A DNA stretch of 50,866 bases from a virus: positions 1 to 50,866 of IMG/VR virus record IMGVR_UViG_3300021057_000014; one strand, given 5' to 3'. A model generated the notes under the pieces. That model was not told where the DNA came from and made no database searches. It saw only the letters and a program-made list of their open reading frames with translations. A program made the translations under genes and the position numbers. Below, in pieces: positions 1 to 50,866 of the stretch (positions are counted from its first letter, which is position 1; every line of letters starts with the position of its first letter).

Positions 1-141
1 AACGGATGGTCCGTCCGCGCGCGCGGCGAAGAGGAGCTTCCCCGCTCGCGTGAAAAGGCTCGTCCCTGCGCGGGTGTTGGCCGTCGTCCCGCCCGGACGA
101 AAGAGCCAGTGAATCCCCGAGGAGCCGCTGGCGATGGCTTT
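1..141. repeat. Terminal direct repeat, left copy
   Basis: Matches 50724-50866 base for base except for one GC dinucleotide in a GC run near position 20 (four GC units here, five in the right copy). This is the signature of a circular or circularly permuted phage genome assembled with a short end overlap. The repeat lies inside the tail-tube-like gene. The five-unit right copy keeps that gene in frame and the left copy does not, so the left copy probably carries a 2-base error. Confidence 0.9.
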
Positions 142-405
142 GAAGGCCGCCGTCGTAAGCGCGTCGGAGTCGGGATAGCGAAGGACGCACTTGAAGACCA
201 CGCGCTCCCCGCCGTAGATGACGTCGGTATAGGTGCTCATCTCTTCCGCCCAGATGGGCCGGAGGACGGGCTGGGGGATGAACTCCTTATCCCGCGCCAT
301 CCCGAGGTACGTCCCCCCGTAGGCGGGCGGGTTCCCGAGATCGGTCGGGTTCCAGATGAGGTCCCCCGGTACGCGGAGGATGCTGGACGCAGAAGGCGCA
401 GCCAT
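1..405 (-). CDS. Putative tail tube protein (5' part, cut by the window edge)
   Basis: The start ATG is at 405-403 and overlaps the TGA of the upstream gene. The gene continues across the circle junction to a TAA at 50567-50569, giving about 187 residues. The deduced protein begins MAAPSASSILRVPGDLIWNP. Its C-terminal part contains MSLGEEYGLALVFYG followed by a GRVYDTGRRANLVL tail, a beta-rich pattern I associate with siphovirus tail tube proteins. It sits after the gpG-like tail completion gene and before the chaperone- and tape-measure-like genes, the usual place for a tube gene. The function is inferred from pattern and order. The reading frame near base 20 is broken by the 2-base difference between the terminal repeats. 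Confidence 0.55.
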   Translation of the reverse strand, partial: MAAPSASSILRVPGDLIWNPTDLGNPPAYGGTYLGMARDKEFIPQPVLRPIWAEEMSTYTDVIYGGERVVFKCVLRYPDSDALTTAAFKAIASGSSGIHWLFRPGGTTANTRAGTSLFTRAGKLLFAARADGPSV

Positions 406-1058
406 CAGCGCACCATCCCGGTGAAGAACTCTTCCGTGCGGGCCTGGAGGTCGTGCTCCAGCTCCCGCGTCATGCCGATGAAAGGCCGCGCGATGACGGA
501 CTGCTCCCAGACGTCGCGCTTGAGGAGAGGCCGGATCTTCCGCTCGTACTCCGAGCGCGGGGTCTTGACCTTGGCCGACGCGCGGGACGCGCGCGGCTTC
601 CCCTTCCCGTCGTAGAGCCACTCCCGCATCCGGCGCTTCACGTCCTCGCCGTAGCGGATGGAGGTCTGCCCGCCGTACTGCTGGAGCCCGGCGTAGGGCT
701 TGGTCGAGCCCACCTCGAACGACGTGGGGCCGGTCACGCGGGCGCTGATCGACCCCCAGAGACCGCCGCGCAAGCCGAGATCGACGTTCGCCGGGCGGTC
801 CTGGAAGCGGTGGGGCTTCGGAGCCGCGCGCCCCGCCTTCCAGTCCATGAGGGCTCCCGCGATGTTGAGCTTGGGGGGCGCTTGCCCCGGATAGCGCGCG
901 GGCCAGCGTTCGTCTCCGAGGCGCTGGAGTTCAAAGGCTTTCTGGGAGTACGAGACGACCTGGGCTCCGAGCTGCTTCATCAGGCGCTCGGGACGGACGA
1001 TCTCGGCGGCAATCTTGCCGAGATCCTCGGGCTTGACCTTCACCGTAAAAGACGCCAC
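405..1058 (-). CDS. Phage virion morphogenesis / tail completion protein (Mu gpG-like)
   Basis: A 217-residue protein starting at a GTG with GGGGGAGAA just upstream. Typical of the gpG/HK97 gp10-like neck family are an N-terminal FTVKVKPEDLGKIAAEIVRP segment, a long helix with QKAFELQ, a central YAGLQQYGGQTS stretch, and a C-terminal ARPFIGMTRE motif (residues about 190-200). Such proteins sit at the head-tail interface and complete or connect the tail. Its stop overlaps the start of the tail-tube-like gene (TGATG), suggesting coupled translation. I am fairly sure of the family, less so of the exact role. Confidence 0.75.
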   Translation of the reverse strand: MASFTVKVKPEDLGKIAAEIVRPERLMKQLGAQVVSYSQKAFELQRLGDERWPARYPGQAPPKLNIAGALMDWKAGRAAPKPHRFQDRPANVDLGLRGGLWGSISARVTGPTSFEVGSTKPYAGLQQYGGQTSIRYGEDVKRRMREWLYDGKGKPRASRASAKVKTPRSEYERKIRPLLKRDVWEQSVIARPFIGMTRELEHDLQARTEEFFTGMVR

Positions 1059-1080
1059 TTCTCCCCCTTGCTGGCGCTCG

Positions 1081-1515
1081 TTACGAGTTCGCCGTCGAGC
1101 CGCTCGCGCCGTCCGGGATATACCCTTCCATGTTCTTCCGGTCGCTGGCCGGGAGGTCCCCGGAGGTATCCTCGGTCGCCTCCAGGAGCGAATCCGTCGT
1201 CGGCATGATCCGGTCCCGGCTCGTGGTCTCCGAGAGCAACTGGAGGTCGTCCATGAACCGCTGCCAGAGTTCGTCCCCGCTCTGGCCGGTCATGACCAGG
1301 AGCCGCGCGTAGACTCCGGGAACTGCGGTTGCGACGTGGGTGGCGACGGTGTTGTCGTAGGTGATCCCGCGCTTCGTGAATTCCGCCGTCACGTCCGTAC
1401 AGGCGTAGGAAAGGCGGGTCGTGTCGATGGTCGTCGCCCCGGAGTTCTGAGGGTTCGAGGCGTTGACGAGGAGCTGCGTCGAGTAGCGGCCCTGGACCTC
1501 ATCCGTCAAAGCCAT
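1081..1515 (-). CDS. Putative head-tail connector / head completion protein
   Basis: A 144-residue soluble protein beginning MALTDEVQGRYSTQLLVNAS. The middle (residues about 35-85) is helical, with segments such as RLSYACTDVTAEF and VPGVYARLLVMTG. The C-terminal 40 residues are acidic and low in complexity. Size, helical content and position immediately before the gpG-like gene fit the small connector proteins of Mu-like and HK97-like heads (DUF1320 or gp6 type). No diagnostic motif is visible, so the assignment rests mainly on gene order. Confidence 0.45.
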   Translation of the reverse strand: MALTDEVQGRYSTQLLVNASNPQNSGATTIDTTRLSYACTDVTAEFTKRGITYDNTVATHVATAVPGVYARLLVMTGQSGDELWQRFMDDLQLLSETTSRDRIMPTTDSLLEATEDTSGDLPASDRKNMEGYIPDGASGSTANS

Positions 1516-1525
1516 CGATCACCGC

Positions 1526-1792
1526 CTAGAGCTTCTCCAGGCGCGCGAGTTCGGCGTTGCGCTCCGCGTCGGAAGGAACTTCCGAAAGCTTTCCCTGCGC
1601 GGTATGGGCTTCGATGACCTGGGCCACCTTCGCCGCGTCTGCCCCGTCCGGGGTCACGACCACGGCGCAGAGGGCGGGTTCGCCGTCCTTCCGGTGAGCG
1701 CCGCGCACCGTCACCACTGCCACGCCCGCCGCTTCGAGCGCCTCATGGAGCGCCGCCGTGCTGCACGCCTTGGATACGCGAAAAGTCTTCAT
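1526..1792 (-). CDS. Hypothetical virion-operon protein, 88 aa
   Basis: A small alpha/beta protein beginning MKTFRVSKACSTAALHEALE. It has a hydrophobic strand (VAVVTVRG), a second strand (CAVVVTP) and a charged C-terminal helix ending ELARLEKL. There is no signal peptide or membrane segment. It lies 3 bases downstream of the 309-residue virion protein gene and 10 bases upstream of the connector gene, so it is part of the late structural transcript. I do not recognise the family. A small head- or neck-associated factor is possible. Confidence 0.6.
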   Translation of the reverse strand: MKTFRVSKACSTAALHEALEAAGVAVVTVRGAHRKDGEPALCAVVVTPDGADAAKVAQVIEAHTAQGKLSEVPSDAERNAELARLEKL

Positions 1793-1795
1793 CGT

Positions 1796-2725
1796 TTACC
1801 CCCACACCTGGGCGCGAAGCATGGTCGCCATCGGGTCCGCTGCCGAGCCGCCGCGCGTGAGGTCGGCGGTATAGGTGCCCGTCCCAGCGCCCACGCGGAT
1901 CAGGAGTTCGAGGTAGTTGTAACCCTCGGTGAACACCTTCACGCGCCCGCAGGTCGCCACGCCGTTGATCCCCGCCCCGCTCTCCTTGTCCGTACCCACG
2001 GCGGCGTCGGTCGTCGCGTTTTCGCCGACGCCGACGTGATCGCGGTTGTTCGCCCCTGAGTTCGAGGCCATCGCCACGGCAACGTAATGCACGGCATCCT
2101 CGCCGTTGGAGATGAACTCCAGGCGCGAGCCCGTCCCGCTGTTGGCCTGGACGTAGGTCGTCGAGGTCGTCGTATAGGTCGTGAAGTTGTTCCCGTCCGT
2201 GTAACCGGGGCACGTCTCCAGGGACAGGAGGCGCTTGTTGTAATAGTTGATGACGCCGCGCTTGAGAACGCTATCGGTGAACTGCGTCGAGCTGTTGGTA
2301 TGCACGTACCCCACGAAGCGCCAATGGAGGGCATTCCCAGAAGTACCGAGGTACTTGATCCCGGCGTAGGTGCCGCTCGTGAGTGCAGTCGGGGCCGTCG
2401 TGGACGCCCGAAGATCCAAGGGAGCAAACGTCGCCTGGGAGTTCGAGGCGTACATGTAATAGAGCGTTGAGGCGCTCATCGCCGAGCCCGAGTTCGCGCC
2501 CGTCGAGCTGATGAGGTTGTCCGTCGAATCGCAGACGAGGCCGCTGCCGATCTCGACGTATTCGCCGTTCACGTCGATGTATCCGCCCATGTAGCGGGCG
2601 AGCGTGATCCGGGTTGCGGAGGTGCGCTCCATGCGCCCGCCCACCGCCCGCGCGGCGGTGAGGGACGCGAGAATCCCCGAGGCTTTGTTCGCGGTACTTC
2701 CCTGGGCGGCCTCGAAACCGGCCAT
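1796..2725 (-). CDS. Putative virion surface / fibre protein, 309 aa
   Basis: Rich in Ser, Thr, Gly, Ala and Tyr with few charges, typical of beta-structured phage surface proteins. Segments such as YYMYASNSQATFAPLDLRAS and GNALHWRFVGYVHTNSS resemble fibre or appendage repeats. The N-terminus (MAGFEAAQGSTANKASGIL) may be a virion anchor. Its stop is 3 bases before the next gene and its ATG shares one base with the stop of the 110-residue gene upstream, so the two are translationally coupled. It lies between the major capsid protein and the neck genes, which suggests a head or neck decoration. The exact role is unknown. Confidence 0.5.
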   Translation of the reverse strand: MAGFEAAQGSTANKASGILASLTAARAVGGRMERTSATRITLARYMGGYIDVNGEYVEIGSGLVCDSTDNLISSTGANSGSAMSASTLYYMYASNSQATFAPLDLRASTTAPTALTSGTYAGIKYLGTSGNALHWRFVGYVHTNSSTQFTDSVLKRGVINYYNKRLLSLETCPGYTDGNNFTTYTTTSTTYVQANSGTGSRLEFISNGEDAVHYVAVAMASNSGANNRDHVGVGENATTDAAVGTDKESGAGINGVATCGRVKVFTEGYNYLELLIRVGAGTGTYTADLTRGGSAADPMATMLRAQVWG

Positions 2726-3057
2726 TAGAGGACCCCTCCCGAAATTTCATCGACCTGGAGAATGCGGATTACCCCGTTCGTCTCCACCTGGAAGTTGTAA
2801 GAGTTTGCCGCTGAGACGCCGAAGACGAAGGTATAGAGATCGCCCGCCTGGAGGGGGGCCGAGGAGTTGAGTCCGCAAATGAAGGTCGTCGAACTTTGGG
2901 TGATCGTGACGTTGACCACCGAGGCCGTCGCCAAGCAGATCGTCAGGCGGAACGCCCCGTCCATCGTGGGCGTCAGGCTCGACGAAAGGATGTTCGTATC
3001 TGCGCCGGGCGCGGACTGGTTGAACACCTTCGCGCGCGTGTTGTTGCCGTCAAGCAT
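2725..3057 (-). CDS. Hypothetical structural protein, 110 aa
   Basis: A beta-rich protein beginning MLDGNNTRAKVFNQSAPGAD. It has alternating hydrophobic strands (FRLTICLATASVVNVTITQ, LYTFVFGVSAANSYNFQV) and ends VDEISGGVL. It has the look of a small jelly-roll or Ig-like capsid decoration protein. Its TAG stop overlaps the ATG of the downstream 309-residue protein by one base, suggesting the two products work together. No family was recognised. Confidence 0.55.
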   Translation of the reverse strand: MLDGNNTRAKVFNQSAPGADTNILSSSLTPTMDGAFRLTICLATASVVNVTITQSSTTFICGLNSSAPLQAGDLYTFVFGVSAANSYNFQVETNGVIRILQVDEISGGVL

Positions 3058-3066
3058 AGGCGGTCC

Positions 3067-4164
3067 TTACGGGTCAGCGAACGAGATCGAGCTTCCCAGG
3101 GAGTGCGGGAGGTAGCGGTTGAACGCCCGCCAGATCCAGCGTTGAATTTTCGAGTCGGTGGCGCTGTTGGCCCAGGTGAAGGAATCGTTCACCCGATGGG
3201 GCTTCCAGGTCGCCGTGGACGACGGGATCGCCCAGTACCAGGAGTTGTCAAACTGGGTGCCCTCGACCAGGAGCACGTCGTCGATCAGGAGGCTCCCCGA
3301 GGTGCGCGTCCACTGGATCTCGATGTCCATGTCGTCCTCGGCGAAGAGCCGATACCAACAGCTCTGCCCGAGGGTTCCCGGAACGGTCGTGACCACCCAT
3401 CCGGTCTGAGCGGCCACGCTGACCGAAGTGAATACCCCGCCCATGCGGAGGACGAGCGTCCCGGACGCCGACCCCACCGCGCGGTTCCAGGCCACCGCCA
3501 GGATGTAGGGGACGTCCGTCCGCAGCTTGGTCCCCTTGACGCTCAATTTCTGGGTGAGATTCGCCGACGCCTTGACGTTCAGGGCATAGCCCGTCGAGCC
3601 GTCCGAGGGGGCCAGCCGGAAGATGTTCGAGCTGTCGAAGCTGTAGTTCGTGCTGCTGACGGTGACGCTCGACGTCCAGCTTGAAATGCTCTCGGGACTC
3701 GAAGCCGATCCGCCGAAGCTCGTCCACGAAGCGTTGAGGAGGAGTGAGTCGTCGGCGGTCTTGGCCGTCAGGGTCGCTTCCGCGCCCGAGCCGCTCCGCT
3801 GGAGGTCGTCCCGCGCCGGGGTCTGGCCGACGAGCTGGAAGACCTCCGCGCCGCGCGCCGTGCCCGTCTGGTAATCCGCCACGCACAAGGCGCGCTTCGC
3901 ATCGATGTACTGATTCTCGATGTCGTAATTCCGGTCGTCCTTGTTGAGCCGGAGGATCTGGCCGTTTCCGTAGTTCGACCCGCCCGCCGAAGGCGAGCCA
4001 AACGAGAAGGCCCGCGACTGGACGCGGAGGCCGTTATCGACGAAGTAGCGGTACAACTCGTCGATCATGTCCTGGTCGCTGTCCACGTTCCCACGACCGA
4101 TGATCGTCTTGCAATACTGCTTGAGGAACGGGCGCTGAATGGACGCCGCGACGGAGGGGGACAC
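3067..4164 (-). CDS. Virion protein with a carbohydrate-binding-like jelly roll
   Basis: From the GTG at 4164 the protein has 365 residues. The C-terminal half (residues about 150-300) looks like a beta-sandwich/CBM-like domain, including SLLIDDVLLVEGTQFDNSWY, a motif common in phage and glycoside-hydrolase accessory modules. The N-terminal part is helical. The frame stays open upstream without a stop to about 4390 but has no ATG, GTG or TTG there. A good AAAGGAG lies before an ATC at 4365-4363, so the real protein may have 67 extra N-terminal residues (about 432 aa). It lies just after the capsid genes and could decorate the head or neck and bind host glycans. Confidence 0.6.
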   Translation of the reverse strand: MSPSVAASIQRPFLKQYCKTIIGRGNVDSDQDMIDELYRYFVDNGLRVQSRAFSFGSPSAGGSNYGNGQILRLNKDDRNYDIENQYIDAKRALCVADYQTGTARGAEVFQLVGQTPARDDLQRSGSGAEATLTAKTADDSLLLNASWTSFGGSASSPESISSWTSSVTVSSTNYSFDSSNIFRLAPSDGSTGYALNVKASANLTQKLSVKGTKLRTDVPYILAVAWNRAVGSASGTLVLRMGGVFTSVSVAAQTGWVVTTVPGTLGQSCWYRLFAEDDMDIEIQWTRTSGSLLIDDVLLVEGTQFDNSWYWAIPSSTATWKPHRVNDSFTWANSATDSKIQRWIWRAFNRYLPHSLGSSISFADP

Positions 4165-4392
4165 GATCCCGGCGGCGAGGGACCGAATGCCCTGAGCCGC
4201 CGAGGTGATCTCGTCGGAGTAGTCGCTCTCGATGGCTTGATCGAGCGTGTCGAGGAGGCCGATCAGGTTGGAGGAGTTGACTTGGCCGTACTTCCGGCTC
4301 TCCTCCAGGATGTTGACCGCCGCCTTCCAGCCAGCCTCGATTTCGGCCCTACTCGGAGTTGCGATGGACCTACCGCTCCTTTCGCCGGGCTA

Positions 4393-4408
4393 TTCCCCGA
4401 AGGGGGAA
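4393..4408 (-). terminator. Intercistronic hairpin after the 191-aa gene
   Basis: TTCCCC (4393-4398) and GGGGAA (4403-4408) form a 6-bp stem with a 4-base loop in the short gap between two late genes. No U-run follows, so it is more likely a processing or weak attenuation hairpin than a strong terminator. Confidence 0.4.
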
Positions 4409-4411
4409 CAG

Positions 4412-4987
4412 CTATGCTCTCGTCACCGTCATGACCGGCGAGGGGAACTTGTCCATGCGGAACTGGCCGACCTCGCCCCACCTGAGCGGCGGCTTGTTTT
4501 CGTCCTCGCCGTAAGTGCCGGGAATGGTGAAGCTCTCCAGGGACGGCCACTGCTCCACGGAGTCGATCTTCACCATGAACACGTAAGCCCCGAGGGGCTT
4601 GGCCCCCTCCAGGGTCTCGTCCATCTTGATGTAGGGATTCGGCGCGCCCGCGCCGTCCTTGATCGCGCGGATCTTGCCGTTGGAGTCCACGACGTCGTAC
4701 TCCAGGCGGTTGAGGACGTCCTCGACCTCCTCGGCGGTCAGCTCCACCACCGCGCCCACGCGCGGGATCGAGTTGCGGCGTCCCGTGAAGGGGTCGATGC
4801 TCCCCCGCTCGGTGATCGCCGGGAACGTGCAGCCGCCCACGGAGACGTTCTGCCGAGGACCGCCAGGAATCGTCCCCACCCAGTAGAGGTCCCCCCGCTT
4901 GATCTCGACGGGCTTGTACTCCCGCTTGACCTCGCGGCGAACCTCTCCCTTTTCCGGTACGACGAGCTTCTCCTTCTCACCCTTCAT
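4412..4987 (-). CDS. Hypothetical head-module protein, 191 aa
   Basis: Begins with a highly charged Lys/Glu N-terminus (MKGEKEKLVVPEKGEVRREV), then a folded alpha/beta region with strands around YWVGTIPGG, GAVVELTAEEVEDVL and YVFMVKIDSVEQW. It directly follows the major capsid gene with a 18-base gap, in the late operon. Size and position suggest a head accessory or connector protein. I see no diagnostic motif and do not assign a family. Confidence 0.6.
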   Translation of the reverse strand: MKGEKEKLVVPEKGEVRREVKREYKPVEIKRGDLYWVGTIPGGPRQNVSVGGCTFPAITERGSIDPFTGRRNSIPRVGAVVELTAEEVEDVLNRLEYDVVDSNGKIRAIKDGAGAPNPYIKMDETLEGAKPLGAYVFMVKIDSVEQWPSLESFTIPGTYGEDENKPPLRWGEVGQFRMDKFPSPVMTVTRA

Positions 4988-5005
4988 TGGCGCGCTCCCT
5001 TCACG

Positions 5006-6004
5006 TTAAGTCAGCTTGATCGTCGCGTAGGCCAGGGCCGAGCCGTACCCTTCACGGCTGCGGAACTGGAGGTACTTCTCGCCGGTGTCGCGCGTGTGGT
5101 CGCTCGTCTCCCAGTTGCCGAGCGCCTCGCTGAAGCCTTCCCGGACCTGCTGGAAGATGGGCTTCTTGTAGTCCGGGAGGCCGCGCAGGAAGAAGTACCG
5201 GCTGGTGTCCGTGATCCGCTGGCTCATGATCGGCTTGATCGAGAACCCGGCGGTCTTCAGCACGTTGTCGATGCCCGCCGCCGTCGAGGTGTCGGTCGTC
5301 GAGGTGCCCGCCTGATAGCCGAAGACGGCCATCGCGGTGAGCGCCTGATTCATAACGAGCGCCAGCTCCGGCGCGTAGATCACGGTCAGGTTCTTGGTCT
5401 GGTTCATGTTCCAGAGCGGCTGAGACTCCGTGTTCTGGAACTCGTTGTAGCGGCGGAACACGCTCATCGTGTCCGTGATGATCTGCTGCACCGTGGTCGT
5501 GCCGCTCTCGGTGACCTGATTCCCGCCGGACGAGCCGAAGCGGGTGGACGAGCTGTAGAGCGCCACGCCGTCCGCGCTGTTGGGCACGGTGGGCAGCAGG
5601 TTGGCGTCGGTCCCGGCCTGGATGAACTGGAAGAAGACGCGCTCGGCGAGCGTGCCCCAGTTCCCGCCCAGCTCACGCGCCTGGGCGTAGAGCGAGCCCG
5701 TCTGGTCGTCCTGCTCGTCGTTGTGGTGGTAGTAGATCCGGGCCGCCCAGTCGCGGTTGGTGACCGAGAACTGGACCGACTTCATGGCCTTGCTGGAGAT
5801 CACCGTCCCGCGATCCCAACGGACCGGGTACGGCGCGCTCTCCAGGAACGCATAGAACTCGGTGAGCTTGTCGGAGGTAACCCCGAGCCAGACGATTTCG
5901 CCCAAGTCGGGCTTCAGCGTCTCGTAGTTCTCCTTCCAAGCCCCAACGAACTCACTCTTGAGCCCCTGGGTAAGGAGCGCGCCAGACTGCACCGTGTTCG
6001 CCAT
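5006..6004 (-). CDS. Major capsid protein (Mu gpT-like, HK97 fold)
   Basis: A 332-residue protein with the hallmarks of the Mu-type major head subunit: N-terminal QGLKSEFVGAWKENYETLKP, then DKLTEFYAFLESAPYPVRWD, a central NRDWAARIYYHHNDEQDDQTGSL E-loop-like segment, and a C-terminal DYKKPIFQQVREGFSEALGNW region. It forms the icosahedral shell and is expected to be made at very high level. AGGAGAACTGGGCT precedes the ATG. It follows the protease/scaffold and decoration genes and precedes the connector genes, the normal head order. Unlike many HK97-type capsid proteins there is no N-terminal scaffold domain, in line with a separate scaffold gene upstream. Confidence 0.85.
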   Translation of the reverse strand: MANTVQSGALLTQGLKSEFVGAWKENYETLKPDLGEIVWLGVTSDKLTEFYAFLESAPYPVRWDRGTVISSKAMKSVQFSVTNRDWAARIYYHHNDEQDDQTGSLYAQARELGGNWGTLAERVFFQFIQAGTDANLLPTVPNSADGVALYSSSTRFGSSGGNQVTESGTTTVQQIITDTMSVFRRYNEFQNTESQPLWNMNQTKNLTVIYAPELALVMNQALTAMAVFGYQAGTSTTDTSTAAGIDNVLKTAGFSIKPIMSQRITDTSRYFFLRGLPDYKKPIFQQVREGFSEALGNWETSDHTRDTGEKYLQFRSREGYGSALAYATIKLT

Positions 6005-6043
6005 AGCCCAGTTCTCCTATGCCTTCTTCAGTTCAGGTCCGCG

Positions 6044-6532
6044 TTAGATCGCCAGCCACACGTCGCGCCCGTAGACGCGCACGTCGCAGGTCGTGGAGGT
6101 GTGCCAGTACTCGACATCCCCCATGCGGGTCGTGTTGTTCGAGGTCAGGGTCAGGTCGTTGTCGTTCGTGCCGAAGACCGCCTTGCCGACGTCGCTCTGC
6201 GCGGAAACGCCCGTGACCGTGTGCTGCACGAGGATGAATGCGCCCGTCTCGGCGGAAACCTCGGGGACCACGCTGGCCGAGGTGTCGCCGACCACGGTGT
6301 TCGAGGTGCTCTGGTTGAACGGGCTCCCGATGGCGAGGCCCAGCCATTCCAGGTTGGCGGTGTTCTCCCAGGGGATCGCATAGCCGCGCTTGGCGGTCGT
6401 GACGAACGACACGTTGGCGAGGCCGATGAACCCGCCGAGGTAGATGGTCACGCCGTTGGCGACCTTGTAGTTCTGAACGCGGCTGTTCAGAATGCGGACG
6501 CGCTTGTTGGTCGCGGCAGAGAGTGCAGCCAT
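6044..6532 (-). CDS. Putative capsid decoration / head stabilisation protein
   Basis: A 162-residue beta-rich protein (MAALSAATNKRVRILNSRVQ; later GVTIYLGGFIGLANV and GYAIPWENTANLEWLGLAIG). The N-terminal half resembles small head stabilisation proteins encoded between protease and capsid genes. The C-terminal half contains GDVEYWHTSTTCDVRVYGRD and may form an exposed face. It starts 3 bases after the protease/scaffold stop codon and precedes the major capsid gene by 39 bases. The role is inferred from position and composition. Confidence 0.6.
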   Translation of the reverse strand: MAALSAATNKRVRILNSRVQNYKVANGVTIYLGGFIGLANVSFVTTAKRGYAIPWENTANLEWLGLAIGSPFNQSTSNTVVGDTSASVVPEVSAETGAFILVQHTVTGVSAQSDVGKAVFGTNDNDLTLTSNNTTRMGDVEYWHTSTTCDVRVYGRDVWLAI

Positions 6533-6535
6533 GGA

Positions 6536-7942
6536 CTAGCTCCTTTTCCCGAGGATTTCAGGGACCCGGATGTTCAGGTGATCTTCAGCGGAGACCGTGA
6601 AGCCCTTGCTCGCGGCCTTGATGGCGTGCCACTCTTCCAGGGCCTTCTGAGCCGCCGCCAGCGCGTCCGGCCCCTTGGCCTGGAACTTCGCCAGCACCGG
6701 GCTCGTCGCCGCCACGCCAGCGTCGGTGGCCTCGAAGAGACCCTTCGGGGGGTCCTTCGCGCAGACCTCCTTCAGGGTCGCCACGACGTCGTTCAGGCGC
6801 GCCTCGCCTTCGCGGGCGGAACGGGCGATCTCGGCTTTCGCCTTCTCGCCGATCTGGTAGCCGCGCAGCTCGAAGAGGGCCTTCTCGGCGAGGGCCTTGG
6901 CCTTCGCCTCGGCCTCGCGCTCCCGCTCCTTCGCTTCCAGGGCCGCGATGCGGTCCTCCTGAGCGGCGAACTTGGCGGCCATCTTGGGGTCGGCGATGGC
7001 TTCCATCTTGGCGGGGGCGTTCGGGGCGGGCTGCTCGACCGGCCCGGCGGGCTTCTCGATGGCGTCCTGGTTCTGCATATTGTCTCCGTGCTGAATGCCC
7101 ATGAGTCGCGCCATGCGCGTGATCGTTTCTCCGTAGGCCGCGCAGTGCGCGCAGCATTTGCCGCTGAAAGCCCCGTCGTCCTTGGGAGCGGCCTTGGAAG
7201 CCTCGGGGGCCTCCTCCTTGCCCTCCTTGGCCTCAAAGGGGGCTTTCTTCTCGTCCCCGCCCTCCTCGGGGGCTTCGGGCTTCTCCTTGCCCTCGGGCTT
7301 CGCGCCCTTCTTCTCGTCCTCAGCGAAGGCCGCGACCTTCTGGAGCACCGCCTCGAACCGCGCGGACTCGTCCTTGACGGGCGGCTGCACGGTGAAGAGC
7401 GGGGCCTTGAAGTGAGGCGGCTTCGAGTCCAGGAAGGCGATGGACGAAATCTCGTTCGACTCCCAGATGATCTCGGGAGAGATGTACGGGAGTTCCCCCT
7501 GGAGCGCCCGAGCGAAAGCCGACGCCTTGAGCTTCACGTCGGCGTAGATCGCGTCCTGCTCGCGCGCTTCGATGAGCGCACGACCGACGCGCTTGGGGAG
7601 GACGAAGCCCAGGAACTCCGGGTCGGCCACTTCGAGGAGCTTCCCGTTGTGGCCCTTGTGCGCGGGGGAGACGTACTTCCCCTGCTGGTAGAGCGCCTGG
7701 GCGCGGTTCACGAACTCCTGGAGTTCGGCGGCCTTGTAGTCCTTGGGGGCGTCCTTCACGCCCTTCGGGATCTCGCCGCAGATCACGACGTCGCGGACGG
7801 TGACGTAGCCGTCCCCGGTGTCGAAGGCCGCGTAGTTCGCGCCGTCGATCTTGATGCTCTTGAGATCCGAGGCGTCCGGCGTGCCGTTGTAGAGGAAGGT
7901 CGCGCTCGGGCTACTTGCGCTTGCGGTCCGCGTTGTCATCAC
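6536..7942 (-). CDS. Head maturation protease with C-terminal scaffold (Mu I/Z-like)
   Basis: A 468-residue protein. Residues about 20-200 resemble the Mu I protease: VRDVVICGEIPKGVKDAPKD, VSPAHKGHNGKLL and the substrate-like LPYISPEIIWESNEISSIAF. Residues about 210-290 are a Lys/Glu/Ala-rich linker containing a Cys cluster (KCCAHCAAYGE). The last 180 residues are a long coiled coil rich in Ala, Glu and Lys, as in scaffolds. An in-frame ATG at 7078 has GGAGACAAT upstream and would give a free 180-residue scaffold (6536-7078). The start is GTG 7942 or ATG 7939, and both lie in the 3' arm of a hairpin. Co-translation of protease and scaffold is typical for this phage group. Confidence 0.8.
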   Translation of the reverse strand: MMTTRTASASSPSATFLYNGTPDASDLKSIKIDGANYAAFDTGDGYVTVRDVVICGEIPKGVKDAPKDYKAAELQEFVNRAQALYQQGKYVSPAHKGHNGKLLEVADPEFLGFVLPKRVGRALIEAREQDAIYADVKLKASAFARALQGELPYISPEIIWESNEISSIAFLDSKPPHFKAPLFTVQPPVKDESARFEAVLQKVAAFAEDEKKGAKPEGKEKPEAPEEGGDEKKAPFEAKEGKEEAPEASKAAPKDDGAFSGKCCAHCAAYGETITRMARLMGIQHGDNMQNQDAIEKPAGPVEQPAPNAPAKMEAIADPKMAAKFAAQEDRIAALEAKEREREAEAKAKALAEKALFELRGYQIGEKAKAEIARSAREGEARLNDVVATLKEVCAKDPPKGLFEATDAGVAATSPVLAKFQAKGPDALAAAQKALEEWHAIKAASKGFTVSAEDHLNIRVPEILGKRS

Positions 7943-7963
7943 GCATTGAATTTTCGCGTGATG
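7937..7963 (-). promoter_or_regulatory. Start-codon hairpin of the protease/scaffold gene
   Basis: CATCACGC (7937-7944) and GCGTGATG (7956-7963) are perfect 8-base inverted repeats around an 11-base AT-rich loop. On the minus-strand mRNA the 3' arm includes the start codons of the protease/scaffold gene. Folding would hide initiation, so translation may be modulated or coupled. An alternative reading is a protein-binding site. Confidence 0.5.
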
Positions 7964-8018
7964 CGGATGTGATAAGAACGGGTCGGCGGGGGCTTCCCGC
8001 AGGTGACGTCAGGTGAGG

Positions 8019-8040
8019 TCAAATGCTAGCAAATGCTAGC
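8019..8040 (-). promoter_or_regulatory. Tandem AAATGCTAGC operator-like repeats and possible internal promoter
   Basis: AAATGCTAGC occurs twice in exact tandem (8021-8030, 8031-8040), each copy holding the palindrome GCTAGC. On the minus strand the array runs directly into TTGACC, a possible -35 element, and the downstream bases contain a repeated TCACCTG. The array overlaps the end of the ribbon-helix-helix gene, so autoregulation or control of the protease/capsid genes is plausible. No strong -10 hexamer is visible. Confidence 0.4.
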
Positions 8041-8203
8041 GCGGGGCTTTTCGGAGGTCTTTCCCGTCGAGGAACATCTCCAGGACCCGGTTGATGACCT
8101 TGTTCCGCGAGGAGAAGTTCGCTTCGACGTACTCCTTGAGGCGATAATAGACGCGGTTCTCCAGCCGCACGGTAATGTCGATTTGTTTCGAGTTCGCCGC
8201 CAT
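8036..8203 (-). CDS. Ribbon-helix-helix DNA-binding protein, 55 aa
   Basis: MAANSKQIDITVRLENRVYY begins with a beta strand (DITVRLEN) followed by two helices (YYRLKEYVEAN and SRNKVINRVLEMFLDGK), the Arc/CopG/MetJ-type fold. Proteins of this size bind DNA as dimers and repress or activate transcription. It sits between the Mu F-like gene and the protease/scaffold gene, an unusual spot for a regulator. The tandem 10-bp repeats at its 3' end are the obvious candidate target. A second protein of the same general type is encoded at 24096-24275. Confidence 0.7.
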   Translation of the reverse strand: MAANSKQIDITVRLENRVYYRLKEYVEANFSSRNKVINRVLEMFLDGKDLRKAPR

Positions 8204-8216
8204 TCGAGCCCTCCTA

Positions 8217-9122
8217 CTACGCCGACAGAGCGAAATCAATCGTGCGCGTCCCGAATCCCGGATCGGGATACGCCGCCGCGAAGTTCGGCGGATAGTACGG
8301 CGTGACCGAGCCGCCCTGGATGAGCCCGCGCCGCGCAAGCTCATACTTCGAGACGAGACGGACGCCGCACCGGCAGTTGAAGCCGAGCGGAGCCGAGAAG
8401 CGCCGCCAGATCGGATCGCGCGCCGCCGCGACGAGCCCGTGAGCCGCCGCATGGTTCGGACGGGTCTGCGCGTCCCGGATGCCCATGAGTTCCACGGCGG
8501 GCATGACCTCCTGAACGTCCGGGTCCATCGCTTGCTGGAACCGCCCCGTGGAATAGGCGGTGTTGGCGTTCGTCTGGTAGACGGTGGCGGCGTAGGCTCG
8601 CGTCCAGTCCCGCACGTCTCCCATCGCCGCCGAGCGCCCGATATCGAGGATGGCATTCTCCACCTCACCCCAGCTTTTTCCCTCCGAGATGAGCTTGGCG
8701 GTCTCGTGCTGGACGCGCTCGGTGACTTTGAGGCTCGCGCTCCGCGCCATGGCAAAGACCCGCTCGGCGTTGTACAGGCGGCTCACCTCCTGGGCGCTCG
8801 CGGCCAAGCGCGGCTCGACGTCGAGGAGGCGATCTACCGCTTCGTCGAACTCCACGCCGGGGACGATGGGCGTCGTGTCCGGGAGGCCCGTAAAGCTCGC
8901 CCCCCGGCGCTTCGCCGCGTCCACTTCCATGAGGGCGCGCTTCCGCCCGTGGAGGTCGGCGAGAATCATCGTGTGCCCGATGAGACGCGCGAGGTCCTCC
9001 AGGGCCTCCCGCTCGGGGTACGGCCCCTTTTTGCTCATGACGACGACGTTAAGAAGCGCCTGGGCGAAGAGGCTCGCCTTCCGCGCGAGAAACCGATCCA
9101 GTTCTTCCGTAGCCGAAATCAT
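8217..9122 (-). CDS. Mu F-like / SPP1 gp7-like head morphogenesis protein
   Basis: A 301-residue minor head protein. The C-terminal third carries the classic motif order of the family: VYQTNANTAYSTGRFQQAM, then DAQTRPNHAAAHGL, then FSAPLGFNCRCGVRLVS with its two conserved cysteines. The N-terminal two thirds are helical. Such proteins associate with the portal and can be packaged in a few copies, affecting DNA ejection or capsid assembly. The ATG at 9122 overlaps the TGA of the 96-residue gene upstream (ATGA), so this is a coupled pair. In most Mu-like phages this gene directly follows the portal. Here about 11 kb of mostly glycan-related genes separates the two. Confidence 0.85.
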   Translation of the reverse strand: MISATEELDRFLARKASLFAQALLNVVVMSKKGPYPEREALEDLARLIGHTMILADLHGRKRALMEVDAAKRRGASFTGLPDTTPIVPGVEFDEAVDRLLDVEPRLAASAQEVSRLYNAERVFAMARSASLKVTERVQHETAKLISEGKSWGEVENAILDIGRSAAMGDVRDWTRAYAATVYQTNANTAYSTGRFQQAMDPDVQEVMPAVELMGIRDAQTRPNHAAAHGLVAAARDPIWRRFSAPLGFNCRCGVRLVSKYELARRGLIQGGSVTPYYPPNFAAAYPDPGFGTRTIDFALSA

Positions 9123-9409
9123 GTCGGTATCCGTCCGTTGGCGACCACGATGTTCCCGCCGCTCCAGAGGCGCTCGGCCTTCTCGGCGATCTCCTCGGAG
9201 GGCTCGTACATGAGGACGATGGCCCGGAGGGCGCTTTCCGTCTCGTCGCCGCCCTTGGCGAGGGCCGCAATCGGGCACTTGAGGAGGCCCATCCCCTGCG
9301 GGGTCGCCACCACGCGGGTGATGCGCCGGATGCGGCTCTCGCACTGCTGCCAGACGGCCTCGCCGATCCCCTGCAAGACCCCGACCTTCCATTCCCACTT
9401 GTCGGCCAT
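9119..9409 (-). CDS. Hypothetical protein, 96 aa
   Basis: MADKWEWKVGVLQGIGEAVW begins a mostly helical soluble protein with a central ALRAIVLMYEPSEEIAEKAERLW segment. Its ATG is next to the stop of the tandem GroES gene and its stop overlaps the start of the Mu F-like gene, so all three are translated in a chain. It may belong to head assembly with its neighbours. I do not recognise the family. Confidence 0.6.
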   Translation of the reverse strand: MADKWEWKVGVLQGIGEAVWQQCESRIRRITRVVATPQGMGLLKCPIAALAKGGDETESALRAIVLMYEPSEEIAEKAERLWSGGNIVVANGRIPT

Positions 9410-10059
9410 TAGCCCTCCAGAATGCTCAGGATGTCCCGCTCCTGCACGATGCGGAGATCCTCCCCCCGCACCTTGAGAATCGCCCCGGCGTACCGCCGGA
9501 CGATGACTTGCTCGCCGCCGCGCAGCGCGGGCTTGAGAATCGCGCCGCTCTTGAGATTCCTGTACCCAGGGCCGACCTTGAGGACTTTCGCCGTCGCGCA
9601 CTGGGTCTTGGGATCTCCCGGCAGGTAGAGCCCGCTCCGGAGCTTGTACTCCTCGGCCACCTCCAGGACCACGCAATCCGCGCGCGGCGTGATCTCCCGG
9701 ATGTCGAGGTCCGGGGCGTCGGGGTCAAGCGCGAGGCGCGCCCAAATCCCGTGCTCCCGGATGAGCTTGTAGGCTTTCCCCTCGACCTCCAGCTCCTGCC
9801 CCATGTACTTCATGGAGAGAACGAACTCGCCGGGCTTCACGTCCAGAGGATAGACCTCGCCCGTCACGGTGTTCGTGGTCCCCTCTCCCACCTTCAAGAC
9901 CTTCCCGAAGAAGCATTCCGTCTGCTCCCCGCTCGGGAGGAAGATCCCGCCCTTCGTGCGCTCCTTCTCCAAGGTCTCGACCAGGACGTGATCCGCCGAA
10001 GGCTTGATCCCCGCGAAGTTGATCTTGACGTTCCGATCCTCGATGACGAAGCGGCTCAT
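9409..10059 (-). CDS. Tandem GroES-like (Cpn10) co-chaperonin, two domains
   Basis: A 216-residue protein made of two GroES-like domains. Domain 1 (residues about 15-110) has IKPSADHVLVETLEKERTKG-GIFLP, GKVLKVGEG and GEFVLSMKY. Domain 2 (about 118-216) has ITPRADCVVLEVAEEYKLRSG-LYLPG, AKVLKVGPGYRN and GEQVIVRRYAGAIL. GroES is normally about 95 residues with one domain. Phage versions such as T4 gp31 replace host GroES so that GroEL can fold the major capsid protein. Position next to head assembly genes supports that role. The GroEL-binding mobile loop of each half (about residues 28-40 and 142-152) appears present. A double-length GroES could act as a half-number ring. Confidence 0.8.
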   Translation of the reverse strand: MSRFVIEDRNVKINFAGIKPSADHVLVETLEKERTKGGIFLPSGEQTECFFGKVLKVGEGTTNTVTGEVYPLDVKPGEFVLSMKYMGQELEVEGKAYKLIREHGIWARLALDPDAPDLDIREITPRADCVVLEVAEEYKLRSGLYLPGDPKTQCATAKVLKVGPGYRNLKSGAILKPALRGGEQVIVRRYAGAILKVRGEDLRIVQERDILSILEG

Positions 10060-10925
10060 CCTTCAAACCCCCACAAATTCAGCCCCTTGAACTTGTCCGG
10101 CCCGTACCGCCGCCACATATGCTCGCACTCGGCCTTGAACCATGGCTCGTGTTCCACGCGGATGAGCGCCTTCTCGGGCGCGTTCCACCAGCCCTCTGGC
10201 ACGCGCGAGACGCGCTCGGGCGGCTGGAGGGCCTGGGAATACTTCCAGTCCACCTCGGCCACCGTCTCGCGGTTCGGCCAGCGGATGATCTCCATCATCT
10301 TGTACCAGCGGTGTTTCCAGAGGAGCCGGGTCGGAGAGGCAAACTGGAGGTGCATGACGCCGCCCTGGGCCTTCTGGGTCAGGGGACGGATGCGGCTCCC
10401 CGCTCCGTGCGGCGGGCGGTTGTGGTGCTGGTAGTTCTGGTCGCGCGGCTTCCATCCGAGGTCCGGCTTGTCCGCGAACGCGAGCGTGAGGTAGGCCGAA
10501 CTCCACACGGTCGAGTCGTCCTGGTACTCGTCCAGGCTCCGCATGGCGAGCATGGGGAGTTCGAGGAGATCGCCGGGGAGAAGTCCCTCCACCCAGGGCC
10601 GGATGCTCGGGAGGAGGTTCGCCGTCAGGATCTCGTCGGCGTCGATGACGGCGAAGTGCGTTCCCCCGAGCGCGCGCCCGTGCTCGAAGTTCAATTGCCG
10701 GACGTGCATCTCCTCCCAGTGTTCGGGAGAGTAGTCCACCGCAATCTTGATGTCCTTCCCCTTGGCCTCCGGGCTCTGGAGGAGCCGTTCGAAGATTTCG
10801 GTCGTCTGGTCCTTGCAGCGGTCGAGGTAGACCGCGAGGCCGTCGCACCACCGGAGCGCCATGCGCGCCGACGCCGCAACGATCCAGTCCTCGTCACGCA
10901 CGACCATGAGTCCGATCAGACGCAT
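10056..10925 (-). CDS. Glycosyltransferase, GT2/GT92-like
   Basis: A 289-residue protein starting MRLIGLMVVRDEDWIVAASA, the entry strand of the GT-A fold. FAVIDADEILT near residue 95 holds the DxD metal/nucleotide-sugar motif. The C-terminal part is rich in Trp, His and Arg (KHRWYKMMEIIRWPNRE), as in acceptor-binding regions. It should transfer a sugar from a nucleotide donor to a glycan or protein acceptor. It is the last gene of the glycan locus and its TGA overlaps the ATG of the GroES-like gene. Its start overlaps the end of the epimerase gene by 10 bases. Confidence 0.75.
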   Translation of the reverse strand: MRLIGLMVVRDEDWIVAASARMALRWCDGLAVYLDRCKDQTTEIFERLLQSPEAKGKDIKIAVDYSPEHWEEMHVRQLNFEHGRALGGTHFAVIDADEILTANLLPSIRPWVEGLLPGDLLELPMLAMRSLDEYQDDSTVWSSAYLTLAFADKPDLGWKPRDQNYQHHNRPPHGAGSRIRPLTQKAQGGVMHLQFASPTRLLWKHRWYKMMEIIRWPNRETVAEVDWKYSQALQPPERVSRVPEGWWNAPEKALIRVEHEPWFKAECEHMWRRYGPDKFKGLNLWGFEG

Positions 10926-11872
10926 CTCGCAGTTCCCTCCACGCTCCCCGTCCGCGCGAAATACTCCCGGTACCACGCAATCGTTTTCGCCAGCCCTTCC
11001 TCCAAGGTGTGCCGGGGCGTCCAGCCCAGGACACGCTCGGCGAGGGAGGAGTCGGCCCACTGATCCACGATCTCGCCCTTGGTGTCCGGCTCGTCGATGG
11101 GTTCGAGGTCCGACCCCATGAGGCGCAGGATCATCGCCATCACCTCGCGCACGGGCACCCCTCGCCCGCTCCCGAAGTTCATCGCCCCCACGTAGTCGCT
11201 CTCCGCGAGCTTGAGGTACGCCTCTACCGCGTCCTCGATGTAGAGCCAGTCTCGGCGCATGGTCCCGCCCTGGCGGATGATCGGGCGCTCTCCGCAGAGC
11301 ACCCGCCGGATGGTGTTGGGCACGAGCGTCGAGAGCGTGAAGCACGCGGGGCCGTAGAGGTTGACGCATCGGGTCGTCGCTATCGACATCCCGTAGCTGG
11401 AGGCGTAGGTCTTGGAGACGATATCCACACACGCCTTGCTTGCCTCGTAAGGCCGGTCCGGGAGGAGCGGGGTATCTTCCCGGTACGGCGGCGCGCTCCG
11501 TCCATACGCCTTGTCGCTGGAGGCGACGACGACGCGCTTCACCTTCTGGCGACGGCACGCTTCCAGGAGGTTCCAGGTCCCCCGGACGTTCGCCTCCAGC
11601 GTCCCCACGGGGTCGGAGACGCCCACGCCCATCTCCGTCTGGGCGGCGAGGTGGAACACCGTGTCGATCTGGTACTCGGCGAGAATGCGCTCCAGGCTCG
11701 GGAGGTGTCCGAGGTCCCCGAAGCAAAGCGTCGCCGGGAAGTCCGGCTTCCCCGACCACGCGACGAGCTGGGTGGGCACGTCCCGCACGAGGGCTATCGT
11801 CGGCACCCGGAGCGCGCGGACGAGATGGGAGCCCAGGAAGCCCGTGATCCCCGTGACGAACGCGCGCTTCAC
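10916..11872 (-). CDS. NAD-dependent sugar epimerase/dehydratase (extended SDR)
   Basis: A 318-residue protein from a GTG that overlaps the TGA of the methyltransferase upstream. The Rossmann motif GITGFLGSHLVRAL is at residues about 8-21, VASSDKAYG resembles the catalytic Ser/Thr strand, and YEASKACVD supplies the YxxxK pair near residue 140. FGSGRGVPVREVMAMI and LGWTPRHTLEEGL match the C-terminal substrate domain of nucleotide-sugar 4,6-dehydratases/epimerases (GDP-mannose or CDP-glucose type). It would make a modified nucleotide sugar for the neighbouring glycosyltransferases. The exact substrate cannot be read from sequence. Confidence 0.8.
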   Translation of the reverse strand: MKRAFVTGITGFLGSHLVRALRVPTIALVRDVPTQLVAWSGKPDFPATLCFGDLGHLPSLERILAEYQIDTVFHLAAQTEMGVGVSDPVGTLEANVRGTWNLLEACRRQKVKRVVVASSDKAYGRSAPPYREDTPLLPDRPYEASKACVDIVSKTYASSYGMSIATTRCVNLYGPACFTLSTLVPNTIRRVLCGERPIIRQGGTMRRDWLYIEDAVEAYLKLAESDYVGAMNFGSGRGVPVREVMAMILRLMGSDLEPIDEPDTKGEIVDQWADSSLAERVLGWTPRHTLEEGLAKTIAWYREYFARTGSVEGTARCV

Positions 11873-12501
11873 ATGACCCCCACTTTCTTGACGAAGACCG
11901 AATCCCACCAGTTCTCACCTGCGCAGTATCGCGCATCCTTCTCGTGCCGCACGACGTCGTACCACTGGGAGAGGTGCTCCACGACCCGCGCGATGGCCTC
12001 GTCTCCTCGGCGCGCGGGCGTATGCTCGTGGAAGCTCACCACAATCTGACGGGCCACCGGCCCCGGCCATGCGGAGAGGATGTCGTACTCCGCGCCCTCG
12101 CAGTTAAGCTTTACGAGATCGAATCCGCTCAGGCTGTACCGCCGCATGAGCGTTTCGAGGTCGATGGCCTCCACGGGCTCGGGGAGGACGGGCTCGTTGT
12201 CGGGCCGCTCCAGGAGCCGATTTGCCTCCTTGTCGGCGTAGTCGGTGAGCCAGTAGCGTCCGGGCTTCGCCGAGAGCGCCGCGCGGAGGAAGATGATCCC
12301 GGCGTTGTTCCCCGGGTCTTCGATGTCCGGCGCGGGGTCCATCGCGTACACGATGTGCCCCATGCCTCCCTCGAAGGCGCGATGCTTGGCGAGAGCGTGA
12401 GCAAACCGGAAGCCCCGGCAGCCGACGTCGAGCACCGGCCCGCCCGTGAGCGCCGGGAAACACACGGAATGGTTGTCTACGACGGTCAGCGTTCTATCCA
12501 T
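11869..12501 (-). CDS. FkbM-family SAM-dependent methyltransferase
   Basis: A 210-residue protein with LTGGPVLDVGCRGFRFAHAL (SAM-binding loop) and the diagnostic FkbM core IDLETLMRRYSLSGFDLVKLNCEGAEYDIL at residues about 120-150. FkbM enzymes methylate hydroxyls of sugars and related compounds. Together with the epimerase directly downstream (GTGA overlap) it probably finishes a methylated sugar. An internal Asp-rich segment (MDPAPDIEDPGNN) is family-typical. Confidence in the family is high, in the substrate low. Confidence 0.75.
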   Translation of the reverse strand: MDRTLTVVDNHSVCFPALTGGPVLDVGCRGFRFAHALAKHRAFEGGMGHIVYAMDPAPDIEDPGNNAGIIFLRAALSAKPGRYWLTDYADKEANRLLERPDNEPVLPEPVEAIDLETLMRRYSLSGFDLVKLNCEGAEYDILSAWPGPVARQIVVSFHEHTPARRGDEAIARVVEHLSQWYDVVRHEKDARYCAGENWWDSVFVKKVGVM

Positions 12502-12502
12502 G

Positions 12503-13207
12503 TCAATAGGTCTTCATCATGGTTTGCCATTCGGCGATGCTGAGGCCCGTCATACCCAGCCGATCCATCATCAAACTGAAGCATGCCTCGTCCGACCGAT
12601 GCCCCTTGCAGCGCGGGTCGGTCGAGATCACCGCGTTGTCGGCGTCGGAGCGGAGGATCGAGCGCATGACGCCGTTCTGGTTCTCCTGCTCGGTGTGGTG
12701 GCCCATGAAGAGGCTCGTCGTCCGGGCCAACTCCCCCCACCACTGGAGGAAGTGCTTCCCGAGCGGATGCTCCACATCCAAGCCCACGAGGCACCCGCCC
12801 GCGAGCTTGAGCCCCGCCGCGTAATCGCGCGTGACCCCGAAGTGCGCGAGGGCTTGGTCGCTGATCCAGGCGGCGAGGCAGTCGTCCCCCGAGAGGAGCG
12901 CATAGCCGTTGTGCGCGATCCGTTCCCAGAGGGGGTCAATGGGAGCCAGCGCGCAGCTCCCCGCGTCGAGCCACATGACGTGCTGGAAGCCACGCCGGAC
13001 CGCGTCGGCCACGGCGTAGTACTTGAAAGCATAATGGAGCTTGTTGTGGGACGGCGACTCGGGAGGCCAGGACTCGCGCCAGATGATCCGGGGTACACCG
13101 GGAGAGAACTTGTCCAGGCTCTCCTCCAGGCGGTCGGCGTATTTTGCGTAATACTTTCCCCGCGCCTCGGAGTAGCAGCACGAGACGATGACGCGCTTCG
13201 GGCTCAC
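12503..13207 (-). CDS. Putative glycosyltransferase, 234 aa
   Basis: The likely start is GTG 13207, overlapping the upstream TGA (13204-13206). The protein begins with KRVIVSCCYSEARGKYYAKY, similar to the N-terminus of the paralogue at 15913-16689. It has HVMWLDAGSCALAPIDPLW around residue 85, where the LDAG takes the place of DxD. LLSGDDCLAAWISD and GGCLVGLDVEHPLGKHFLQW fit a GT-A-like nucleotide-diphospho-sugar transferase. It lies between two methyltransferases in the overlapped glycan operon. The missing classical DxD is a reason for caution. Confidence 0.6.
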   Translation of the reverse strand: MSPKRVIVSCCYSEARGKYYAKYADRLEESLDKFSPGVPRIIWRESWPPESPSHNKLHYAFKYYAVADAVRRGFQHVMWLDAGSCALAPIDPLWERIAHNGYALLSGDDCLAAWISDQALAHFGVTRDYAAGLKLAGGCLVGLDVEHPLGKHFLQWWGELARTTSLFMGHHTEQENQNGVMRSILRSDADNAVISTDPRCKGHRSDEACFSLMMDRLGMTGLSIAEWQTMMKTY

Positions 13208-13848
13208 GGCGACACCCTCGGCCACTCGCGGTTGACCCAGATCCGCCCGGACTCGGGCCAGTAGCTCCGGCCCTTCGTGATCTCGTGGGATTCGCGCGTC
13301 CCCTCCTCGTCCAGCGTGAACCCCGCGCTCCGCATCTTCTCCGCCCAGTACTCCACGGGCTTGTTGTTGACGTGGTGCCAGCCGCTATGCCCCATCTCCT
13401 CCGTGCCGTGGCAAAGGGCGACCCGCTTCGCGGGCTTGAACGTATCCAGGAGGTGCGGGACGAACTCCTCGTTGATGTGCTCCACGACGTCGCAGCACCA
13501 GAGGAAATCGATCCCCTCCACGCGCACGGGGCCGGTATGCAGGTCGTGGACGATGACGGGGACGCCGCACCGCAGGGCGTTCTGCCAGAGGCCCTCGATG
13601 CCCAGCACCTTGACCCCCTGGCTCTGGAAGAACCGGAGCGCGTGACCCTCCGCGCAGCCGACATCGAGGAGGTACTGGATCTGGTACTTCGTGACCAGCC
13701 AGGGCCAGAGATCCGCCGAGTAGTCCGTCCCCTGGTCGCCCCCGCGCATATTCCCGCCCATATGGGGACGCTGGGGGTCCACGACGAACGGACACCCTCC
13801 CATGAGGTCGAGCGTGAACGTCCCGTCGCCGTTGTCGATGTTCGCCAT
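13204..13848 (-). CDS. Class I SAM-dependent methyltransferase
   Basis: A 214-residue protein. IQYLLDVGCAEGHALRFFQS is motif I of the class I methyltransferase fold, GIDFLWCCDVVEHINEEFVP is the motif IV region, and CHGTEEMGHSGWHHVNNKPVEYW resembles methyltransferase_11/23 proteins of surface-polysaccharide loci. Given its neighbours it probably methylates a sugar or other small acceptor in the glycan made by this locus. Its ATG shares one base with the stop of the methyltransferase upstream at 13848. Confidence 0.75.
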   Translation of the reverse strand: MANIDNGDGTFTLDLMGGCPFVVDPQRPHMGGNMRGGDQGTDYSADLWPWLVTKYQIQYLLDVGCAEGHALRFFQSQGVKVLGIEGLWQNALRCGVPVIVHDLHTGPVRVEGIDFLWCCDVVEHINEEFVPHLLDTFKPAKRVALCHGTEEMGHSGWHHVNNKPVEYWAEKMRSAGFTLDEEGTRESHEITKGRSYWPESGRIWVNREWPRVSP

Positions 13849-14357
13849 TAGAGCGTGAACTCCTCGACGTCCGAGTAGACCGTCGTCCAGGGCCGGATGC
13901 CCGTAAAGGTGGACTGGTACTTGAAAAGGCCGTCGAGTTCCGCCCAGCCGTAGTCCCCGGCGGCGGGCCGGATGTCGGCCTCCGTGTCATGGCAGACGAT
14001 GAAATGCGCGCGGCCCTTGAGACGCTTAGCGAGGCGGGGCCGGTGGTGCGGGCGCTGGCTCGCATCCATCGAGCAATCGATGAACGCTACGCCGTAGTTG
14101 CCGTAGAATTCGGCCTCCTCCCAATCGGTGACGTGGCGCATGAGGTGCATCTCGCTCTTGAACTGGGACATCACCTCCAGCCATTCCCGATCCGTCTCGT
14201 AGCTGACGAGGGCGCGCTTCCATTGACACATCCAATGAAGGAGCGGCGTACTCCACCAGCCTGTGCCAAGTTCGATGACCGGTCCCTCCGTCCGCGCCAC
14301 CGCAGCGGCGAGGATGGGGACGTGCGAGCCCACGCCGAGGTCAATCGGGTTACGCAT
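13848..14357 (-). CDS. Class I methyltransferase-like protein, 169 aa
   Basis: GPVIELGTGWWSTPLLHWMC at residues about 25-45 is a SAM-binding glycine loop, and RALVSYETDREWLEVM is the following acidic strand. GVAFIDCSMDASQRPHHRPRL and FIVCHDTEADIRPA complete a class I-like fold. The same type of protein is found in phage and bacterial glycan loci. It overlaps the 83-residue gene upstream by 8 bases and the methyltransferase downstream by 1 base. Substrate unknown. Confidence 0.65.
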   Translation of the reverse strand: MRNPIDLGVGSHVPILAAAVARTEGPVIELGTGWWSTPLLHWMCQWKRALVSYETDREWLEVMSQFKSEMHLMRHVTDWEEAEFYGNYGVAFIDCSMDASQRPHHRPRLAKRLKGRAHFIVCHDTEADIRPAAGDYGWAELDGLFKYQSTFTGIRPWTTVYSDVEEFTL

Positions 14358-14601
14358 CCTTCGGGCTCCACTGCCCCAACTCGTTGCCCTGCTTCACGAA
14401 AGGGACAAACGTAAGGGGGCACTGAGCATCCTGGAGAACGTGCAGATCCAGGCTCCCGAGCACCTGAAGATCCTCAACCTTGTCCCACACCTTCACGACC
14501 ACGGCGGGCAGGACGGGACGATGACCTTTATCGTGAAATCGAGGGTCATCGATGCGCGGGTGGTACAGCACGATGTCGCCGACGTTGGCCTTCACGGACA
14601 T
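14350..14601 (-). CDS. Hypothetical protein, 83 aa
   Basis: MSVKANVGDIVLYHPRIDDP begins a beta-rich small protein (LPAVVVKVWDKVEDLQVLGS) that looks like an SH3-type barrel, perhaps of the KOW/GroES-like size class. It overlaps both neighbours by about 10 bases. It lies directly downstream of the homing endonuclease gene. Function unknown. Confidence 0.55.
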   Translation of the reverse strand: MSVKANVGDIVLYHPRIDDPRFHDKGHRPVLPAVVVKVWDKVEDLQVLGSLDLHVLQDAQCPLTFVPFVKQGNELGQWSPKDA

Positions 14602-15074
14602 GAGACCTCCCTCTCGATCTTATTGAGCATCGCGAATTCGCCGAACAGCTTGACCGCCTCTCGGTTGTAGGCTTCGGCTGCTTCCTCTTCAGTCTGGAAG
14701 CATCCGATGTGAATGAGCTTCTGGTTGACCTTTATCCGGGCCACCCACTTGCTGTAATCGGAGTGCCAGCGGACACCCTTGTATCTGGAGGAGTGCTTCT
14801 GGGGTCTCCTATTCATCGCATTCTGAGCGGGGGTACAGAGACGAAGGTTTGACCTCCTGTTATCCAGTCCGTTTCCGTTCTTGTGGTCAATGGGTTGCCG
14901 CGCGTTTGCTTGGATAAGAGCCCGATGCATAGTGACCCGCCGACCGCCAATCCACGCCCTTGCGTACCAACGCCCCCTGTTGAACATGGCTTGCCACTTG
15001 AACTGCGACAGGAACGGATAGTCGGAGTCATCGACGATGGCCGTTTTCCCCTGAGTAAGCGGAATCTGCATCAT
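14592..15074 (-). CDS. HNH homing endonuclease with AP2 DNA-binding domain
   Basis: A 160-residue protein. The HNH-like core includes RRVTMHRALIQANARQPIDHKNGNGLDNRRSNLRLCTPAQNAMNR at residues about 45-90, with the DHKNGNGLDNRR signature. It is followed by an AP2-type DNA-binding domain (SSRYKGVRWHSDYSKWVARI, then the GCFQTEEEAAEAYNREAV helix). This is the classic free-standing homing endonuclease of phages, which cuts intron- or gene-less alleles and spreads with flanking DNA. It sits inside the glycan operon between two unrelated genes with tight overlaps, so it did not obviously disrupt a coding sequence. It may have helped move parts of the glycan locus between phages. Confidence 0.85.
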   Translation of the reverse strand: MMQIPLTQGKTAIVDDSDYPFLSQFKWQAMFNRGRWYARAWIGGRRVTMHRALIQANARQPIDHKNGNGLDNRRSNLRLCTPAQNAMNRRPQKHSSRYKGVRWHSDYSKWVARIKVNQKLIHIGCFQTEEEAAEAYNREAVKLFGEFAMLNKIEREVSCP

Positions 15075-15916
15075 TGGCCTTCGTACCTCACCTTCCGGTA
15101 CGTCTTGAGGTAGCCGTTGATCCACTCCATCTTGTCCGGGAGGAAGTGCTCAAGGATCGGCTTGATCTTCCGCCAGTTGTCGGGGATCGCACCGGGGCGG
15201 ATCAGGTGCGTATCGACCAGCGGCTTAGACCAGTCAATCACGTCCGGCCAGCATCCCCGATCGATGCGGTCGTGCGGGGGTTGGCCCTGGCGAGGGATCA
15301 TCTGGCATCGAGAGGGGTAGCCCTCCCAGCCCATAAGACGCGAATTGAAGTACAGCTCGTCCGTCCACCACGCCGTCCAGCTATCGTGATACCGCCCCAG
15401 ATGACGGTCGAAATTCGCTTGGAGTTGGGAGGCAATCTCACCCGTGACCTTGAGCCCCATGACTTCTCGCCACATCTTCACCGTTGCAGCAACGTAGGGC
15501 GTGCAGTGGAAAGGCGGGTACTTCTCCCCATAGGCATTCGAGTAGTAGAGCGTAAAGGCCCACCTCTCCGGATCGTGCTGGTGGAACCAATCACGCTGAA
15601 AGGGCCACATGTCGATATCACCTGTCACGAGCACGTCGGACTCGGGAAGGTCGAGGGCCGAGACATGCTGGCGCGACGATTGGGCAACCTGTCCGGACTG
15701 GTAGCCCTCAACTGGCCCGATGAAGTGGACGTGAGCGCCTACCTCCTCCAGCGCCTTGCGGACGACGCCCCCGGAGCCGCTCTCCCACTCTGCGCTCGTC
15801 CCCGTCAGAAGGACGAGCGTCTCCATGTCCCCGACGTGCCGCCACATCAAAGTCGTGAGCGGCGCGAAGAAGTCATACGAATGGTTCTGGTTGGTCGCAA
15901 TCACGGCGTAGTTCAT
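15071..15916 (-). CDS. Glycosyltransferase-like protein, 281 aa
   Basis: Starts at ATG 15916 (ATGA overlap with the upstream gene). VLVTGDIDMWPFQRDWFHQH near residue 100 contains a DxD in the position expected for a GT-A glycosyltransferase. Aromatic-rich segments (WTAWWTDELYFNSRLMGWEG) and a basic C-terminus (YLKTYRKVRYEGQ) follow. No membrane segment is seen. It probably adds one sugar in the pathway encoded by this locus. The acceptor is unknown. Confidence 0.7.
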   Translation of the reverse strand: MNYAVIATNQNHSYDFFAPLTTLMWRHVGDMETLVLLTGTSAEWESGSGGVVRKALEEVGAHVHFIGPVEGYQSGQVAQSSRQHVSALDLPESDVLVTGDIDMWPFQRDWFHQHDPERWAFTLYYSNAYGEKYPPFHCTPYVAATVKMWREVMGLKVTGEIASQLQANFDRHLGRYHDSWTAWWTDELYFNSRLMGWEGYPSRCQMIPRQGQPPHDRIDRGCWPDVIDWSKPLVDTHLIRPGAIPDNWRKIKPILEHFLPDKMEWINGYLKTYRKVRYEGQ

Positions 15917-16689
15917 GCAGCCTCGCATTCCTTGATCGCATCGAGCACCGGACAGTACTCGGGATGCTCGTTGAACCAGTCCACGACGGGCTGTACATGA
16001 AAGGCCCCGCCCGTGTGCGATATGAGGAAATCAATCGGATGTTCCTTGGGGCCGAGAGATTCCTTGTCCTCGCTGGCGACGAGCTGTCCCTGGCCCGCCA
16101 GCGGGTACACCTCGGCGTTGAGGAGGAGTTGGTCCGCCCCGTGGACGTTGAGATCGATCCCGTGGCGCGTCGCGCGCCCGACGAACGTCTGCCAGTCCGG
16201 GATACGCTCGCGCATCCACTCGCAGTCAAAGCCCACCATCCCGCCCATGAGGGCGGTTGCGCTATGGGATACGCTGTCGTGGAGCGCGGAGACGGGCTTC
16301 TCGCTCTCGATCCAGCGCCCGATGGCTTTGCGCTCCCGAGGGGTCGGGAAACTGTCCACGTCGCGGCAGAGGACGAGCGAGACGTCGAGGTTCCAGACGG
16401 GAATCATGCGCCAGAGCATCGAGCCGCAAAGGGTTTCGGCCTTCCCCACGTAGAGGAGCCGGAAGAGCCCGCGCTCGGCCATGCGCTCCATGGCCTTCCA
16501 GTACGGGTATTGCGTCACCCGGTCGTCGTGGTGAATCCACATCTCCCAGTCGGGGAAAACGGCGTGATGGCCGCGCACGATCGCCCGGATGTAGTTCACG
16601 AAGAACTTGCCCTGAGCTTCCCCGCAGCGGGGGCTTTCGTAGGCACTGGCCGAGTGCCGGAAGAAGGCGTAGGAGATGACGCGCTTCAC
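15913..16689 (-). CDS. Glycosyltransferase-like protein, 258 aa
   Basis: From GTG 16689, which overlaps the TGA of the upstream methyltransferase. Begins KRVISYAFFRHSASAYESPR, related to the N-terminus of the 12503-13207 product. VSLVLCRDVDSFPTPRERKA at about residue 105 carries the DxD motif, and NVHGADQLLLNAEVYPLAGQ resembles the acceptor side of GT-A enzymes. It is likely cytoplasmic. With its paralogue it suggests local duplication of a glycosyltransferase within the locus. Confidence 0.7.
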   Translation of the reverse strand: MKRVISYAFFRHSASAYESPRCGEAQGKFFVNYIRAIVRGHHAVFPDWEMWIHHDDRVTQYPYWKAMERMAERGLFRLLYVGKAETLCGSMLWRMIPVWNLDVSLVLCRDVDSFPTPRERKAIGRWIESEKPVSALHDSVSHSATALMGGMVGFDCEWMRERIPDWQTFVGRATRHGIDLNVHGADQLLLNAEVYPLAGQGQLVASEDKESLGPKEHPIDFLISHTGGAFHVQPVVDWFNEHPEYCPVLDAIKECEAA

Positions 16690-17201
16690 GGCAGCCTCGC
16701 CACAAGGATGTCGTCGGCCTGATAGCCCAGGTCGTAGCTGATGACGTAGTTCGGATCGACGCGCTTTACGGCGTCGATGACCTGCTGCTCGGTGATGCGC
16801 CAAGTGCCGTCCCGGAAGAGGCGCATATCGTCAATGAGGATGACGGAGGGGGCCTTCCCCCTTTCCAGGAGGTGCAGCTCCGTCAGGACCGGAGAATGGC
16901 TTTCGGTATGAGCGTCGAGGAGGAGGACGACGGGCGTGGTAACGCGCAGGAATACGCCGTCGGCAAGGAACTCCTCCGAGGTCTCGTAGAAGAGGTGGAC
17001 ATGAATCGCCCGCTCGCGCAACGCATCCTCAATGTGCTGCTGGGCCAAGGCGTAGAAGATCCAATCCGACTCGCAGGACATGACGCTCCCGGCCCCCAGC
17101 TCCACCGCGCGGATGCACGTATCCCCCCAGCGCGTCCCGGTCTCCACGAAGCGACATCGCGGCGTGATGTACTTCGCCAGCGTCTCTCTCGGGATGCTCA
17201 T
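16686..17201 (-). CDS. SAM-dependent methyltransferase-like protein, 171 aa
   Basis: CRFVETGTRWGDTCIRAVELGAG at residues about 16-38 is a class I SAM-binding region, followed by SVMSCESDWIFYALAQQHIE. VVLLLDAHTESHSPVLTELHLL and APSVILIDDMRLFRDGTW match TylF/class 24-type methyltransferases in which the Asp-rich loop binds metal. ATG 17201 overlaps the stop of the pyruvyltransferase gene. Probably a sugar or small-molecule methyltransferase. Confidence 0.65.
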   Translation of the reverse strand: MSIPRETLAKYITPRCRFVETGTRWGDTCIRAVELGAGSVMSCESDWIFYALAQQHIEDALRERAIHVHLFYETSEEFLADGVFLRVTTPVVLLLDAHTESHSPVLTELHLLERGKAPSVILIDDMRLFRDGTWRITEQQVIDAVKRVDPNYVISYDLGYQADDILVARLP

Positions 17202-17974
17202 TTCAGCCCCACGTAATCGGGAGACTTGATGGGACACGCCGCCCAGAGCGCCGCCGGGTCGTAGGTGGCGACCTTGTAATGCTGCTCCCAAAAGTCGTGT
17301 CCCTTGAAGACCTCTTCCCGGCAGTCCACGGGGCGCGCCCACTCGCCCACCTTGAGCTTGCCGACCGTCTGGAGGTGGTCCACGTACTTCATGCCGTCCC
17401 CGCCGATGGAGTCCGAGAACTGCGCCCAGGCGCACGGGATCTTGTAGGCGTCGGCCACGATGAGACCGTGGAGCGAGGAGGAGACGACCGCCCGAGCCGA
17501 AGAGATGGCGAAGACCACCTCCTCGACGGGACGGAGGGGATTCACGACCCGGTATTCCGGCTTGTCCCTGTAGACGCACCAGACCCGGTAGTAATCGACG
17601 TAGTGCGGGACGATGGCGACGACGTTGTTGGGCTTGGGCTTGGGCAAGAAGTACGGGAGGCAGAGCGCGGGATCGCCGTAGACCTCGGGGACGTCCGCTC
17701 CGCACATCCGCGCGCGGAAGGCCGAGAGCGGCCCGCGCACGGCGAGGATCTTCGCCTTAGGGTTCACCTGATCGGTGATGCTCCCGAGACCCGCGCCCCA
17801 CACGACCGCGTGCTCATTCGCCCAGTTGAGGATCGAGCCCACCCACACGTCGTGAGAGAACGTGACGTCGTGGTTCACCCAAATGGGCGGCTCGCCCGTG
17901 AGCTTCTCGATCATCCAGGGCGTGAGCACGTCCCCGAAGTTGAGACTCATACAAAAATAGGCGCTATGTCTCAT
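17198..17974 (-). CDS. Polysaccharide pyruvyl transferase-like protein (WcaK/PssM type)
   Basis: A 258-residue protein. FGDVLTPWMIEKLTGEPPIW at the N-terminus, HAVVWGAGLGSITDQVNPKA, ILAVRGPLSAFRARM and the key VVSSSLHGLIVADAYKIPCA match the pyruvyl transferase family, which moves pyruvate from PEP to form ketals on polysaccharide sugars. The SSLHG and DP(A/V)L elements are in the right order. Unusual to see in a phage. With the other enzymes here it implies a rather complex glycan. Confidence 0.8.
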   Translation of the reverse strand: MRHSAYFCMSLNFGDVLTPWMIEKLTGEPPIWVNHDVTFSHDVWVGSILNWANEHAVVWGAGLGSITDQVNPKAKILAVRGPLSAFRARMCGADVPEVYGDPALCLPYFLPKPKPNNVVAIVPHYVDYYRVWCVYRDKPEYRVVNPLRPVEEVVFAISSARAVVSSSLHGLIVADAYKIPCAWAQFSDSIGGDGMKYVDHLQTVGKLKVGEWARPVDCREEVFKGHDFWEQHYKVATYDPAALWAACPIKSPDYVGLK

Positions 17975-18627
17975 GCGGGAAACCCTGCGGCCTTTCGCTG
18001 GAGGAAGAGTTGCCGGTCGGCCTCGTCGCGTCCGCTCGGGCGCTCGTGGTACTTCTGCTGAGGCAGCCAGCCCCACGTATAATGCCGGTGGAACTGCATG
18101 AGGTCCGGCCTCCACCAGAGGACGCCCAGGCGCTCCGCGACCTCCTTCAAGTCCTCGTCGCCCCAGAGGTGGAAATACTCGCCCGGCGTCGGTCCGCGCC
18201 CGCCGTAGCTCTCCCGGACCCAGCGGCGACCGAACCAAGCCGAGCCGCAAATTCTCGCGGCGGCGGGCCTCCCCGAAGCGTCCACGCCCTGCATATCCCC
18301 GCACGGCTGCATCACGCCGTAGCCGTCCGGGAAGCGTTCGAGGTACTGAGCGCCGATCTCCTGGGCGGTGTGGTTCGGATCGGGGTCCATGTCGTCGCCC
18401 GCGAAGAGGCAGACGTCCGCTCCGAGCGAGAGCGCCATCTGAGCGAGCGCGTTGCACGCATTCCAAACGCCGGGGTACGGGGCGCGCACCACGACGTCAA
18501 CGCCCTCGACGTCCCGCGAGCCGGGGTCCTGGAACGTCGCCATCGCGTAGCCCTTGGCCTTCCACTTGGCAACGGTGGCGTCGGTGTGCGGCGCGCAGGC
18601 GGTGGGCATGAGGACGAAGACTTTCAC
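17971..18627 (-). CDS. Glycosyltransferase-like protein, 218 aa
   Basis: From GTG 18627 (GTGA overlap). MKVFVLMPTACAPHTDATVA begins a GT-A-like fold, and VCLFAGDDMDPDPNHTAQEI has an acidic DDMD cluster at about residue 75 equivalent to DxD. CGSAWFGRRWVRESYGGRGP and YFHLWGDEDLKEVAERLGVL (with its ED) fit GT2-type enzymes. No membrane segments. Likely uses a nucleotide sugar in the cytoplasm. Confidence 0.65.
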   Translation of the reverse strand: MKVFVLMPTACAPHTDATVAKWKAKGYAMATFQDPGSRDVEGVDVVVRAPYPGVWNACNALAQMALSLGADVCLFAGDDMDPDPNHTAQEIGAQYLERFPDGYGVMQPCGDMQGVDASGRPAAARICGSAWFGRRWVRESYGGRGPTPGEYFHLWGDEDLKEVAERLGVLWWRPDLMQFHRHYTWGWLPQQKYHERPSGRDEADRQLFLQRKAAGFPA

Positions 18628-18722
18628 CGGAGCACCTCGACGTCGGCATAGAGGAAATCCACGCGCGCGCGATCCTTCGGGCGCACCCGCTTCTTGGGCT
18701 TCCTCGGCTTCCCCTTCTTCAC
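18624..18722 (-). CDS. Tiny basic protein, 32 aa
   Basis: From GTG 18722 overlapping the previous TGA, with its own stop overlapping the next GTG. The product starts with a Lys/Arg/Pro-rich stretch (KKGKPRKPKKRVRPKDRA) followed by DFLYADVEVL. The perfect fit in the stop-start overlap chain supports translation. It could be a nucleic-acid-binding peptide or only a spacer that keeps translation coupled. Confidence 0.45.
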   Translation of the reverse strand: MKKGKPRKPKKRVRPKDRARVDFLYADVEVLR

Positions 18723-18871
18723 CGGCGCTTTCCCTTCTCGACCGTCGTGTTGGGATCGAACGCGAAGTCGTAGAAACACCCGTGGATCTTCCGGGCGACG
18801 AGCGCGGCCCCGCACGCGGCGCAGCGGTACGGAATCGCCCTCTCCCCCTTCCCCTTTTTCGCCCGCTTCAC
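18719..18871 (-). CDS. Small zinc-ribbon-like protein, 50 aa
   Basis: From GTG 18871 overlapping TGA 18868-18870. A basic N-terminus (KRAKKGKGERA) is followed by YRCAACGAALVARKIHGCFY, giving CxxC and a third Cys 13 residues on. The fourth ligand may be a His. Linked by overlaps to the glycosyltransferase upstream and the tiny basic gene downstream. Function unknown. Confidence 0.5.
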   Translation of the reverse strand: MKRAKKGKGERAIPYRCAACGAALVARKIHGCFYDFAFDPNTTVEKGKRR

Positions 18872-19473
18872 GTCTTGAGCCTCCGGGAGGCTTGGTAGTG
18901 CTTGACGACGGGCTGGCGCTTGAGTTCCTTCGGGACGTTCCGGTTGTACCGGTCCTCGAAGTCGTCGAAGATCCAGACCCACTCCGGGCCGGGGTCGACG
19001 ATCTTGAGGCGCTCGTTCCACTTCCCGGTTTCGAGGAGGAGGCGTAAGGACTGCTGCTCGGGCGTGTGACCGCCGTCGAACCGCTTGGTCGCCTCGACCC
19101 ACTCCTCCAGGAAGGACTTCACCAAGGGCTTGTTGGCGAGGTACATCGTCCCGGTGAGGTACTCGGTGTCTCCCTGGGGCGTGCGCTTCCACGAGTGAAT
19201 GCCCAGGTCCGCGTCCGCGAAGATCGAGACGTCGGGTATCTTCATGAACTCGCTGTCCGCGTCCGTCCAGAGGATGCCGCTGTAATCGCTATGGACGGAG
19301 AGCATATTCAGGAAGAAGGCGGGCTTCCGCATGACCGCTTCCTTCCAGCTCATCGCGGGATACTGCACGACGTAGGCGTTGAGGGAGAAGCGCGCGAAGC
19401 TCTCGGCCAGCCGCTCGGCTTCCTTCTGGTAGTCCCCCGCCGTGAAGAAGGAGACGATCTTCACCTTCCTCAT
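18868..19473 (-). CDS. Glycosyltransferase-like protein, 201 aa
   Basis: MRKVKIVSFFTAGDYQKEAE is the first Rossmann-like strand of a GT-A fold. SGILWTDADSEFMKIPDVSI contains a DxD (DAD) at about residue 75, as in GT8/GT32-type enzymes. GTMYLANKPLVKSFLEEWVE and GHTPEQQSLRLLLETGKWNE match the donor-acceptor region of these families. ATG 19473 overlaps the TGA of the MptE-like gene. Probably a cytoplasmic sugar transferase. Confidence 0.7.
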   Translation of the reverse strand: MRKVKIVSFFTAGDYQKEAERLAESFARFSLNAYVVQYPAMSWKEAVMRKPAFFLNMLSVHSDYSGILWTDADSEFMKIPDVSIFADADLGIHSWKRTPQGDTEYLTGTMYLANKPLVKSFLEEWVEATKRFDGGHTPEQQSLRLLLETGKWNERLKIVDPGPEWVWIFDDFEDRYNRNVPKELKRQPVVKHYQASRRLKT

Positions 19474-20168
19474 CGGGCAGACTCCGGGGAGACGTGGACG
19501 ACGCGGATCGCTCCGTCCATCACGTCCCAATAGACGCGCGGCCAGCAGTCCACCGCGCTGTTGATGTTGAGGTTGTAGACGCGCTTGCCTTTGAGGTGGA
19601 GCGCCGCCCAGTATTTGAAGTCGCTCACGAAGCTGTCGTACTGGGTGTCCCCGGTCTTCCAGTCGGCGGGATAGTCGTTGTGGTAGTTCGAGGTCTGCTT
19701 CCCGACCCGGTTGCAGTCGAGGCCGAGAATGAGGATCGGCTCGGCTCCCAGGAGATCGGCCACGTTGAGCGCGCCGATCATGGAGTTGGAGGAGTAGGAC
19801 AAGCCCTCGCTGAACTTCTTCGCCCAGAACTTGTCCTCACGCTTCCGCTCGATGATGATGAGAGAGGGGTCGAGCGCGCGGGCCTGATCCGCGTAGCTCG
19901 GAGCGAGCGCGTGAAAGAGCTTGAGACCCTTGAACGCCTTCCACTCGGGCCGCTCGTGGTAAAGCTCGATGACGCGGAGATCCTCGCTGAACCAAATCGC
20001 CGCATTCGGGCAGTCGAGGAACGCCCGGTTGATGGCGATGACGTGAGGCTCCCCGGCGAGCAGGGACCAGTCAAACGATGTGAGGCTCGGACCGCCGCCT
20101 ACGATGAAACACCGATGACCCGCCCATGCGCCTTCTGAGAGCTGCTTACTGGCGCGCTTGCCGCTCAT
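19470..20168 (-). CDS. MptE-like / DUF115 Rossmann protein
   Basis: A 232-residue protein. AGHRCFIVGGGPSLTSFDWS (residues about 16-36), AINRAFLDCPNAAIWFSEDL and AEPILILGLDCNRVGKQT are the motif series of the 6-hydroxymethylpterin pyrophosphokinase MptE-like/DUF115 fold. That fold is also found in motility accessory factors that add nonulosonic acids to flagellin. In phages such proteins commonly sit in glycan loci. The N-terminus overlaps the portal gene by 23 bases. A related domain is fused to a GT8 enzyme at 28685-30058. Confidence 0.7.
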   Translation of the reverse strand: MSGKRASKQLSEGAWAGHRCFIVGGGPSLTSFDWSLLAGEPHVIAINRAFLDCPNAAIWFSEDLRVIELYHERPEWKAFKGLKLFHALAPSYADQARALDPSLIIIERKREDKFWAKKFSEGLSYSSNSMIGALNVADLLGAEPILILGLDCNRVGKQTSNYHNDYPADWKTGDTQYDSFVSDFKYWAALHLKGKRVYNLNINSAVDCWPRVYWDVMDGAIRVVHVSPESAR

Positions 20169-21630
20169 CAGACTGATCGGCTTCCGCCGACGCTCGACCC
20201 TCCCTATCCTCTGCTTCACCCTTCACGCCGAATTGAGGTTTGCCGTTGCCGCTGTTGCTGCCGTTGCCGTTGGCCCCGAAGCCCCCGCCGCCCCCAAAGC
20301 CCCCCGCCATCGGGTCCATCATCATCTGGGAACGCCCGGCGATGACCCGGTCGGACGGCCCGGGGACGCTGCACCCGATACGGCGGTAATACTCCTCCTC
20401 GATAATCGGGATGCCCCGGTCGAGGGCGCTCCCCATCACCTCGGCGGCCTCGCGCGGATCTTCCTTCTTCGTCTGCTTGGTGTGGAACCTCGGCCTCCGC
20501 GCCTCCACGAGCCCCAGGCGCATGAAGTTCGCGCGGTTAAGCGGGAGGTCGAAGAAACGCTTGAGGAGCTGCCGGTCGATGATCTCGTCCAGGTCTTCCC
20601 GCTCGTCCTGGTAGAAGGCTTCGGAGGTGTCCTCTTCCACGGAGGCGCGCGCCTTCGAGCCCGCATCCGCCGCGTGCCCGCTCGGGAGGATGGAGCCGTT
20701 GTAGAGGCGCTCGATCCCCTCGTCCAGGTAGCGGACGAAGTTCATGGAGATTTCGTGGCCCGCGCCCGAGGTCTCGACGACGTTGATCGAGTCGCCCTTC
20801 TGCACGACCGCGATATGCTCGCTCCGCATATTGCGAAGGAGGTTCTTCATGCCGGTCTTAAGGTCTTCGTTGGTCTTCGAGGTCGAGCCCTTGAGCGCGC
20901 CGTCGATCTCGGCCACGATCACGCCATTCGCCCAGCGGTCAATGCCCTGGTTGATCTTGTCGATGGCGACGGTTTTCATGTAGTGGTAGAAATAGGTCGC
21001 CTCCAGCAGCCCGCGCCCGTGGCCTACGCGGTCCTCGGTGTCCCCGTAGACGTACTCAAGGAGCGTCTGTTCGAACTCCTCGGTGATGCGCTCCCACCGT
21101 TCCCGGTCGGTGGAATAGAGTTCCCGGTGGATCGTCTTGTACGGGTTCCCCCGCTCGTCCTTGTGCCAGTCGGCGACGAGGTGGACGCGCCGCCGGTCGA
21201 TGTCCTGGATGGCGACCGGGATGAGCCACTCCAGCTCCCCCGTGCCGTCAAGCGAGATCGTCTGGCGCTCAAAGACGACGTGTCCGTAGACGCGCCCCAG
21301 GAACGCGGCCTCCGAGAGACGGCGGCGCGCGGCGTTGAATTTCCAGATCTGCCCGAGCGCGTCCTCGCAGATCCCCGCGAGGCGCTTGTCGTTTTCGTCT
21401 TTCGAGTTGCGCGGCGGCTCGACGTGCCAGGGCTTGACGATCCCCTTCTCCCGGCGGTCCATCGCGGACATGACAACGGGATCGCGGCGCACCACTTCCC
21501 AGATGTCCGGGTCGCGCGCGAGCGCAAGCGAAGGATCGTAGACCCAGGAGGATTTGTAGGCGCTGGAGAGCGCGTAATCGAAAAGGAGATCGTGCGGGCT
21601 ACGGATGAGGAGCGCGGAACTAGCGGCCAA
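20146..21630 (-). CDS. Portal protein (DUF935, Mu gp29-like)
   Basis: A 494-residue protein. Typical of the DUF935 portal family: RDPVVMSAMDRREKGIVKPWHVEPP at the N-terminus, YGHVVFERQTISLDGTGELE, the LIPVAIQDIDRRRVHLVADW clip/stem entry and LDEIIDRQLLKRFFDLPLNR. It forms the dodecameric DNA channel at one capsid vertex. The C-terminus has a flexible glycine/asparagine-rich stretch (MMMDPMAGGFGGGGGFGANG). It lies downstream of terminase but is separated from it by a divergent plus-strand small-gene cluster. The first glycan gene overlaps its 3' end. Confidence 0.85.
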   Translation of the reverse strand: MAASSALLIRSPHDLLFDYALSSAYKSSWVYDPSLALARDPDIWEVVRRDPVVMSAMDRREKGIVKPWHVEPPRNSKDENDKRLAGICEDALGQIWKFNAARRRLSEAAFLGRVYGHVVFERQTISLDGTGELEWLIPVAIQDIDRRRVHLVADWHKDERGNPYKTIHRELYSTDRERWERITEEFEQTLLEYVYGDTEDRVGHGRGLLEATYFYHYMKTVAIDKINQGIDRWANGVIVAEIDGALKGSTSKTNEDLKTGMKNLLRNMRSEHIAVVQKGDSINVVETSGAGHEISMNFVRYLDEGIERLYNGSILPSGHAADAGSKARASVEEDTSEAFYQDEREDLDEIIDRQLLKRFFDLPLNRANFMRLGLVEARRPRFHTKQTKKEDPREAAEVMGSALDRGIPIIEEEYYRRIGCSVPGPSDRVIAGRSQMMMDPMAGGFGGGGGFGANGNGSNSGNGKPQFGVKGEAEDREGRASAEADQSDERQARQ

Positions 21631-21677
21631 CGATTCCCCCGCCTAACGAGTTGATGGGATTTTAGGGGAGCGGGAGA

Positions 21678-21706
21678 ATGATCGGGAGACCAGATCGGCA
21701 CGTCAA
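21678..21706 (-). promoter_or_regulatory. Promoter candidate for the portal/glycan/head transcript
   Basis: Minus-strand TTGACG (21706-21701), a 17-bp spacer and GATCAT (21683-21678) lie 50-75 bases upstream of the portal start. A palindrome, GCATTTGCATGCAGATGC at 21708-21725 (18 bp, one mismatched pair), sits directly upstream of the -35 element like an activator site. The -10 is weak, in line with a promoter that needs help late in infection. Confidence 0.5.
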
Positions 21707-21766
21707 AGCATTTGCATGCAGATGCAAGCACCCTCGGATTTTTTTCATTTTCTTTTCATTTCCCCC

Positions 21767-21795
21767 TTGACATTCATATACGCATTGCGTATATT
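21767..21795 (+). promoter_or_regulatory. Sigma70 promoter with a 19-bp operator palindrome in the spacer
   Basis: TTGACA (21767-21772), a 17-bp spacer and TATATT (21790-21795). The spacer and -10 are covered by ATATACGCATTGCGTATAT (21776-21794), a palindrome with 9-bp arms. A bound repressor would block RNA polymerase. The downstream leader matches that of the promoter at 22421, so the two are duplicates. It drives the winged-helix-like gene at 21838. Confidence 0.85.
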
Positions 21796-21837
21796 ACTAG
21801 TGTTGAGATTGATGTAAGGAAAAGAAAGGGGATGGAG

Positions 21838-22119
21838 ATGGAAAACCTGAACGAGCGCGAACTGAAGGTTCTCGTAGCCCTGGCTGGCGTGGCAATCGAT
21901 ACGGCAGATGGAGAATTTGGGTTCATCGACGAAGTTTCCCTCGCCCACCTCGGCATGACACCGCAGGAGCTTGGGGGGTACGTTACATCCCTTGCCAAGA
22001 AGAAGATGATCCACATCTACCCGCATGAGCGGATTAACGTGGACGGACCGAAGTCCCAGCAGTATGTGCTAACCAACGCGGGATGGACTGCGGCGGGCCA
22101 TCCCGAATACGCCCAGTAG
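21838..22119 (+). CDS. Small winged-helix-like protein, 93 aa
   Basis: AAAGGGG lies 6 bases before the second ATG (21838). MENLNERELKVLVALAGVAI begins a helical domain. VSLAHLGMTPQELGGYVTSLAKKKMIHIYP reads like helix-turn-helix plus wing, and PKSQQYVLTNAGWTAAGHPE resembles the last strand and helix of a winged-helix domain. As the first gene behind an operator-controlled promoter it is a good candidate for an autoregulator, but the DNA-binding role is inferred. Confidence 0.6.
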   Translation: MENLNERELKVLVALAGVAIDTADGEFGFIDEVSLAHLGMTPQELGGYVTSLAKKKMIHIYPHERINVDGPKSQQYVLTNAGWTAAGHPEYAQ

Positions 22120-22127
22120 CCCAGCAT

Positions 22128-22147
22128 CCGGCTCCCCCTGGAGCCGG
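22128..22147 (+). terminator. Intercistronic hairpin
   Basis: CCGGCTCC (22128-22135) and GGAGCCGG (22140-22147) form an 8-bp GC stem with a 4-base loop just after the stop codon at 22119. It is followed by a short T-containing stretch but no clear T run, so termination may be partial. Confidence 0.5.
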
Positions 22148-22198
22148 TTCTGGGGGGCCTTTATGTCGAAGGCCCGGACGAGGAAGGAGGATAGAGAG

Positions 22199-22414
22199 AT
22201 GGAAGAACGGCACCGGCACCGCGCAACGGGCGGGTACCACCGCTTCGGCTATTTTGGGTGCGTCGCTACGGCCCCCAAGGGGCGCTTTGCGCGCTGCATC
22301 CCCGAGACCCACAGAGGCTATACCGCCGAACATCGCTGCTCCTGCGGAATGATCCGCCTGGAGAACCACAACGCCGGGAAGGTCGAGCGCGGGCCGTGGT
22401 TCAGGGCTAGATAG
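22199..22414 (+). CDS. Hypothetical small protein, 71 aa
   Basis: AAGGAGGATAGAG precedes the chosen ATG. An upstream in-frame ATG exists at 22163. MEERHRHRATGGYHRFGYFG begins a His-rich basic protein, and HRCSCGMIRLENHNAGKVER adds a CxC. It may bind a metal or nucleic acid. It lies between the winged-helix gene and the second operator promoter. Not recognised. Confidence 0.55.
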   Translation: MEERHRHRATGGYHRFGYFGCVATAPKGRFARCIPETHRGYTAEHRCSCGMIRLENHNAGKVERGPWFRAR

Positions 22415-22420
22415 ATCTAC

Positions 22421-22449
22421 TTGACAATGATATACGAATATCGTATATT
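22421..22449 (+). promoter_or_regulatory. Second sigma70 promoter with a spacer palindrome
   Basis: TTGACA (22421-22426), a 17-bp spacer and TATATT (22444-22449). ATATACGAATATCGTATAT (22430-22448) is a palindrome with 8-bp arms in exactly the same position as that of the 21767 promoter, sharing ATATACG and CGTATAT. The following AGTGTTGGATTGAT leader also matches. The same repressor could act at both. Confidence 0.85.
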
Positions 22450-22483
22450 AAGAGTGTTGGATTGATTGGGAAGGGAGATAGAG

Positions 22484-22681
22484 ATGGCGAACGGAAGGAC
22501 GTATCGCGGCTTGACGATCGCCAGGAGCCGCATCGCGGAGAACGTCGCCGCTGGGCTGAAATGGCAAGTTGAGCTTCCGCCCACGAACGGATACACCTTC
22601 TGGGAGGTGGGAGGCCGAGGATACCGCACCCTGGCCGAGGCCCGCGAGGCAATCCGCGAGATGGCCGAGCAGAGTAAGTAA
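22484..22681 (+). CDS. Hypothetical protein, 65 aa
   Basis: AAGGGAGATAGAG precedes the ATG. MANGRTYRGLTIARSRIAEN begins a compact alpha/beta protein (ENVAAGLKWQVELP, then FWEVGGRGYRTLAEAREAIR). The GYRTLAEAREAIREMAE end looks like the small domain seen in many phage proteins that follows a beta hairpin. It is the first gene of the 22421 promoter. Function unknown. Confidence 0.65.
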   Translation: MANGRTYRGLTIARSRIAENVAAGLKWQVELPPTNGYTFWEVGGRGYRTLAEAREAIREMAEQSK

Positions 22682-22683
22682 CC

Positions 22684-22878
22684 ATGACCAAGCTGGAGCA
22701 AGAACTCGCGGATGCCCTACTGGAAGCTATCCGCTTGATTGACGAGATGAACACCCTACCGCCAAAGCCCTGCGAGGATTGCGAGCTGGGCAACGATTTA
22801 TGCTCTCCGCATTACACTGAGAGCATTCGGGACGAGCTATATCGCGTGTATGAGAAGGCCAAGGCGAGGAGCAAATGA
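22684..22878 (+). CDS. Small Cys-containing protein, 64 aa
   Basis: MTKLEQELADALLEAIRLID is a helix, then PPKPCEDCELGNDLCSPHYT supplies CxxC...C...H, which could hold one zinc, and a second helix (SIRDELYRVYEKAKARSK) follows. It starts 2 bases after the previous stop. Its TGA overlaps a weak ATG, but the next gene more likely starts at 22899. Function unknown. Confidence 0.6.
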   Translation: MTKLEQELADALLEAIRLIDEMNTLPPKPCEDCELGNDLCSPHYTESIRDELYRVYEKAKARSK

Positions 22879-22898
22879 CCGAGAAGGAGGATAGAGAC

Positions 22899-23201
22899 AT
22901 GGAGGAGAGCGTGGACATCGCTGTGTTCAAAGAGCCGGACTGCCTCTCTTTGGAGGGCACACTCTACAAGGCTCTTGTGTGCCAAGCTGAGCACGACGCG
23001 GCCTGCAACGGGACCTGCACGGATAAATGCAGGTCCCCTGAATACGTCGTCGTGACGGAAGAGAAGAGTTGCGTCCTCGTCTGGCACCTTCCAGCGGAAG
23101 GGCCTGAGCGGGCTTTCTACAAGTACGAAGAGAACGAGGCTATTGAATACGCGGTCCAGATCGTACTAAGCCGCCGCGCTGAGGTAGAAGAGCAGCGGTA
23201 G
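22899..23201 (+). CDS. Hypothetical protein, 100 aa
   Basis: AAGGAGGATAGAGAC lies directly before the ATG, matching the leader pattern of its neighbours, so 22899 is preferred over the ATG at 22875. The protein contains AEHDAACNGTCTDKCRSPEY, a Cys-rich loop, followed by beta strands YVVVTEEKSCVLVWHLPAEG and a C-terminal helix. It could be a small zinc- or disulfide-stabilised inhibitor. No family was recognised. Confidence 0.6.
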   Translation: MEESVDIAVFKEPDCLSLEGTLYKALVCQAEHDAACNGTCTDKCRSPEYVVVTEEKSCVLVWHLPAEGPERAFYKYEENEAIEYAVQIVLSRRAEVEEQR

Positions 23202-23216
23202 AAGTCTCTATCTCCT

Positions 23217-23246
23217 GGGGGTCGGGTCAGCGATGGCCCGGCCCCC
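23217..23246 (+). terminator. GC-rich hairpin after the 100-aa gene
   Basis: GGGGGTCGGG (23217-23226) pairs with CCCGGCCCCC (23237-23246), a 10-bp stem with one G-T pair and a 10-base loop. There is no T run, so it may slow polymerase or define an mRNA end. A gene starts 20 bases later. Confidence 0.55.
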
Positions 23247-23266
23247 TACCACGAAAAGAGGATGGC

Positions 23267-23527
23267 ATGAAGCATAAATGGACGTATACGCCGATGTACC
23301 GGCCCCCAAGCTCTGTAACCCTTCCCGCTGGCTGGAGCTTGGTTGAGCGCCCGGCCCCTGGGCTTGGTTTCGACAGGCGAGCGGATCTGCCTATTTCGGA
23401 ATACCGCTTCGGTATCGTCGCGTATGAGAAGCCGCTTTCCGATGGCGACGAGATCCGTTATCAACTCAAGCCCGTCGTGCCCCGCTGCCCTTCGCATGGG
23501 GGATACGACTGCAACCATTACGCATAA
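23267..23527 (+). CDS. Hypothetical protein, 86 aa
   Basis: MKHKWTYTPMYRPPSSVTLP, then a central GWSLVERPAPGLGFDRRADL and RFGIVAYEKPLSDGDEIRYQ, ending with CPSHGGYDCNHYA (two Cys and two His, perhaps one zinc). Preceded by AAAAGAGG. No membrane segment. Not recognised. Part of the plus-strand small-gene cluster. Confidence 0.55.
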   Translation: MKHKWTYTPMYRPPSSVTLPAGWSLVERPAPGLGFDRRADLPISEYRFGIVAYEKPLSDGDEIRYQLKPVVPRCPSHGGYDCNHYA

Positions 23528-23554
23528 ATCGCCCGTCTTCCGAGAGGAGCAACA

Positions 23555-23701
23555 ATGCCCATCCGAGCGTGTAAGCATTGCGGAACGAAGTTCGATGCCA
23601 ACGTGACGTGGCAAATCTATTGCCCCGGGAAGTTCTGCCGCCAGAAGGCCGCGTACTTCCGCAGGAAGAAGGAGCGGAGAGCCGCGAAGGCTAAGTCCTA
23701 A
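23555..23701 (+). CDS. Small zinc-ribbon protein, 48 aa
   Basis: Preceded by GAGAGGAGC. IRACKHCGTKFDANVTWQIY then CPGKFCRRQKAAYFRRKK gives two CxxC-type pairs (CKHC, CPGKFC), followed by a very basic tail. It is one of three similar tiny proteins in this genome, the others being at 33485-33646 and 39135-39332. They are probably nucleic-acid binders. The role is unknown. Confidence 0.6.
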   Translation: MPIRACKHCGTKFDANVTWQIYCPGKFCRQKAAYFRRKKERRAAKAKS

Positions 23702-23715
23702 GATCGGGAGGAAAG

Positions 23716-24087
23716 ATGGAACCGCAGAGGAGTCCGATATGGATACTCTCAATTGTCGTGTTGTTCTTTGGCGCTCTCCTGGCCTTGGTCATGTTCCAGG
23801 ACGAACTCGGGCTGAATCGTACGCATCCCCACGTTGACTACGGCGTTTACCAAGCAGAGACGGAACAGGAGATGCTTCGGCGTAGGGAGGGACGCCGGTA
23901 CTTCCTGGTTGCGGAGGAACACGCCAAGAAACTGCACAGTCGGCTTGATTGCCCGGAGATACCAAAGCCGAAGTCCGACAAGGAACTCTACGAGCTGGAT
24001 ATCTACTTCATCCACAACAGAAGAGTCGTGAATAAGATGGGGTTCTTTCACGACAGCCTGAACTTCTGCGCCCGCTGCGTAGAGTAA
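23716..24087 (+). CDS. Membrane-anchored protein, 123 aa
   Basis: The N-terminus has a basic/polar start and one membrane helix (WILSIVVLFFGALLALVMFQ, residues 9-28). The rest is charged, with RREGRRYFLVAEEHAKKLHS and DCPEIPKPKSDKELYELDIY, and ends with NFCARCVE. The soluble part probably faces outward. It is the last plus-strand gene of the cluster, ending 8 bases before the convergent ribbon-helix-helix gene. It could be a superinfection or membrane-active protein, but this is speculation. Confidence 0.55.
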   Translation: MEPQRSPIWILSIVVLFFGALLALVMFQDELGLNRTHPHVDYGVYQAETEQEMLRRREGRRYFLVAEEHAKKLHSRLDCPEIPKPKSDKELYELDIYFIHNRRVVNKMGFFHDSLNFCARCVE

Positions 24088-24095
24088 GGAGCGGG

Positions 24096-24275
24096 TCAAA
24101 CCTTCGGCTTCATGAGCCGCGCGGGCTTCTCCAGGAAGTCCAGGTAATACTCGATGGCCCGCTCAATGAGGACGTTCTTCACGACGCCGTTTTTCACGGC
24201 GTAGTCCTGGTAGCGCCGATAGAGTTCGTTACGAATCCTTGCGCTGACGGGAATCCTCGTGCTGTTCATGCCCAT
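24096..24275 (-). CDS. Ribbon-helix-helix-like regulator, 59 aa
   Basis: Too short for many gene callers. MGMNSTRIPVSARIRNELYR has the N-terminal strand (RIPVSARI) and the first helix (RNELYRRYQDYAVKNG), followed by a second helix (KNVLIERAIEYYLDFLEKPA), the Arc/CopG pattern. A second ATG at 24269 is also possible. It follows the large terminase gene by 22 bases on the same strand and converges with the plus cluster. It may regulate late genes. The other such protein lies at 8036-8203. Confidence 0.65.
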   Translation of the reverse strand: MGMNSTRIPVSARIRNELYRRYQDYAVKNGVVKNVLIERAIEYYLDFLEKPARLMKPKV

Positions 24276-24297
24276 TACCCCACCCTCCCCAATCGAT

Positions 24298-25938
24298 TCA
24301 CATTCGTAGCCTCATCCCCTCCAGGGGATCTACGGGCCTATCGTCATCGCCGGTGTTGATGTCGTCTCGGTGAGGCGTAGCGCCTATCGGGCCGCTCTCC
24401 TGCCCCAGGATGTCATAGAGCGCCCCGCGCCCGTGCATGGCCTCCGCAATCGCCACCGCCGCCGCCGTCACGTCCATCTGGTCGTCGTGGCTGGCGTTGG
24501 GGAATACGGTCAGCTCCTTCATGTAGTCCCCGAGCCAGGGCGCATAGGTCGGGACGAAGAACCGCCCGTCGGCCATGAGAGGAGTCGCGCCGTAAGCGCG
24601 CGCCACCTTGTCCTTGTCGATCCGGTAGATGGCGTCTTCCTTCTGGCTGATCTCACGCACAGGGTAGCCCTTGCGGAGGAGGCTTTGAGCGATGGAGAGC
24701 TGGAAGCCGATGGTCTCCACCGCGATGAACGAAAACTTCCAATGCTGATGTACCGCGACGATTTGCTTCTCGATGTCCGGGCCCTCGATCCGGTCCCTCC
24801 AGAGATCGAGCAGGACGAGGTATGTTCCCCGATGGTGCGCGAAGGCTGCCCAAGCCGCGATCACCGTGTAGTCGGGATCGGCCTTCTCGGTGTCCTTGGT
24901 GGTAAGCGCGAGGTCCACCGTAGCGAAGCGGAGGCAGTCCATCGGGCGGAACCGGAACTCCTTGAGGTCCACCCACTCCTCGTCCCGCTCGTAGGAGCGA
25001 ATCCAGGCGCGCTTGATGATGCCGCCTTCGCTCGGGCTGGGCTCCTGGTCGAGCTGGCCGCTCGCCCCGTAAGGCCCGAGACGCTTCTTGAGATTGTCCA
25101 CGGACTCGCGGGAGAAGCGGTTCCGGTCGAGCAGCTCCCCTTCCCTCTCGCGCGGGTCCGACCAGCCGATGCTCGTCGTGCAACGCGAGGAGGGGTGGAA
25201 CTCCATCGGCAGCTTGAGGTGCACCCATCCGCCTTGCCGAAGCGCGTGCCCAGTGATGTCGCTCTCGTGGGTGCGCTGCTGGATGATGACCTCGGCGTAG
25301 CTGTTGGGATCGTTCCCTCGGGTGGACCACTGCAGGTCAAACCACGTCAGCGTACTCTCGCGCTGGACTTCGGACTCCATCTGGGTCGCATCGTTCGGGT
25401 CGTCGAGGACAAGGCGATCGCCCCCGCGCCCCGTCACCGTGCCGCCCACGGAGGTCGCCACCATGAAGCCGAGAGAGGTATTCTGGAACTCGTGCTTGAC
25501 GTTCTGATCGGTGGATAGCGTGACGTGGGGCCACCGCTTTTGAAACCATTCCGACTCGATGATGAGCCGCCGCCGGACGCTATCGCGGAAGGAGAGGTTC
25601 TGCGCGTAGCTGGCGAACATGGAGCGGATCGCGGGATTCCGCGTCCACTCCCAGCAGGGCCAGAGGACCGAGACGATGCTGGATTTCCCCGTGCGCGGAG
25701 GGACGTTGATGATGAGCTTCCGGATCTTCCCCTCGGTCACGGCCTGGAGGTGAAGACAGATCGCCTCCAGGTGCCAATTCCACTTGAGGGGCGTCGCGGG
25801 CTCGATGAGGTGCCACGCTTGTTTCACGAACTCCGCAAGCGAGCGCCTACAGAGTTCCGCTTCAACCCTCAATAGCTCTCGGCTCAACTCCTCGGTCGAG
25901 CTTGGCAAGAAGCGCCTGATAGCCTCTAAGTTCGTCAT
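24298..25938 (-). CDS. terL: Terminase large subunit
   Basis: A 546-residue packaging motor. The ATPase has Walker A in KLIINVPPRTGKSSIVSVLW (residues about 80-100) and SVGGTVTGRGGDRLVLDDPN holding the Walker B-like acidic pair. The nuclease region has LRFATVDLALTTKDTEKADPDYTVIAAW (first Asp) and DDQMDVTAAAVAIAEAM near the C-terminus. It translocates DNA into the prohead through the portal and makes the packaging cuts. Its start overlaps the end of the small subunit gene by 77 bases, longer than elsewhere in the genome, suggesting coupled synthesis of the two subunits. Confidence 0.92.
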   Translation of the reverse strand: MTNLEAIRRFLPSSTEELSRELLRVEAELCRRSLAEFVKQAWHLIEPATPLKWNWHLEAICLHLQAVTEGKIRKLIINVPPRTGKSSIVSVLWPCWEWTRNPAIRSMFASYAQNLSFRDSVRRRLIIESEWFQKRWPHVTLSTDQNVKHEFQNTSLGFMVATSVGGTVTGRGGDRLVLDDPNDATQMESEVQRESTLTWFDLQWSTRGNDPNSYAEVIIQQRTHESDITGHALRQGGWVHLKLPMEFHPSSRCTTSIGWSDPREREGELLDRNRFSRESVDNLKKRLGPYGASGQLDQEPSPSEGGIIKRAWIRSYERDEEWVDLKEFRFRPMDCLRFATVDLALTTKDTEKADPDYTVIAAWAAFAHHRGTYLVLLDLWRDRIEGPDIEKQIVAVHQHWKFSFIAVETIGFQLSIAQSLLRKGYPVREISQKEDAIYRIDKDKVARAYGATPLMADGRFFVPTYAPWLGDYMKELTVFPNASHDDQMDVTAAAVAIAEAMHGRGALYDILGQESGPIGATPHRDDINTGDDDRPVDPLEGMRLRM

Positions 25939-26302
25939 CGGTCAGATTCAGGATGTTGATGTTGACGTCCCCGTTCCCCGCAAGCGCCGCGCCGTTGAGC
26001 GTAAGGCCGAGTTCGACCTTGCCCTCCAAGCGGTCGAGGATCTCCTTAGCGAAGGGGAACTTGCCCTTCATGGCCTCTTTCACGATCACGCGCGCGAGCA
26101 TTTCGAGGTTAGTTTTCCCCGTGTTCGGGAACTCCTCCATAAGGACCTCGTAGACGGCCTCGCTCAGGGTCTTGCGCTTGGGGCGTCCTTTGGGATTGCC
26201 GGACTGTCCGGGCTTCCACTGGTACGGGCGCAGGGCAGAGACCTTCTTCTCGATGGACGCCTTCCGGTCATTGTTTTCGTACTGCTTTTCAGAGTCCGTC
26301 AT
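25862..26302 (-). CDS. terS: Putative terminase small subunit (DUF5681-type)
   Basis: A 146-residue protein with PYQWKPGQSGNPKGRPKRKT, the hallmark of the DUF5681 family usually encoded next to the large subunit. KTNLEMLARVIVKEAMKGKF and NINILNLTDDELRGYQALLA follow. Small subunits form rings that recognise the packaging site and hand DNA to the large subunit. ATG 26302 overlaps the TGA of the ParB-methyltransferase (ATGA). The phased tract 1.3 kb upstream is a possible packaging site. Confidence is moderate because sequence alone rarely proves small subunits. Confidence 0.7.
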   Translation of the reverse strand: MTDSEKQYENNDRKASIEKKVSALRPYQWKPGQSGNPKGRPKRKTLSEAVYEVLMEEFPNTGKTNLEMLARVIVKEAMKGKFPFAKEILDRLEGKVELGLTLNGAALAGNGDVNINILNLTDDELRGYQALLAKLDRGVEPRAIEG

Positions 26303-27528
26303 GCGATCTCCACCCCCGCGCGGGTGAGGTTCTTGGCCTTGAGGCCGGTGAAGTTCTGCCAGCGTTTCACGACGACATCGGCGTATTTGGGCTCGATCTC
26401 GATGGCGAAGCACTTGCGCCCGAGAGCGTGCGCGGCGATAAGCGTCGTCCCCGTCCCCGCGAAGGGCTCGTAGATATCGTCGCCCTTACCCCCGTGGTTA
26501 CGGATGGGGCGTGCCATGCACTCAAGAGGCTTCTGGGTAGAATGGGTCTTGTCGCTGTCGTCGTACTTAAGGGGGATCTCCCAGAGGGTCGACTGGGAGC
26601 GGTCCCCGCACCACTTGGCGGTTGCGCCCTCCCGGACGGCGTACCAGCACGGCTCATGCTGCCAATGGTAATGCCCGCGCGAGATCGCAAAGCGGGGCTT
26701 CGCCCAGATGATGAGCGTTCTGGGCTTAAAGCCAGCTTCAGTAAGGCCATACATCACATCCGGCACGAACCAAGAAGCGTGCCACACATAGGCGACGTCG
26801 CCTGGAAAATGTTTATAGGCCGCCGACCAGTCCACACGATTGTCATTTGAGACCTGTCCTACGCGGCGAGCCGCGTAGGAAATCGCCCCCTTCTCCGCAG
26901 CCTCGTTACGCCACTCGGGGTCGTACTCCACCCCGTAAGGCGGGTCGGTCACCATGAGGAACGGGATTGCCCCGCCCAGGACGCGCTTGACGTCCTCTTC
27001 CTTCGTGCTGTCCCCGCAGAGGAGCCTATGGGGGCCGAGTTCCCAGAGATCCCCCGGCTGAGTGACGGCTTGCTCGGGGACTTCGGGGAGCGGGTCTTTC
27101 TCCTCCACCTCCCCCGCATGGGTCCAATTGGCGATCTGCTCAAGCTCCTTCTCGGTGAAGCCCGTCAGGGTCACGTCGAGGTTCTTCTGGTCGAATTCGA
27201 GCAGGAGGTCGGCCATTGTGGCGAAGTCCCACTCGGCGAGTTCCGTGATCTTGTTGTCGGCCAGGGTGTAGAGGTCCGCGCGGTCGTCGTCCACGTCGGC
27301 CACGAGGACGGGGACATCGGTAATGCCGTGCTTCTTGAGGGCCTCCAGGCGTCCGTGTCCCGCGAGGATACGGTAGGTATCCTTCTGGACGATGATGGGG
27401 GCGAGATACCCGAAGGCTTCGATGCTGCGCGCGATGGCGTCCACCGCGTGAGCTTTGCGGGGATTCTTGGGCCAGGGCTTGAGCTTGTCCAGCGGAACGG
27501 TTTCGATCTTAGGCGGCGCGATCTGCAT
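26299..27528 (-). CDS. ParB-like nuclease domain fused to a DNA methyltransferase
   Basis: A 409-residue protein. Residues 1-120 are ParB/Srx-like: LDKLKPWPKNPRKAHAVDAI, GYLAPIIVQKDTYRILAGHG, RLEALKKHG. Residues 165-400 are an amino-methyltransferase, with DPPYGVEYDPEWRNEAAEKG (catalytic DPPY), THSTQKPLECMARPI and FAGTGTTLIAAHALGRKC (SAM-binding FxGxGT). It should add N6-adenine or N4-cytosine methyl marks, perhaps guarding phage DNA against host restriction or marking it for packaging. GGGGAAGGGGG precedes the ATG. It heads the terminase operon. Confidence 0.88.
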   Translation of the reverse strand: MQIAPPKIETVPLDKLKPWPKNPRKAHAVDAIARSIEAFGYLAPIIVQKDTYRILAGHGRLEALKKHGITDVPVLVADVDDDRADLYTLADNKITELAEWDFATMADLLLEFDQKNLDVTLTGFTEKELEQIANWTHAGEVEEKDPLPEVPEQAVTQPGDLWELGPHRLLCGDSTKEEDVKRVLGGAIPFLMVTDPPYGVEYDPEWRNEAAEKGAISYAARRVGQVSNDNRVDWSAAYKHFPGDVAYVWHASWFVPDVMYGLTEAGFKPRTLIIWAKPRFAISRGHYHWQHEPCWYAVREGATAKWCGDRSQSTLWEIPLKYDDSDKTHSTQKPLECMARPIRNHGGKGDDIYEPFAGTGTTLIAAHALGRKCFAIEIEPKYADVVVKRWQNFTGLKAKNLTRAGVEIA

Positions 27529-27591
27529 TAAGATTCCCCCTTCCCCAAATGGGCCATACCCTTATCCTATCCAATTCCCTGAGCAAAAAAA

Positions 27592-28062
27592 CTGCCGTTG
27601 CACCACACAACATAGCCTTTGCCACGCGCTGCCCAGCCGAGCAATGCCGTCGTCCCACGAAGCGGAACGATGCCGTTGCCGTACCCGACAGTGCCACGCA
27701 GTACCATTGCCTCGCGTTGCTCTACTTGGCTTTGCCACGGCTACGCTCAACACTGCCTCTGCAAAACATAACAGCACTGGGCCGTCGCTCTGCTGTTCAG
27801 CGCGCCACCCTACAACGCAGGGCCACCGCATCACACTACCGCGCCTCTGCCAGACCTAGCGCAACGCCACAATACCGCTGCCTTGCTCAACGTCACATTA
27901 CCCTCGCGATGCTAAGCGTCACCACCGCGCGGCTTTACATGGCGCAGCCACCGCTTCGCCTTACACGGCGATACCATCGCCCCACCCTGCGGATCATCAC
28001 GTTGCCTTAGCTGCACAGTGCTACGCCTTGCCCGCGCAATGCAACACTCAGCGCCGCGCTAC
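27592..28062. repeat. Helically phased 5.2-bp quasi-repeat tract (non-coding, about 470 bp)
   Basis: No gene fits here. Reading the plus strand, a purine followed by C recurs at fixed 5-bp steps with a 6-bp step inserted after every 4-8 units, from 27595 to 28062. By hand count, 90 intervals span 467 bp (mean 5.19 bp), and 88 of 91 expected positions have the RC dinucleotide. The three exceptions are at about 652, 798 and 995 in the last three digits. Two steps equal about 10.4 bp, one turn of B-DNA. The tract starts at the TAG of the 209-residue gene and ends next to a seven-A run at 27585-27591. Because it has few stops, several false reading frames cross it. Confidence 0.85.
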
Positions 28063-28692
28063 CTATGCGCTCTTCGTGAACTCCAACTTGAAATCCGCCC
28101 GCCCCCACCCGGCGTTACGCCACTGCCCGAAGCCCTTCCCGTCGCGCCCGTACTCCAAGCACGCCTCGATGATCCGCTCCGGGTGCTTGAACGGATGCCC
28201 GTCGTAGATGCGGAGAGAGCAATCGAGATATGTCCCCGCGTTCACGAACTCCGAGAGAGCGAGGCTGACGCGCGGCCCCTGCATGGTCATGGCCCGGAGG
28301 GGGCGCTCGTGGACACCGTGCGGGTCCTTGATGGCCGAACCGTCAGCAGCCTTGAGGTAGAGCCGCCGGGGCGTGATGAAGAGGTAGTTGTCGAGCTTGC
28401 TCCGGAGGTTCTTCTCGCCCAGCATGTCCTTCAGGATGTTCGACGCCTCCTTGAAGAAGCCCTTGATGGAGTAGTCGTAGAGGAAGAGCCCCTGCGCGTC
28501 TCGGTGGAAGCCCGTGCAGCCTTTCTTCTCGTCCACCTCGGGGAGCGTCTCGACCTCGCTCTCGGTCTCGGAGAGCGCGTCGGCGCGCTTGACCTTCAGG
28601 CTCTCGATGTACTTGGAGTAGATGTCCGCGCTCAGGGGAGCCGACCCGAGCAGGGGCTCGATGAACGTCAACCGGACCTTCGCATCAATCAC
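28063..28692 (-). CDS. Phage protein with RAMP-like C-terminal glycine loop, 209 aa
   Basis: Starts at GTG 28692 with AAGGAGG 6 bases upstream, overlapping the previous stop. KVRLTFIEPLLGSAPLSADI (residues 5-24) is a strand-loop typical of the family. KKGCTGFHRDAQGLFLYDYSIKGFFKEASN (about 58-87) is the most conserved-looking block, and YGRDGKGFGQWRNAGWGRAD is a glycine-rich loop near the end. From memory I know similar proteins in phages of anaerobic Firmicutes, with no established function. The G-rich loop and ferredoxin-like pattern recall RAMP/Cas7-type RNA-binding proteins, which is an inference. The phased tract begins right at its stop codon. Confidence 0.65.
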   Translation of the reverse strand: MIDAKVRLTFIEPLLGSAPLSADIYSKYIESLKVKRADALSETESEVETLPEVDEKKGCTGFHRDAQGLFLYDYSIKGFFKEASNILKDMLGEKNLRSKLDNYLFITPRRLYLKAADGSAIKDPHGVHERPLRAMTMQGPRVSLALSEFVNAGTYLDCSLRIYDGHPFKHPERIIEACLEYGRDGKGFGQWRNAGWGRADFKLEFTKSA

Positions 28693-30058
28693 AAAGCGCC
28701 TCCTTCAACATGGGCCGGACATGGCCCGCCTCTATTTCCTTCTCCACAAACTCTCGCGTGATGAATCCCGCCTCGATGGCGGCGCGCAGCTCGTCCAGCC
28801 AGAGGTGCTCCAGGGGATTTCCCTCTACGGCCCAAGGCTGGGTGCCCAGGTCGGTGTAATGGAGGATCGCGGTCTTCCCTGGGTGGTGGTATTCAAGGGA
28901 GTTCCAAGCGCGGTCAAGCGGCTGCTGCTTGATATCCACGATCCCGCGCAGCTCCAGAAGATCCCGATAGGTCGTCTCTCCCGCGTCCAGGGCGTCAACG
29001 ATCAGGTCGATGTCCCAGCGAACTTTGTTGCAATCGAGGAGCATCATGGCCGAACGCACTCCCGGACGATTCCCGTGAGGGACGCCGTAGGGCTGCTCGA
29101 CGGTGAGGGCATCGGCCCCGCACATGGGAGCCGTCCAGAGCCACCGGAAGTCCTGGAGCGCCAGCATATCGGAGTCGAGGTAGATCGCCCGGCCTTTGTA
29201 GCCCGCGAGGGCCGGGGCCTGGAAGCGTTGAAAGCTGAACGCCGTCCGGGGACGATTCTCGGGACGCTTGGGGAGCCGGACCGGAGGCGCAGCCTCGTAC
29301 ATCTGGACGACCTCCGTCGTAATGCTCGCGCGTCTGCGGATCGAGAACTCCAGCACCTTAGCCGGGAGAGCTTCCCGGCGGCTCGCTCCGATGTAGACGC
29401 GGATCGGGGAGTCGCAGCCGAGAGGCGCGAAGTCCACGCCGGTCTTGAACAGCACCCCCGCCACGTCCTCGAACTGCTTGTCAAAGCTCAGCTCCCCGTT
29501 GGCGAGGAGGGTCGTCTGCTCCAGGTCTTTGAAGGCATTCGCATAGGTGATACCCCCGTCGATCCCGAGGGTGCGGATCGTCTTGACTCCGGCCTGGGCG
29601 AGGAGGTTCACCACGCCCGCCGTCGTGTAGCGCCGATGCCGGATCGTGGGATACTTCCCCCGCCCCCGCTGGATGCGTGACCCTGCGGTGTCGTACCAGA
29701 GGACGCGCTCCTCCTTAGCCATGCGCTTGAGGGCGGGGATCTTCTCGGAGAGCGTTTCGAGCGTCTCGACGGTCGGCTGGGCTTTGTAGTAGGGATTCCA
29801 GGGCATGATGAGAAACTTAGCGTTCCTCTTGATGACCTCTCCATAGGCGTCCACGATGTCGTAGTCAGCGATATGGGAGAAGTAAACCGGGATTTCGCGT
29901 GCGACGTGGTTCATGCCGACGACGTTGAATGGGAAACCGAAATCAGCGACTCTCTCGGGGGCAAAACTCGGCCCCTTCCCGACGATGAGCCAAGGGCAAT
30001 AGTCACGCCCCCAATTCATCCAGTCGAAGAAGTTCAGACGATCCCAGGGAATGCCCAT
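28685..30058 (-). CDS. MptE-like domain fused to a GT8-type glycosyltransferase
   Basis: A 457-residue two-domain protein. Residues 1-220 are MptE/DUF115-like: CPWLIVGKGPSFAPERVADF, VVGMNHVAREIPVYFSHIAD, TIRTLGIDGGITYANAFKDL. Residues 225-450 are GT8-like: SPIRVYIGASRREALPAKVL, GYKGRAIYLDSDMLALQDFR (with its DxD, DSD) and PGKTAILHYTDLGTQPWAVE, including the second metal-binding His. It should transfer a sugar to an acceptor, perhaps one handled by the first domain. It is far from the main glycan locus and belongs to the early transcript. ATG 30058 overlaps the upstream TAA. Confidence 0.8.
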   Translation of the reverse strand: MGIPWDRLNFFDWMNWGRDYCPWLIVGKGPSFAPERVADFGFPFNVVGMNHVAREIPVYFSHIADYDIVDAYGEVIKRNAKFLIMPWNPYYKAQPTVETLETLSEKIPALKRMAKEERVLWYDTAGSRIQRGRGKYPTIRHRRYTTAGVVNLLAQAGVKTIRTLGIDGGITYANAFKDLEQTTLLANGELSFDKQFEDVAGVLFKTGVDFAPLGCDSPIRVYIGASRREALPAKVLEFSIRRRASITTEVVQMYEAAPPVRLPKRPENRPRTAFSFQRFQAPALAGYKGRAIYLDSDMLALQDFRWLWTAPMCGADALTVEQPYGVPHGNRPGVRSAMMLLDCNKVRWDIDLIVDALDAGETTYRDLLELRGIVDIKQQPLDRAWNSLEYHHPGKTAILHYTDLGTQPWAVEGNPLEHLWLDELRAAIEAGFITREFVEKEIEAGHVRPMLKEALCD

Positions 30059-30237
30059 TAATGCCAGTCCCGTACAACAGAGAGCACCTCGCACTTGGGG
30101 CAATGGCTCCACTTGCCACGAGTGTCGAACCCATGCGCCTGTTCGTTGTGGCACTCAATCTCCCACTTGATTCCGTGTAATAGCTGCACGATGTGTTCGA
30201 GCAGCAGCTCGACGCGTCTCTGGTCGTTAGCCATCAT
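30058..30237 (-). CDS. Small Cys/His protein, 59 aa
   Basis: Absent from a length-filtered gene list but well supported: its ATG directly follows the upstream TGA and its TAA overlaps the next ATG (TAATG). MMANDQRRVELLLEHIVQLL is a helix, then EIECHNEQAHGFDTRGKWSH and CPKCEVLSVVRD give C...H...H.CPKC, a likely zinc site. Function unknown. Confidence 0.6.
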   Translation of the reverse strand: MMANDQRRVELLLEHIVQLLHGIKWEIECHNEQAHGFDTRGKWSHCPKCEVLSVVRDWH

Positions 30238-30450
30238 TCACCCCCTCGACGCTTCATTCTCAGCCAACTGAGCCTTCACCCACGCCAGCAGCTTCTTGCC
30301 TCTGCCCATGACGATCATCTGCTTGGGGGAGACATCGCCTAGGTGCGGATTCTTAGCGTTCATCCAGGCGTGTGCCCTCAAGACATCGCCATTGAAGAAG
30401 GCGAAGACGAGGCGCTCAATGGCTTCCACGCTAACCTCTTCGTTACTCAT
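30238..30450 (-). CDS. MbcA/ParS/Xre-type toxin-binding domain protein, 70 aa
   Basis: From ATG 30450, which overlaps the TAA of the upstream gene. An upstream GTG at 30492 is possible. FAFFNGDVLRAHAWMNAKNP, HLGDVSPKQMIVMGRGKKLL and AWVKAQLAENE match the C-terminal toxin-binding domain (DUF2384) of antitoxins of the MbcTA/ParTS type. Such antitoxins neutralise NAD-acting toxins. No toxin partner or DNA-binding domain is present here, so a lone domain could act as a decoy antitoxin against a host toxin-antitoxin defence. Confidence 0.65.
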   Translation of the reverse strand: MSNEEVSVEAIERLVFAFFNGDVLRAHAWMNAKNPHLGDVSPKQMIVMGRGKKLLAWVKAQLAENEASRG

Positions 30451-30613
30451 CATCCCAGCAATGACATCTGTCACCCCTATACTCCCGACCACACCAGACG
30501 CAGTACTCCGACATTATGATGTCAAACGCAATCTCACGCTGGACGGTGGTCAGGCCCTTGAGGTACTCCAAGAACAGAGTCACCTCGTCAGGCTTGGAGA
30601 TCATCATTCCCAT
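30443..30613 (-). CDS. Small zinc-ribbon protein, 56 aa
   Basis: From ATG 30613 (alternatives 30607 and 30604). ISKPDEVTLFLEYLKGLTTV is a helix. CVWCGREYRGDRCHCWDDE at the end gives CxxC...CxC, a compact zinc-binding tail seen in many tiny phage proteins. Its stop overlaps the start of the antitoxin-like gene, so the two are probably co-translated. Confidence 0.6.
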   Translation of the reverse strand: MGMMISKPDEVTLFLEYLKGLTTVQREIAFDIIMSEYCVWCGREYRGDRCHCWDDE

Positions 30614-30627
30614 CACCCCCTAGACGC

Positions 30628-30909
30628 CTAATTGTCCTGACCCTCAGTACGGAACTCATACCAGACCATCTTGATTGGGAAGTCGCCCTTGAACCTCACA
30701 CGCCTGATCTGCACCTCTGGCAGCGACTTATCCTTGCGCAGGAGATGTACGAGCCGCTCCCGCTGCCACTCATGCCGCAACACTGTCTTACTGCGCCTCG
30801 AATTACACCGCCTTGGACGGTGGAGCCTTCGTAACATATCCGGCGCTCCCGTAGGCCGCTCTCCGTACTTCACAAGGCGACGCCAGTAGCCCTTGGCGCA
30901 GCACACCAT
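30628..30909 (-). CDS. Basic hypothetical protein, 93 aa
   Basis: The chosen ATG at 30909 follows the previous stop by 8 bases. MVCCAKGYWRRLVKYGERPT opens a strongly basic protein (RRLHRPRRCNSRRSKTVLRH) ending in a beta-like RVRFKGDFPIKMVWYEFRTE. It may bind nucleic acid. Not recognised. Confidence 0.5.
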   Translation of the reverse strand: MVCCAKGYWRRLVKYGERPTGAPDMLRRLHRPRRCNSRRSKTVLRHEWQRERLVHLLRKDKSLPEVQIRRVRFKGDFPIKMVWYEFRTEGQDN

Positions 30910-30917
30910 TGAGCCTT

Positions 30918-31136
30918 TCACGCCTTCCCCTCCAGAGCTTTCTGCGCCAGATGGAGAACCTTGCAGATGTCGGCAGCGCAGTAAGCGCGGAAGCTTTCCG
31001 CGCACACAGGTTCGCTCCCTGGGCCAATGACATTGAGGATTTGCCTCAGCGCGTCCCGGTAGCGGTCACGCTCGGCTTGGATGTCCCTCATGAGGTCCAG
31101 CACTTGATAGACTGCTCTCTCCTCTGGTGTCGTCAT
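30918..31136 (-). CDS. Small coiled-coil protein, 72 aa (ERDRYR family)
   Basis: A helical protein with QAERDRYRDALRQILNVIGP, then CAESFRAYCAADICKVLHLA and a QKALEGKA end. The same ERDRYR-AL...LAQ-ALEGK framework is encoded at 31450-31623, and the DNA around both 3' ends is nearly identical, so the pair arose by duplication. The ATG overlaps the stop of the upstream gene. Function unknown. Confidence 0.6.
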   Translation of the reverse strand: MTTPEERAVYQVLDLMRDIQAERDRYRDALRQILNVIGPGSEPVCAESFRAYCAADICKVLHLAQKALEGKA

Positions 31137-31447
31137 TTCCTTGCCTCGATCTTCCCCTCCCGCACCAACTCCTCGCAGAGGGCTACCGCCTCCGCAAGCC
31201 CGATCTCCAGCTCCTGCGCGATGTCCATTTGGTCAGCGCCGGGCTTGGTATCGAGGAAGACTTTAATCCGCAGCTTGAGCAGGTCTTTGCGGTAGCGGTC
31301 GCGCTCAGATGCAAGCCTCTTCAGCATCTTGTCCTGCCCCCACATCCCGTCGAGCGTCTCGCAGAGGATGCAGTATATGCCCTTGTCAGCTTCAGCCACC
31401 TCGGCCAAGCTCATGCAGTGGCCGCACTTCATCTGTTCGCAAGGCAT
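31133..31447 (-). CDS. Zinc-ribbon plus helical protein, 104 aa
   Basis: From ATG 31447. MPCEQMKCGHCMSLAEVAEA and YCILCETLDGMWGQDKML give CxxxxCxxC...CxxC, a zinc ribbon. It is followed by KRLASERDRYRKDLLKLRIK, sharing the ERDRYR element of its neighbours, and a helical C-terminus EIGLAEAVALCEELVREG. GGAGGGG precedes the start. Possibly a modular mix of local small genes. Confidence 0.6.
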   Translation of the reverse strand: MPCEQMKCGHCMSLAEVAEADKGIYCILCETLDGMWGQDKMLKRLASERDRYRKDLLKLRIKVFLDTKPGADQMDIAQELEIGLAEAVALCEELVREGKIEARK

Positions 31448-31449
31448 CG

Positions 31450-31623
31450 TTACTTCCCCTCCAGAGCTTCCTGCGCCAGACGGAGGGCTTCGCAAATCCT
31501 CTCTTCCCAATCATGGTCTCTCCCAAGAGCGTTAGCGTTGAGAATGCCCTTCAGCGCGTCCCGGTAGCGGTCGCGCTCGGCCTTGAGGGCATTGATCTGC
31601 TCCATCACTCCGTCGCTGATCAT
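31450..31623 (-). CDS. Small coiled-coil protein, 57 aa (ERDRYR family)
   Basis: Too short for many gene callers. MISDGVMEQINALKAERDRY, then RDALKGILNANALGRDHDWE and CEALRLAQEALEGK. It is a paralogue of the 30918-31136 product. The shared DNA includes CTCCAGAGCTT and CCGGTAGCGGTC blocks. Its start overlaps the stop of a 36-codon frame (ATGA) upstream. Confidence 0.55.
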   Translation of the reverse strand: MISDGVMEQINALKAERDRYRDALKGILNANALGRDHDWEERICEALRLAQEALEGK

Positions 31624-31730
31624 TTGTGTCCTTCCTCAGTCACACGATATGGGCGGCAGCTCGTGGCGTCGGGGCTGAAAGCCGGGTTGATGCAAGGACA
31701 GGGGAGGGGGTCGCAGACTACCCACAGCAT
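31620..31730 (-). CDS. Possible Cys-rich peptide, 36 aa
   Basis: MLWVVCDPLPCPCINPAFSP followed by DATSCRPYRVTEEGHK. Four Cys in 36 residues and a TGA that overlaps the next ATG support it, but the frame overlaps another candidate (31636-31794) and only one of the two may be real. No function can be proposed. Confidence 0.35.
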   Translation of the reverse strand: MLWVVCDPLPCPCINPAFSPDATSCRPYRVTEEGHK

Positions 31731-31794
31731 GACCGGCGTTCTGCTTACCAACCACCACGAGCCCGTTGATCTGCGCAACGTTGCCGCCCTTCAT
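31636..31794 (-). CDS. Possible peptide, 52 aa, coupled to the gene upstream
   Basis: Begins at ATG 31794, which overlaps the TGA of the membrane protein gene. MKGGNVAQINGLVVVGKQNA then a Pro/His-rich tail. It competes with the 31620-31730 frame. The stop-start overlap is the only support. Confidence 0.3.
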   Translation of the reverse strand: MKGGNVAQINGLVVVGKQNAGHAVGSLRPPPLSLHQPGFQPRRHELPPISCD

Positions 31795-32000
31795 CTTTCT
31801 TGGCATTCATGCACCGGACGAGGATCTTTGCTGTCAATGTGTCCATGCAGGACTCCCCACCGCCAGAAGGCGCACACTCCGCACTGATCCGGGAAACGGT
31901 CAACAAACTCCTCCAGCGTCTTCTTAGCCCAACGACGTTGCAGGAAATCCACCAGGACAATCACCGCGAAGAACGCCACACCCAGCCAAATCAAAACCAT
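31791..32000 (-). CDS. Membrane-anchored Cys-containing protein, 69 aa
   Basis: MVLIWLGVAFFAVIVLVDFL is an N-terminal membrane helix. It is followed by QRRWAKKTLEEFVDRFPDQC and GVCAFWRWGVLHGHIDSKDP, with CxxC and His residues. GAGGAGAGCAGGGAAAG precedes the ATG. It may sit in the inner membrane with a small metal-binding cytoplasmic part. Function unknown. Confidence 0.6.
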   Translation of the reverse strand: MVLIWLGVAFFAVIVLVDFLQRRWAKKTLEEFVDRFPDQCGVCAFWRWGVLHGHIDSKDPRPVHECQER

Positions 32001-32022
32001 CTTTCCCTGCTCTCCTCCGGCG

Positions 32023-32205
32023 TCATGCCTTCCGCCCTCCGCTGGGCTTGCGGGCTTTCTTCATGCCCTTCTCTAGGGCTGCGAGTGTTTCGCTGGCGGT
32101 CCCTAACCAAGCCATAGCGGCCCAGAAATACCAGTCAGCCCTTCGAATCTGCTGACGCGCCAGCCTAAGCGCCTCTCGTTGCGCCTTGGTCATGACTTGC
32201 CCCAA
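32023..32205 (-). CDS. Small helical protein, 60 aa
   Basis: MGQVMTKAQREALRLARQQI, then RRADWYFWAAMAWLGTASET, ending in a Lys/Arg-rich tail. It overlaps the end of the 133-residue gene by 16 bases. It could be membrane-associated through the aromatic WYFWAAMAWLG segment. Not recognised. Confidence 0.55.
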   Translation of the reverse strand: MGQVMTKAQREALRLARQQIRRADWYFWAAMAWLGTASETLAALEKGMKKARKPSGGRKA

Positions 32206-32591
32206 TGTTTCTCGCGGAGATAGTATCTCTCACGAAGATTCGTTCCCCATTCCCGCCAATCAACACCCCTGATGATCCACTGTGCCTTCTTCCTCAACCT
32301 CTCAACATCTCTCGGGAATTTCTTAGCCCCGTTAATACGGACCACGCGCTCGCCGTTCTTCAGGGCGTCAGCGACCATAACCTCATGCGCGCGTAGGTTG
32401 AAGATGAGGTTCTCAACGGCCCTCATGGGGGTATGACCCTGGGCAACGTGATAGGTCGTGATGTCAGCGGCGATCCAATTGCAACTAACCTCTCCAGGCT
32501 CCCTCCGACCTCGCCTCCAGAGGCGACCGCACTCTTTGAAAATTGCGATGTCAATCTTCCGAGCGGAACGCCAGATAATTGCCTTGGTCAT
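32190..32591 (-). CDS. Hypothetical basic protein, 133 aa
   Basis: MTKAIIWRSARKIDIAIFKE, CNWIAADITTYHVAQGHTPM, RAVENLIFNLRAHEVMVADA and many Arg/Lys/Trp residues towards the end (QWIIRGVDWREWGTNLRERY). Probably nucleic-acid related. No catalytic motif is evident. It follows the SH3-like gene by 65 bases. Confidence 0.55.
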   Translation of the reverse strand: MTKAIIWRSARKIDIAIFKECGRLWRRGRREPGEVSCNWIAADITTYHVAQGHTPMRAVENLIFNLRAHEVMVADALKNGERVVRINGAKKFPRDVERLRKKAQWIIRGVDWREWGTNLRERYYLREKHWGKS

Positions 32592-32656
32592 GCCCGCCCT
32601 CCGCTCGTCATAGCCGGTGCCACCCCTCCGCTACCGCTGCGCCTGTCCTGCACCAG

Positions 32657-32896
32657 TTACCAAATCTCTCTAGGGTCGCAGCACACGACGCCATAAGGGG
32701 CGTCGAAGTCCACCCAGATGTATCCGTTCGACTCGCCCTCCACGACCCCAATTGCCCCTCGCGGGACTGCGGGGACGTTCGATAGCGGGCTCTGCTCAAT
32801 CCGGCACATGGCCGTCACCTTGTCACCCACGCCGACACTTCTGCGCCCGAAAAGCCCTTGCAAGAGCATCCTTAGCGCCAACTCGTGTTCGTTCAT
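32657..32896 (-). CDS. Small SH3/KOW-like protein, 79 aa
   Basis: MNEHELALRMLLQGLFGRRS is helical. VGVGDKVTAMCRIEQSPLSN, VPRGAIGVVEGESNGYIWVD and FDAPYGVVCCDPREIW form a beta barrel pattern like a KOW or SH3 domain (GDKV...RGAIGVVEG). Such domains bind RNA or protein. Possibly a transcription-related factor. Confidence 0.55.
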   Translation of the reverse strand: MNEHELALRMLLQGLFGRRSVGVGDKVTAMCRIEQSPLSNVPAVPRGAIGVVEGESNGYIWVDFDAPYGVVCCDPREIW

Positions 32897-32928
32897 GGCC
32901 TTTCTCCCATCCGTCCCTACAACACGTC

Positions 32929-32976
32929 GGGTCCTCCCTTGAGGACCCCCCGGAGCCAGCCCCGCGCGGGGGCTGG
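32929..32976 (-). terminator. Two stacked GC hairpins after the 119-aa gene
   Basis: GGGTCCTC (32929-32936) pairs with GAGGACCC (32941-32948), and CCAGCCCC (32956-32963) pairs with GGGGCTGG (32969-32976). Both stems are 8 bp. They separate the operator-controlled 119-residue gene from the genes downstream. There is no T run, so readthrough or antitermination is likely. Confidence 0.6.
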
Positions 32977-32986
32977 TTGCCGGGAG

Positions 32987-33346
32987 CTACAGCCCCACCA
33001 CCGCAAGATCATTCGCGTAGATGGAGATTTCACCCATCGACCGGCGTCCATTTGCCGCCTCCGGGAACGCCCGGACGATCAACGCATACTCCTGCTCGTA
33101 GTTCGCCTCGATATACTCCCCGACCACTCTGGAACGCTCGTCGCCGCTCGGCATGGCATCCATCCATCCGGGGAGGCGGCGGGAGCCGATCTCGCCGTAC
33201 CACTTGCCGTCAATGGTCGTGATCGTGGAATGAGCGCCCATGATGCTCGAAGGCTCATAGGCCCGGTAGCACCAGAGGTCCGTCGTGATGATGTTGTACC
33301 GCTTGACCACCACCCCACCCTCCAGGCTCCGCGTTTCGTTCTCCAT
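32987..33346 (-). CDS. Hypothetical early protein, 119 aa
   Basis: AAAGGAGATAGAG lies before the ATG, the same leader as the plus-strand operator genes. MENETRSLEGGVVVKRYNII, MGAHSTITTIDGKWYGEIGS, and EYIEANYEQEYALIVRAFPE are visible. It is soluble and acidic. It is the first gene after the strong promoter at 33389-33417, so it is probably made early and under repression. Not recognised. Confidence 0.65.
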   Translation of the reverse strand: MENETRSLEGGVVVKRYNIITTDLWCYRAYEPSSIMGAHSTITTIDGKWYGEIGSRRLPGWMDAMPSGDERSRVVGEYIEANYEQEYALIVRAFPEAANGRRSMGEISIYANDLAVVGL

Positions 33347-33388
33347 CTCTATCTCCTTTCCGCTTTCCGTAACACTCATCACACTCAT

Positions 33389-33417
33389 ATAATACCTAAT
33401 GACATTAGGAATGTCAA
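33389..33417 (-). promoter_or_regulatory. Early promoter with operator palindrome in the spacer
   Basis: Minus-strand TTGACA (33417-33412), a 17-bp spacer and TATTAT (33394-33389). CCTAATGACATTAGG (33395-33409) is a palindrome with 7-bp arms filling the spacer. The design is that of the promoters at 21767 and 22421 but with a different operator sequence, so a different repressor probably acts here. Confidence 0.85.
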
Positions 33418-33446
33418 GCGGAAAAGAGAAAGAAAAATAAAATATT

Positions 33447-33478
33447 CCTAATGACATTTGCTCCCGCCCGTGTATACT
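33447..33478 (+). promoter_or_regulatory. Divergent promoter with a second operator copy
   Basis: ATGACA (33451-33456), a 16-bp spacer and TATACT (33473-33478). CCTAATGACATT (33447-33458) repeats the first 12 bases of the 15-bp operator at 33395, over the -35 element. The predicted transcript start lies at about 33485, the ATG of the zinc-ribbon gene, so the message is probably leaderless. Confidence 0.65.
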
Positions 33479-33484
33479 CTCGGT

Positions 33485-33646
33485 ATGCCGAAGTGCGCGA
33501 ATCCCCGATGCGAGGCGAGCTTCACCGCCTCCAAGCCCTACCCGCCTCAACGGTACTGTTCCCGATCCTGCGGGAACCGCGCCCGCGTCTACGCTTGGTA
33601 CAACCGGCATCAGCGCCGGAAGCAGAAAAAACACAAGCGCGCGTGA
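33485..33646 (+). CDS. Small zinc-ribbon protein, 53 aa, probably leaderless
   Basis: MPKCANPRCEASFTASKPYP followed by QRYCSRSCGNRARVYAWYNR. CANPRC and CSRSC are the two metal pairs, and a very basic tail (HQRRKQKKHKRA) follows. It is one of three such genes here. Only 6 bases separate the -10 hexamer from ATG and no Shine-Dalgarno is seen. A DNA- or RNA-binding role is likely, and possibly regulation of the divergent early transcript. Confidence 0.65.
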   Translation: MPKCANPRCEASFTASKPYPPQRYCSRSCGNRARVYAWYNRHQRRKQKKHKRA

Positions 33647-33651
33647 GCCGC

Positions 33652-33987
33652 TCATAGCAATTCCAACTGCCCGAAACTCTCTCCAGGGCCAGACAGGTAC
33701 ACCGCCGCGCTACGCCCGCTCCGGGTCTTTCTGCGGAACGGCGCTTGATGGATTCTGGCCTCCTCCTTGAGTTCGCTGACGCGCGCCGAGGCCGTCTGGT
33801 GTCGGATGTTGAGCGCAGCCTCGATCTCGTCGCACGTCGCGCCGGACATTCCCTGGCGCTCGATGTACGTCTCGATCTCGAATTTCAGCATCGTTTTCAC
33901 GCCGACCGAAAGGGAGATATTCGCCGCCTCGCTCTCGGGATTGCCGCCGTGCTTGTTGCGGCAGATGTCGGGCGGGTCTTTTCTCAT
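33652..33987 (-). CDS. Winged-helix DNA-binding protein, 111 aa
   Basis: MRKDPPDICRNKHGGNPESE and AANISL form an N-terminal segment seen in many phage proteins. FEIETYIERQGMSGATCDEI, EAALNIRHQTASARVSELKE form a helix-turn-helix, and RRKTRSGRSAAVYLSG is the wing. The ATG overlaps the TGA of the 62-residue gene (ATGA). It ends 6 bases from the convergent zinc-ribbon gene. It is a candidate repressor or replication accessory factor. Confidence 0.65.
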   Translation of the reverse strand: MRKDPPDICRNKHGGNPESEAANISLSVGVKTMLKFEIETYIERQGMSGATCDEIEAALNIRHQTASARVSELKEEARIHQAPFRRKTRSGRSAAVYLSGPGESFGQLELL

Positions 33988-34172
33988 ACGCTTTCCTTCT
34001 CCATCAGCACGAAGGCGCGCCGCAGGAGTCCCTGCAACTCCGCGAACGCCCGAGCGTGTAGGCCCAGGAGTTCGGCGGGCTTCCCCGTGGCCTTGTCGAT
34101 CACCGTACCCATGCCCCCTCCCGCCAGGAGGTACAGCCCGAACCGATCCGTCTCCAGGTCGAACTCTCTCAC
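33984..34172 (-). CDS. Hypothetical protein, 62 aa
   Basis: MREFDLETDRFGLYLLAGGG, MGTVIDKATGKPAELLGLHA, then RAFAELQGLLRRAFVLMEKE. A small helical protein overlapped at both ends by the helicase and winged-helix genes (ATGA junctions). Possibly a helicase partner. No recognised family. Confidence 0.55.
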   Translation of the reverse strand: MREFDLETDRFGLYLLAGGGMGTVIDKATGKPAELLGLHARAFAELQGLLRRAFVLMEKESV

Positions 34173-35524
34173 CTCAGCACCTCCTCTTTAACCACCCGCT
34201 CCCCGAAACTCCCGTCCGGGCGCACTTCGTGGAAGCGTCCGGCGGGCTTGTCGAACATGAGATCCATCTCGAAAATCTGACCGTTTCGATTCTTGGCGAT
34301 GGTGAGGACGCGCGGCTCGACCCGCTTGTATTCCTCGTCCCGCTCCCGCCGCCAGAGGAACACCACGTTATCGGCGTCTTGTTCAATGGCCCCGGAGTCC
34401 CGGAGATCCGCGAGCCTTGGCCGGTCGTGTTCGCTCGACGTCCCGCGCTTCTCCACCTCGCGGTTTAGCTGGGCGAGGAGGAGGATCGGTACCCTCCGCT
34501 CGAGGGCCAACTGCTTGAGCGCCCGCGTCGTGGACGCGAGGGAGAGATCGTTCCGCTCGGCCTTCTCGTGCTTCATGAGGCCCAAGTAGTCGATCACGAC
34601 GGACGCCACGCGCGGCTGGGTCGCCTGGGCATGGGCAACAGCGATAGACACGTTGAGCGCCGAGACGCTTGAACTCGGATGGATCAATATGGGCTTCTGC
34701 GCCACCTCTCCCGCCGCAAGCGTGATCCGCGACATGGCGTCGTCGTCCACCCGCTCCCGCCGCCAGTCGTCGAAGGGCACCCGTGCCAGTTCGCAGACGA
34801 ATTGCTGGGTCAAGACCTTGGGCGTGACTTCGAGGGAGAACACCACCACCGCCCCCTGTTCGGCGGCGACGGAGACGAGCTGCCGCATGAAGGTCGATTT
34901 CCCGCTCCCAGGGCGTCCCGCCAGGATCGTCACCTCTCCGGGCTCGAAGAGGTTGATCGCGCTGTCGAGGCGCGAGAGCTTGGTCACGACGGCGTAATCG
35001 CTCCGCTTCTGGGGCTCCATCGCCTCCCAGACGATCTCGGAGACCGGGACGAGTCCGCGCTGCCCCTCCCGCTCCGCGAGCGCCGCGACCAAGCGCCCCA
35101 CGATTCCCGCCGCGTCGAGCTTCCCTTCCGCCGGGGCCGCGACCTCCCGCTGGAGGTCCCCGAGCGCCGCCGCGACCTTGCGGCGCGTATGGAACTCCTG
35201 GACGTCCTGGGCGAACTTCACCGCCCCGGCGAGATCCGGACAGGTCTCCATGAGGACGCCGAGGTATTCGACGCCACCGGCCTTGACCAGCTCCCCGCGC
35301 CGCCGGAGTTCGACGATGACCTCCAAGGCCCCGAAGGCGCTTCCCTTGGCAAAGAGGTCGTAGAGCGCGCGGTAGATGGTCTGGTGGCGCTCGTCGGCCA
35401 GCATCTCGGCCCGGACAGCCTGGACCACCTCCGCGCGCCCCGCCTCCGTCTGGATGAGCGCCCCGAGGAGCGCCGCTTCGCTCTCGACGGAGGAAATGGC
35501 GTTAGATTTTGGGGATTGCAGCAT
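34169..35524 (-). CDS. dnaB: Replicative DNA helicase (DnaB-like)
   Basis: A 451-residue protein. The N-terminal helical domain begins with SSVESEAALLGALIQTEAGR. The RecA-like domain has Walker A in VTILAGRPGSGKSTFMRQLV (residues about 205-220), QGAVVVFSLEVTPKVLTQQF, Walker B in PRVASVVIDYLGLMKHEKAE, and LLLAQLNREVEKRGTSSEHD, RPRLADLRDSGAIEQDADNV. These are the DnaB motifs H1-H4 in order. It unwinds DNA at the phage fork. It follows the initiator gene (23-base overlap), as in lambda O-P-like layouts. Confidence 0.93.
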   Translation of the reverse strand: MLQSPKSNAISSVESEAALLGALIQTEAGRAEVVQAVRAEMLADERHQTIYRALYDLFAKGSAFGALEVIVELRRRGELVKAGGVEYLGVLMETCPDLAGAVKFAQDVQEFHTRRKVAAALGDLQREVAAPAEGKLDAAGIVGRLVAALAEREGQRGLVPVSEIVWEAMEPQKRSDYAVVTKLSRLDSAINLFEPGEVTILAGRPGSGKSTFMRQLVSVAAEQGAVVVFSLEVTPKVLTQQFVCELARVPFDDWRRERVDDDAMSRITLAAGEVAQKPILIHPSSSVSALNVSIAVAHAQATQPRVASVVIDYLGLMKHEKAERNDLSLASTTRALKQLALERRVPILLLAQLNREVEKRGTSSEHDRPRLADLRDSGAIEQDADNVVFLWRRERDEEYKRVEPRVLTIAKNRNGQIFEMDLMFDKPAGRFHEVRPDGSFGERVVKEEVLR

Positions 35525-36293
35525 CTCTTCTCCTCACAAACTCGGCGTCGTCCTGCTTCTCCCTGCTCGGGCAGAACGGGTCGATGAATTCCCAGATCTT
35601 CTTGCCCCCGCACGAGGCCGCGCTCATGGAAGCCTCGTCGATGGCCCGGAGGGAGGCTCCACGGGCGACAGCGGCTCTGATGTGGGCCTCCCCGCGCTCC
35701 AGGCTGATCGGACATCCCCCGTTCCGGTTGAACTGGGTGACGATCCGAGCTTCCGGGGTCAGGCCGGGAAGGATAGGGGCTTTTTCCACCGGCGCGGGCG
35801 CGCCTTCTTCCCCTTCTTCTCTTTCTTCTAATTCTTCTCTTTCTTGTTTGTTGTTAGGTGCCTGTTGGGTTGCTGTTAGGCTCCTGTTGGGTGCCTGTTG
35901 GTTGCCTGTTAGATTTCGTGTTAGGTCGGAGGCTCTGGAATCGCTGTAATTCGCTAAGTTCTGGTAGAAGTCGTACTTAGGAATGGTATAGAGCGTGTAG
36001 TGCCCTGTTGGCTTTCGTGTTAGAAATCCGACTTTTTCCAGATGCTTTACGGAAGTACGCGTTTTTTGGAGCGATAAACCGCAAGCCTCTGCAAAGTCCT
36101 CCCAGGACCGGACGAACTGGCCGCGCTCAATCACCATGTCCTTTGTGCCGTCAAACCACTTCTTCGGCTGCCAGTTCGCAAGGCAGATGCACGTCATGGC
36201 GACCACCCGGTCCTCGGCCCGCATGGTCCAAAGGCTGCTGTTGAGGACCGCCCGAGCCACCAGGACCGCACCATCAGGAATTTCGGCTGCCAT
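35502..36293 (-). CDS. Replication initiator / helicase-loader-like protein with internal origin
   Basis: A 263-residue protein. MAAEIPDGAVLVARAVLNSS and WQPKKWFDGTKDMVIERGQF, VRSWEDFAEACGLSLQKTRT, SVKHLEKVGFLTRKPTGHYT form an N-terminal winged-helix domain, like lambda O and phage replisome organisers. A Gln/Asn linker and a Glu-rich stretch (EREELEEREEGEEGAPAP) follow. The C-terminal part is helical and may load DnaB. The linker is encoded by tandem 11-bp iterons. It probably binds those repeats in its own gene, opens the AT-rich flank and recruits the helicase encoded next. Confidence 0.75.
   Translation of the reverse strand: MAAEIPDGAVLVARAVLNSSLWTMRAEDRVVAMTCICLANWQPKKWFDGTKDMVIERGQFVRSWEDFAEACGLSLQKTRTSVKHLEKVGFLTRKPTGHYTLYTIPKYDFYQNLANYSDSRASDLTRNLTGNQQAPNRSLTATQQAPNNKQEREELEEREEGEEGAPAPVEKAPILPGLTPEARIVTQFNRNGGCPISLERGEAHIRAAVARGASLRAIDEASMSAASCGGKKIWEFIDPFCPSREKQDDAEFVRRRDAAIPKI
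35815..36029. other. Candidate replication origin: iterons plus AT-rich polypyrimidine tract
   Basis: Five tandem 11-bp units with consensus TGTTRGGTGCC start at 35852, 35863, 35874, 35885 and 35896. Two diverged units follow at 35907 and 35919. A matching pair, TGTTGGCTTTCG plus TGTTAGAAATCC, lies at 36006 and 36018. The bases 35815-35850 are an AT-rich, almost pure pyrimidine run (polypurine on the other strand), suitable for unwinding. The arrangement inside the initiator gene mirrors phage lambda ori. Confidence 0.75.
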
Positions 36294-36816
36294 AGACCCC
36301 CCTCCCTACTCGTCCAGCCGCGCAGATCGCTATCGCCAGGGCGTCGGCCTCGTCCTCGGCGGGCATGAGTTCCATCCCGAACCACACCCGCATTCGGACT
36401 CGGACCTCGCCCTTGTCGGCGTTGCCCTTGAGGCCAATGGCTTTCTTCGCCTCGCTGGGCGCGACCTCAATGACCGGTCGGCCAGCTCGTGCGGCCCCCG
36501 CCATCGCGGCCCCCCGGCTCTCGGCGATGACGAGCGAGGTCTGCCAGCCTCGGCCCACAAAGCCGCTCTCTACAGCGACCGCGTGCGGCTTGTGCCGGGT
36601 AATGGTCTCGTGGATGGTGTTGTCTACGTGAGCGAGTCTCGCTGGCTTGTCCCGGCCTCGCAGGAAAATGGTCTCGCTCCAGACCCGCTCCATGCGGCTG
36701 CCAAAATCGTCTATGAGCGCGATCCCGATTTTCTTACTTCCCGGATCAATCGCCATGATCCGACGGACACGCCCTGGTACTTCCTCCAACTCCCTATCAT
36801 GTTGGCTGACGTACAT
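36274..36816 (-). CDS. ruvC: RuvC-like Holliday junction resolvase
   Basis: A 180-residue protein (from ATG 36816; ATG 36756 would start directly at MAIDPGSKKIG). RRIMAIDPGSKKIGIALIDD carries the first catalytic Asp, KPHAVAVESGFVGRGWQTSL the Glu, SLVIAESRGAAMAGAARAGR the helix, EVAPSEAKKAIGLKGNADKG the DNA-binding region, and AEDEADALAIAICAAGR the last acidic pair. These are the RuvC/RNase H-fold motifs in order. It resolves recombination or replication junctions before packaging. Confidence 0.88.
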   Translation of the reverse strand: MYVSQHDRELEEVPGRVRRIMAIDPGSKKIGIALIDDFGSRMERVWSETIFLRGRDKPARLAHVDNTIHETITRHKPHAVAVESGFVGRGWQTSLVIAESRGAAMAGAARAGRPVIEVAPSEAKKAIGLKGNADKGEVRVRMRVWFGMELMPAEDEADALAIAICAAGRVGRGVYGSRNS

Positions 36817-36864
36817 GGTCCCCCGGTCTCCCGGTCTCCTCTTACCCGTCCCTCTTTCCATCCC

Positions 36865-36906
36865 GCGAGGGGGCTCCTGAGCCTTTGCGGCCCCGAGCCC
36901 CCTCGC
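36865..36906 (-). terminator. 12-bp GC hairpin after the ERF-like gene
   Basis: GCGAGGGGGCTC (36865-36876) and GAGCCCCCTCGC (36895-36906) are perfect 12-base inverted repeats with an 18-base loop, in the gap between the ERF-like gene and RuvC. There is no T run. Likely attenuation or an mRNA end. Confidence 0.65.
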
Positions 36907-36913
36907 ACGCTGC

Positions 36914-37834
36914 CTAGGCTTTCGCGGTTACTTCCTGAATGTTGAGCAGGTCGTAGTAACCCTTCGCGTTTTGCTCGTAGGTCACATAGGCTTGCTTGCC
37001 CTTGAGCGACTCGGCCAGCGCGCCGTGGTTCGCGTCGAACGTGTTGAGCCACTGCTCCTCGCCACCCGCGAACCGCACCTTCACGCCGTAGCGCGTCCAG
37101 GTCTTGCCGTTCTTCTCGCCGGACTTCTCCGACACCGCCATGATGGTCGCTACTTCGAGCGTTCCCTCCGGCTCGTCGGCGGGGTCCTGGGAATCGTTGC
37201 TGACGGTGGTCGGCTCCTGGGGAGCCGGGATCGGGGTCTTCTTCATCTTCTTGGGCGCGGGAGCAGGAGCCGGGGCGGCATCGATGCCGTCCATCTCCTC
37301 GGCGGGGGTCGGCGCAAAGCCCGCCAGCACCATCACCCAGGCGTGACGGAGGCGCATCGCTTTCGCAATCGCGCGGGTCTGAGCCATCGAAGCGCGCGCG
37401 TAGAACGGACGATTACGCCAGTTCGGCTCGTCGGTGCTGACGTAGGCGTCGGCCTCGCTGACGACCTGTTTCTTGGCGTCCGTGATCCAGGCGCGCGCGT
37501 GAATGAGTTCGTTGCCGTCCGCGTCCCGCGTCACGTCCTCGATGCGCGTGTGCGGCTGCTCATTCTGCACGCGGGAGATCGTGAGCCATCCCTCGACGAA
37601 GACGTGCGCTTTGTCGCTCGCCCCGAACCGCCGGGACAAGCCCTTCTCCTCGATGATCCGCGCGACCGAGGTCGCCAGGGCCGACGCCGCCGAGAGGCTC
37701 TGGTGCTGCTCTGCGGGTGAGACAATCACGCCCCCCGGCGGGGCATCGGCCACGATCATCGTCGTGGGTTCATTTCCGTTCGCCTTCTTCTCCTCGTCCA
37801 ACGCTTGCTTCAACACGCCCAGGGTTGCGTCCAT
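36914..37834 (-). CDS. Putative ssDNA-annealing/binding recombination protein (ERF-like)
   Basis: A 306-residue protein from ATG 37834, preceded by AGGAGAAAGCAA. The N-terminal domain has SLSAASALATSVARIIEEKG, HVFVEGWLTISRVQNEQPHT and FYARASMAQTRAIAKAMRLRHAWVMVLAGF, the helix pattern seen in ERF/Rad52-like phage annealing proteins. A Pro/Ala/Lys linker (APAPAPKKMKKTPIPAPQEP) leads to a C-terminal OB-fold-like domain (TLEVATIMAVSEKSGEKNGK, YGVKVRFAGGEEQWLNTFDA). It probably binds single strands and promotes annealing with RuvC nearby. Confidence 0.6.
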   Translation of the reverse strand: MDATLGVLKQALDEEKKANGNEPTTMIVADAPPGGVIVSPAEQHQSLSAASALATSVARIIEEKGLSRRFGASDKAHVFVEGWLTISRVQNEQPHTRIEDVTRDADGNELIHARAWITDAKKQVVSEADAYVSTDEPNWRNRPFYARASMAQTRAIAKAMRLRHAWVMVLAGFAPTPAEEMDGIDAAPAPAPAPKKMKKTPIPAPQEPTTVSNDSQDPADEPEGTLEVATIMAVSEKSGEKNGKTWTRYGVKVRFAGGEEQWLNTFDANHGALAESLKGKQAYVTYEQNAKGYYDLLNIQEVTAKA

Positions 37835-37972
37835 TTGCTTTCTCCTTTCATTCAAATTTATGGGGCCGCTCCCGCTCGGCCCCGCCCCACCCCAGCTAGA
37901 GAGAGGGGAAATTTACTGGCCCGGGGGGCCGCCCGTGCGGGCGAACCCCCCAGACGTGGGAGGAACACAAGG
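37835..37972 (-). terminator. Structured intergenic region with GC hairpins, no gene
   Basis: Contains GGGGCCG/CGGCCCC, and GGGGGG CC GCCCG TG CGGGC GAA CCCCCC as a strong split stem at about 37925-37950. It also holds the Shine-Dalgarno of the ERF-like gene. No reading frame of interest. It probably acts as an intercistronic attenuator or processing site. Confidence 0.5.
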
Positions 37973-38176
37973 TCATGGTTGGTCGTACTCCGTTTCGTGG
38001 CGCGCCGCCTTGCGGTCGTCGGCCTCCGCGCAGTCGAGGCACTCGCACAGGCAGTAGCCGTAGGCGTCGGTTCCCGTGCGGCAATCCGTCGTGAGACAAT
38101 GCTCGCGGCACTCGCGCTCTGCGGGCGGGTCGATCTGCGGCTCAAGGCCGCTTGGATTCCAAGGCGTCCAGGTCAT
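37973..38176 (-). CDS. Cys-rich small protein, 67 aa
   Basis: MTWTPWNPSGLEPQIDPPAE then CREHCLTTDCRTGTDAYGYC, LCECLDCAEADDRKAARHET. Eight cysteines in 25 residues suggest one or two metal sites or a small electron-transfer/zinc module. ATG 38176 overlaps the upstream TGA. Function unknown. Confidence 0.65.
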   Translation of the reverse strand: MTWTPWNPSGLEPQIDPPAERECREHCLTTDCRTGTDAYGYCLCECLDCAEADDRKAARHETEYDQP

Positions 38177-38388
38177 CGGGACACCTCCCGCGCCTTGAGC
38201 ATGGCGTCGGCGTAGCGGTATGCCTCGACAGCCGCCTTCTCCGGCCCGAACGCCATCGCCGCGACGTTTAACGCCTTTGCCGCGAAGTAGTCGCGGAGAG
38301 TGAGGTTGCCCTTGTCCCATTCCGTCGTCCCGTCGTCGTGGACGTAGCTGGGCTGAGGGAACGCAGATCCGCCGGTCGCATTGTTCAT
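38173..38388 (-). CDS. Small phage protein with TLRDYFAAKA motif, 71 aa
   Basis: MNNATGGSAFPQPSYVHDDG, then NLTLRDYFAAKALNVAAMAF and EAYRYADAMLKAREVSR. This combination (LTLRDYFAAKA ... YADAMLKAR) is common in small phage proteins of unknown role. Overlaps both neighbours by a few bases. Confidence 0.7.
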   Translation of the reverse strand: MNNATGGSAFPQPSYVHDDGTTEWDKGNLTLRDYFAAKALNVAAMAFGPEKAAVEAYRYADAMLKAREVSR

Positions 38389-38552
38389 TTAAGCACCTCC
38401 TTCGCGGCATCCAGGACGGTGATTGCGTAGAGCTTCGCCTCAAGCGGATCGACGGCGGGATCTTGGTATTTCTCAATGGCCGTCACGAGATCCCGGCAAG
38501 CCTTTCTAAGGAGGGCGATCTCGGCAACGAGAAGGTCGGTTTGCAGCCCCAT
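38385..38552 (-). CDS. Small helical protein, 55 aa
   Basis: MGLQTDLLVAEIALLRKACR, DLVTAIEKYQDPAVDPLEAK, and LYAITVLDAAKEVLK. Entirely helical, probably a coiled coil or helical hairpin. The ATG lies 1 base after the previous stop (TAGCATG) and its stop overlaps the next ATG. Not recognised. Confidence 0.6.
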   Translation of the reverse strand: MGLQTDLLVAEIALLRKACRDLVTAIEKYQDPAVDPLEAKLYAITVLDAAKEVLK

Positions 38553-38553
38553 G

Positions 38554-38841
38554 CTACACCTCCTCATCCTGGCTCGGGTCGTACTGCTTCCCGTAGGGGA
38601 GTTGGAGCGAAGGGGGGCGGGGTCCGACCCCGTAGATGAAGTCGCGGACCTGCTGGGAGTAGATTTCTGCCTGACGGCAGCCGACGCAGATGACGTCAAT
38701 CACCGCCGCCGTAGCGTTGGGGTCCGCAAACCGGACCTGGGCGATGACCTTCTTGCAGTCCCGGCAACGGAGGAAAACATCCCCGTCCCGAGGGTCACAG
38801 GGCATCCGCCCGTGACAAGGACAACCGCTCTCGTATTGCAC
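38554..38841 (-). CDS. Zinc-ribbon-like protein, 95 aa
   Basis: GTG start after GGAGCGCG. CPCHGRMPCDPRDGDVFLRC, RDCKKVIAQVRFADP and VIDVICVGCRQAEIYSQQVR supply several CxC, CxxC and CxxC pairs. Likely two zinc sites. It is the first gene of the early leftward transcript from the promoter at 39107, after a 230-nt leader. Confidence 0.6.
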   Translation of the reverse strand: MQYESGCPCHGRMPCDPRDGDVFLRCRDCKKVIAQVRFADPNATAAVIDVICVGCRQAEIYSQQVRDFIYGVGPRPPSLQLPYGKQYDPSQDEEV

Positions 38842-38876
38842 CGCGCTCCTCCCACAGCGCGCGCGCGTTATACCGG

Positions 38877-38901
38877 CCAGTCGTTACAACGACCGGCCAC
38901 C
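38877..38901. promoter_or_regulatory. Inverted repeat GGCCAGTCGTT/AACGACCGGCC
   Basis: An imperfect palindrome in the untranslated leader between 38842 and 39134. It could be an operator, an RNA hairpin close to the GTG of the zinc-ribbon gene, or part of an attachment site for the nearby integrase. The surrounding stretch has no gene. Confidence 0.4.
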
Positions 38902-39007
38902 GCTACCAGCGCAAACGGGATTGCACCGGGTTGCGGAAGTATTACGCCGAGCGCGCGCCAAAAATGAGAACCCCGTAAGCCGCGCCGAGCCCCATTAAAG
39001 GCAGGTT

Positions 39008-39107
39008 GTGGACAAGCTCCAACGGGACAGCGGCGCGGCTTGCGGCGTTCGTTTCGTTCGTGAGCTTGTCCACGCCCTTAGTATAGCTCGGGTCGGTGTA
39101 AAGTCAA
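39008..39107 (-). promoter_or_regulatory. Early leftward promoter with 5' leader hairpin and DnaA-box-like arms
   Basis: Minus-strand TTGACT (39107-39102), a 16-bp spacer and TATACT (39085-39080) predict a start near 39073. From that base the RNA can form a perfect 12-bp stem: GAGCTTGTCCAC (39062-39073) with GTGGACAAGCTC (39008-39019). Each arm holds TTGTCCAC, and the 39008 arm reads TTGTCCACA, a GC-type DnaA box. It may be a stabilising leader stem, an attenuator or a DnaA target. Confidence 0.65.
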
Positions 39108-39134
39108 GCGCAAAATAAAAAAATGCGGGAGGCT

Positions 39135-39332
39135 CTATTTCATCCGCTTGGCCGCCTCCCTGAGCAGTTCCAGCGCGTGCCGCGCCTCTGCGTAGTGCGC
39201 TCTCTTTTTGCACGTCTCGGAGCAGTACCTTCCCCATTTACGCGCGCTCTCGAAGACCTTCCCGCACGACCCGCATTCCTTTTCCTCCACATTAGGACGA
39301 TACCGCTGACGACGGCTCTTCCTCTTGGTCAT
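39135..39332 (-). CDS. Small zinc-ribbon protein, 65 aa
   Basis: MTKRKSRRQRYRPNVEEKEC, GSCGKVFESARKWGRYCSET, then CKKRAHYAEARHALELLREA. The pattern CGSC...CSETC is the same two-pair ribbon as at 23555 and 33485, with a longer helical tail. A TATACT at 39367-39362 (minus) may be its -10. It lies next to the integrase promoter, so it might regulate it. Confidence 0.6.
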   Translation of the reverse strand: MTKRKSRRQRYRPNVEEKECGSCGKVFESARKWGRYCSETCKKRAHYAEARHALELLREAAKRMK

Positions 39333-39380
39333 AGATCCTACCCCTCCACGAGTGACGAGGAAGTATAACACAAAAAGAAC

Positions 39381-39460
39381 CGGGTGACGCGCATTTTTGT
39401 ATTCGGTGTTTTTCCGAGACACCCCTTGACAGATTTACAAAATTCGGGTAAGACGCATTT
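39381..39460. repeat. Direct repeats flanking the integrase promoter
   Basis: CGGGTGACGCGCATTT (39381-39396) and CGGGTAAGACGCATTT (39445-39460) match at 13 of 16 positions and have the same orientation. They could be binding sites for the recombinase, for an excisionase or for the zinc-ribbon protein. The second overlaps the -10 of the integrase promoter. Confidence 0.4.
39426..39454 (+). promoter_or_regulatory. Integrase promoter
   Basis: TTGACA (39426-39431), a 17-bp spacer and TAAGAC (39449-39454), ending 21 bases before the first ATG of the integrase. Good -35, moderate -10. Overlaps one of the direct repeats, which suggests autoregulation. Confidence 0.6.
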
Positions 39461-39475
39461 CAGAAGAACCGGGGG

Positions 39476-40399
39476 ATGAATAGGGAGAACTGCTGCATGG
39501 ACTCTACCCCGGATGTCAACGCGAAGTTCTACAAGACCTCGACGGAGTTCCTCCTCCACCTGGGGGCGCGCGGGTACTCCAGCGAGACCCTCAGCGGCTA
39601 CCAGTGCGACTTGAGGGAGTTCGGGCGCTACCTGATGGCCCAAGCGACCCCCTTCGATTCCCTCACGGAGCCGGATGTCAACGGCTGGCTCGCCAACATG
39701 AAGGCCGCCAAGATGAGCGCGCGAACCGTCGTCCGGCACGTCGCGTGCGTCAGAAGCTATTACCGATGGGCGGTCAAGAACGGCGTTGTGAAGTCTAACC
39801 CTATGGACTTCATCGAGCGCATCAAGACCCCGAAGCGGCTCCCGAACTTCCTCAACGAGGAGGAAGTTACCCGCCTCATCGCCAGCGCCGAGTCTCGACG
39901 GGATCGGGCCGTCCTGGAACTCCTCTATGCTACCGGCTGCCGGGTGAGCGAGATCGCGGGCCTCAACGTGTCCGACGTCGGAGCCCCCAGCAAGGTCGTC
40001 CGCGTCGTGGGCAAGGGGAACAAGGAGCGCGTCATTCCCTGCAACGACGCCGCCATTGACGCGATCCGCGCCTACCTCCCGGATCGGATGCGGGTTCTGA
40101 ACGCCACCGGACGGCTGAACGAGCGCGCCCTTTTCGTCAACAAGTACGGGTCTCGGCTCAACAGCGAGGTCATCCAGCAGACGGTCTCAAAGGCGGTGGG
40201 CCGGTCCGGGATCGTGAAGCGTGTTACCCCGCACGTCCTCCGTCACACGATGGCAACGCACCTCCTGGAGCATGGGGCAGATATTCGGATCGTGCAGGAA
40301 ATGCTCGGCCACGAGAACGTCGCAACCACGATGTTGTACACGCACGTCACCCCGCAACGGCTCATGACGGAGTATGCCAAGGCCCACCCTCGGGCGTAG
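39476..40399 (+). CDS. Tyrosine recombinase (XerC/XerD-like integrase)
   Basis: A 307-residue protein (or 300 from ATG 39497, which has GGGAG upstream). The N-terminal SAM-like domain has FLLHLGARGYSSETLSGYQC and LREFGRYLMAQATPFDSLTE. The catalytic domain has ELLYATGCRVSEIAGLNVSD (Arg I), VVRVVGKGNKERVIP (Lys), TPHVLRHTMATHLLEHGADI (His-x-x-Arg), QEMLGHENVATTMLYTHVTP (His and the nucleophile Tyr). It could integrate the phage, possibly at a dif-type host site, or resolve genome dimers. The attachment site was not found. Confidence 0.92.
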   Translation: MNRENCCMDSTPDVNAKFYKTSTEFLLHLGARGYSSETLSGYQCDLREFGRYLMAQATPFDSLTEPDVNGWLANMKAAKMSARTVVRHVACVRSYYRWAVKNGVVKSNPMDFIERIKTPKRLPNFLNEEEVTRLIASAESRRDRAVLELLYATGCRVSEIAGLNVSDVGAPSKVVRVVGKGNKERVIPCNDAAIDAIRAYLPDRMRVLNATGRLNERALFVNKYGSRLNSEVIQQTVSKAVGRSGIVKRVTPHVLRHTMATHLLEHGADIRIVQEMLGHENVATTMLYTHVTPQRLMTEYAKAHPRA

Positions 40400-40417
40400 T
40401 ATTTTCACGGTCGAGGG

Positions 40418-40445
40418 TTGCTGAATTTTGAACAGCGCGTATACT
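40418..40445 (+). promoter_or_regulatory. Promoter of the moron-like gene
   Basis: TTGCTG (40418-40423), a 16-bp spacer and TATACT (40440-40445), 22 bases before the ATG at 40468, with AGGGAGAAG as ribosome binding site. It gives this gene its own transcription, independent of the phage lytic operons. Confidence 0.65.
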
Positions 40446-40467
40446 TGGGACGAAAGCGAGGGAGAAG

Positions 40468-41289
40468 ATGAACGCGAACATGACTTGCCCTGCGTGCCAG
40501 GGGGCGCACATGACCGGCCCGTGCCCCCAGTGCGGGAACGGCGCGCCGCCTCCCGCTCCTCCCCCGCCGCCCGCCGTTCCGCCTCCTCAAGTTGCCGTTC
40601 ACGTCCAGGCCCCCAAGCCTCCCCGGTCTCGCCTACCTATTATTCAGAAGTCCGGGGGTATGGGCTGGGTGGCATTCGGGCTCATCGGCGCGGCGGTCGT
40701 TGTCCTCGTCGGGGTCGTCTGGTACATGGAGCATAGCCGTTCCCAGAAGGTCGCTGCCGCGAACGCCGAGGCTGCCCGCGCGCGGGAGGAAGCCGCCGCC
40801 ACCATCAAAGCTTACGAGGCGCGTTTCAACGAGATGGACGCCGAAGGCGCGAAGCTCCGGGTCCAGCTCGGCGAGGCCCTAGAGGGGAACCGCCGCTTCG
40901 CCGCTCAAGCGGAGACGTTGAGCCGGGAAGTCGAGTCGCTCGTCCGGGATAAGGCCGCTGAACAGGCCAACGCCGAGCGGTACAAGGCGCGGGTCGAGGA
41001 GCTGGAGGCGAACGCCGGGAACGTCGCCAAGAACGCCTCGGACGCTATGCGGTTCGAGCGGGACGCCGCCCTCATCTCCGCGAAGAACCTCGCCGTCGAG
41101 AACGAGACGTTGAAGAAGGTGCGTCTAACGATCCACCTGAAAAGCGGAGGGCAACTCTCCGGGCTCGCGCTCATGGACGAAGGGACATCCTACCGGATCT
41201 TCCTCGCCACGGGCGGGGAGACCTCCATTAAAAAGGACATGGTGGAGAAGATCGACTTCCCCAAGCACCAGAAGGCCACCGCGAAATAA
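40468..41289 (+). CDS. Membrane protein with zinc ribbon, coiled coil and C-terminal beta domain (moron candidate)
   Basis: A 273-residue protein. Residues 7-22 form a zinc ribbon (CPACQGAHMTGPCPQC). Residues 26-50 are Pro-rich. Residues about 66-88 are a membrane helix (WVAFGLIGAAVVVLVGVVWY). Residues 90-215 are an Ala/Glu/Arg coiled coil, and the last 50 residues (KKVRLTIHLKSGGQLSGLAL, YRIFLATGGETSIKKDMVEK) look like a small Sm/SH3-type barrel. The ribbon would lie inside and the coiled coil outside the inner membrane. With its own promoter and lying between integrase and the late terminator, it may be expressed in lysogens. Function unknown. Confidence 0.65.
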   Translation: MNANMTCPACQGAHMTGPCPQCGNGAPPPAPPPPPAVPPPQVAVHVQAPKPPRSRLPIIQKSGGMGWVAFGLIGAAVVVLVGVVWYMEHSRSQKVAAANAEAARAREEAAATIKAYEARFNEMDAEGAKLRVQLGEALEGNRRFAAQAETLSREVESLVRDKAAEQANAERYKARVEELEANAGNVAKNASDAMRFERDAALISAKNLAVENETLKKVRLTIHLKSGGQLSGLALMDEGTSYRIFLATGGETSIKKDMVEKIDFPKHQKATAK

Positions 41290-41293
41290 AAAA

Positions 41294-41372
41294 GGCCCCG
41301 ACCCGGTGGGAATGCCGTGAAGCACTCCCACGCCATCGCAATAATAGCGATGGTGCGCCACAGGTCGGGGCC
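41294..41372 (-). terminator. Branched (three-stem) late terminator
   Basis: GGCCCCGACC (41294-41303) and GGTCGGGGCC (41363-41372) form a 10-bp closing stem. On the minus strand it is followed by a T run (41288-41293). Inside are GTGGGA/TCCCAC (41306-41311, 41326-41331) and CCATCGC/GCGATGG (41333-41339, 41347-41353). It stops late transcripts coming from 41489, and perhaps the convergent gene ending at 41289. The inner arms are unusual for a terminator. The rest of 41373-41488 holds no gene. Confidence 0.85.
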
Positions 41373-41488
41373 GTGTGAAGGGAGAAGATTTCCCCGCCGA
41401 ACGGGTACTACGACCCGAATCGCCTGACCGTCAGAGAGGGGGGTCTCCCAATCCTGAACAATGGGAAGGCCCGGCGGGGACTAATTGT

Positions 41489-41755
41489 TTATGGCTTTTT
41501 CTTGTCCTTCATGAACGAGTTCACGCTGGCAAACGTCCCCGCCGCAGCAAGGCCGATCTCCAGCCCCGAGCCCACCGTCGCACCAATCGTCGCTTCCGGG
41601 CGATAGCTGAAGGCGTAGAAGACCCCGAGCGCCATCGCCACGAGGGGGAGGTACTTGTGGCCCGTCTCCGGGAGGAACCGCTTCACCCACTGGACGAGGC
41701 CGACGACGCTCGGGACCGCCCCGCCGCTCAAGACCTCTTGCATATCAATGTTCAT
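41489..41755 (-). CDS. Holin-like membrane protein, 88 aa
   Basis: From ATG 41755, overlapping the upstream TGA (ATGA). MNIDMQEVLSGGAVPSVVGL, QWVKRFLPETGHKYLPLVAM, ALGVFYAFSYRP and GSGLEIGLAAAGTFASVNSF give two membrane helices plus a possible third, with a basic tail (KDKKKP). Size and layout fit small phage holins that open the inner membrane at lysis. It is the last late gene before the terminator. No endolysin gene is evident next to it. Confidence 0.55.
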   Translation of the reverse strand: MNIDMQEVLSGGAVPSVVGLVQWVKRFLPETGHKYLPLVAMALGVFYAFSYRPEATIGATVGSGLEIGLAAAGTFASVNSFMKDKKKP

Positions 41756-42093
41756 GCCATCACCGCTTTCTGCTGCTTCTTGCCCCCGAAGAAGAGCCCC
41801 GCTATCGCCAGGAGGGCCATCACGCCTCCCGCGACGTTGCCGGTAGCGAAGTTGATCCCTGCGCTCGTGGCCGCTTCCAGGGCCTTCTTCCGCTCCTCGG
41901 CCACCTCCGCCGCCACCTCGGTCTCTGCCTCCTCGTAGAGCGCCGCGCGGATCTCGTCCGTCGGCGTCTCGCCGGGATGCTTGAGCTTCCACGCCGCGAG
42001 CTTCTCCGAGAAGCGACTGTTGATCCGTTGGGTGGACGCGCAGCCCACCACGACGGACAACGCCAGAATGACCACTACTGCCAGATGCCTCAT
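41752..42093 (-). CDS. Lipoprotein with C-terminal membrane helix (spanin-like candidate)
   Basis: From ATG 42093, preceded by GGAGGG. MRHLAVVVILALSVVVGCAS is a lipoprotein signal with the lipobox VVGC (Cys 18). A charged helical middle follows (EEAETEVAAEVAEERKKALE), then a second membrane segment (GGVMALLAIAGLFFGGKK). Together with the membrane/coiled-coil protein upstream it may form a spanin-type pair that fuses inner and outer membranes at lysis. A second membrane helix is not typical of o-spanins, so the role is uncertain. Confidence 0.5.
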   Translation of the reverse strand: MRHLAVVVILALSVVVGCASTQRINSRFSEKLAAWKLKHPGETPTDEIRAALYEEAETEVAAEVAEERKKALEAATSAGINFATGNVAGGVMALLAIAGLFFGGKKQQKAVMA

Positions 42094-42104
42094 TCCCAGC
42101 CCTC

Positions 42105-42458
42105 CTATCGTTTGATTTCCCGCTTGATCCACTCGACGTCGCTCTTAAGGGACCGCTGCTCCAGCAGCAGCTCGTTCTGCGCCTTGATCGTCTGAGCCTG
42201 GGTGGCCTTCATCTCGACGACCGCCTCGTGGATGTGGCGCATGGAGGAGTCAATATCCCGGAGGTGCCCGTTTTGCTCGCGCCTCCAGCCGATGAACTCC
42301 CCCTCCTGCCGCTTGAGTCCGGCCTCGGTGTTCTCCAGACGCTCCTTGTACGTGCTGCCAACGAGGCCCGTCACCCCGATGAGCCCCACGAGCAAGACCC
42401 AAATCACTTGTCGCGGATGGATCTTCCGCCAAATCCCGCTCATGCCGTCGTCGCCCAT
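42105..42458 (-). CDS. Membrane-anchored coiled-coil protein, 117 aa (i-spanin or XhlA-like)
   Basis: GGGGAAGAC precedes ATG 42458. MGDDGMSGIWRKIHPRQVIW then a membrane helix VLLVGLIGVTGLVGSTY (residues about 20-37). The rest is a heptad coiled coil (ERLENTEAGLKRQEGEFIGW, HEAVVEMKATQAQTIKAQNE, LEQRSLKSDVEWIKREIKR). The layout fits an inner-membrane spanin subunit or a haemolysin XhlA-like holin partner. It lies upstream of the lipoprotein and holin-like genes. Confidence 0.5.
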   Translation of the reverse strand: MGDDGMSGIWRKIHPRQVIWVLLVGLIGVTGLVGSTYKERLENTEAGLKRQEGEFIGWRREQNGHLRDIDSSMRHIHEAVVEMKATQAQTIKAQNELLLEQRSLKSDVEWIKREIKR

Positions 42459-42468
42459 GTCTTCCCCT

Positions 42469-42891
42469 CTACAGGTCCACGAGGTCGTTGAGCGCCGTCC
42501 GGCCCTTGATCTCGGCGTAGATCCGGCCCGCTACCGTCTGCTGGTAGACCACGCGGCAATACTGCGCGCGCGCCACGTAGATCGGCGTCGTGTAGCTCCG
42601 GTGGTAGTTCGCGCTCCCTTCGAGGAGGATCTGCGCGATAGTCGTCCAGGTGGAGTTATCCGTGGACTTCTGGAGCGAGATGACCGTCCCCGAACTTCCC
42701 ACCGCCGTTCCCGCCGCGAAGTCCGTGATGGCAATGACGTTCCCCTGGTTCTGCGCGCTCGGGTCCGTGATGTCGGCAGCCTGGAAGGATGAAATCAAGA
42801 CCGTATCCGCCGAGGTGCTGCCCGTGGCCGAGGAGCCGAGCTTGTCCAGACGTCCGGGCCAGGAGATCCCCGCAGGAATGGCAATCGCCAT
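42469..42891 (-). CDS. Putative virion protein, 140 aa
   Basis: MAIAIPAGISWPGRLDKLGS, TGSTSADTVLISSFQAADIT, VIAITDFAAGTAVGSSGTVI and NYHRSYTTPIYVARAQYCRV. A beta-sandwich-like, Ser/Thr/Ala-rich protein typical of tail or tip decorations. Located between tail fibre genes and the lysis-like cluster. Not recognised further. Confidence 0.5.
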   Translation of the reverse strand: MAIAIPAGISWPGRLDKLGSSATGSTSADTVLISSFQAADITDPSAQNQGNVIAITDFAAGTAVGSSGTVISLQKSTDNSTWTTIAQILLEGSANYHRSYTTPIYVARAQYCRVVYQQTVAGRIYAEIKGRTALNDLVDL

Positions 42892-42906
42892 GTCAGTATC
42901 CTTTCA

Positions 42907-43119
42907 TCAGAGAGGTACGAGAACAGGTTCCGCCGTCGTGACCCAGGTCCCGTCCTGGGTCTGGACCATCGACGGCTTGGCATAAATCCGACAGTTGTAC
43001 TTCTTCAAGACCTCGGTGATCTCCTGGGTACACGCTTCCCAGCGCCGCTTGGCGTCTGCCTCCCGCGCTTGCCGGGCGAGTTCCTCCAGCTCCTCCGGGG
43101 TCTTCTGCTCGTCGCTCAT
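42907..43119 (-). CDS. Small helical protein, 70 aa
   Basis: GGAGGGAGAAG before ATG 43119. MSDEQKTPEELEELARQARE, ADAKRRWEACTQEITEVLKK, then YNCRIYAKPSMVQTQDGTWV. A helical hairpin followed by a beta strand pair. It might be a fibre chaperone given its place after the tail fibre gene. Function unknown. Confidence 0.6.
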   Translation of the reverse strand: MSDEQKTPEELEELARQAREADAKRRWEACTQEITEVLKKYNCRIYAKPSMVQTQDGTWVTTAEPVLVPL

Positions 43120-43130
43120 TCTTCTCCCTC

Positions 43131-44309
43131 CTAGAAAGCCACCGTGGTCAAGCTCGCGTTCCGCTGGACGGTCGTAGCGTTCACCGCATCCGCGGTGTCC
43201 TGCGCCCACTCCAGGCGGAACGTCCCCGCCGTCGAGGTCTCGATCGTCCCCTCGATCTCCGCGACGTTCGTTCCTCCGAGCGCGCCGGAGGTCACCGCCG
43301 AGCTGAGGGCCGTCACGCGGTCCCACGCGACGTAGGCGTTCGTCGAGAGGTCCGCGATCTTGATATCCGCCTTGAGCGAGGTCACGCCCACCGTTCCGTT
43401 GAGGGCCAAGCGAATGCCCGCCGTCCCCGCCGTCGTCCAGGGAATCCAGAATCGGAATTGATAGTTGGTGCTGGCGGCCAGGGTCAGCGTCAGATGGTTG
43501 TCGGCCTGGAGTGTGGTCGAGTTCGTGACGGACTCGTTGGCCGTCTTGTAGGCGTTCAGCTCCCCGATGTCGCTCGTGAGGGCGACGGTTCCGTCCTGGT
43601 CGGGGAACGTATACGTCCGATCCGCCGTGTTCGTGTGATGGAGCGTCCCCCAGAAACTCACCGCCGACTTGAAGGCGAGATCCCCGTCAGACGTGAACTT
43701 GACCTTATCGAACGCCTCGGCGATGTCGTGGGAGCGGAAGACGAGATCCCAGGTGGTCGTATCGATCCCCCAGGAGTAGCCCTGGGCCACGCCGCCGTTC
43801 GTGAGTTCCGGCGTCCCCGCCCCGAAGTAGACGCCCGGCCCCGCCACGAAATAGCACGTCGATTTCGTGATGCCCGGAGGGGCGAAGGTCGTCGCGTAGT
43901 CCTCCATGCCCACCTCGGGCGGGAGCATGATGAGCCCGCCCTTTGCCGTCCCGCCCCGGTACTTCGCGGTCGGAGGCGTCTGGGTGTAGCTCCAGCCGGG
44001 ACCGGGGTTCCCCGCCGAACTGTAGGCGACGACGCCCCCGCTCGTCCCCTGCGCCCCGTAGCTCTCCAGGCGGATGACGACGGGCGTTTCCGCGTCGTGC
44101 TTCTTCTGCACCCCAGGCGGGAGGAACGGAGCATTCCGGAGGTCCATGTCCCCCTGGTTGAAGTGCTGCGGGCGGAAGATGAGCCCCGGCGTGGCGAATT
44201 CCATCGTTCCCGCCGCGAACGCCTTCCGCTCCCCCTTGGCGGTCGGGTGGATGATTCCCGGCTTAGGCTGGGCCAGGACCGGAGGACGAGTCGGGCGTCG
44301 ATGCGGCAT
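43131..44309 (-). CDS. Tail fibre protein, 392 aa
   Basis: From ATG 44309, directly after the upstream TAG. MPHRRPTRPPVLAQPKPGII and MEFATPGLIFRPQHFNQGDM lead into beta-rich repeats. DRTYTFPDQDGTVALTSDIG at about residues 230-250 is a classic phage fibre motif (YTFPDxxGTVALTSD). The C-terminal domain has TNYQFRFWIPWTTAGTAGIR and GTFRLEWAQDTADAVNATTV. It probably forms a trimeric receptor-binding fibre. It is the last tail gene. Confidence 0.75.
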   Translation of the reverse strand: MPHRRPTRPPVLAQPKPGIIHPTAKGERKAFAAGTMEFATPGLIFRPQHFNQGDMDLRNAPFLPPGVQKKHDAETPVVIRLESYGAQGTSGGVVAYSSAGNPGPGWSYTQTPPTAKYRGGTAKGGLIMLPPEVGMEDYATTFAPPGITKSTCYFVAGPGVYFGAGTPELTNGGVAQGYSWGIDTTTWDLVFRSHDIAEAFDKVKFTSDGDLAFKSAVSFWGTLHHTNTADRTYTFPDQDGTVALTSDIGELNAYKTANESVTNSTTLQADNHLTLTLAASTNYQFRFWIPWTTAGTAGIRLALNGTVGVTSLKADIKIADLSTNAYVAWDRVTALSSAVTSGALGGTNVAEIEGTIETSTAGTFRLEWAQDTADAVNATTVQRNASLTTVAF

Positions 44310-44311
44310 GG

Positions 44312-45376
44312 CTAGGTCACCACGTAGTTCGTTGCGTCGGCCCAGAGCCGCCACATGCCAAAGCCGGGGTCGAAGCCGATATGCACCGAGACTTGATGGG
44401 GACCAGCGCCCACCGCCTCGGGATAGCCCCCCTCGAAGGCGAGAGGGCCGTCCTCCTCGTTGCTCAACTTATAGAGTGCGTGCGCGCTGATATGGAGCGT
44501 CGAGATCGGGTTCCCGTCCGCGTCGTCCCCGACGTAGTGGAGGTCGTCGGCGTTCCCGCAATCGAAGGGACCGCCGTCCAGACGCGAGCCCCGCCCGATG
44601 ACGATGTCGCTAGAACTTCCGAGCCCTCCGTCGTAGAACTCGCCGTCCACGAAGTAGCCGCCCCGCGTATCCCCGCACCCGGTATGCGTGAGGTTGAACG
44701 CGATCACGTTCGCTTGGTTGAGCGGACGTTTGATGACCCGGAGGGGAGACTGGAGGCGCGCCACGCGCGTCTGGTCCACCGTGAAATCACCCCGCAGGTC
44801 GCAGAGCATCGAGCCCATCTTGTGATCGCCCGCCCGGTGGACCGCGACGAGGCGGGGATCGGTGGGCATGAAGATTTCGGTCTGCTTGTGCTCCTCCGTC
44901 GTCGTGAGCGCGATCCCGAACCAGTCCCAAGGGAACTTGGGCCAAGCGTCCACCCCCTCGCGCTTGGGGCGCGCGGTGGTCGTCACCTTCTTGAATCGGT
45001 CGTCCGCGCGGTATTCGGAGTCCTTCACGGGCCTGAGCGTGATGTCATTCTGGAAGGTGCCGCACGCGGGACCGGCGGGAATCGTGGGCGTGCCTATGGG
45101 CTGCGTCACGACCGGCCACGCGAACTCCCACGCCGGGATGCTCCGGGAAGACTCGTTCGGCCAGCAGAGCCCGCCCAGGACATCTCCCACACTGTCGGGA
45201 TCATAGGTCCAGTGCCCGAGGCCGATCCCCGAATCCTGCCTCCCCGTGATGCGGAGCGCCAGAATGCTCGCCCGCATATCCACGCTCCAGGCCGGATTGC
45301 CGCTGTTGTAATCCTTGTGCTGGAGCGGCAGGAATCCCAGCCCTCCCGGCTTCCGGCTGTCGGCGATGAAACTCAC
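44312..45376 (-). CDS. Putative tail tip/baseplate protein, 354 aa
   Basis: From GTG 45376 (GTGA overlap). LALRITGRQDSGIGLGHWTY, CWPNESSRSIPAWEFAWPVV, and DLRGDFTVDQTRVARLQSPL, then C-terminal SDIVIGRGSRLDGGPFDCGN and GPHQVSVHIGFDPGFGMWRL. Rich in aromatic residues and Gly, with a beta-structured look. It sits between the large hub-like protein and the tail fibre gene, so a tip or fibre-base role is likely. No family was recognised. Confidence 0.55.
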   Translation of the reverse strand: MSFIADSRKPGGLGFLPLQHKDYNSGNPAWSVDMRASILALRITGRQDSGIGLGHWTYDPDSVGDVLGGLCWPNESSRSIPAWEFAWPVVTQPIGTPTIPAGPACGTFQNDITLRPVKDSEYRADDRFKKVTTTARPKREGVDAWPKFPWDWFGIALTTTEEHKQTEIFMPTDPRLVAVHRAGDHKMGSMLCDLRGDFTVDQTRVARLQSPLRVIKRPLNQANVIAFNLTHTGCGDTRGGYFVDGEFYDGGLGSSSDIVIGRGSRLDGGPFDCGNADDLHYVGDDADGNPISTLHISAHALYKLSNEEDGPLAFEGGYPEAVGAGPHQVSVHIGFDPGFGMWRLWADATNYVVT

Positions 45377-47541
45377 GGCTGCACCAGCTTCAAGATCGCC
45401 GCCCGGTCGGAGGAGGAGAGGAACGAGAAGAGGCTGATCTGGGGCACCTCCGGGGGCAGCGAGACCGCCGTCGTCGCCACGCCGTCCGGGGAGAGCTGGT
45501 GGACGATCTCCGAAGCGTACCCGGCGAGCTTGACGCCGCCGTTCATGTAGCCGGTGGTCGCACCCTCGAAGCGGTCCACGAGGGAACCGTAGATCGCCGC
45601 CGCGCGAGCCTTGGCGATGGCGTTCAAGGATGCTCCGGTCGAGCGGTCGGCGTTCGTATCCTCGTTCAGGACGAGATCCGTCAGGTTGGGCTCGCCCTCG
45701 GTGATGCCGAAGATTTTCTCAATTTCCTTCGACCGGTCGTCCTTCCACTGGATGCGCGCCACCTCGACCTGAGCGCCGATCCGTACTTCCATGATCGGCC
45801 CCTTGGCGTTCGTGAGCCCCGCGTGCTGGCCCTCGGGAAGGAGGCTCCGCACGTCCGAAGGCTTGACCACGATCCGGTGGAGCTGCTGGGTCGTGTTCGG
45901 GCTGGCCGGAACCGCCGAGATGACGACGGCGAGCTTGAAGGCGGGTGAGAGTCGGGGCGGGTTGCCGCCCGCCAGCACGGTGTCGAAGGAGATCGGGCGT
46001 TCCCGCTGCACGATATTGGCGGTCGGCATCGAGTCGAGCTGCATCTGGCTGGGCAGGATCATCTCGTAGACCCGGTTAGGGTCGATGACGTAATCGACGT
46101 GGATGATGCCTTGGTCGGGGTCGGGAATGGTGAGGATCGCCGGACTCGTGACGGCGGTAGAGTCCAGATTTCCGCTCGACGGGTAGGCCGTGCGGTTGAT
46201 GCAGTAATCAAGCGGCCTGTTCTGGGCGATGTTCCTCCAGATGCTCCGCTGGGTGTACATGATGCAGTAATCGCCGTAGACGGACGCCGGGCCGCGCTGC
46301 CCGCTCTGGGGGTCGATGGTCGCCAGACGGTACGCGCGCATGGAGAGCATCCGATCCGTCCACTTCGGGTTGACTCGGAAGCTCCTCCGGTAATGGACCT
46401 GGACCGCTGCCAGACGCCCTATCCAGTTGACCAGCGTTCCGTTGGCGCTCGGTTGGTCTCCTGCAATCTGGAGCGCCGCCCAGAGGTCCATGTGCGGGAC
46501 GAACGCGCGCTGAACGAGGTCGTGATCCAGTCGCCGGGTGATCCCGACAAGCGGGAGATTCCCCCACGCGACAAACGCCTCGTCCGTCGTGATCCAGGTG
46601 TCTTGAGGGATCGTCCGGCCTCCCACCGTCAGTTGATAATCCGGGACCGGGAGGACGTTCTCCATAAGACGCGCGTCCCCGAGATCCGCGCGGGTGCTGG
46701 AGGCCGTGGCGTTCTCCACGAAGTCAAACCGCAGCTCGACCTCGCGGGTAAAGAGGACGTGAATCTCCTTGGGACGGATGAGGCTGTTCTCTACGAGGTC
46801 GGAGTGCCCTTCCCCGAAGAGTTCCGGCTGGAGGGCCTGGACGATCTCCTTCTCTCCCCCGGAGGCGCGCGAGTAGACCGTCACCGTCCCGTCGTAATCG
46901 ACGTAGACCCCCGCCTCGGGGAGGTAGGAGAGCGCGCGCTGAATCGCTTGGTCCCCCGGATCGTCGAGGGTCAGCTCCTCAATCGGGAGGCTCTGGATCT
47001 TTGAGCCGATCCGGTCGTCCACCTTGACCGGGAAGCCCTGCCCGTGGTGCTGCCGCTCTGTTTCCGAGACGGCCTTCATGACGTCGAGGACCATCGAGAG
47101 CGGCACCCAGCGGATGCCCTTGTTCAAGCTCCACTGCCAATAGGCCACCTCGGGCGCGCGGTCGAACGGCACCGCCGCTTGATCGCTCGCCAGAATGCGC
47201 TTGACCCCGACGTTCCGCCTCATGTTGTAGCGCCGGAGGACGTGGGCGTAACTCCAGAACCACCGCCGATCCGCTACCGTCACGCGCGAGACGTACTGGT
47301 TGTCGCCTGGGGCGATGTTGAGCACCCAGAGGTTGCGGACCCGGAGGGGCGTCGGCTTGGGAGGCATGGACGCCCCCGGCTCGATCACGAGTTCCACCGG
47401 CCCGCCGCTGGAGGCGACGGCCAGGGCGTCGGCGGGGGCCATGTCGAACGTCTCGATCACCGGCTGGACCCCTTCCCGGAGCGTCCAGCGCACGGGAGAG
47501 GTGCCGAGGAGGGGCTTCCCGCCCAAGGTCGCGGTCGTCAT
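45373..47541 (-). CDS. Putative tail hub / baseplate hub protein, 722 aa
   Basis: The largest protein in the genome. The N-terminal region has TSPVRWTLREGVQPVIETFD, PTPLRVRNLWVLNIAPGDNQ and RVTVADRRWFWSYAHVLRRY, resembling the hub-type domains (gp44/gpD-like) that close the tail tube. DDPGDQAIQRALSYLPEAGVYVDYDG is like LysM-adjacent hub segments. The C-terminal third contains VNKxx-type beta rich segments (PIMEVRIGAQVEVARIQWKD). It starts with ATGA overlap after the 494-residue gene. It was placed as hub from order and size. No enzymatic motif is seen. Confidence 0.55.
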   Translation of the reverse strand: MTTATLGGKPLLGTSPVRWTLREGVQPVIETFDMAPADALAVASSGGPVELVIEPGASMPPKPTPLRVRNLWVLNIAPGDNQYVSRVTVADRRWFWSYAHVLRRYNMRRNVGVKRILASDQAAVPFDRAPEVAYWQWSLNKGIRWVPLSMVLDVMKAVSETERQHHGQGFPVKVDDRIGSKIQSLPIEELTLDDPGDQAIQRALSYLPEAGVYVDYDGTVTVYSRASGGEKEIVQALQPELFGEGHSDLVENSLIRPKEIHVLFTREVELRFDFVENATASSTRADLGDARLMENVLPVPDYQLTVGGRTIPQDTWITTDEAFVAWGNLPLVGITRRLDHDLVQRAFVPHMDLWAALQIAGDQPSANGTLVNWIGRLAAVQVHYRRSFRVNPKWTDRMLSMRAYRLATIDPQSGQRGPASVYGDYCIMYTQRSIWRNIAQNRPLDYCINRTAYPSSGNLDSTAVTSPAILTIPDPDQGIIHVDYVIDPNRVYEMILPSQMQLDSMPTANIVQRERPISFDTVLAGGNPPRLSPAFKLAVVISAVPASPNTTQQLHRIVVKPSDVRSLLPEGQHAGLTNAKGPIMEVRIGAQVEVARIQWKDDRSKEIEKIFGITEGEPNLTDLVLNEDTNADRSTGASLNAIAKARAAAIYGSLVDRFEGATTGYMNGGVKLAGYASEIVHQLSPDGVATTAVSLPPEVPQISLFSFLSSSDRAAILKLVQP

Positions 47542-49022
47542 CCGCTAATCCCCGCTCCCATGATGCCCCCGGCGTTGGCGACGGAGGCGCGCTTCGCCTT
47601 GCGGAACTGGATCACCGTTTCGACCTTGACCTCGGCGACGTTGACCTCGCTTGCACCGGAAAGGCCGCGCTTCAGGATCGCCGCCATCGGACGGCGCGAG
47701 ACGACGACCCAGTTGGCCGAGTTGGCGATCCCCGAGACGCCCGCCCCGGAGCGGACGAGCTTTTCCACGAAGGCGTTCGCGTCCGTCTCGGCGGTGATCT
47801 CCTCGCGCGTCTCCTCGACGGTCTTCATACGGACCGCCGGGCCGGGAAACTCGTAGTAGCTGAAGGGGTCGCCGTCCCAGACGGGACGGAGTACCCGCCC
47901 CGGAGACGTCGTGTCCGTCACGGTCACGCGCTGGCTCAGGATCGTTCCCGAGTAGGCATGGAAGGTGAGGGTCGCGCTGATCCGGTTCTCGTACTCGTCG
48001 AAGTCCGGCTTCTCGTCGATGAGGACGACCCCGATAGCCGCGACCGTGCGGGCCTCCTGGATGAGGAAGGGCCGGATCGTGTTCTGCCACTTCCCCGTCA
48101 GATCCTTCGTCCGCGTCTTGTCGATGGCGCACTGGTAAGTCACGGTCAGGACCGTGGGCCGAAGCGGGAGTACCTGAGCGTCCCCGCCTCCCGAGGTCTG
48201 GGAGATTTCGGCTACGGTGTTTCCGCCCGCGCCGGGGCTCGTGAGACCAATCGAGGTATTGGTGATCCCGAGGGGGCTTCCCGCGCTGTCGCCCGGGGCG
48301 ATCCGGTGGCGGCTGATGACGAGAACCGGGTCGATGATGTCCTGGTCGTCCACCGTCCCGAGGGCCTGATTGTGGAGGATCTCCCGGTAGACGACGGTAA
48401 AGTTCGTGACCTTATCGGTATCGGAGTACGCGACGGAGGGCTCGCCCACCTTCTCCCACGTCGCGCTGCTGTCGATGGCCGTGAGGACGGACGTCGCGTA
48501 GGTGGAAATCTGCGCGAGGTACTGGGCGAACGAGCCCGTAGTCCCGTCCGAGCTGTTGGCCGTGTAGACGCCAGAGATCGTGACCCGGCGGCGGCGACTG
48601 GGCTCGTACTCGACGTTGATCGTGGCCGTGCGACGGAAGTTCGTAGACGTGTTATCCGCCGGGAGGCCGTAGCTGATCCGCGCGCGGAAATGGCGGCTCC
48701 TCCCGGTGTCGGCGGGGTCGCCGTCCTTCGTGATGACGGGCTCGGTGTCCAGGCCCGTGTTGTCGGAGTGCTTCCGGGAGAGGAGCGTCTGGCCGTTCTG
48801 GGTGACGACGAGATCCTGCCGGGGCTTGCGGAGCGCGTCCCGAACCGCGATGATCTCCGTAGCGAACGCCGCGTCCGAGGTCGCGGTCGTTACGAACTCG
48901 AACTCGAAGTACCCGCGCTCGAACTCCTCCTCGTGGATGGTGTAGTTGTCGATCTGCCGCGCGGTCGAGCCTCCAAAGGTCACGCCCGCGTAGGTGATCG
49001 TTAACTCGCGCGTTACCGGCAT
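47538..49022 (-). CDS. Putative distal tail / tip protein, 494 aa
   Basis: MPVTRELTITYAGVTFGGST, QIDNYTIHEEEFERGYFEFE, FVTTATSDAAFATEIIAVRD, a KPRQDLVVTQNGQTLLSRKH segment, then repeated beta elements (RRRVTISGVYTANSSDGTTG, FLIQEARTVAAIGVVLIDEK). The repeated motif of about 200 residues suggests two similar domains. Located after the tape-measure-like gene where distal tail proteins lie. Not recognised by name. Confidence 0.55.
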   Translation of the reverse strand: MPVTRELTITYAGVTFGGSTARQIDNYTIHEEEFERGYFEFEFVTTATSDAAFATEIIAVRDALRKPRQDLVVTQNGQTLLSRKHSDNTGLDTEPVITKDGDPADTGRSRHFRARISYGLPADNTSTNFRRTATINVEYEPSRRRRVTISGVYTANSSDGTTGSFAQYLAQISTYATSVLTAIDSSATWEKVGEPSVAYSDTDKVTNFTVVYREILHNQALGTVDDQDIIDPVLVISRHRIAPGDSAGSPLGITNTSIGLTSPGAGGNTVAEISQTSGGGDAQVLPLRPTVLTVTYQCAIDKTRTKDLTGKWQNTIRPFLIQEARTVAAIGVVLIDEKPDFDEYENRISATLTFHAYSGTILSQRVTVTDTTSPGRVLRPVWDGDPFSYYEFPGPAVRMKTVEETREEITAETDANAFVEKLVRSGAGVSGIANSANWVVVSRRPMAAILKRGLSGASEVNVAEVKVETVIQFRKAKRASVANAGGIMGAGISG

Positions 49023-49031
49023 ATCCCGCCC

Positions 49032-49763
49032 TTACTGGTTCAGCGACCGCGAAACGGCCTGCCCCACCGTGCGTCCGATGGCCTGCGAGACTTCCTTGGC
49101 CTTGAACTCGTTAAACTTCTTCCGCAAGCGGTCCTCGTAGGAATCCGCCTTCATGTTCTGGTCCTGGTAATAGGCGATGTTGGGGACCTGCCCCGAGAGC
49201 CGCATTCCCGCGATGGCAAGATCCGCCGTCTTCGCCCCGGCGGTGAAGATGCTCTTCACGCCGCTCTCGAAGGCTGCGAAGGACTCCCGGAGATGCTCGA
49301 GGCCCGTCTGGAGGGCCTTCATTTCCGGGCTGTTCCCCAGGAGGTCCGGGAGCGCCGCCCGGAGCCCTTCCAGGACCACCGGGGAGACTTGCGCCGCGCC
49401 GCTCGTGGCCGCGTAGCCCAGGGCGACCGCCCCGGCGGTCTTGGCGACCTTTGCGGCCCCCTCGGGGAGGAACCGTGCCGCCGCGCCCGTGGCCGCCGCT
49501 CCGAAGCGAGAGATTCCCGCCCGGTCCGACTGCCGCGCCGCCGCCTGGAGGAGCCGATCCGTCATGCTCTCCCCGCCCGCGCGAGGCCGCGCCTCTCCCC
49601 CCGTGCCGGGGAGCTTCGCGCCGGTGGTCTTGAGGACGCGCTCTTGGATGCTGGCGGCGAGGCGGTTCTGCCGCTGAAGGTTCGCCTGAAGCTCCTTGAG
49701 CTTTCGCTCGGAGTCGGCGAAGTCCACCTCGACGCGCATCTGGACGGGGCCGACGTTCGTCAT
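49032..49763 (-). CDS. Putative short tape measure protein, 243 aa
   Basis: MTNVGPVQMRVEVDFADSER followed by a coiled coil (KLKELQANLQRQNRLAASIQ), a basic/Gly linker, and a hydrophobic centre (AAKVAKTAGAVALGYAATSG). Helices such as GLEHLRESFAAFESGVKSIF and RLRKKFNEFKAKEVSQAIGR end it. This is the tape-measure pattern (coiled coil, membrane-active centre), but most tape measures have 600-2000 residues. If tail length follows about 1.5 Angstrom per residue, the tail would be only about 36 nm. Alternatively another protein sets length. Confidence 0.5.
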   Translation of the reverse strand: MTNVGPVQMRVEVDFADSERKLKELQANLQRQNRLAASIQERVLKTTGAKLPGTGGEARPRAGGESMTDRLLQAAARQSDRAGISRFGAAATGAAARFLPEGAAKVAKTAGAVALGYAATSGAAQVSPVVLEGLRAALPDLLGNSPEMKALQTGLEHLRESFAAFESGVKSIFTAGAKTADLAIAGMRLSGQVPNIAYYQDQNMKADSYEDRLRKKFNEFKAKEVSQAIGRTVGQAVSRSLNQ

Positions 49764-50272
49764 GTGGCCGTTACCCAGGCTTCAAACGTGTAGTCCCGGA
49801 AGGCAACGAAGAGGCTGAACGCCTCGTCGGCGAAGCCCGTCCCCACGTCTCCCTTTTTGCGGAACTGGAGCGTGACGGATTCGAGAGCGTTCAGCTTCCC
49901 GATGGCGTTGTAAAGCTCCTGCTCGACCTCCAAGAGCCCACGCCCTTCGGATTTGGTCGCGCCGCCCGACTTGTTCGCCCCGATGAGGGGCTTCTCGCCC
50001 ACCACGTCTCCCGGCCCGACCGTCACCACACGCACCCGGACGTTGAGGCGCAGCCAGTCCGGCTCCTCGTCATGCTCGGGATCGCTGTCTGCGGACGAGA
50101 GTTCGATCAGGCAGATGGGAGGCCGCATGGACCGCACCGCCGAGCCCATCGCGGTCTCGATGGAAGGGACGACCGCGACGGAGCCCGTGGGAAAGACGAC
50201 GTTCGCCGAGCCCGTCCAGGTCTGGGCGATGATCTCGCTCTTGATCGTGGACATGAGGGAAGACTCGTTCAC
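49760..50272 (-). CDS. Putative tail terminator protein, 170 aa
   Basis: From GTG 50272 overlapping TGA 50269-50271. SLMSTIKSEIIAQTWTGSAN, PPICLIELSSADSDPEHDEE, PDWLRLNVRVRVVTVGPGDV, and EGRGLLEVEQELYNAIGKLN. The strand-helix order and the acidic loop fit tail terminator proteins (lambda gpU-like), which cap the tube and join it to the head. Position is slightly after the tube gene rather than before it, so the assignment is tentative. Confidence 0.45.
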   Translation of the reverse strand: MNESSLMSTIKSEIIAQTWTGSANVVFPTGSVAVVPSIETAMGSAVRSMRPPICLIELSSADSDPEHDEEPDWLRLNVRVRVVTVGPGDVVGEKPLIGANKSGGATKSEGRGLLEVEQELYNAIGKLNALESVTLQFRKKGDVGTGFADEAFSLFVAFRDYTFEAWVTAT

Positions 50273-50577
50273 GGGAGTTTCCCTTCCAGGGCTTCACGGA
50301 CGGCGGCGTCCTCGCCCTTGAGGATGCGGACGGCTTCGGCGGGATGGGTGAGAAAGTACGCTACTTGCGCCGCTTCTTCGAGCCGGATGCGGTTCCGGGC
50401 TTCGATGAAGGCGGCTCGGGAGGCTTCGCCGAGGGTGGCGTAGTCTTGGGCCGATAGTGCCACTCCAGCACGGAGAAAGGCTTCGGCACTATCGTAAAGG
50501 ACACTCTGACGGTCATCGGTGATTTCTACCTGAGAATCACCAATTATAGACAGGAACCAATCGAGTTTAAAGGACAA
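50269..50577 (-). CDS. Putative tail assembly chaperone, 102 aa
   Basis: From TTG 50577. LDWFLSIIGDSQVEITDDRQ and SVLYDSAEAFLRAGVALSAQ, DYATLGEASRAAFIEARNRI, LEEAAQVAYFLTHPAEAVRI. A helical, slightly acidic protein between tube and tape-measure candidates, the place of tail assembly chaperones (G/GT). No slippery frameshift site was found. TTG 50577 overlaps the last codons of the tube gene by 11 bases. Confidence 0.4.
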   Translation of the reverse strand: MSFKLDWFLSIIGDSQVEITDDRQSVLYDSAEAFLRAGVALSAQDYATLGEASRAAFIEARNRIRLEEAAQVAYFLTHPAEAVRILKGEDAAVREALEGKLP

Positions 50578-50866
50578 GATTCGCCCTCCTGCCCGTGTCG
50601 TAGACCCGCCCGCTGGAGTCCGGCGTCCCGTAGAAGACGAGCGCGAGCCCGTACTCCTCCCCGAGCGACATCTGGAGCTTGGCCGACTCGTCGATCGCCG
50701 GGATGGCGTTGTAGAGGATGAGGAACGGATGGTCCGTCCGCGCGCGCGCGGCGAAGAGGAGCTTCCCCGCTCGCGTGAAAAGGCTCGTCCCTGCGCGGGT
50801 GTTGGCCGTCGTCCCGCCCGGACGAAAGAGCCAGTGAATCCCCGAGGAGCCGCTGGCGATGGCTTT
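50567..50866 (-). CDS. Putative tail tube protein (3' part, cut by the window edge)
   Basis: Continuation of the gene that starts at 405. The frame reads through the five-unit GC run to TDHPFLILYNAIPAIDESAK, LQMSLGEEYGLALVFYGTPD and GRVYDTGRRANLVL, ending with TAA at 50567-50569. The intact gene would encode about 187 residues. Confidence 0.55.
   Translation of the reverse strand, partial: KAIASGSSGIHWLFRPGGTTANTRAGTSLFTRAGKLLFAARARTDHPFLILYNAIPAIDESAKLQMSLGEEYGLALVFYGTPDSSGRVYDTGRRANLVL
50724..50866. repeat. Terminal direct repeat, right copy
   Basis: Second copy of bases 1-141, with an extra GC dinucleotide that keeps the tail-tube-like gene open. Indicates a circular or permuted genome of about 50,723 bp. 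Confidence 0.9.

Follow-up and report, generated by a model that had tools for sequence, protein, structure and literature searches.

The window, the whole 50,866-nt stretch of an IMG/VR virus record analysed here, carries a non-coding tract in which a two-base anchor recurs every 5 or 6 bp and which directly follows a gene for a 209-aa protein. The tract and this gene very probably form a guide array with its RAMP protein, of the type named VIPR (Viral Interference Programmable Repeat) in a preprint of April 2026 on phage SUSP1 and a P. fulva prophage (bioRxiv 2026.04.26.720920, PMC13142463). We reached the locus independently of that preprint. The earlier note on this DNA had known no named element of such a design; VIPR is a published relative.

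According to the accessible part of the preprint, VIPR consists of a phage RAMP (Vipr) and of vrRNAs with 9-16 GGY/NN repeats; it reads dsDNA, skipping one target base per repeat, and acts against competing elements (PMC13142463). In the same part, the SUSP1 repeat is 5 nt long and other VIPR types have a 'related consensus'. The vrRNAs of the SUSP1 clade carry an invariable structured 3′ tail, and a vap accessory gene is 'typical' of VIPR and not obligatory (PMC13142463).

The features of the locus in the window are as follows.

27598..28062, minus strand: predicted guide-RNA (vrRNA-like) array, about 90 repeats G-Y-N-N-N in 17 modules
28063..28692, minus strand: vipr-like gene for a 209-aa single-domain RAMP (Cas7-type), predicted from profile and structure matches
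27615..27620, minus strand: 6-bp delimiting unit, an example (plus-strand GCCTTT), from coordinates and the consensus RCCNYY
27646-27651, 27672-27677, 27703-27708, 27734-27739, 27755-27760, minus strand: more 6-bp units
27781-27786, 27822-27827, 27843-27848, 27874-27879, 27900-27905, minus strand: more 6-bp units
27921-27926, 27947-27952, 27973-27978, 28004-28009, 28030-28035, minus strand: more 6-bp units
27787..27827, minus strand: longest module of the window array, 8 repeats, which would decode to CCTGTTAGGGGCGCTACAAGAGAC
26299..27528, minus strand: gene for a ParB-N and N6/N4 DNA methyltransferase, downstream neighbour, listed as context and not as part of the system

Rhythm and units of the tract

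Chaining by dynamic programming, with 5 or 6 bp allowed per step, placed 90 anchors between 27600 and 28061, and 87 of them were RC, close to the 88 of 91 in the earlier note. Among the steps of this chain, 73 were 5 bp and 16 were 6 bp long (mean, 5.18-5.19 bp). The chain score of 66.5 was far above those of dinucleotide-preserving shuffles that were allowed identical use of 6-bp steps (mean 5.2, maximum 16, n = 300). The rhythm is therefore real, and the signal held against the very control that the earlier note had proposed for it. On both strands of the whole window, a second tract was not found, the next best chain scoring about 6. Tandem Repeats Finder reported a single weak 26-bp array (score 64, 27862-27922). 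Rfam gave no match on the tract and one sub-threshold match, inside the vipr gene.

The 6-bp steps had a consensus of their own, RCC-N-Y-Y followed by GC (YY mostly). Base 3 was C in 16 of 16 steps, and the next anchor began with G in 16 of 16. The 6-bp units are thus more than plain insertions. On the minus strand, the tract reads (G-Y-N-N-N)n, interrupted every 4-8 repeats by the 6-nt G-Y-R-R-N-G. It extends the 209-aa gene in the 3′ direction on that strand, the stop codon at 28063 abutting it. The earlier description of a non-coding tract that begins at the stop of one gene, with strict anchors and freely varying bases between them, was correct on each of these points.

Array anatomy was analyzed in a set of 160 strictly filtered arrays with 15,823 units, none of them inside vipr. 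The first anchor base was G in 95% of the 5-nt units, and the second was C in 57%, T in 22% and A in 17%, the choice being typical of each phage. The three bases after the anchor were variable. The 6-nt unit was G-C/T-R-R-N-G, with R at about 80% and the final G at 90%, and modules between these units mostly had 4-8 repeats. GGY was found only at module starts; the repeat is G(Y/H)NNN and not strict GGY/NN. Relative to the gene, 117 of the arrays were downstream and 43 upstream. No common tail was apparent by eye at array ends in the sequences downstream of 45 arrays.

Individual loci differed in anchor and size. The second anchor was GA at 77-79% in L176 and L156 and GT at 84-90% in L149, L136 and L073, while GC prevailed in most. 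This phage-specific second base may track co-evolution with the base-reading pocket of the protein. The array of L045 (729-3899) spans about 3.2 kb, has more than 600 anchors and contains the vipr gene embedded inside it; together with the 1.6-kb array of L044 (3519-5079), it is among the largest putative guide stores found.

The RAMP protein and its link to the array

Searches with a single sequence gave nothing, so that a family profile was needed. With the 209-aa protein alone, phmmer against PDB returned only a chance match, and Pfam and PHROGs returned none. For the family, these two databases gave no more than borderline RAMP and Cas6 matches and four weak, hardly informative PHROGs. A 46-member family profile matched type VII Cas7 (E 2.7e-4) and Csm4 (E 2.5e-3) in PDB, with a weak match to SUSP1 Vipr (36pp_D, E 1.6). 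When the family was aligned with phage SUSP1 Vipr by hhalign, the match (E 2.7e-4) ran across the glycine-rich loop, which is G-F-G-Q-W-R-N-A-G-W-G-R in the 209-aa protein. PADLOC reported Cas7_IIId (2.5e-5), and Cas7_IIId and Csm3 for several family members. An AlphaFold2 model of the 209-aa protein had a mean pLDDT of 88.8, and its top Foldseek matches were type VII Cas7 and Csm3 chains, with E from 7e-9 (type VII Cas7). Judged by these profiles and this model, the 209-aa protein is a Cas7-type RAMP and corresponds to the single small phage RAMP of VIPR, which has an RRM core and a G-loop.

The link between this gene and the array was examined from both sides. A forward scan of IMG/VR with a pattern of the rhythm alone (two 26-bp units, no protein) matched 62 stretches. 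Nearly all of them formed long chains of 0.1-3.2 kb with 5- and 6-bp steps only, and many had GC at practically every anchor. Simple ORF picking placed a protein family of about 200 aa, to which the 209-aa RAMP of the window belongs, beside the tract at no fewer than 31 loci, and an HMM search did so at most loci. In the opposite direction, the protein alignment served as the query: IMG/VR yielded 369 relatives, 80 of which were retrieved, and bacterial and archaeal genomes yielded 73 loci. When viruses and bacterial and archaeal genomes were pooled, duplicates included, 203 of 206 loci had an array (0.1-3.2 kb) within 3.5 kb of the RAMP gene by G-anchor chain scoring. Scoring of GY only had lost the arrays with GA anchors and left 52 loci apparently without a tract; G-chain scoring recovered all but 3. 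Because many loci came from the protein search alone, the link between gene and array is not circular. The mean step ranged from 5.08 to 5.31 among sister arrays, and the anchors were strand-specific and asymmetric in many arrays.

No gene family was found at a constant place beside vipr among 182 distinct loci. The ParB-N methyltransferase had no constant position in the relatives. A family of HTH repressor-like proteins was near vipr at 35 of the 182 distinct loci, mostly on the opposite strand; other recurrent neighbors at these loci were an SSB-like protein, a DnaB-like helicase and a RecT-like protein. The set of recurrent neighbors is that of a temperate-phage early region. Two vipr loci in JAGCAN010000001.1 (L179 and L180), about 48 kb apart, had equal tblastn scores and array summaries and are perhaps a duplicated prophage. 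In the window, a DUF5681 protein (25862-26329, minus strand) is encoded between the ParB-methyltransferase and the terminase large subunit, immediately ahead of the latter, and is likely to be the small terminase or a packaging partner. Also in the window, a 22-bp tandem repeat (35848-35926; 3.5 copies; 11-bp sub-repeat TGTTGGGTTCC) lies inside a gene for a DnaD-like helicase loader (35502-36293, minus strand).

The earlier note had taken the spacing for half a turn of DNA and had considered a terminase pac site or a helix-phased platform for DNA wrapping. The position upstream of the methyltransferase and TerL genes in this one window and the mean step of about 5.2 agree with such a DNA element. 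However, the constant partner across the 206 loci was the RAMP gene, and a constant association with terS or terL was not found elsewhere. The spacing differs between phages over the range given above, and the anchors are specific to one strand with respect to the neighboring RAMP gene. Since the mean spacing is set by the frequency of the 6-nt unit, its match to a half turn is coincidental, and a DNA element of either kind is highly improbable. A functionless decayed tandem repeat, or a mutational microsatellite, is hardly credible: the weak 26-bp array reported by Tandem Repeats Finder would fit it, but the inter-anchor bases share no ancestor, unrelated phages retain 90-100% of the anchors along as much as 3.2 kb, and the link to the gene is near-universal. 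Of the interpretation in the earlier note, the non-coding, anchored and RNA-template part was upheld, its hint at an RNA scaffold or a polymer-binding role being right, whereas the parts on DNA pitch and on a pac site were not.

Reading of the triplets and the decoded guides

If guides are copied from natural DNA, neighboring target bases should keep genomic neighbor statistics across the anchors. On this rationale, 9,307 junctions from the 160 strictly filtered arrays, with vipr-internal units excluded, were compared with within-array permutations. For neighboring triplets, the match to genomic trinucleotide pairs had z 4.5 at gap 0; it was not clear at gap 1 (z 2.2) or beyond, and reversed triplet order gave z -0.5. 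Triplets two apart were fitted best by gap 3 (z 2.1) and triplets three apart by gap 6 (z 2.1), as contiguity predicts. Between the last and first variable bases of adjacent repeats, z was 5.1 at lag 1 and 2.0 at lag 2.

Between the last 5-nt unit and the 6-nt unit that follows it, the link was kept (z 3.9); beyond the 6-nt unit it was lost (z -0.6), suggesting that the modules are separate targets. When the junctions were divided by anchor, contiguity was seen at GC (z 4.0) and GT (z 3.6) and was absent at GA (z 0.7). Its presence at both GC and GT excludes avoidance of the TGCA palindrome as an explanation. The loci from genomes showed weak contiguity (z 1.7), and the signal per junction was small. 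A scan of reading rules (subsets of the N positions combined with skips of 0-3) against a small DNA set gave no signal. On these statistics, a modular code with zero skip, in which the triplets are contiguous in the target, is probable.

Two kinds of motif, both chosen after decoded examples had been viewed, were counted in the modules read contiguously: a strong Shine-Dalgarno sequence with ATG was present in 12 modules, compared with 4.8±1.7 in 100 shuffles (maximum 10) and 4 in reversed order, and TTGACA was present in 28 modules, compared with 14.1±3.4 in shuffles, its complement being present in 22 compared with 10.5±3.0. Examples of the former are AAGGAGGATACCAAATATGCAAAC, AACAGGAGGTAGAAGATGACAAGT and GAATAGGAGACCAGCATGAGTACTCTGAAT. 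Reading with a skip of 1 gave no module with Shine-Dalgarno and ATG, a weak point since skipped positions were scored as non-matching. In an unbiased ranking of k-mers, the top 5-mers included TGACA, TTGAC, GGAGG and AGGAG, and the ten leading 6-mers included both TTGACA and TGTCAA. Stop codons were depleted across repeat borders (4.578 open frames per module versus 4.440±0.016), and the dicodon coding score of the decoded modules showed no excess. The decoded motifs suggest that the guides are aimed at promoters and gene starts, which they would silence.

Exact scans of IMG/VR with single modules gave no secure target. No target was found when 46 modules were compared by BLAST with 50,697 phage records, or when 350 genomes of a host family were searched with one module. 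In 5.8 Mb of DNA, exact module matches were not above chance, and module matches showed no clustering. For the longest module of the window, the first 21 nt had no exact match in IMG/VR. A pair of modules in L009 (one C/T difference) matched one IMG/VR sequence exactly over 18 nt, at the Shine-Dalgarno sequence and ATG of a 51-residue ORF; by our own estimate, about 1-3 matches of this pattern are expected by chance.

Several candidates were rejected. The phage of L221 was considered as a target because of this exact module match at a start codon; this is about chance level, and the remaining modules of L009 gave no match to it. A serine-integrase target was considered from homologous 'first modules' of L047, L030 and L122, which had synonymous changes and one IMG/VR match in a recombinase gene. 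This was an artefact because the matching units belong to the 3′-terminal part of the vipr coding sequence, and vipr-internal units were therefore excluded later. Palindromic arms of 7 or more numbered 10 in the decoded modules versus 3.2 in shuffles, counts that are nested and of which two come from one poor-quality array. Palindromic 'operators' were thus taken as a hint only, the strongest being absent from its own host genome. In L148, modules 5 and 10 decode to perfect inverted repeats, GCTATCGGA-AA-TCCGATAGC and TTCGTAATATATTACGAA, a symmetry that the array sequence lacks before decoding; it is possible that they are repressor operators.

The array could also be read under the published rule of VIPR, with a 1-nt skip. 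Two of the three variable bases would then pair, and the third would be a relaxed first G of GGY. The repeat length shared with SUSP1 and the 'related consensus' of other types in the accessible part of the preprint favor this reading (PMC13142463), and the GY/NNN family is plausibly one of the seven VIPR types mentioned there. Yet a free or skipped base should leave no adjacency signal, and such a signal was found at lag 1 more than at lag 2 and at gap 0 more than at gap 1. The spacing of Shine-Dalgarno and ATG, seen in the contiguous reading only, counts weakly in the same direction, given the scoring of skipped positions. We consider a skip of 1 in these arrays unlikely. Alternatively, the array could encode no target and serve RAMP proteins as a decoy, a scaffold RNA or an anti-CRISPR-like sponge. 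Long continuous arrays beside a protein expected to bind them would suit such a role, as would the absence of a target from the 5.8 Mb of DNA, the phage records and the host-family genomes searched. A scaffold, however, needs no genomic neighbor statistics, no promoter or ribosome-binding-site motifs, and no boundaries at which these signals end, and we regard it as quite improbable.

Relation to known systems and proposed working

As a positive control, the SUSP1 sequence showed GGYNN arrays adjoining its Vipr gene. The loci described here resemble VIPR in several respects. A single small phage RAMP adjoins non-coding tandem pentanucleotide repeats; these are long, have fixed anchors and flank the vipr-like gene, and arrays are possible on both sides of it. 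The anchors are G-pyrimidine, with hypervariable bases between them in a 5-nt repeat, and the protein has the same glycine-loop region. Unlike VIPR, whose repeat is GGY/NN, these loci have GY/NNN, with C, T or A as the second base according to clade. Their arrays are long, continuous and of many modules with 6-nt delimiters, whereas VIPR has separate vrRNAs of about 100 nt with 9-16 repeats and a structured tail. The statistics here favor contiguous reading of the target, in contrast to the 1-nt skip of VIPR, and no conserved vap gene was found among the 182 distinct loci. The minus-strand GY-NNN, with GGY at module starts only, points to a VIPR-like working with a different repeat. The class was already described; the code variant appears to be new, and figures S17 and S18 of the preprint (related consensus, staggered arrays) may already hold the GY/NNN type.

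With class 1 CRISPR effectors (the Cas7/Csm3 backbone; type VII, III-A and III-D), the family shares the RAMP fold, the glycine-rich loop and, presumably, a guide-RNA filament with a fixed step per subunit. The step of Cas7 is 6 nt per subunit. Unlike those effectors, the loci here have no CRISPR array, cas operon or other RAMPs, and the repeat anchors stand inside the guide every 5 nt. The window and its relatives each have a single RAMP gene and share no further gene in a fixed position, which places the family outside class 1 CRISPR-Cas. TIGR-Tas likewise is phage-borne RNA-guided DNA targeting, as predicted here, with arrays of short guides. Its Tas proteins reportedly have a box C/D snoRNP-like (Nop) domain, and to our knowledge it has neither a RAMP nor a 5-nt anchor code.

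We propose the following working. The vipr gene and the array, which lies directly behind it, would be co-transcribed from the minus strand. The Cas7-like protein probably carries the guides: Vipr subunits would polymerise along the RNA, with one G-Y anchor (5 nt) held by every subunit and its N-N-N presented. The 6-nt G-Y-R-R-N-G unit would close each guide module of about 4-8 repeats, and a module would address 12-24 uninterrupted nucleotides of the target, with 5 nt of RNA for 3 nt of DNA. Bound to promoters, ribosome-binding sites or gene starts in the DNA of competing phages, or of the host, the RNP would silence them. It seems somewhat probable that these loci form a large and widespread branch of VIPR with a zero-skip GY/NNN code, each array holding tens of independent 12-24-nt guides that end in G-Y-R-R-N-G and for the most part address promoters, ribosome-binding sites and gene starts of rival elements.

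The puzzling 5-bp rhythm would thus be the predicted guide store of a recently reported RNA-guided class that has been proposed as CRISPR ancestors. Contiguous triplets and module ends would provide a decoding rule, making predicted targets readable for hundreds of environmental phages. A one-protein system with contiguous reading would, if true, be easier to programme than one with the published skip. In that case, RAMP proteins would read in two ways, with a skip of 1 or of 0, on the same geometry of 5 nt of RNA to 3 nt of DNA.
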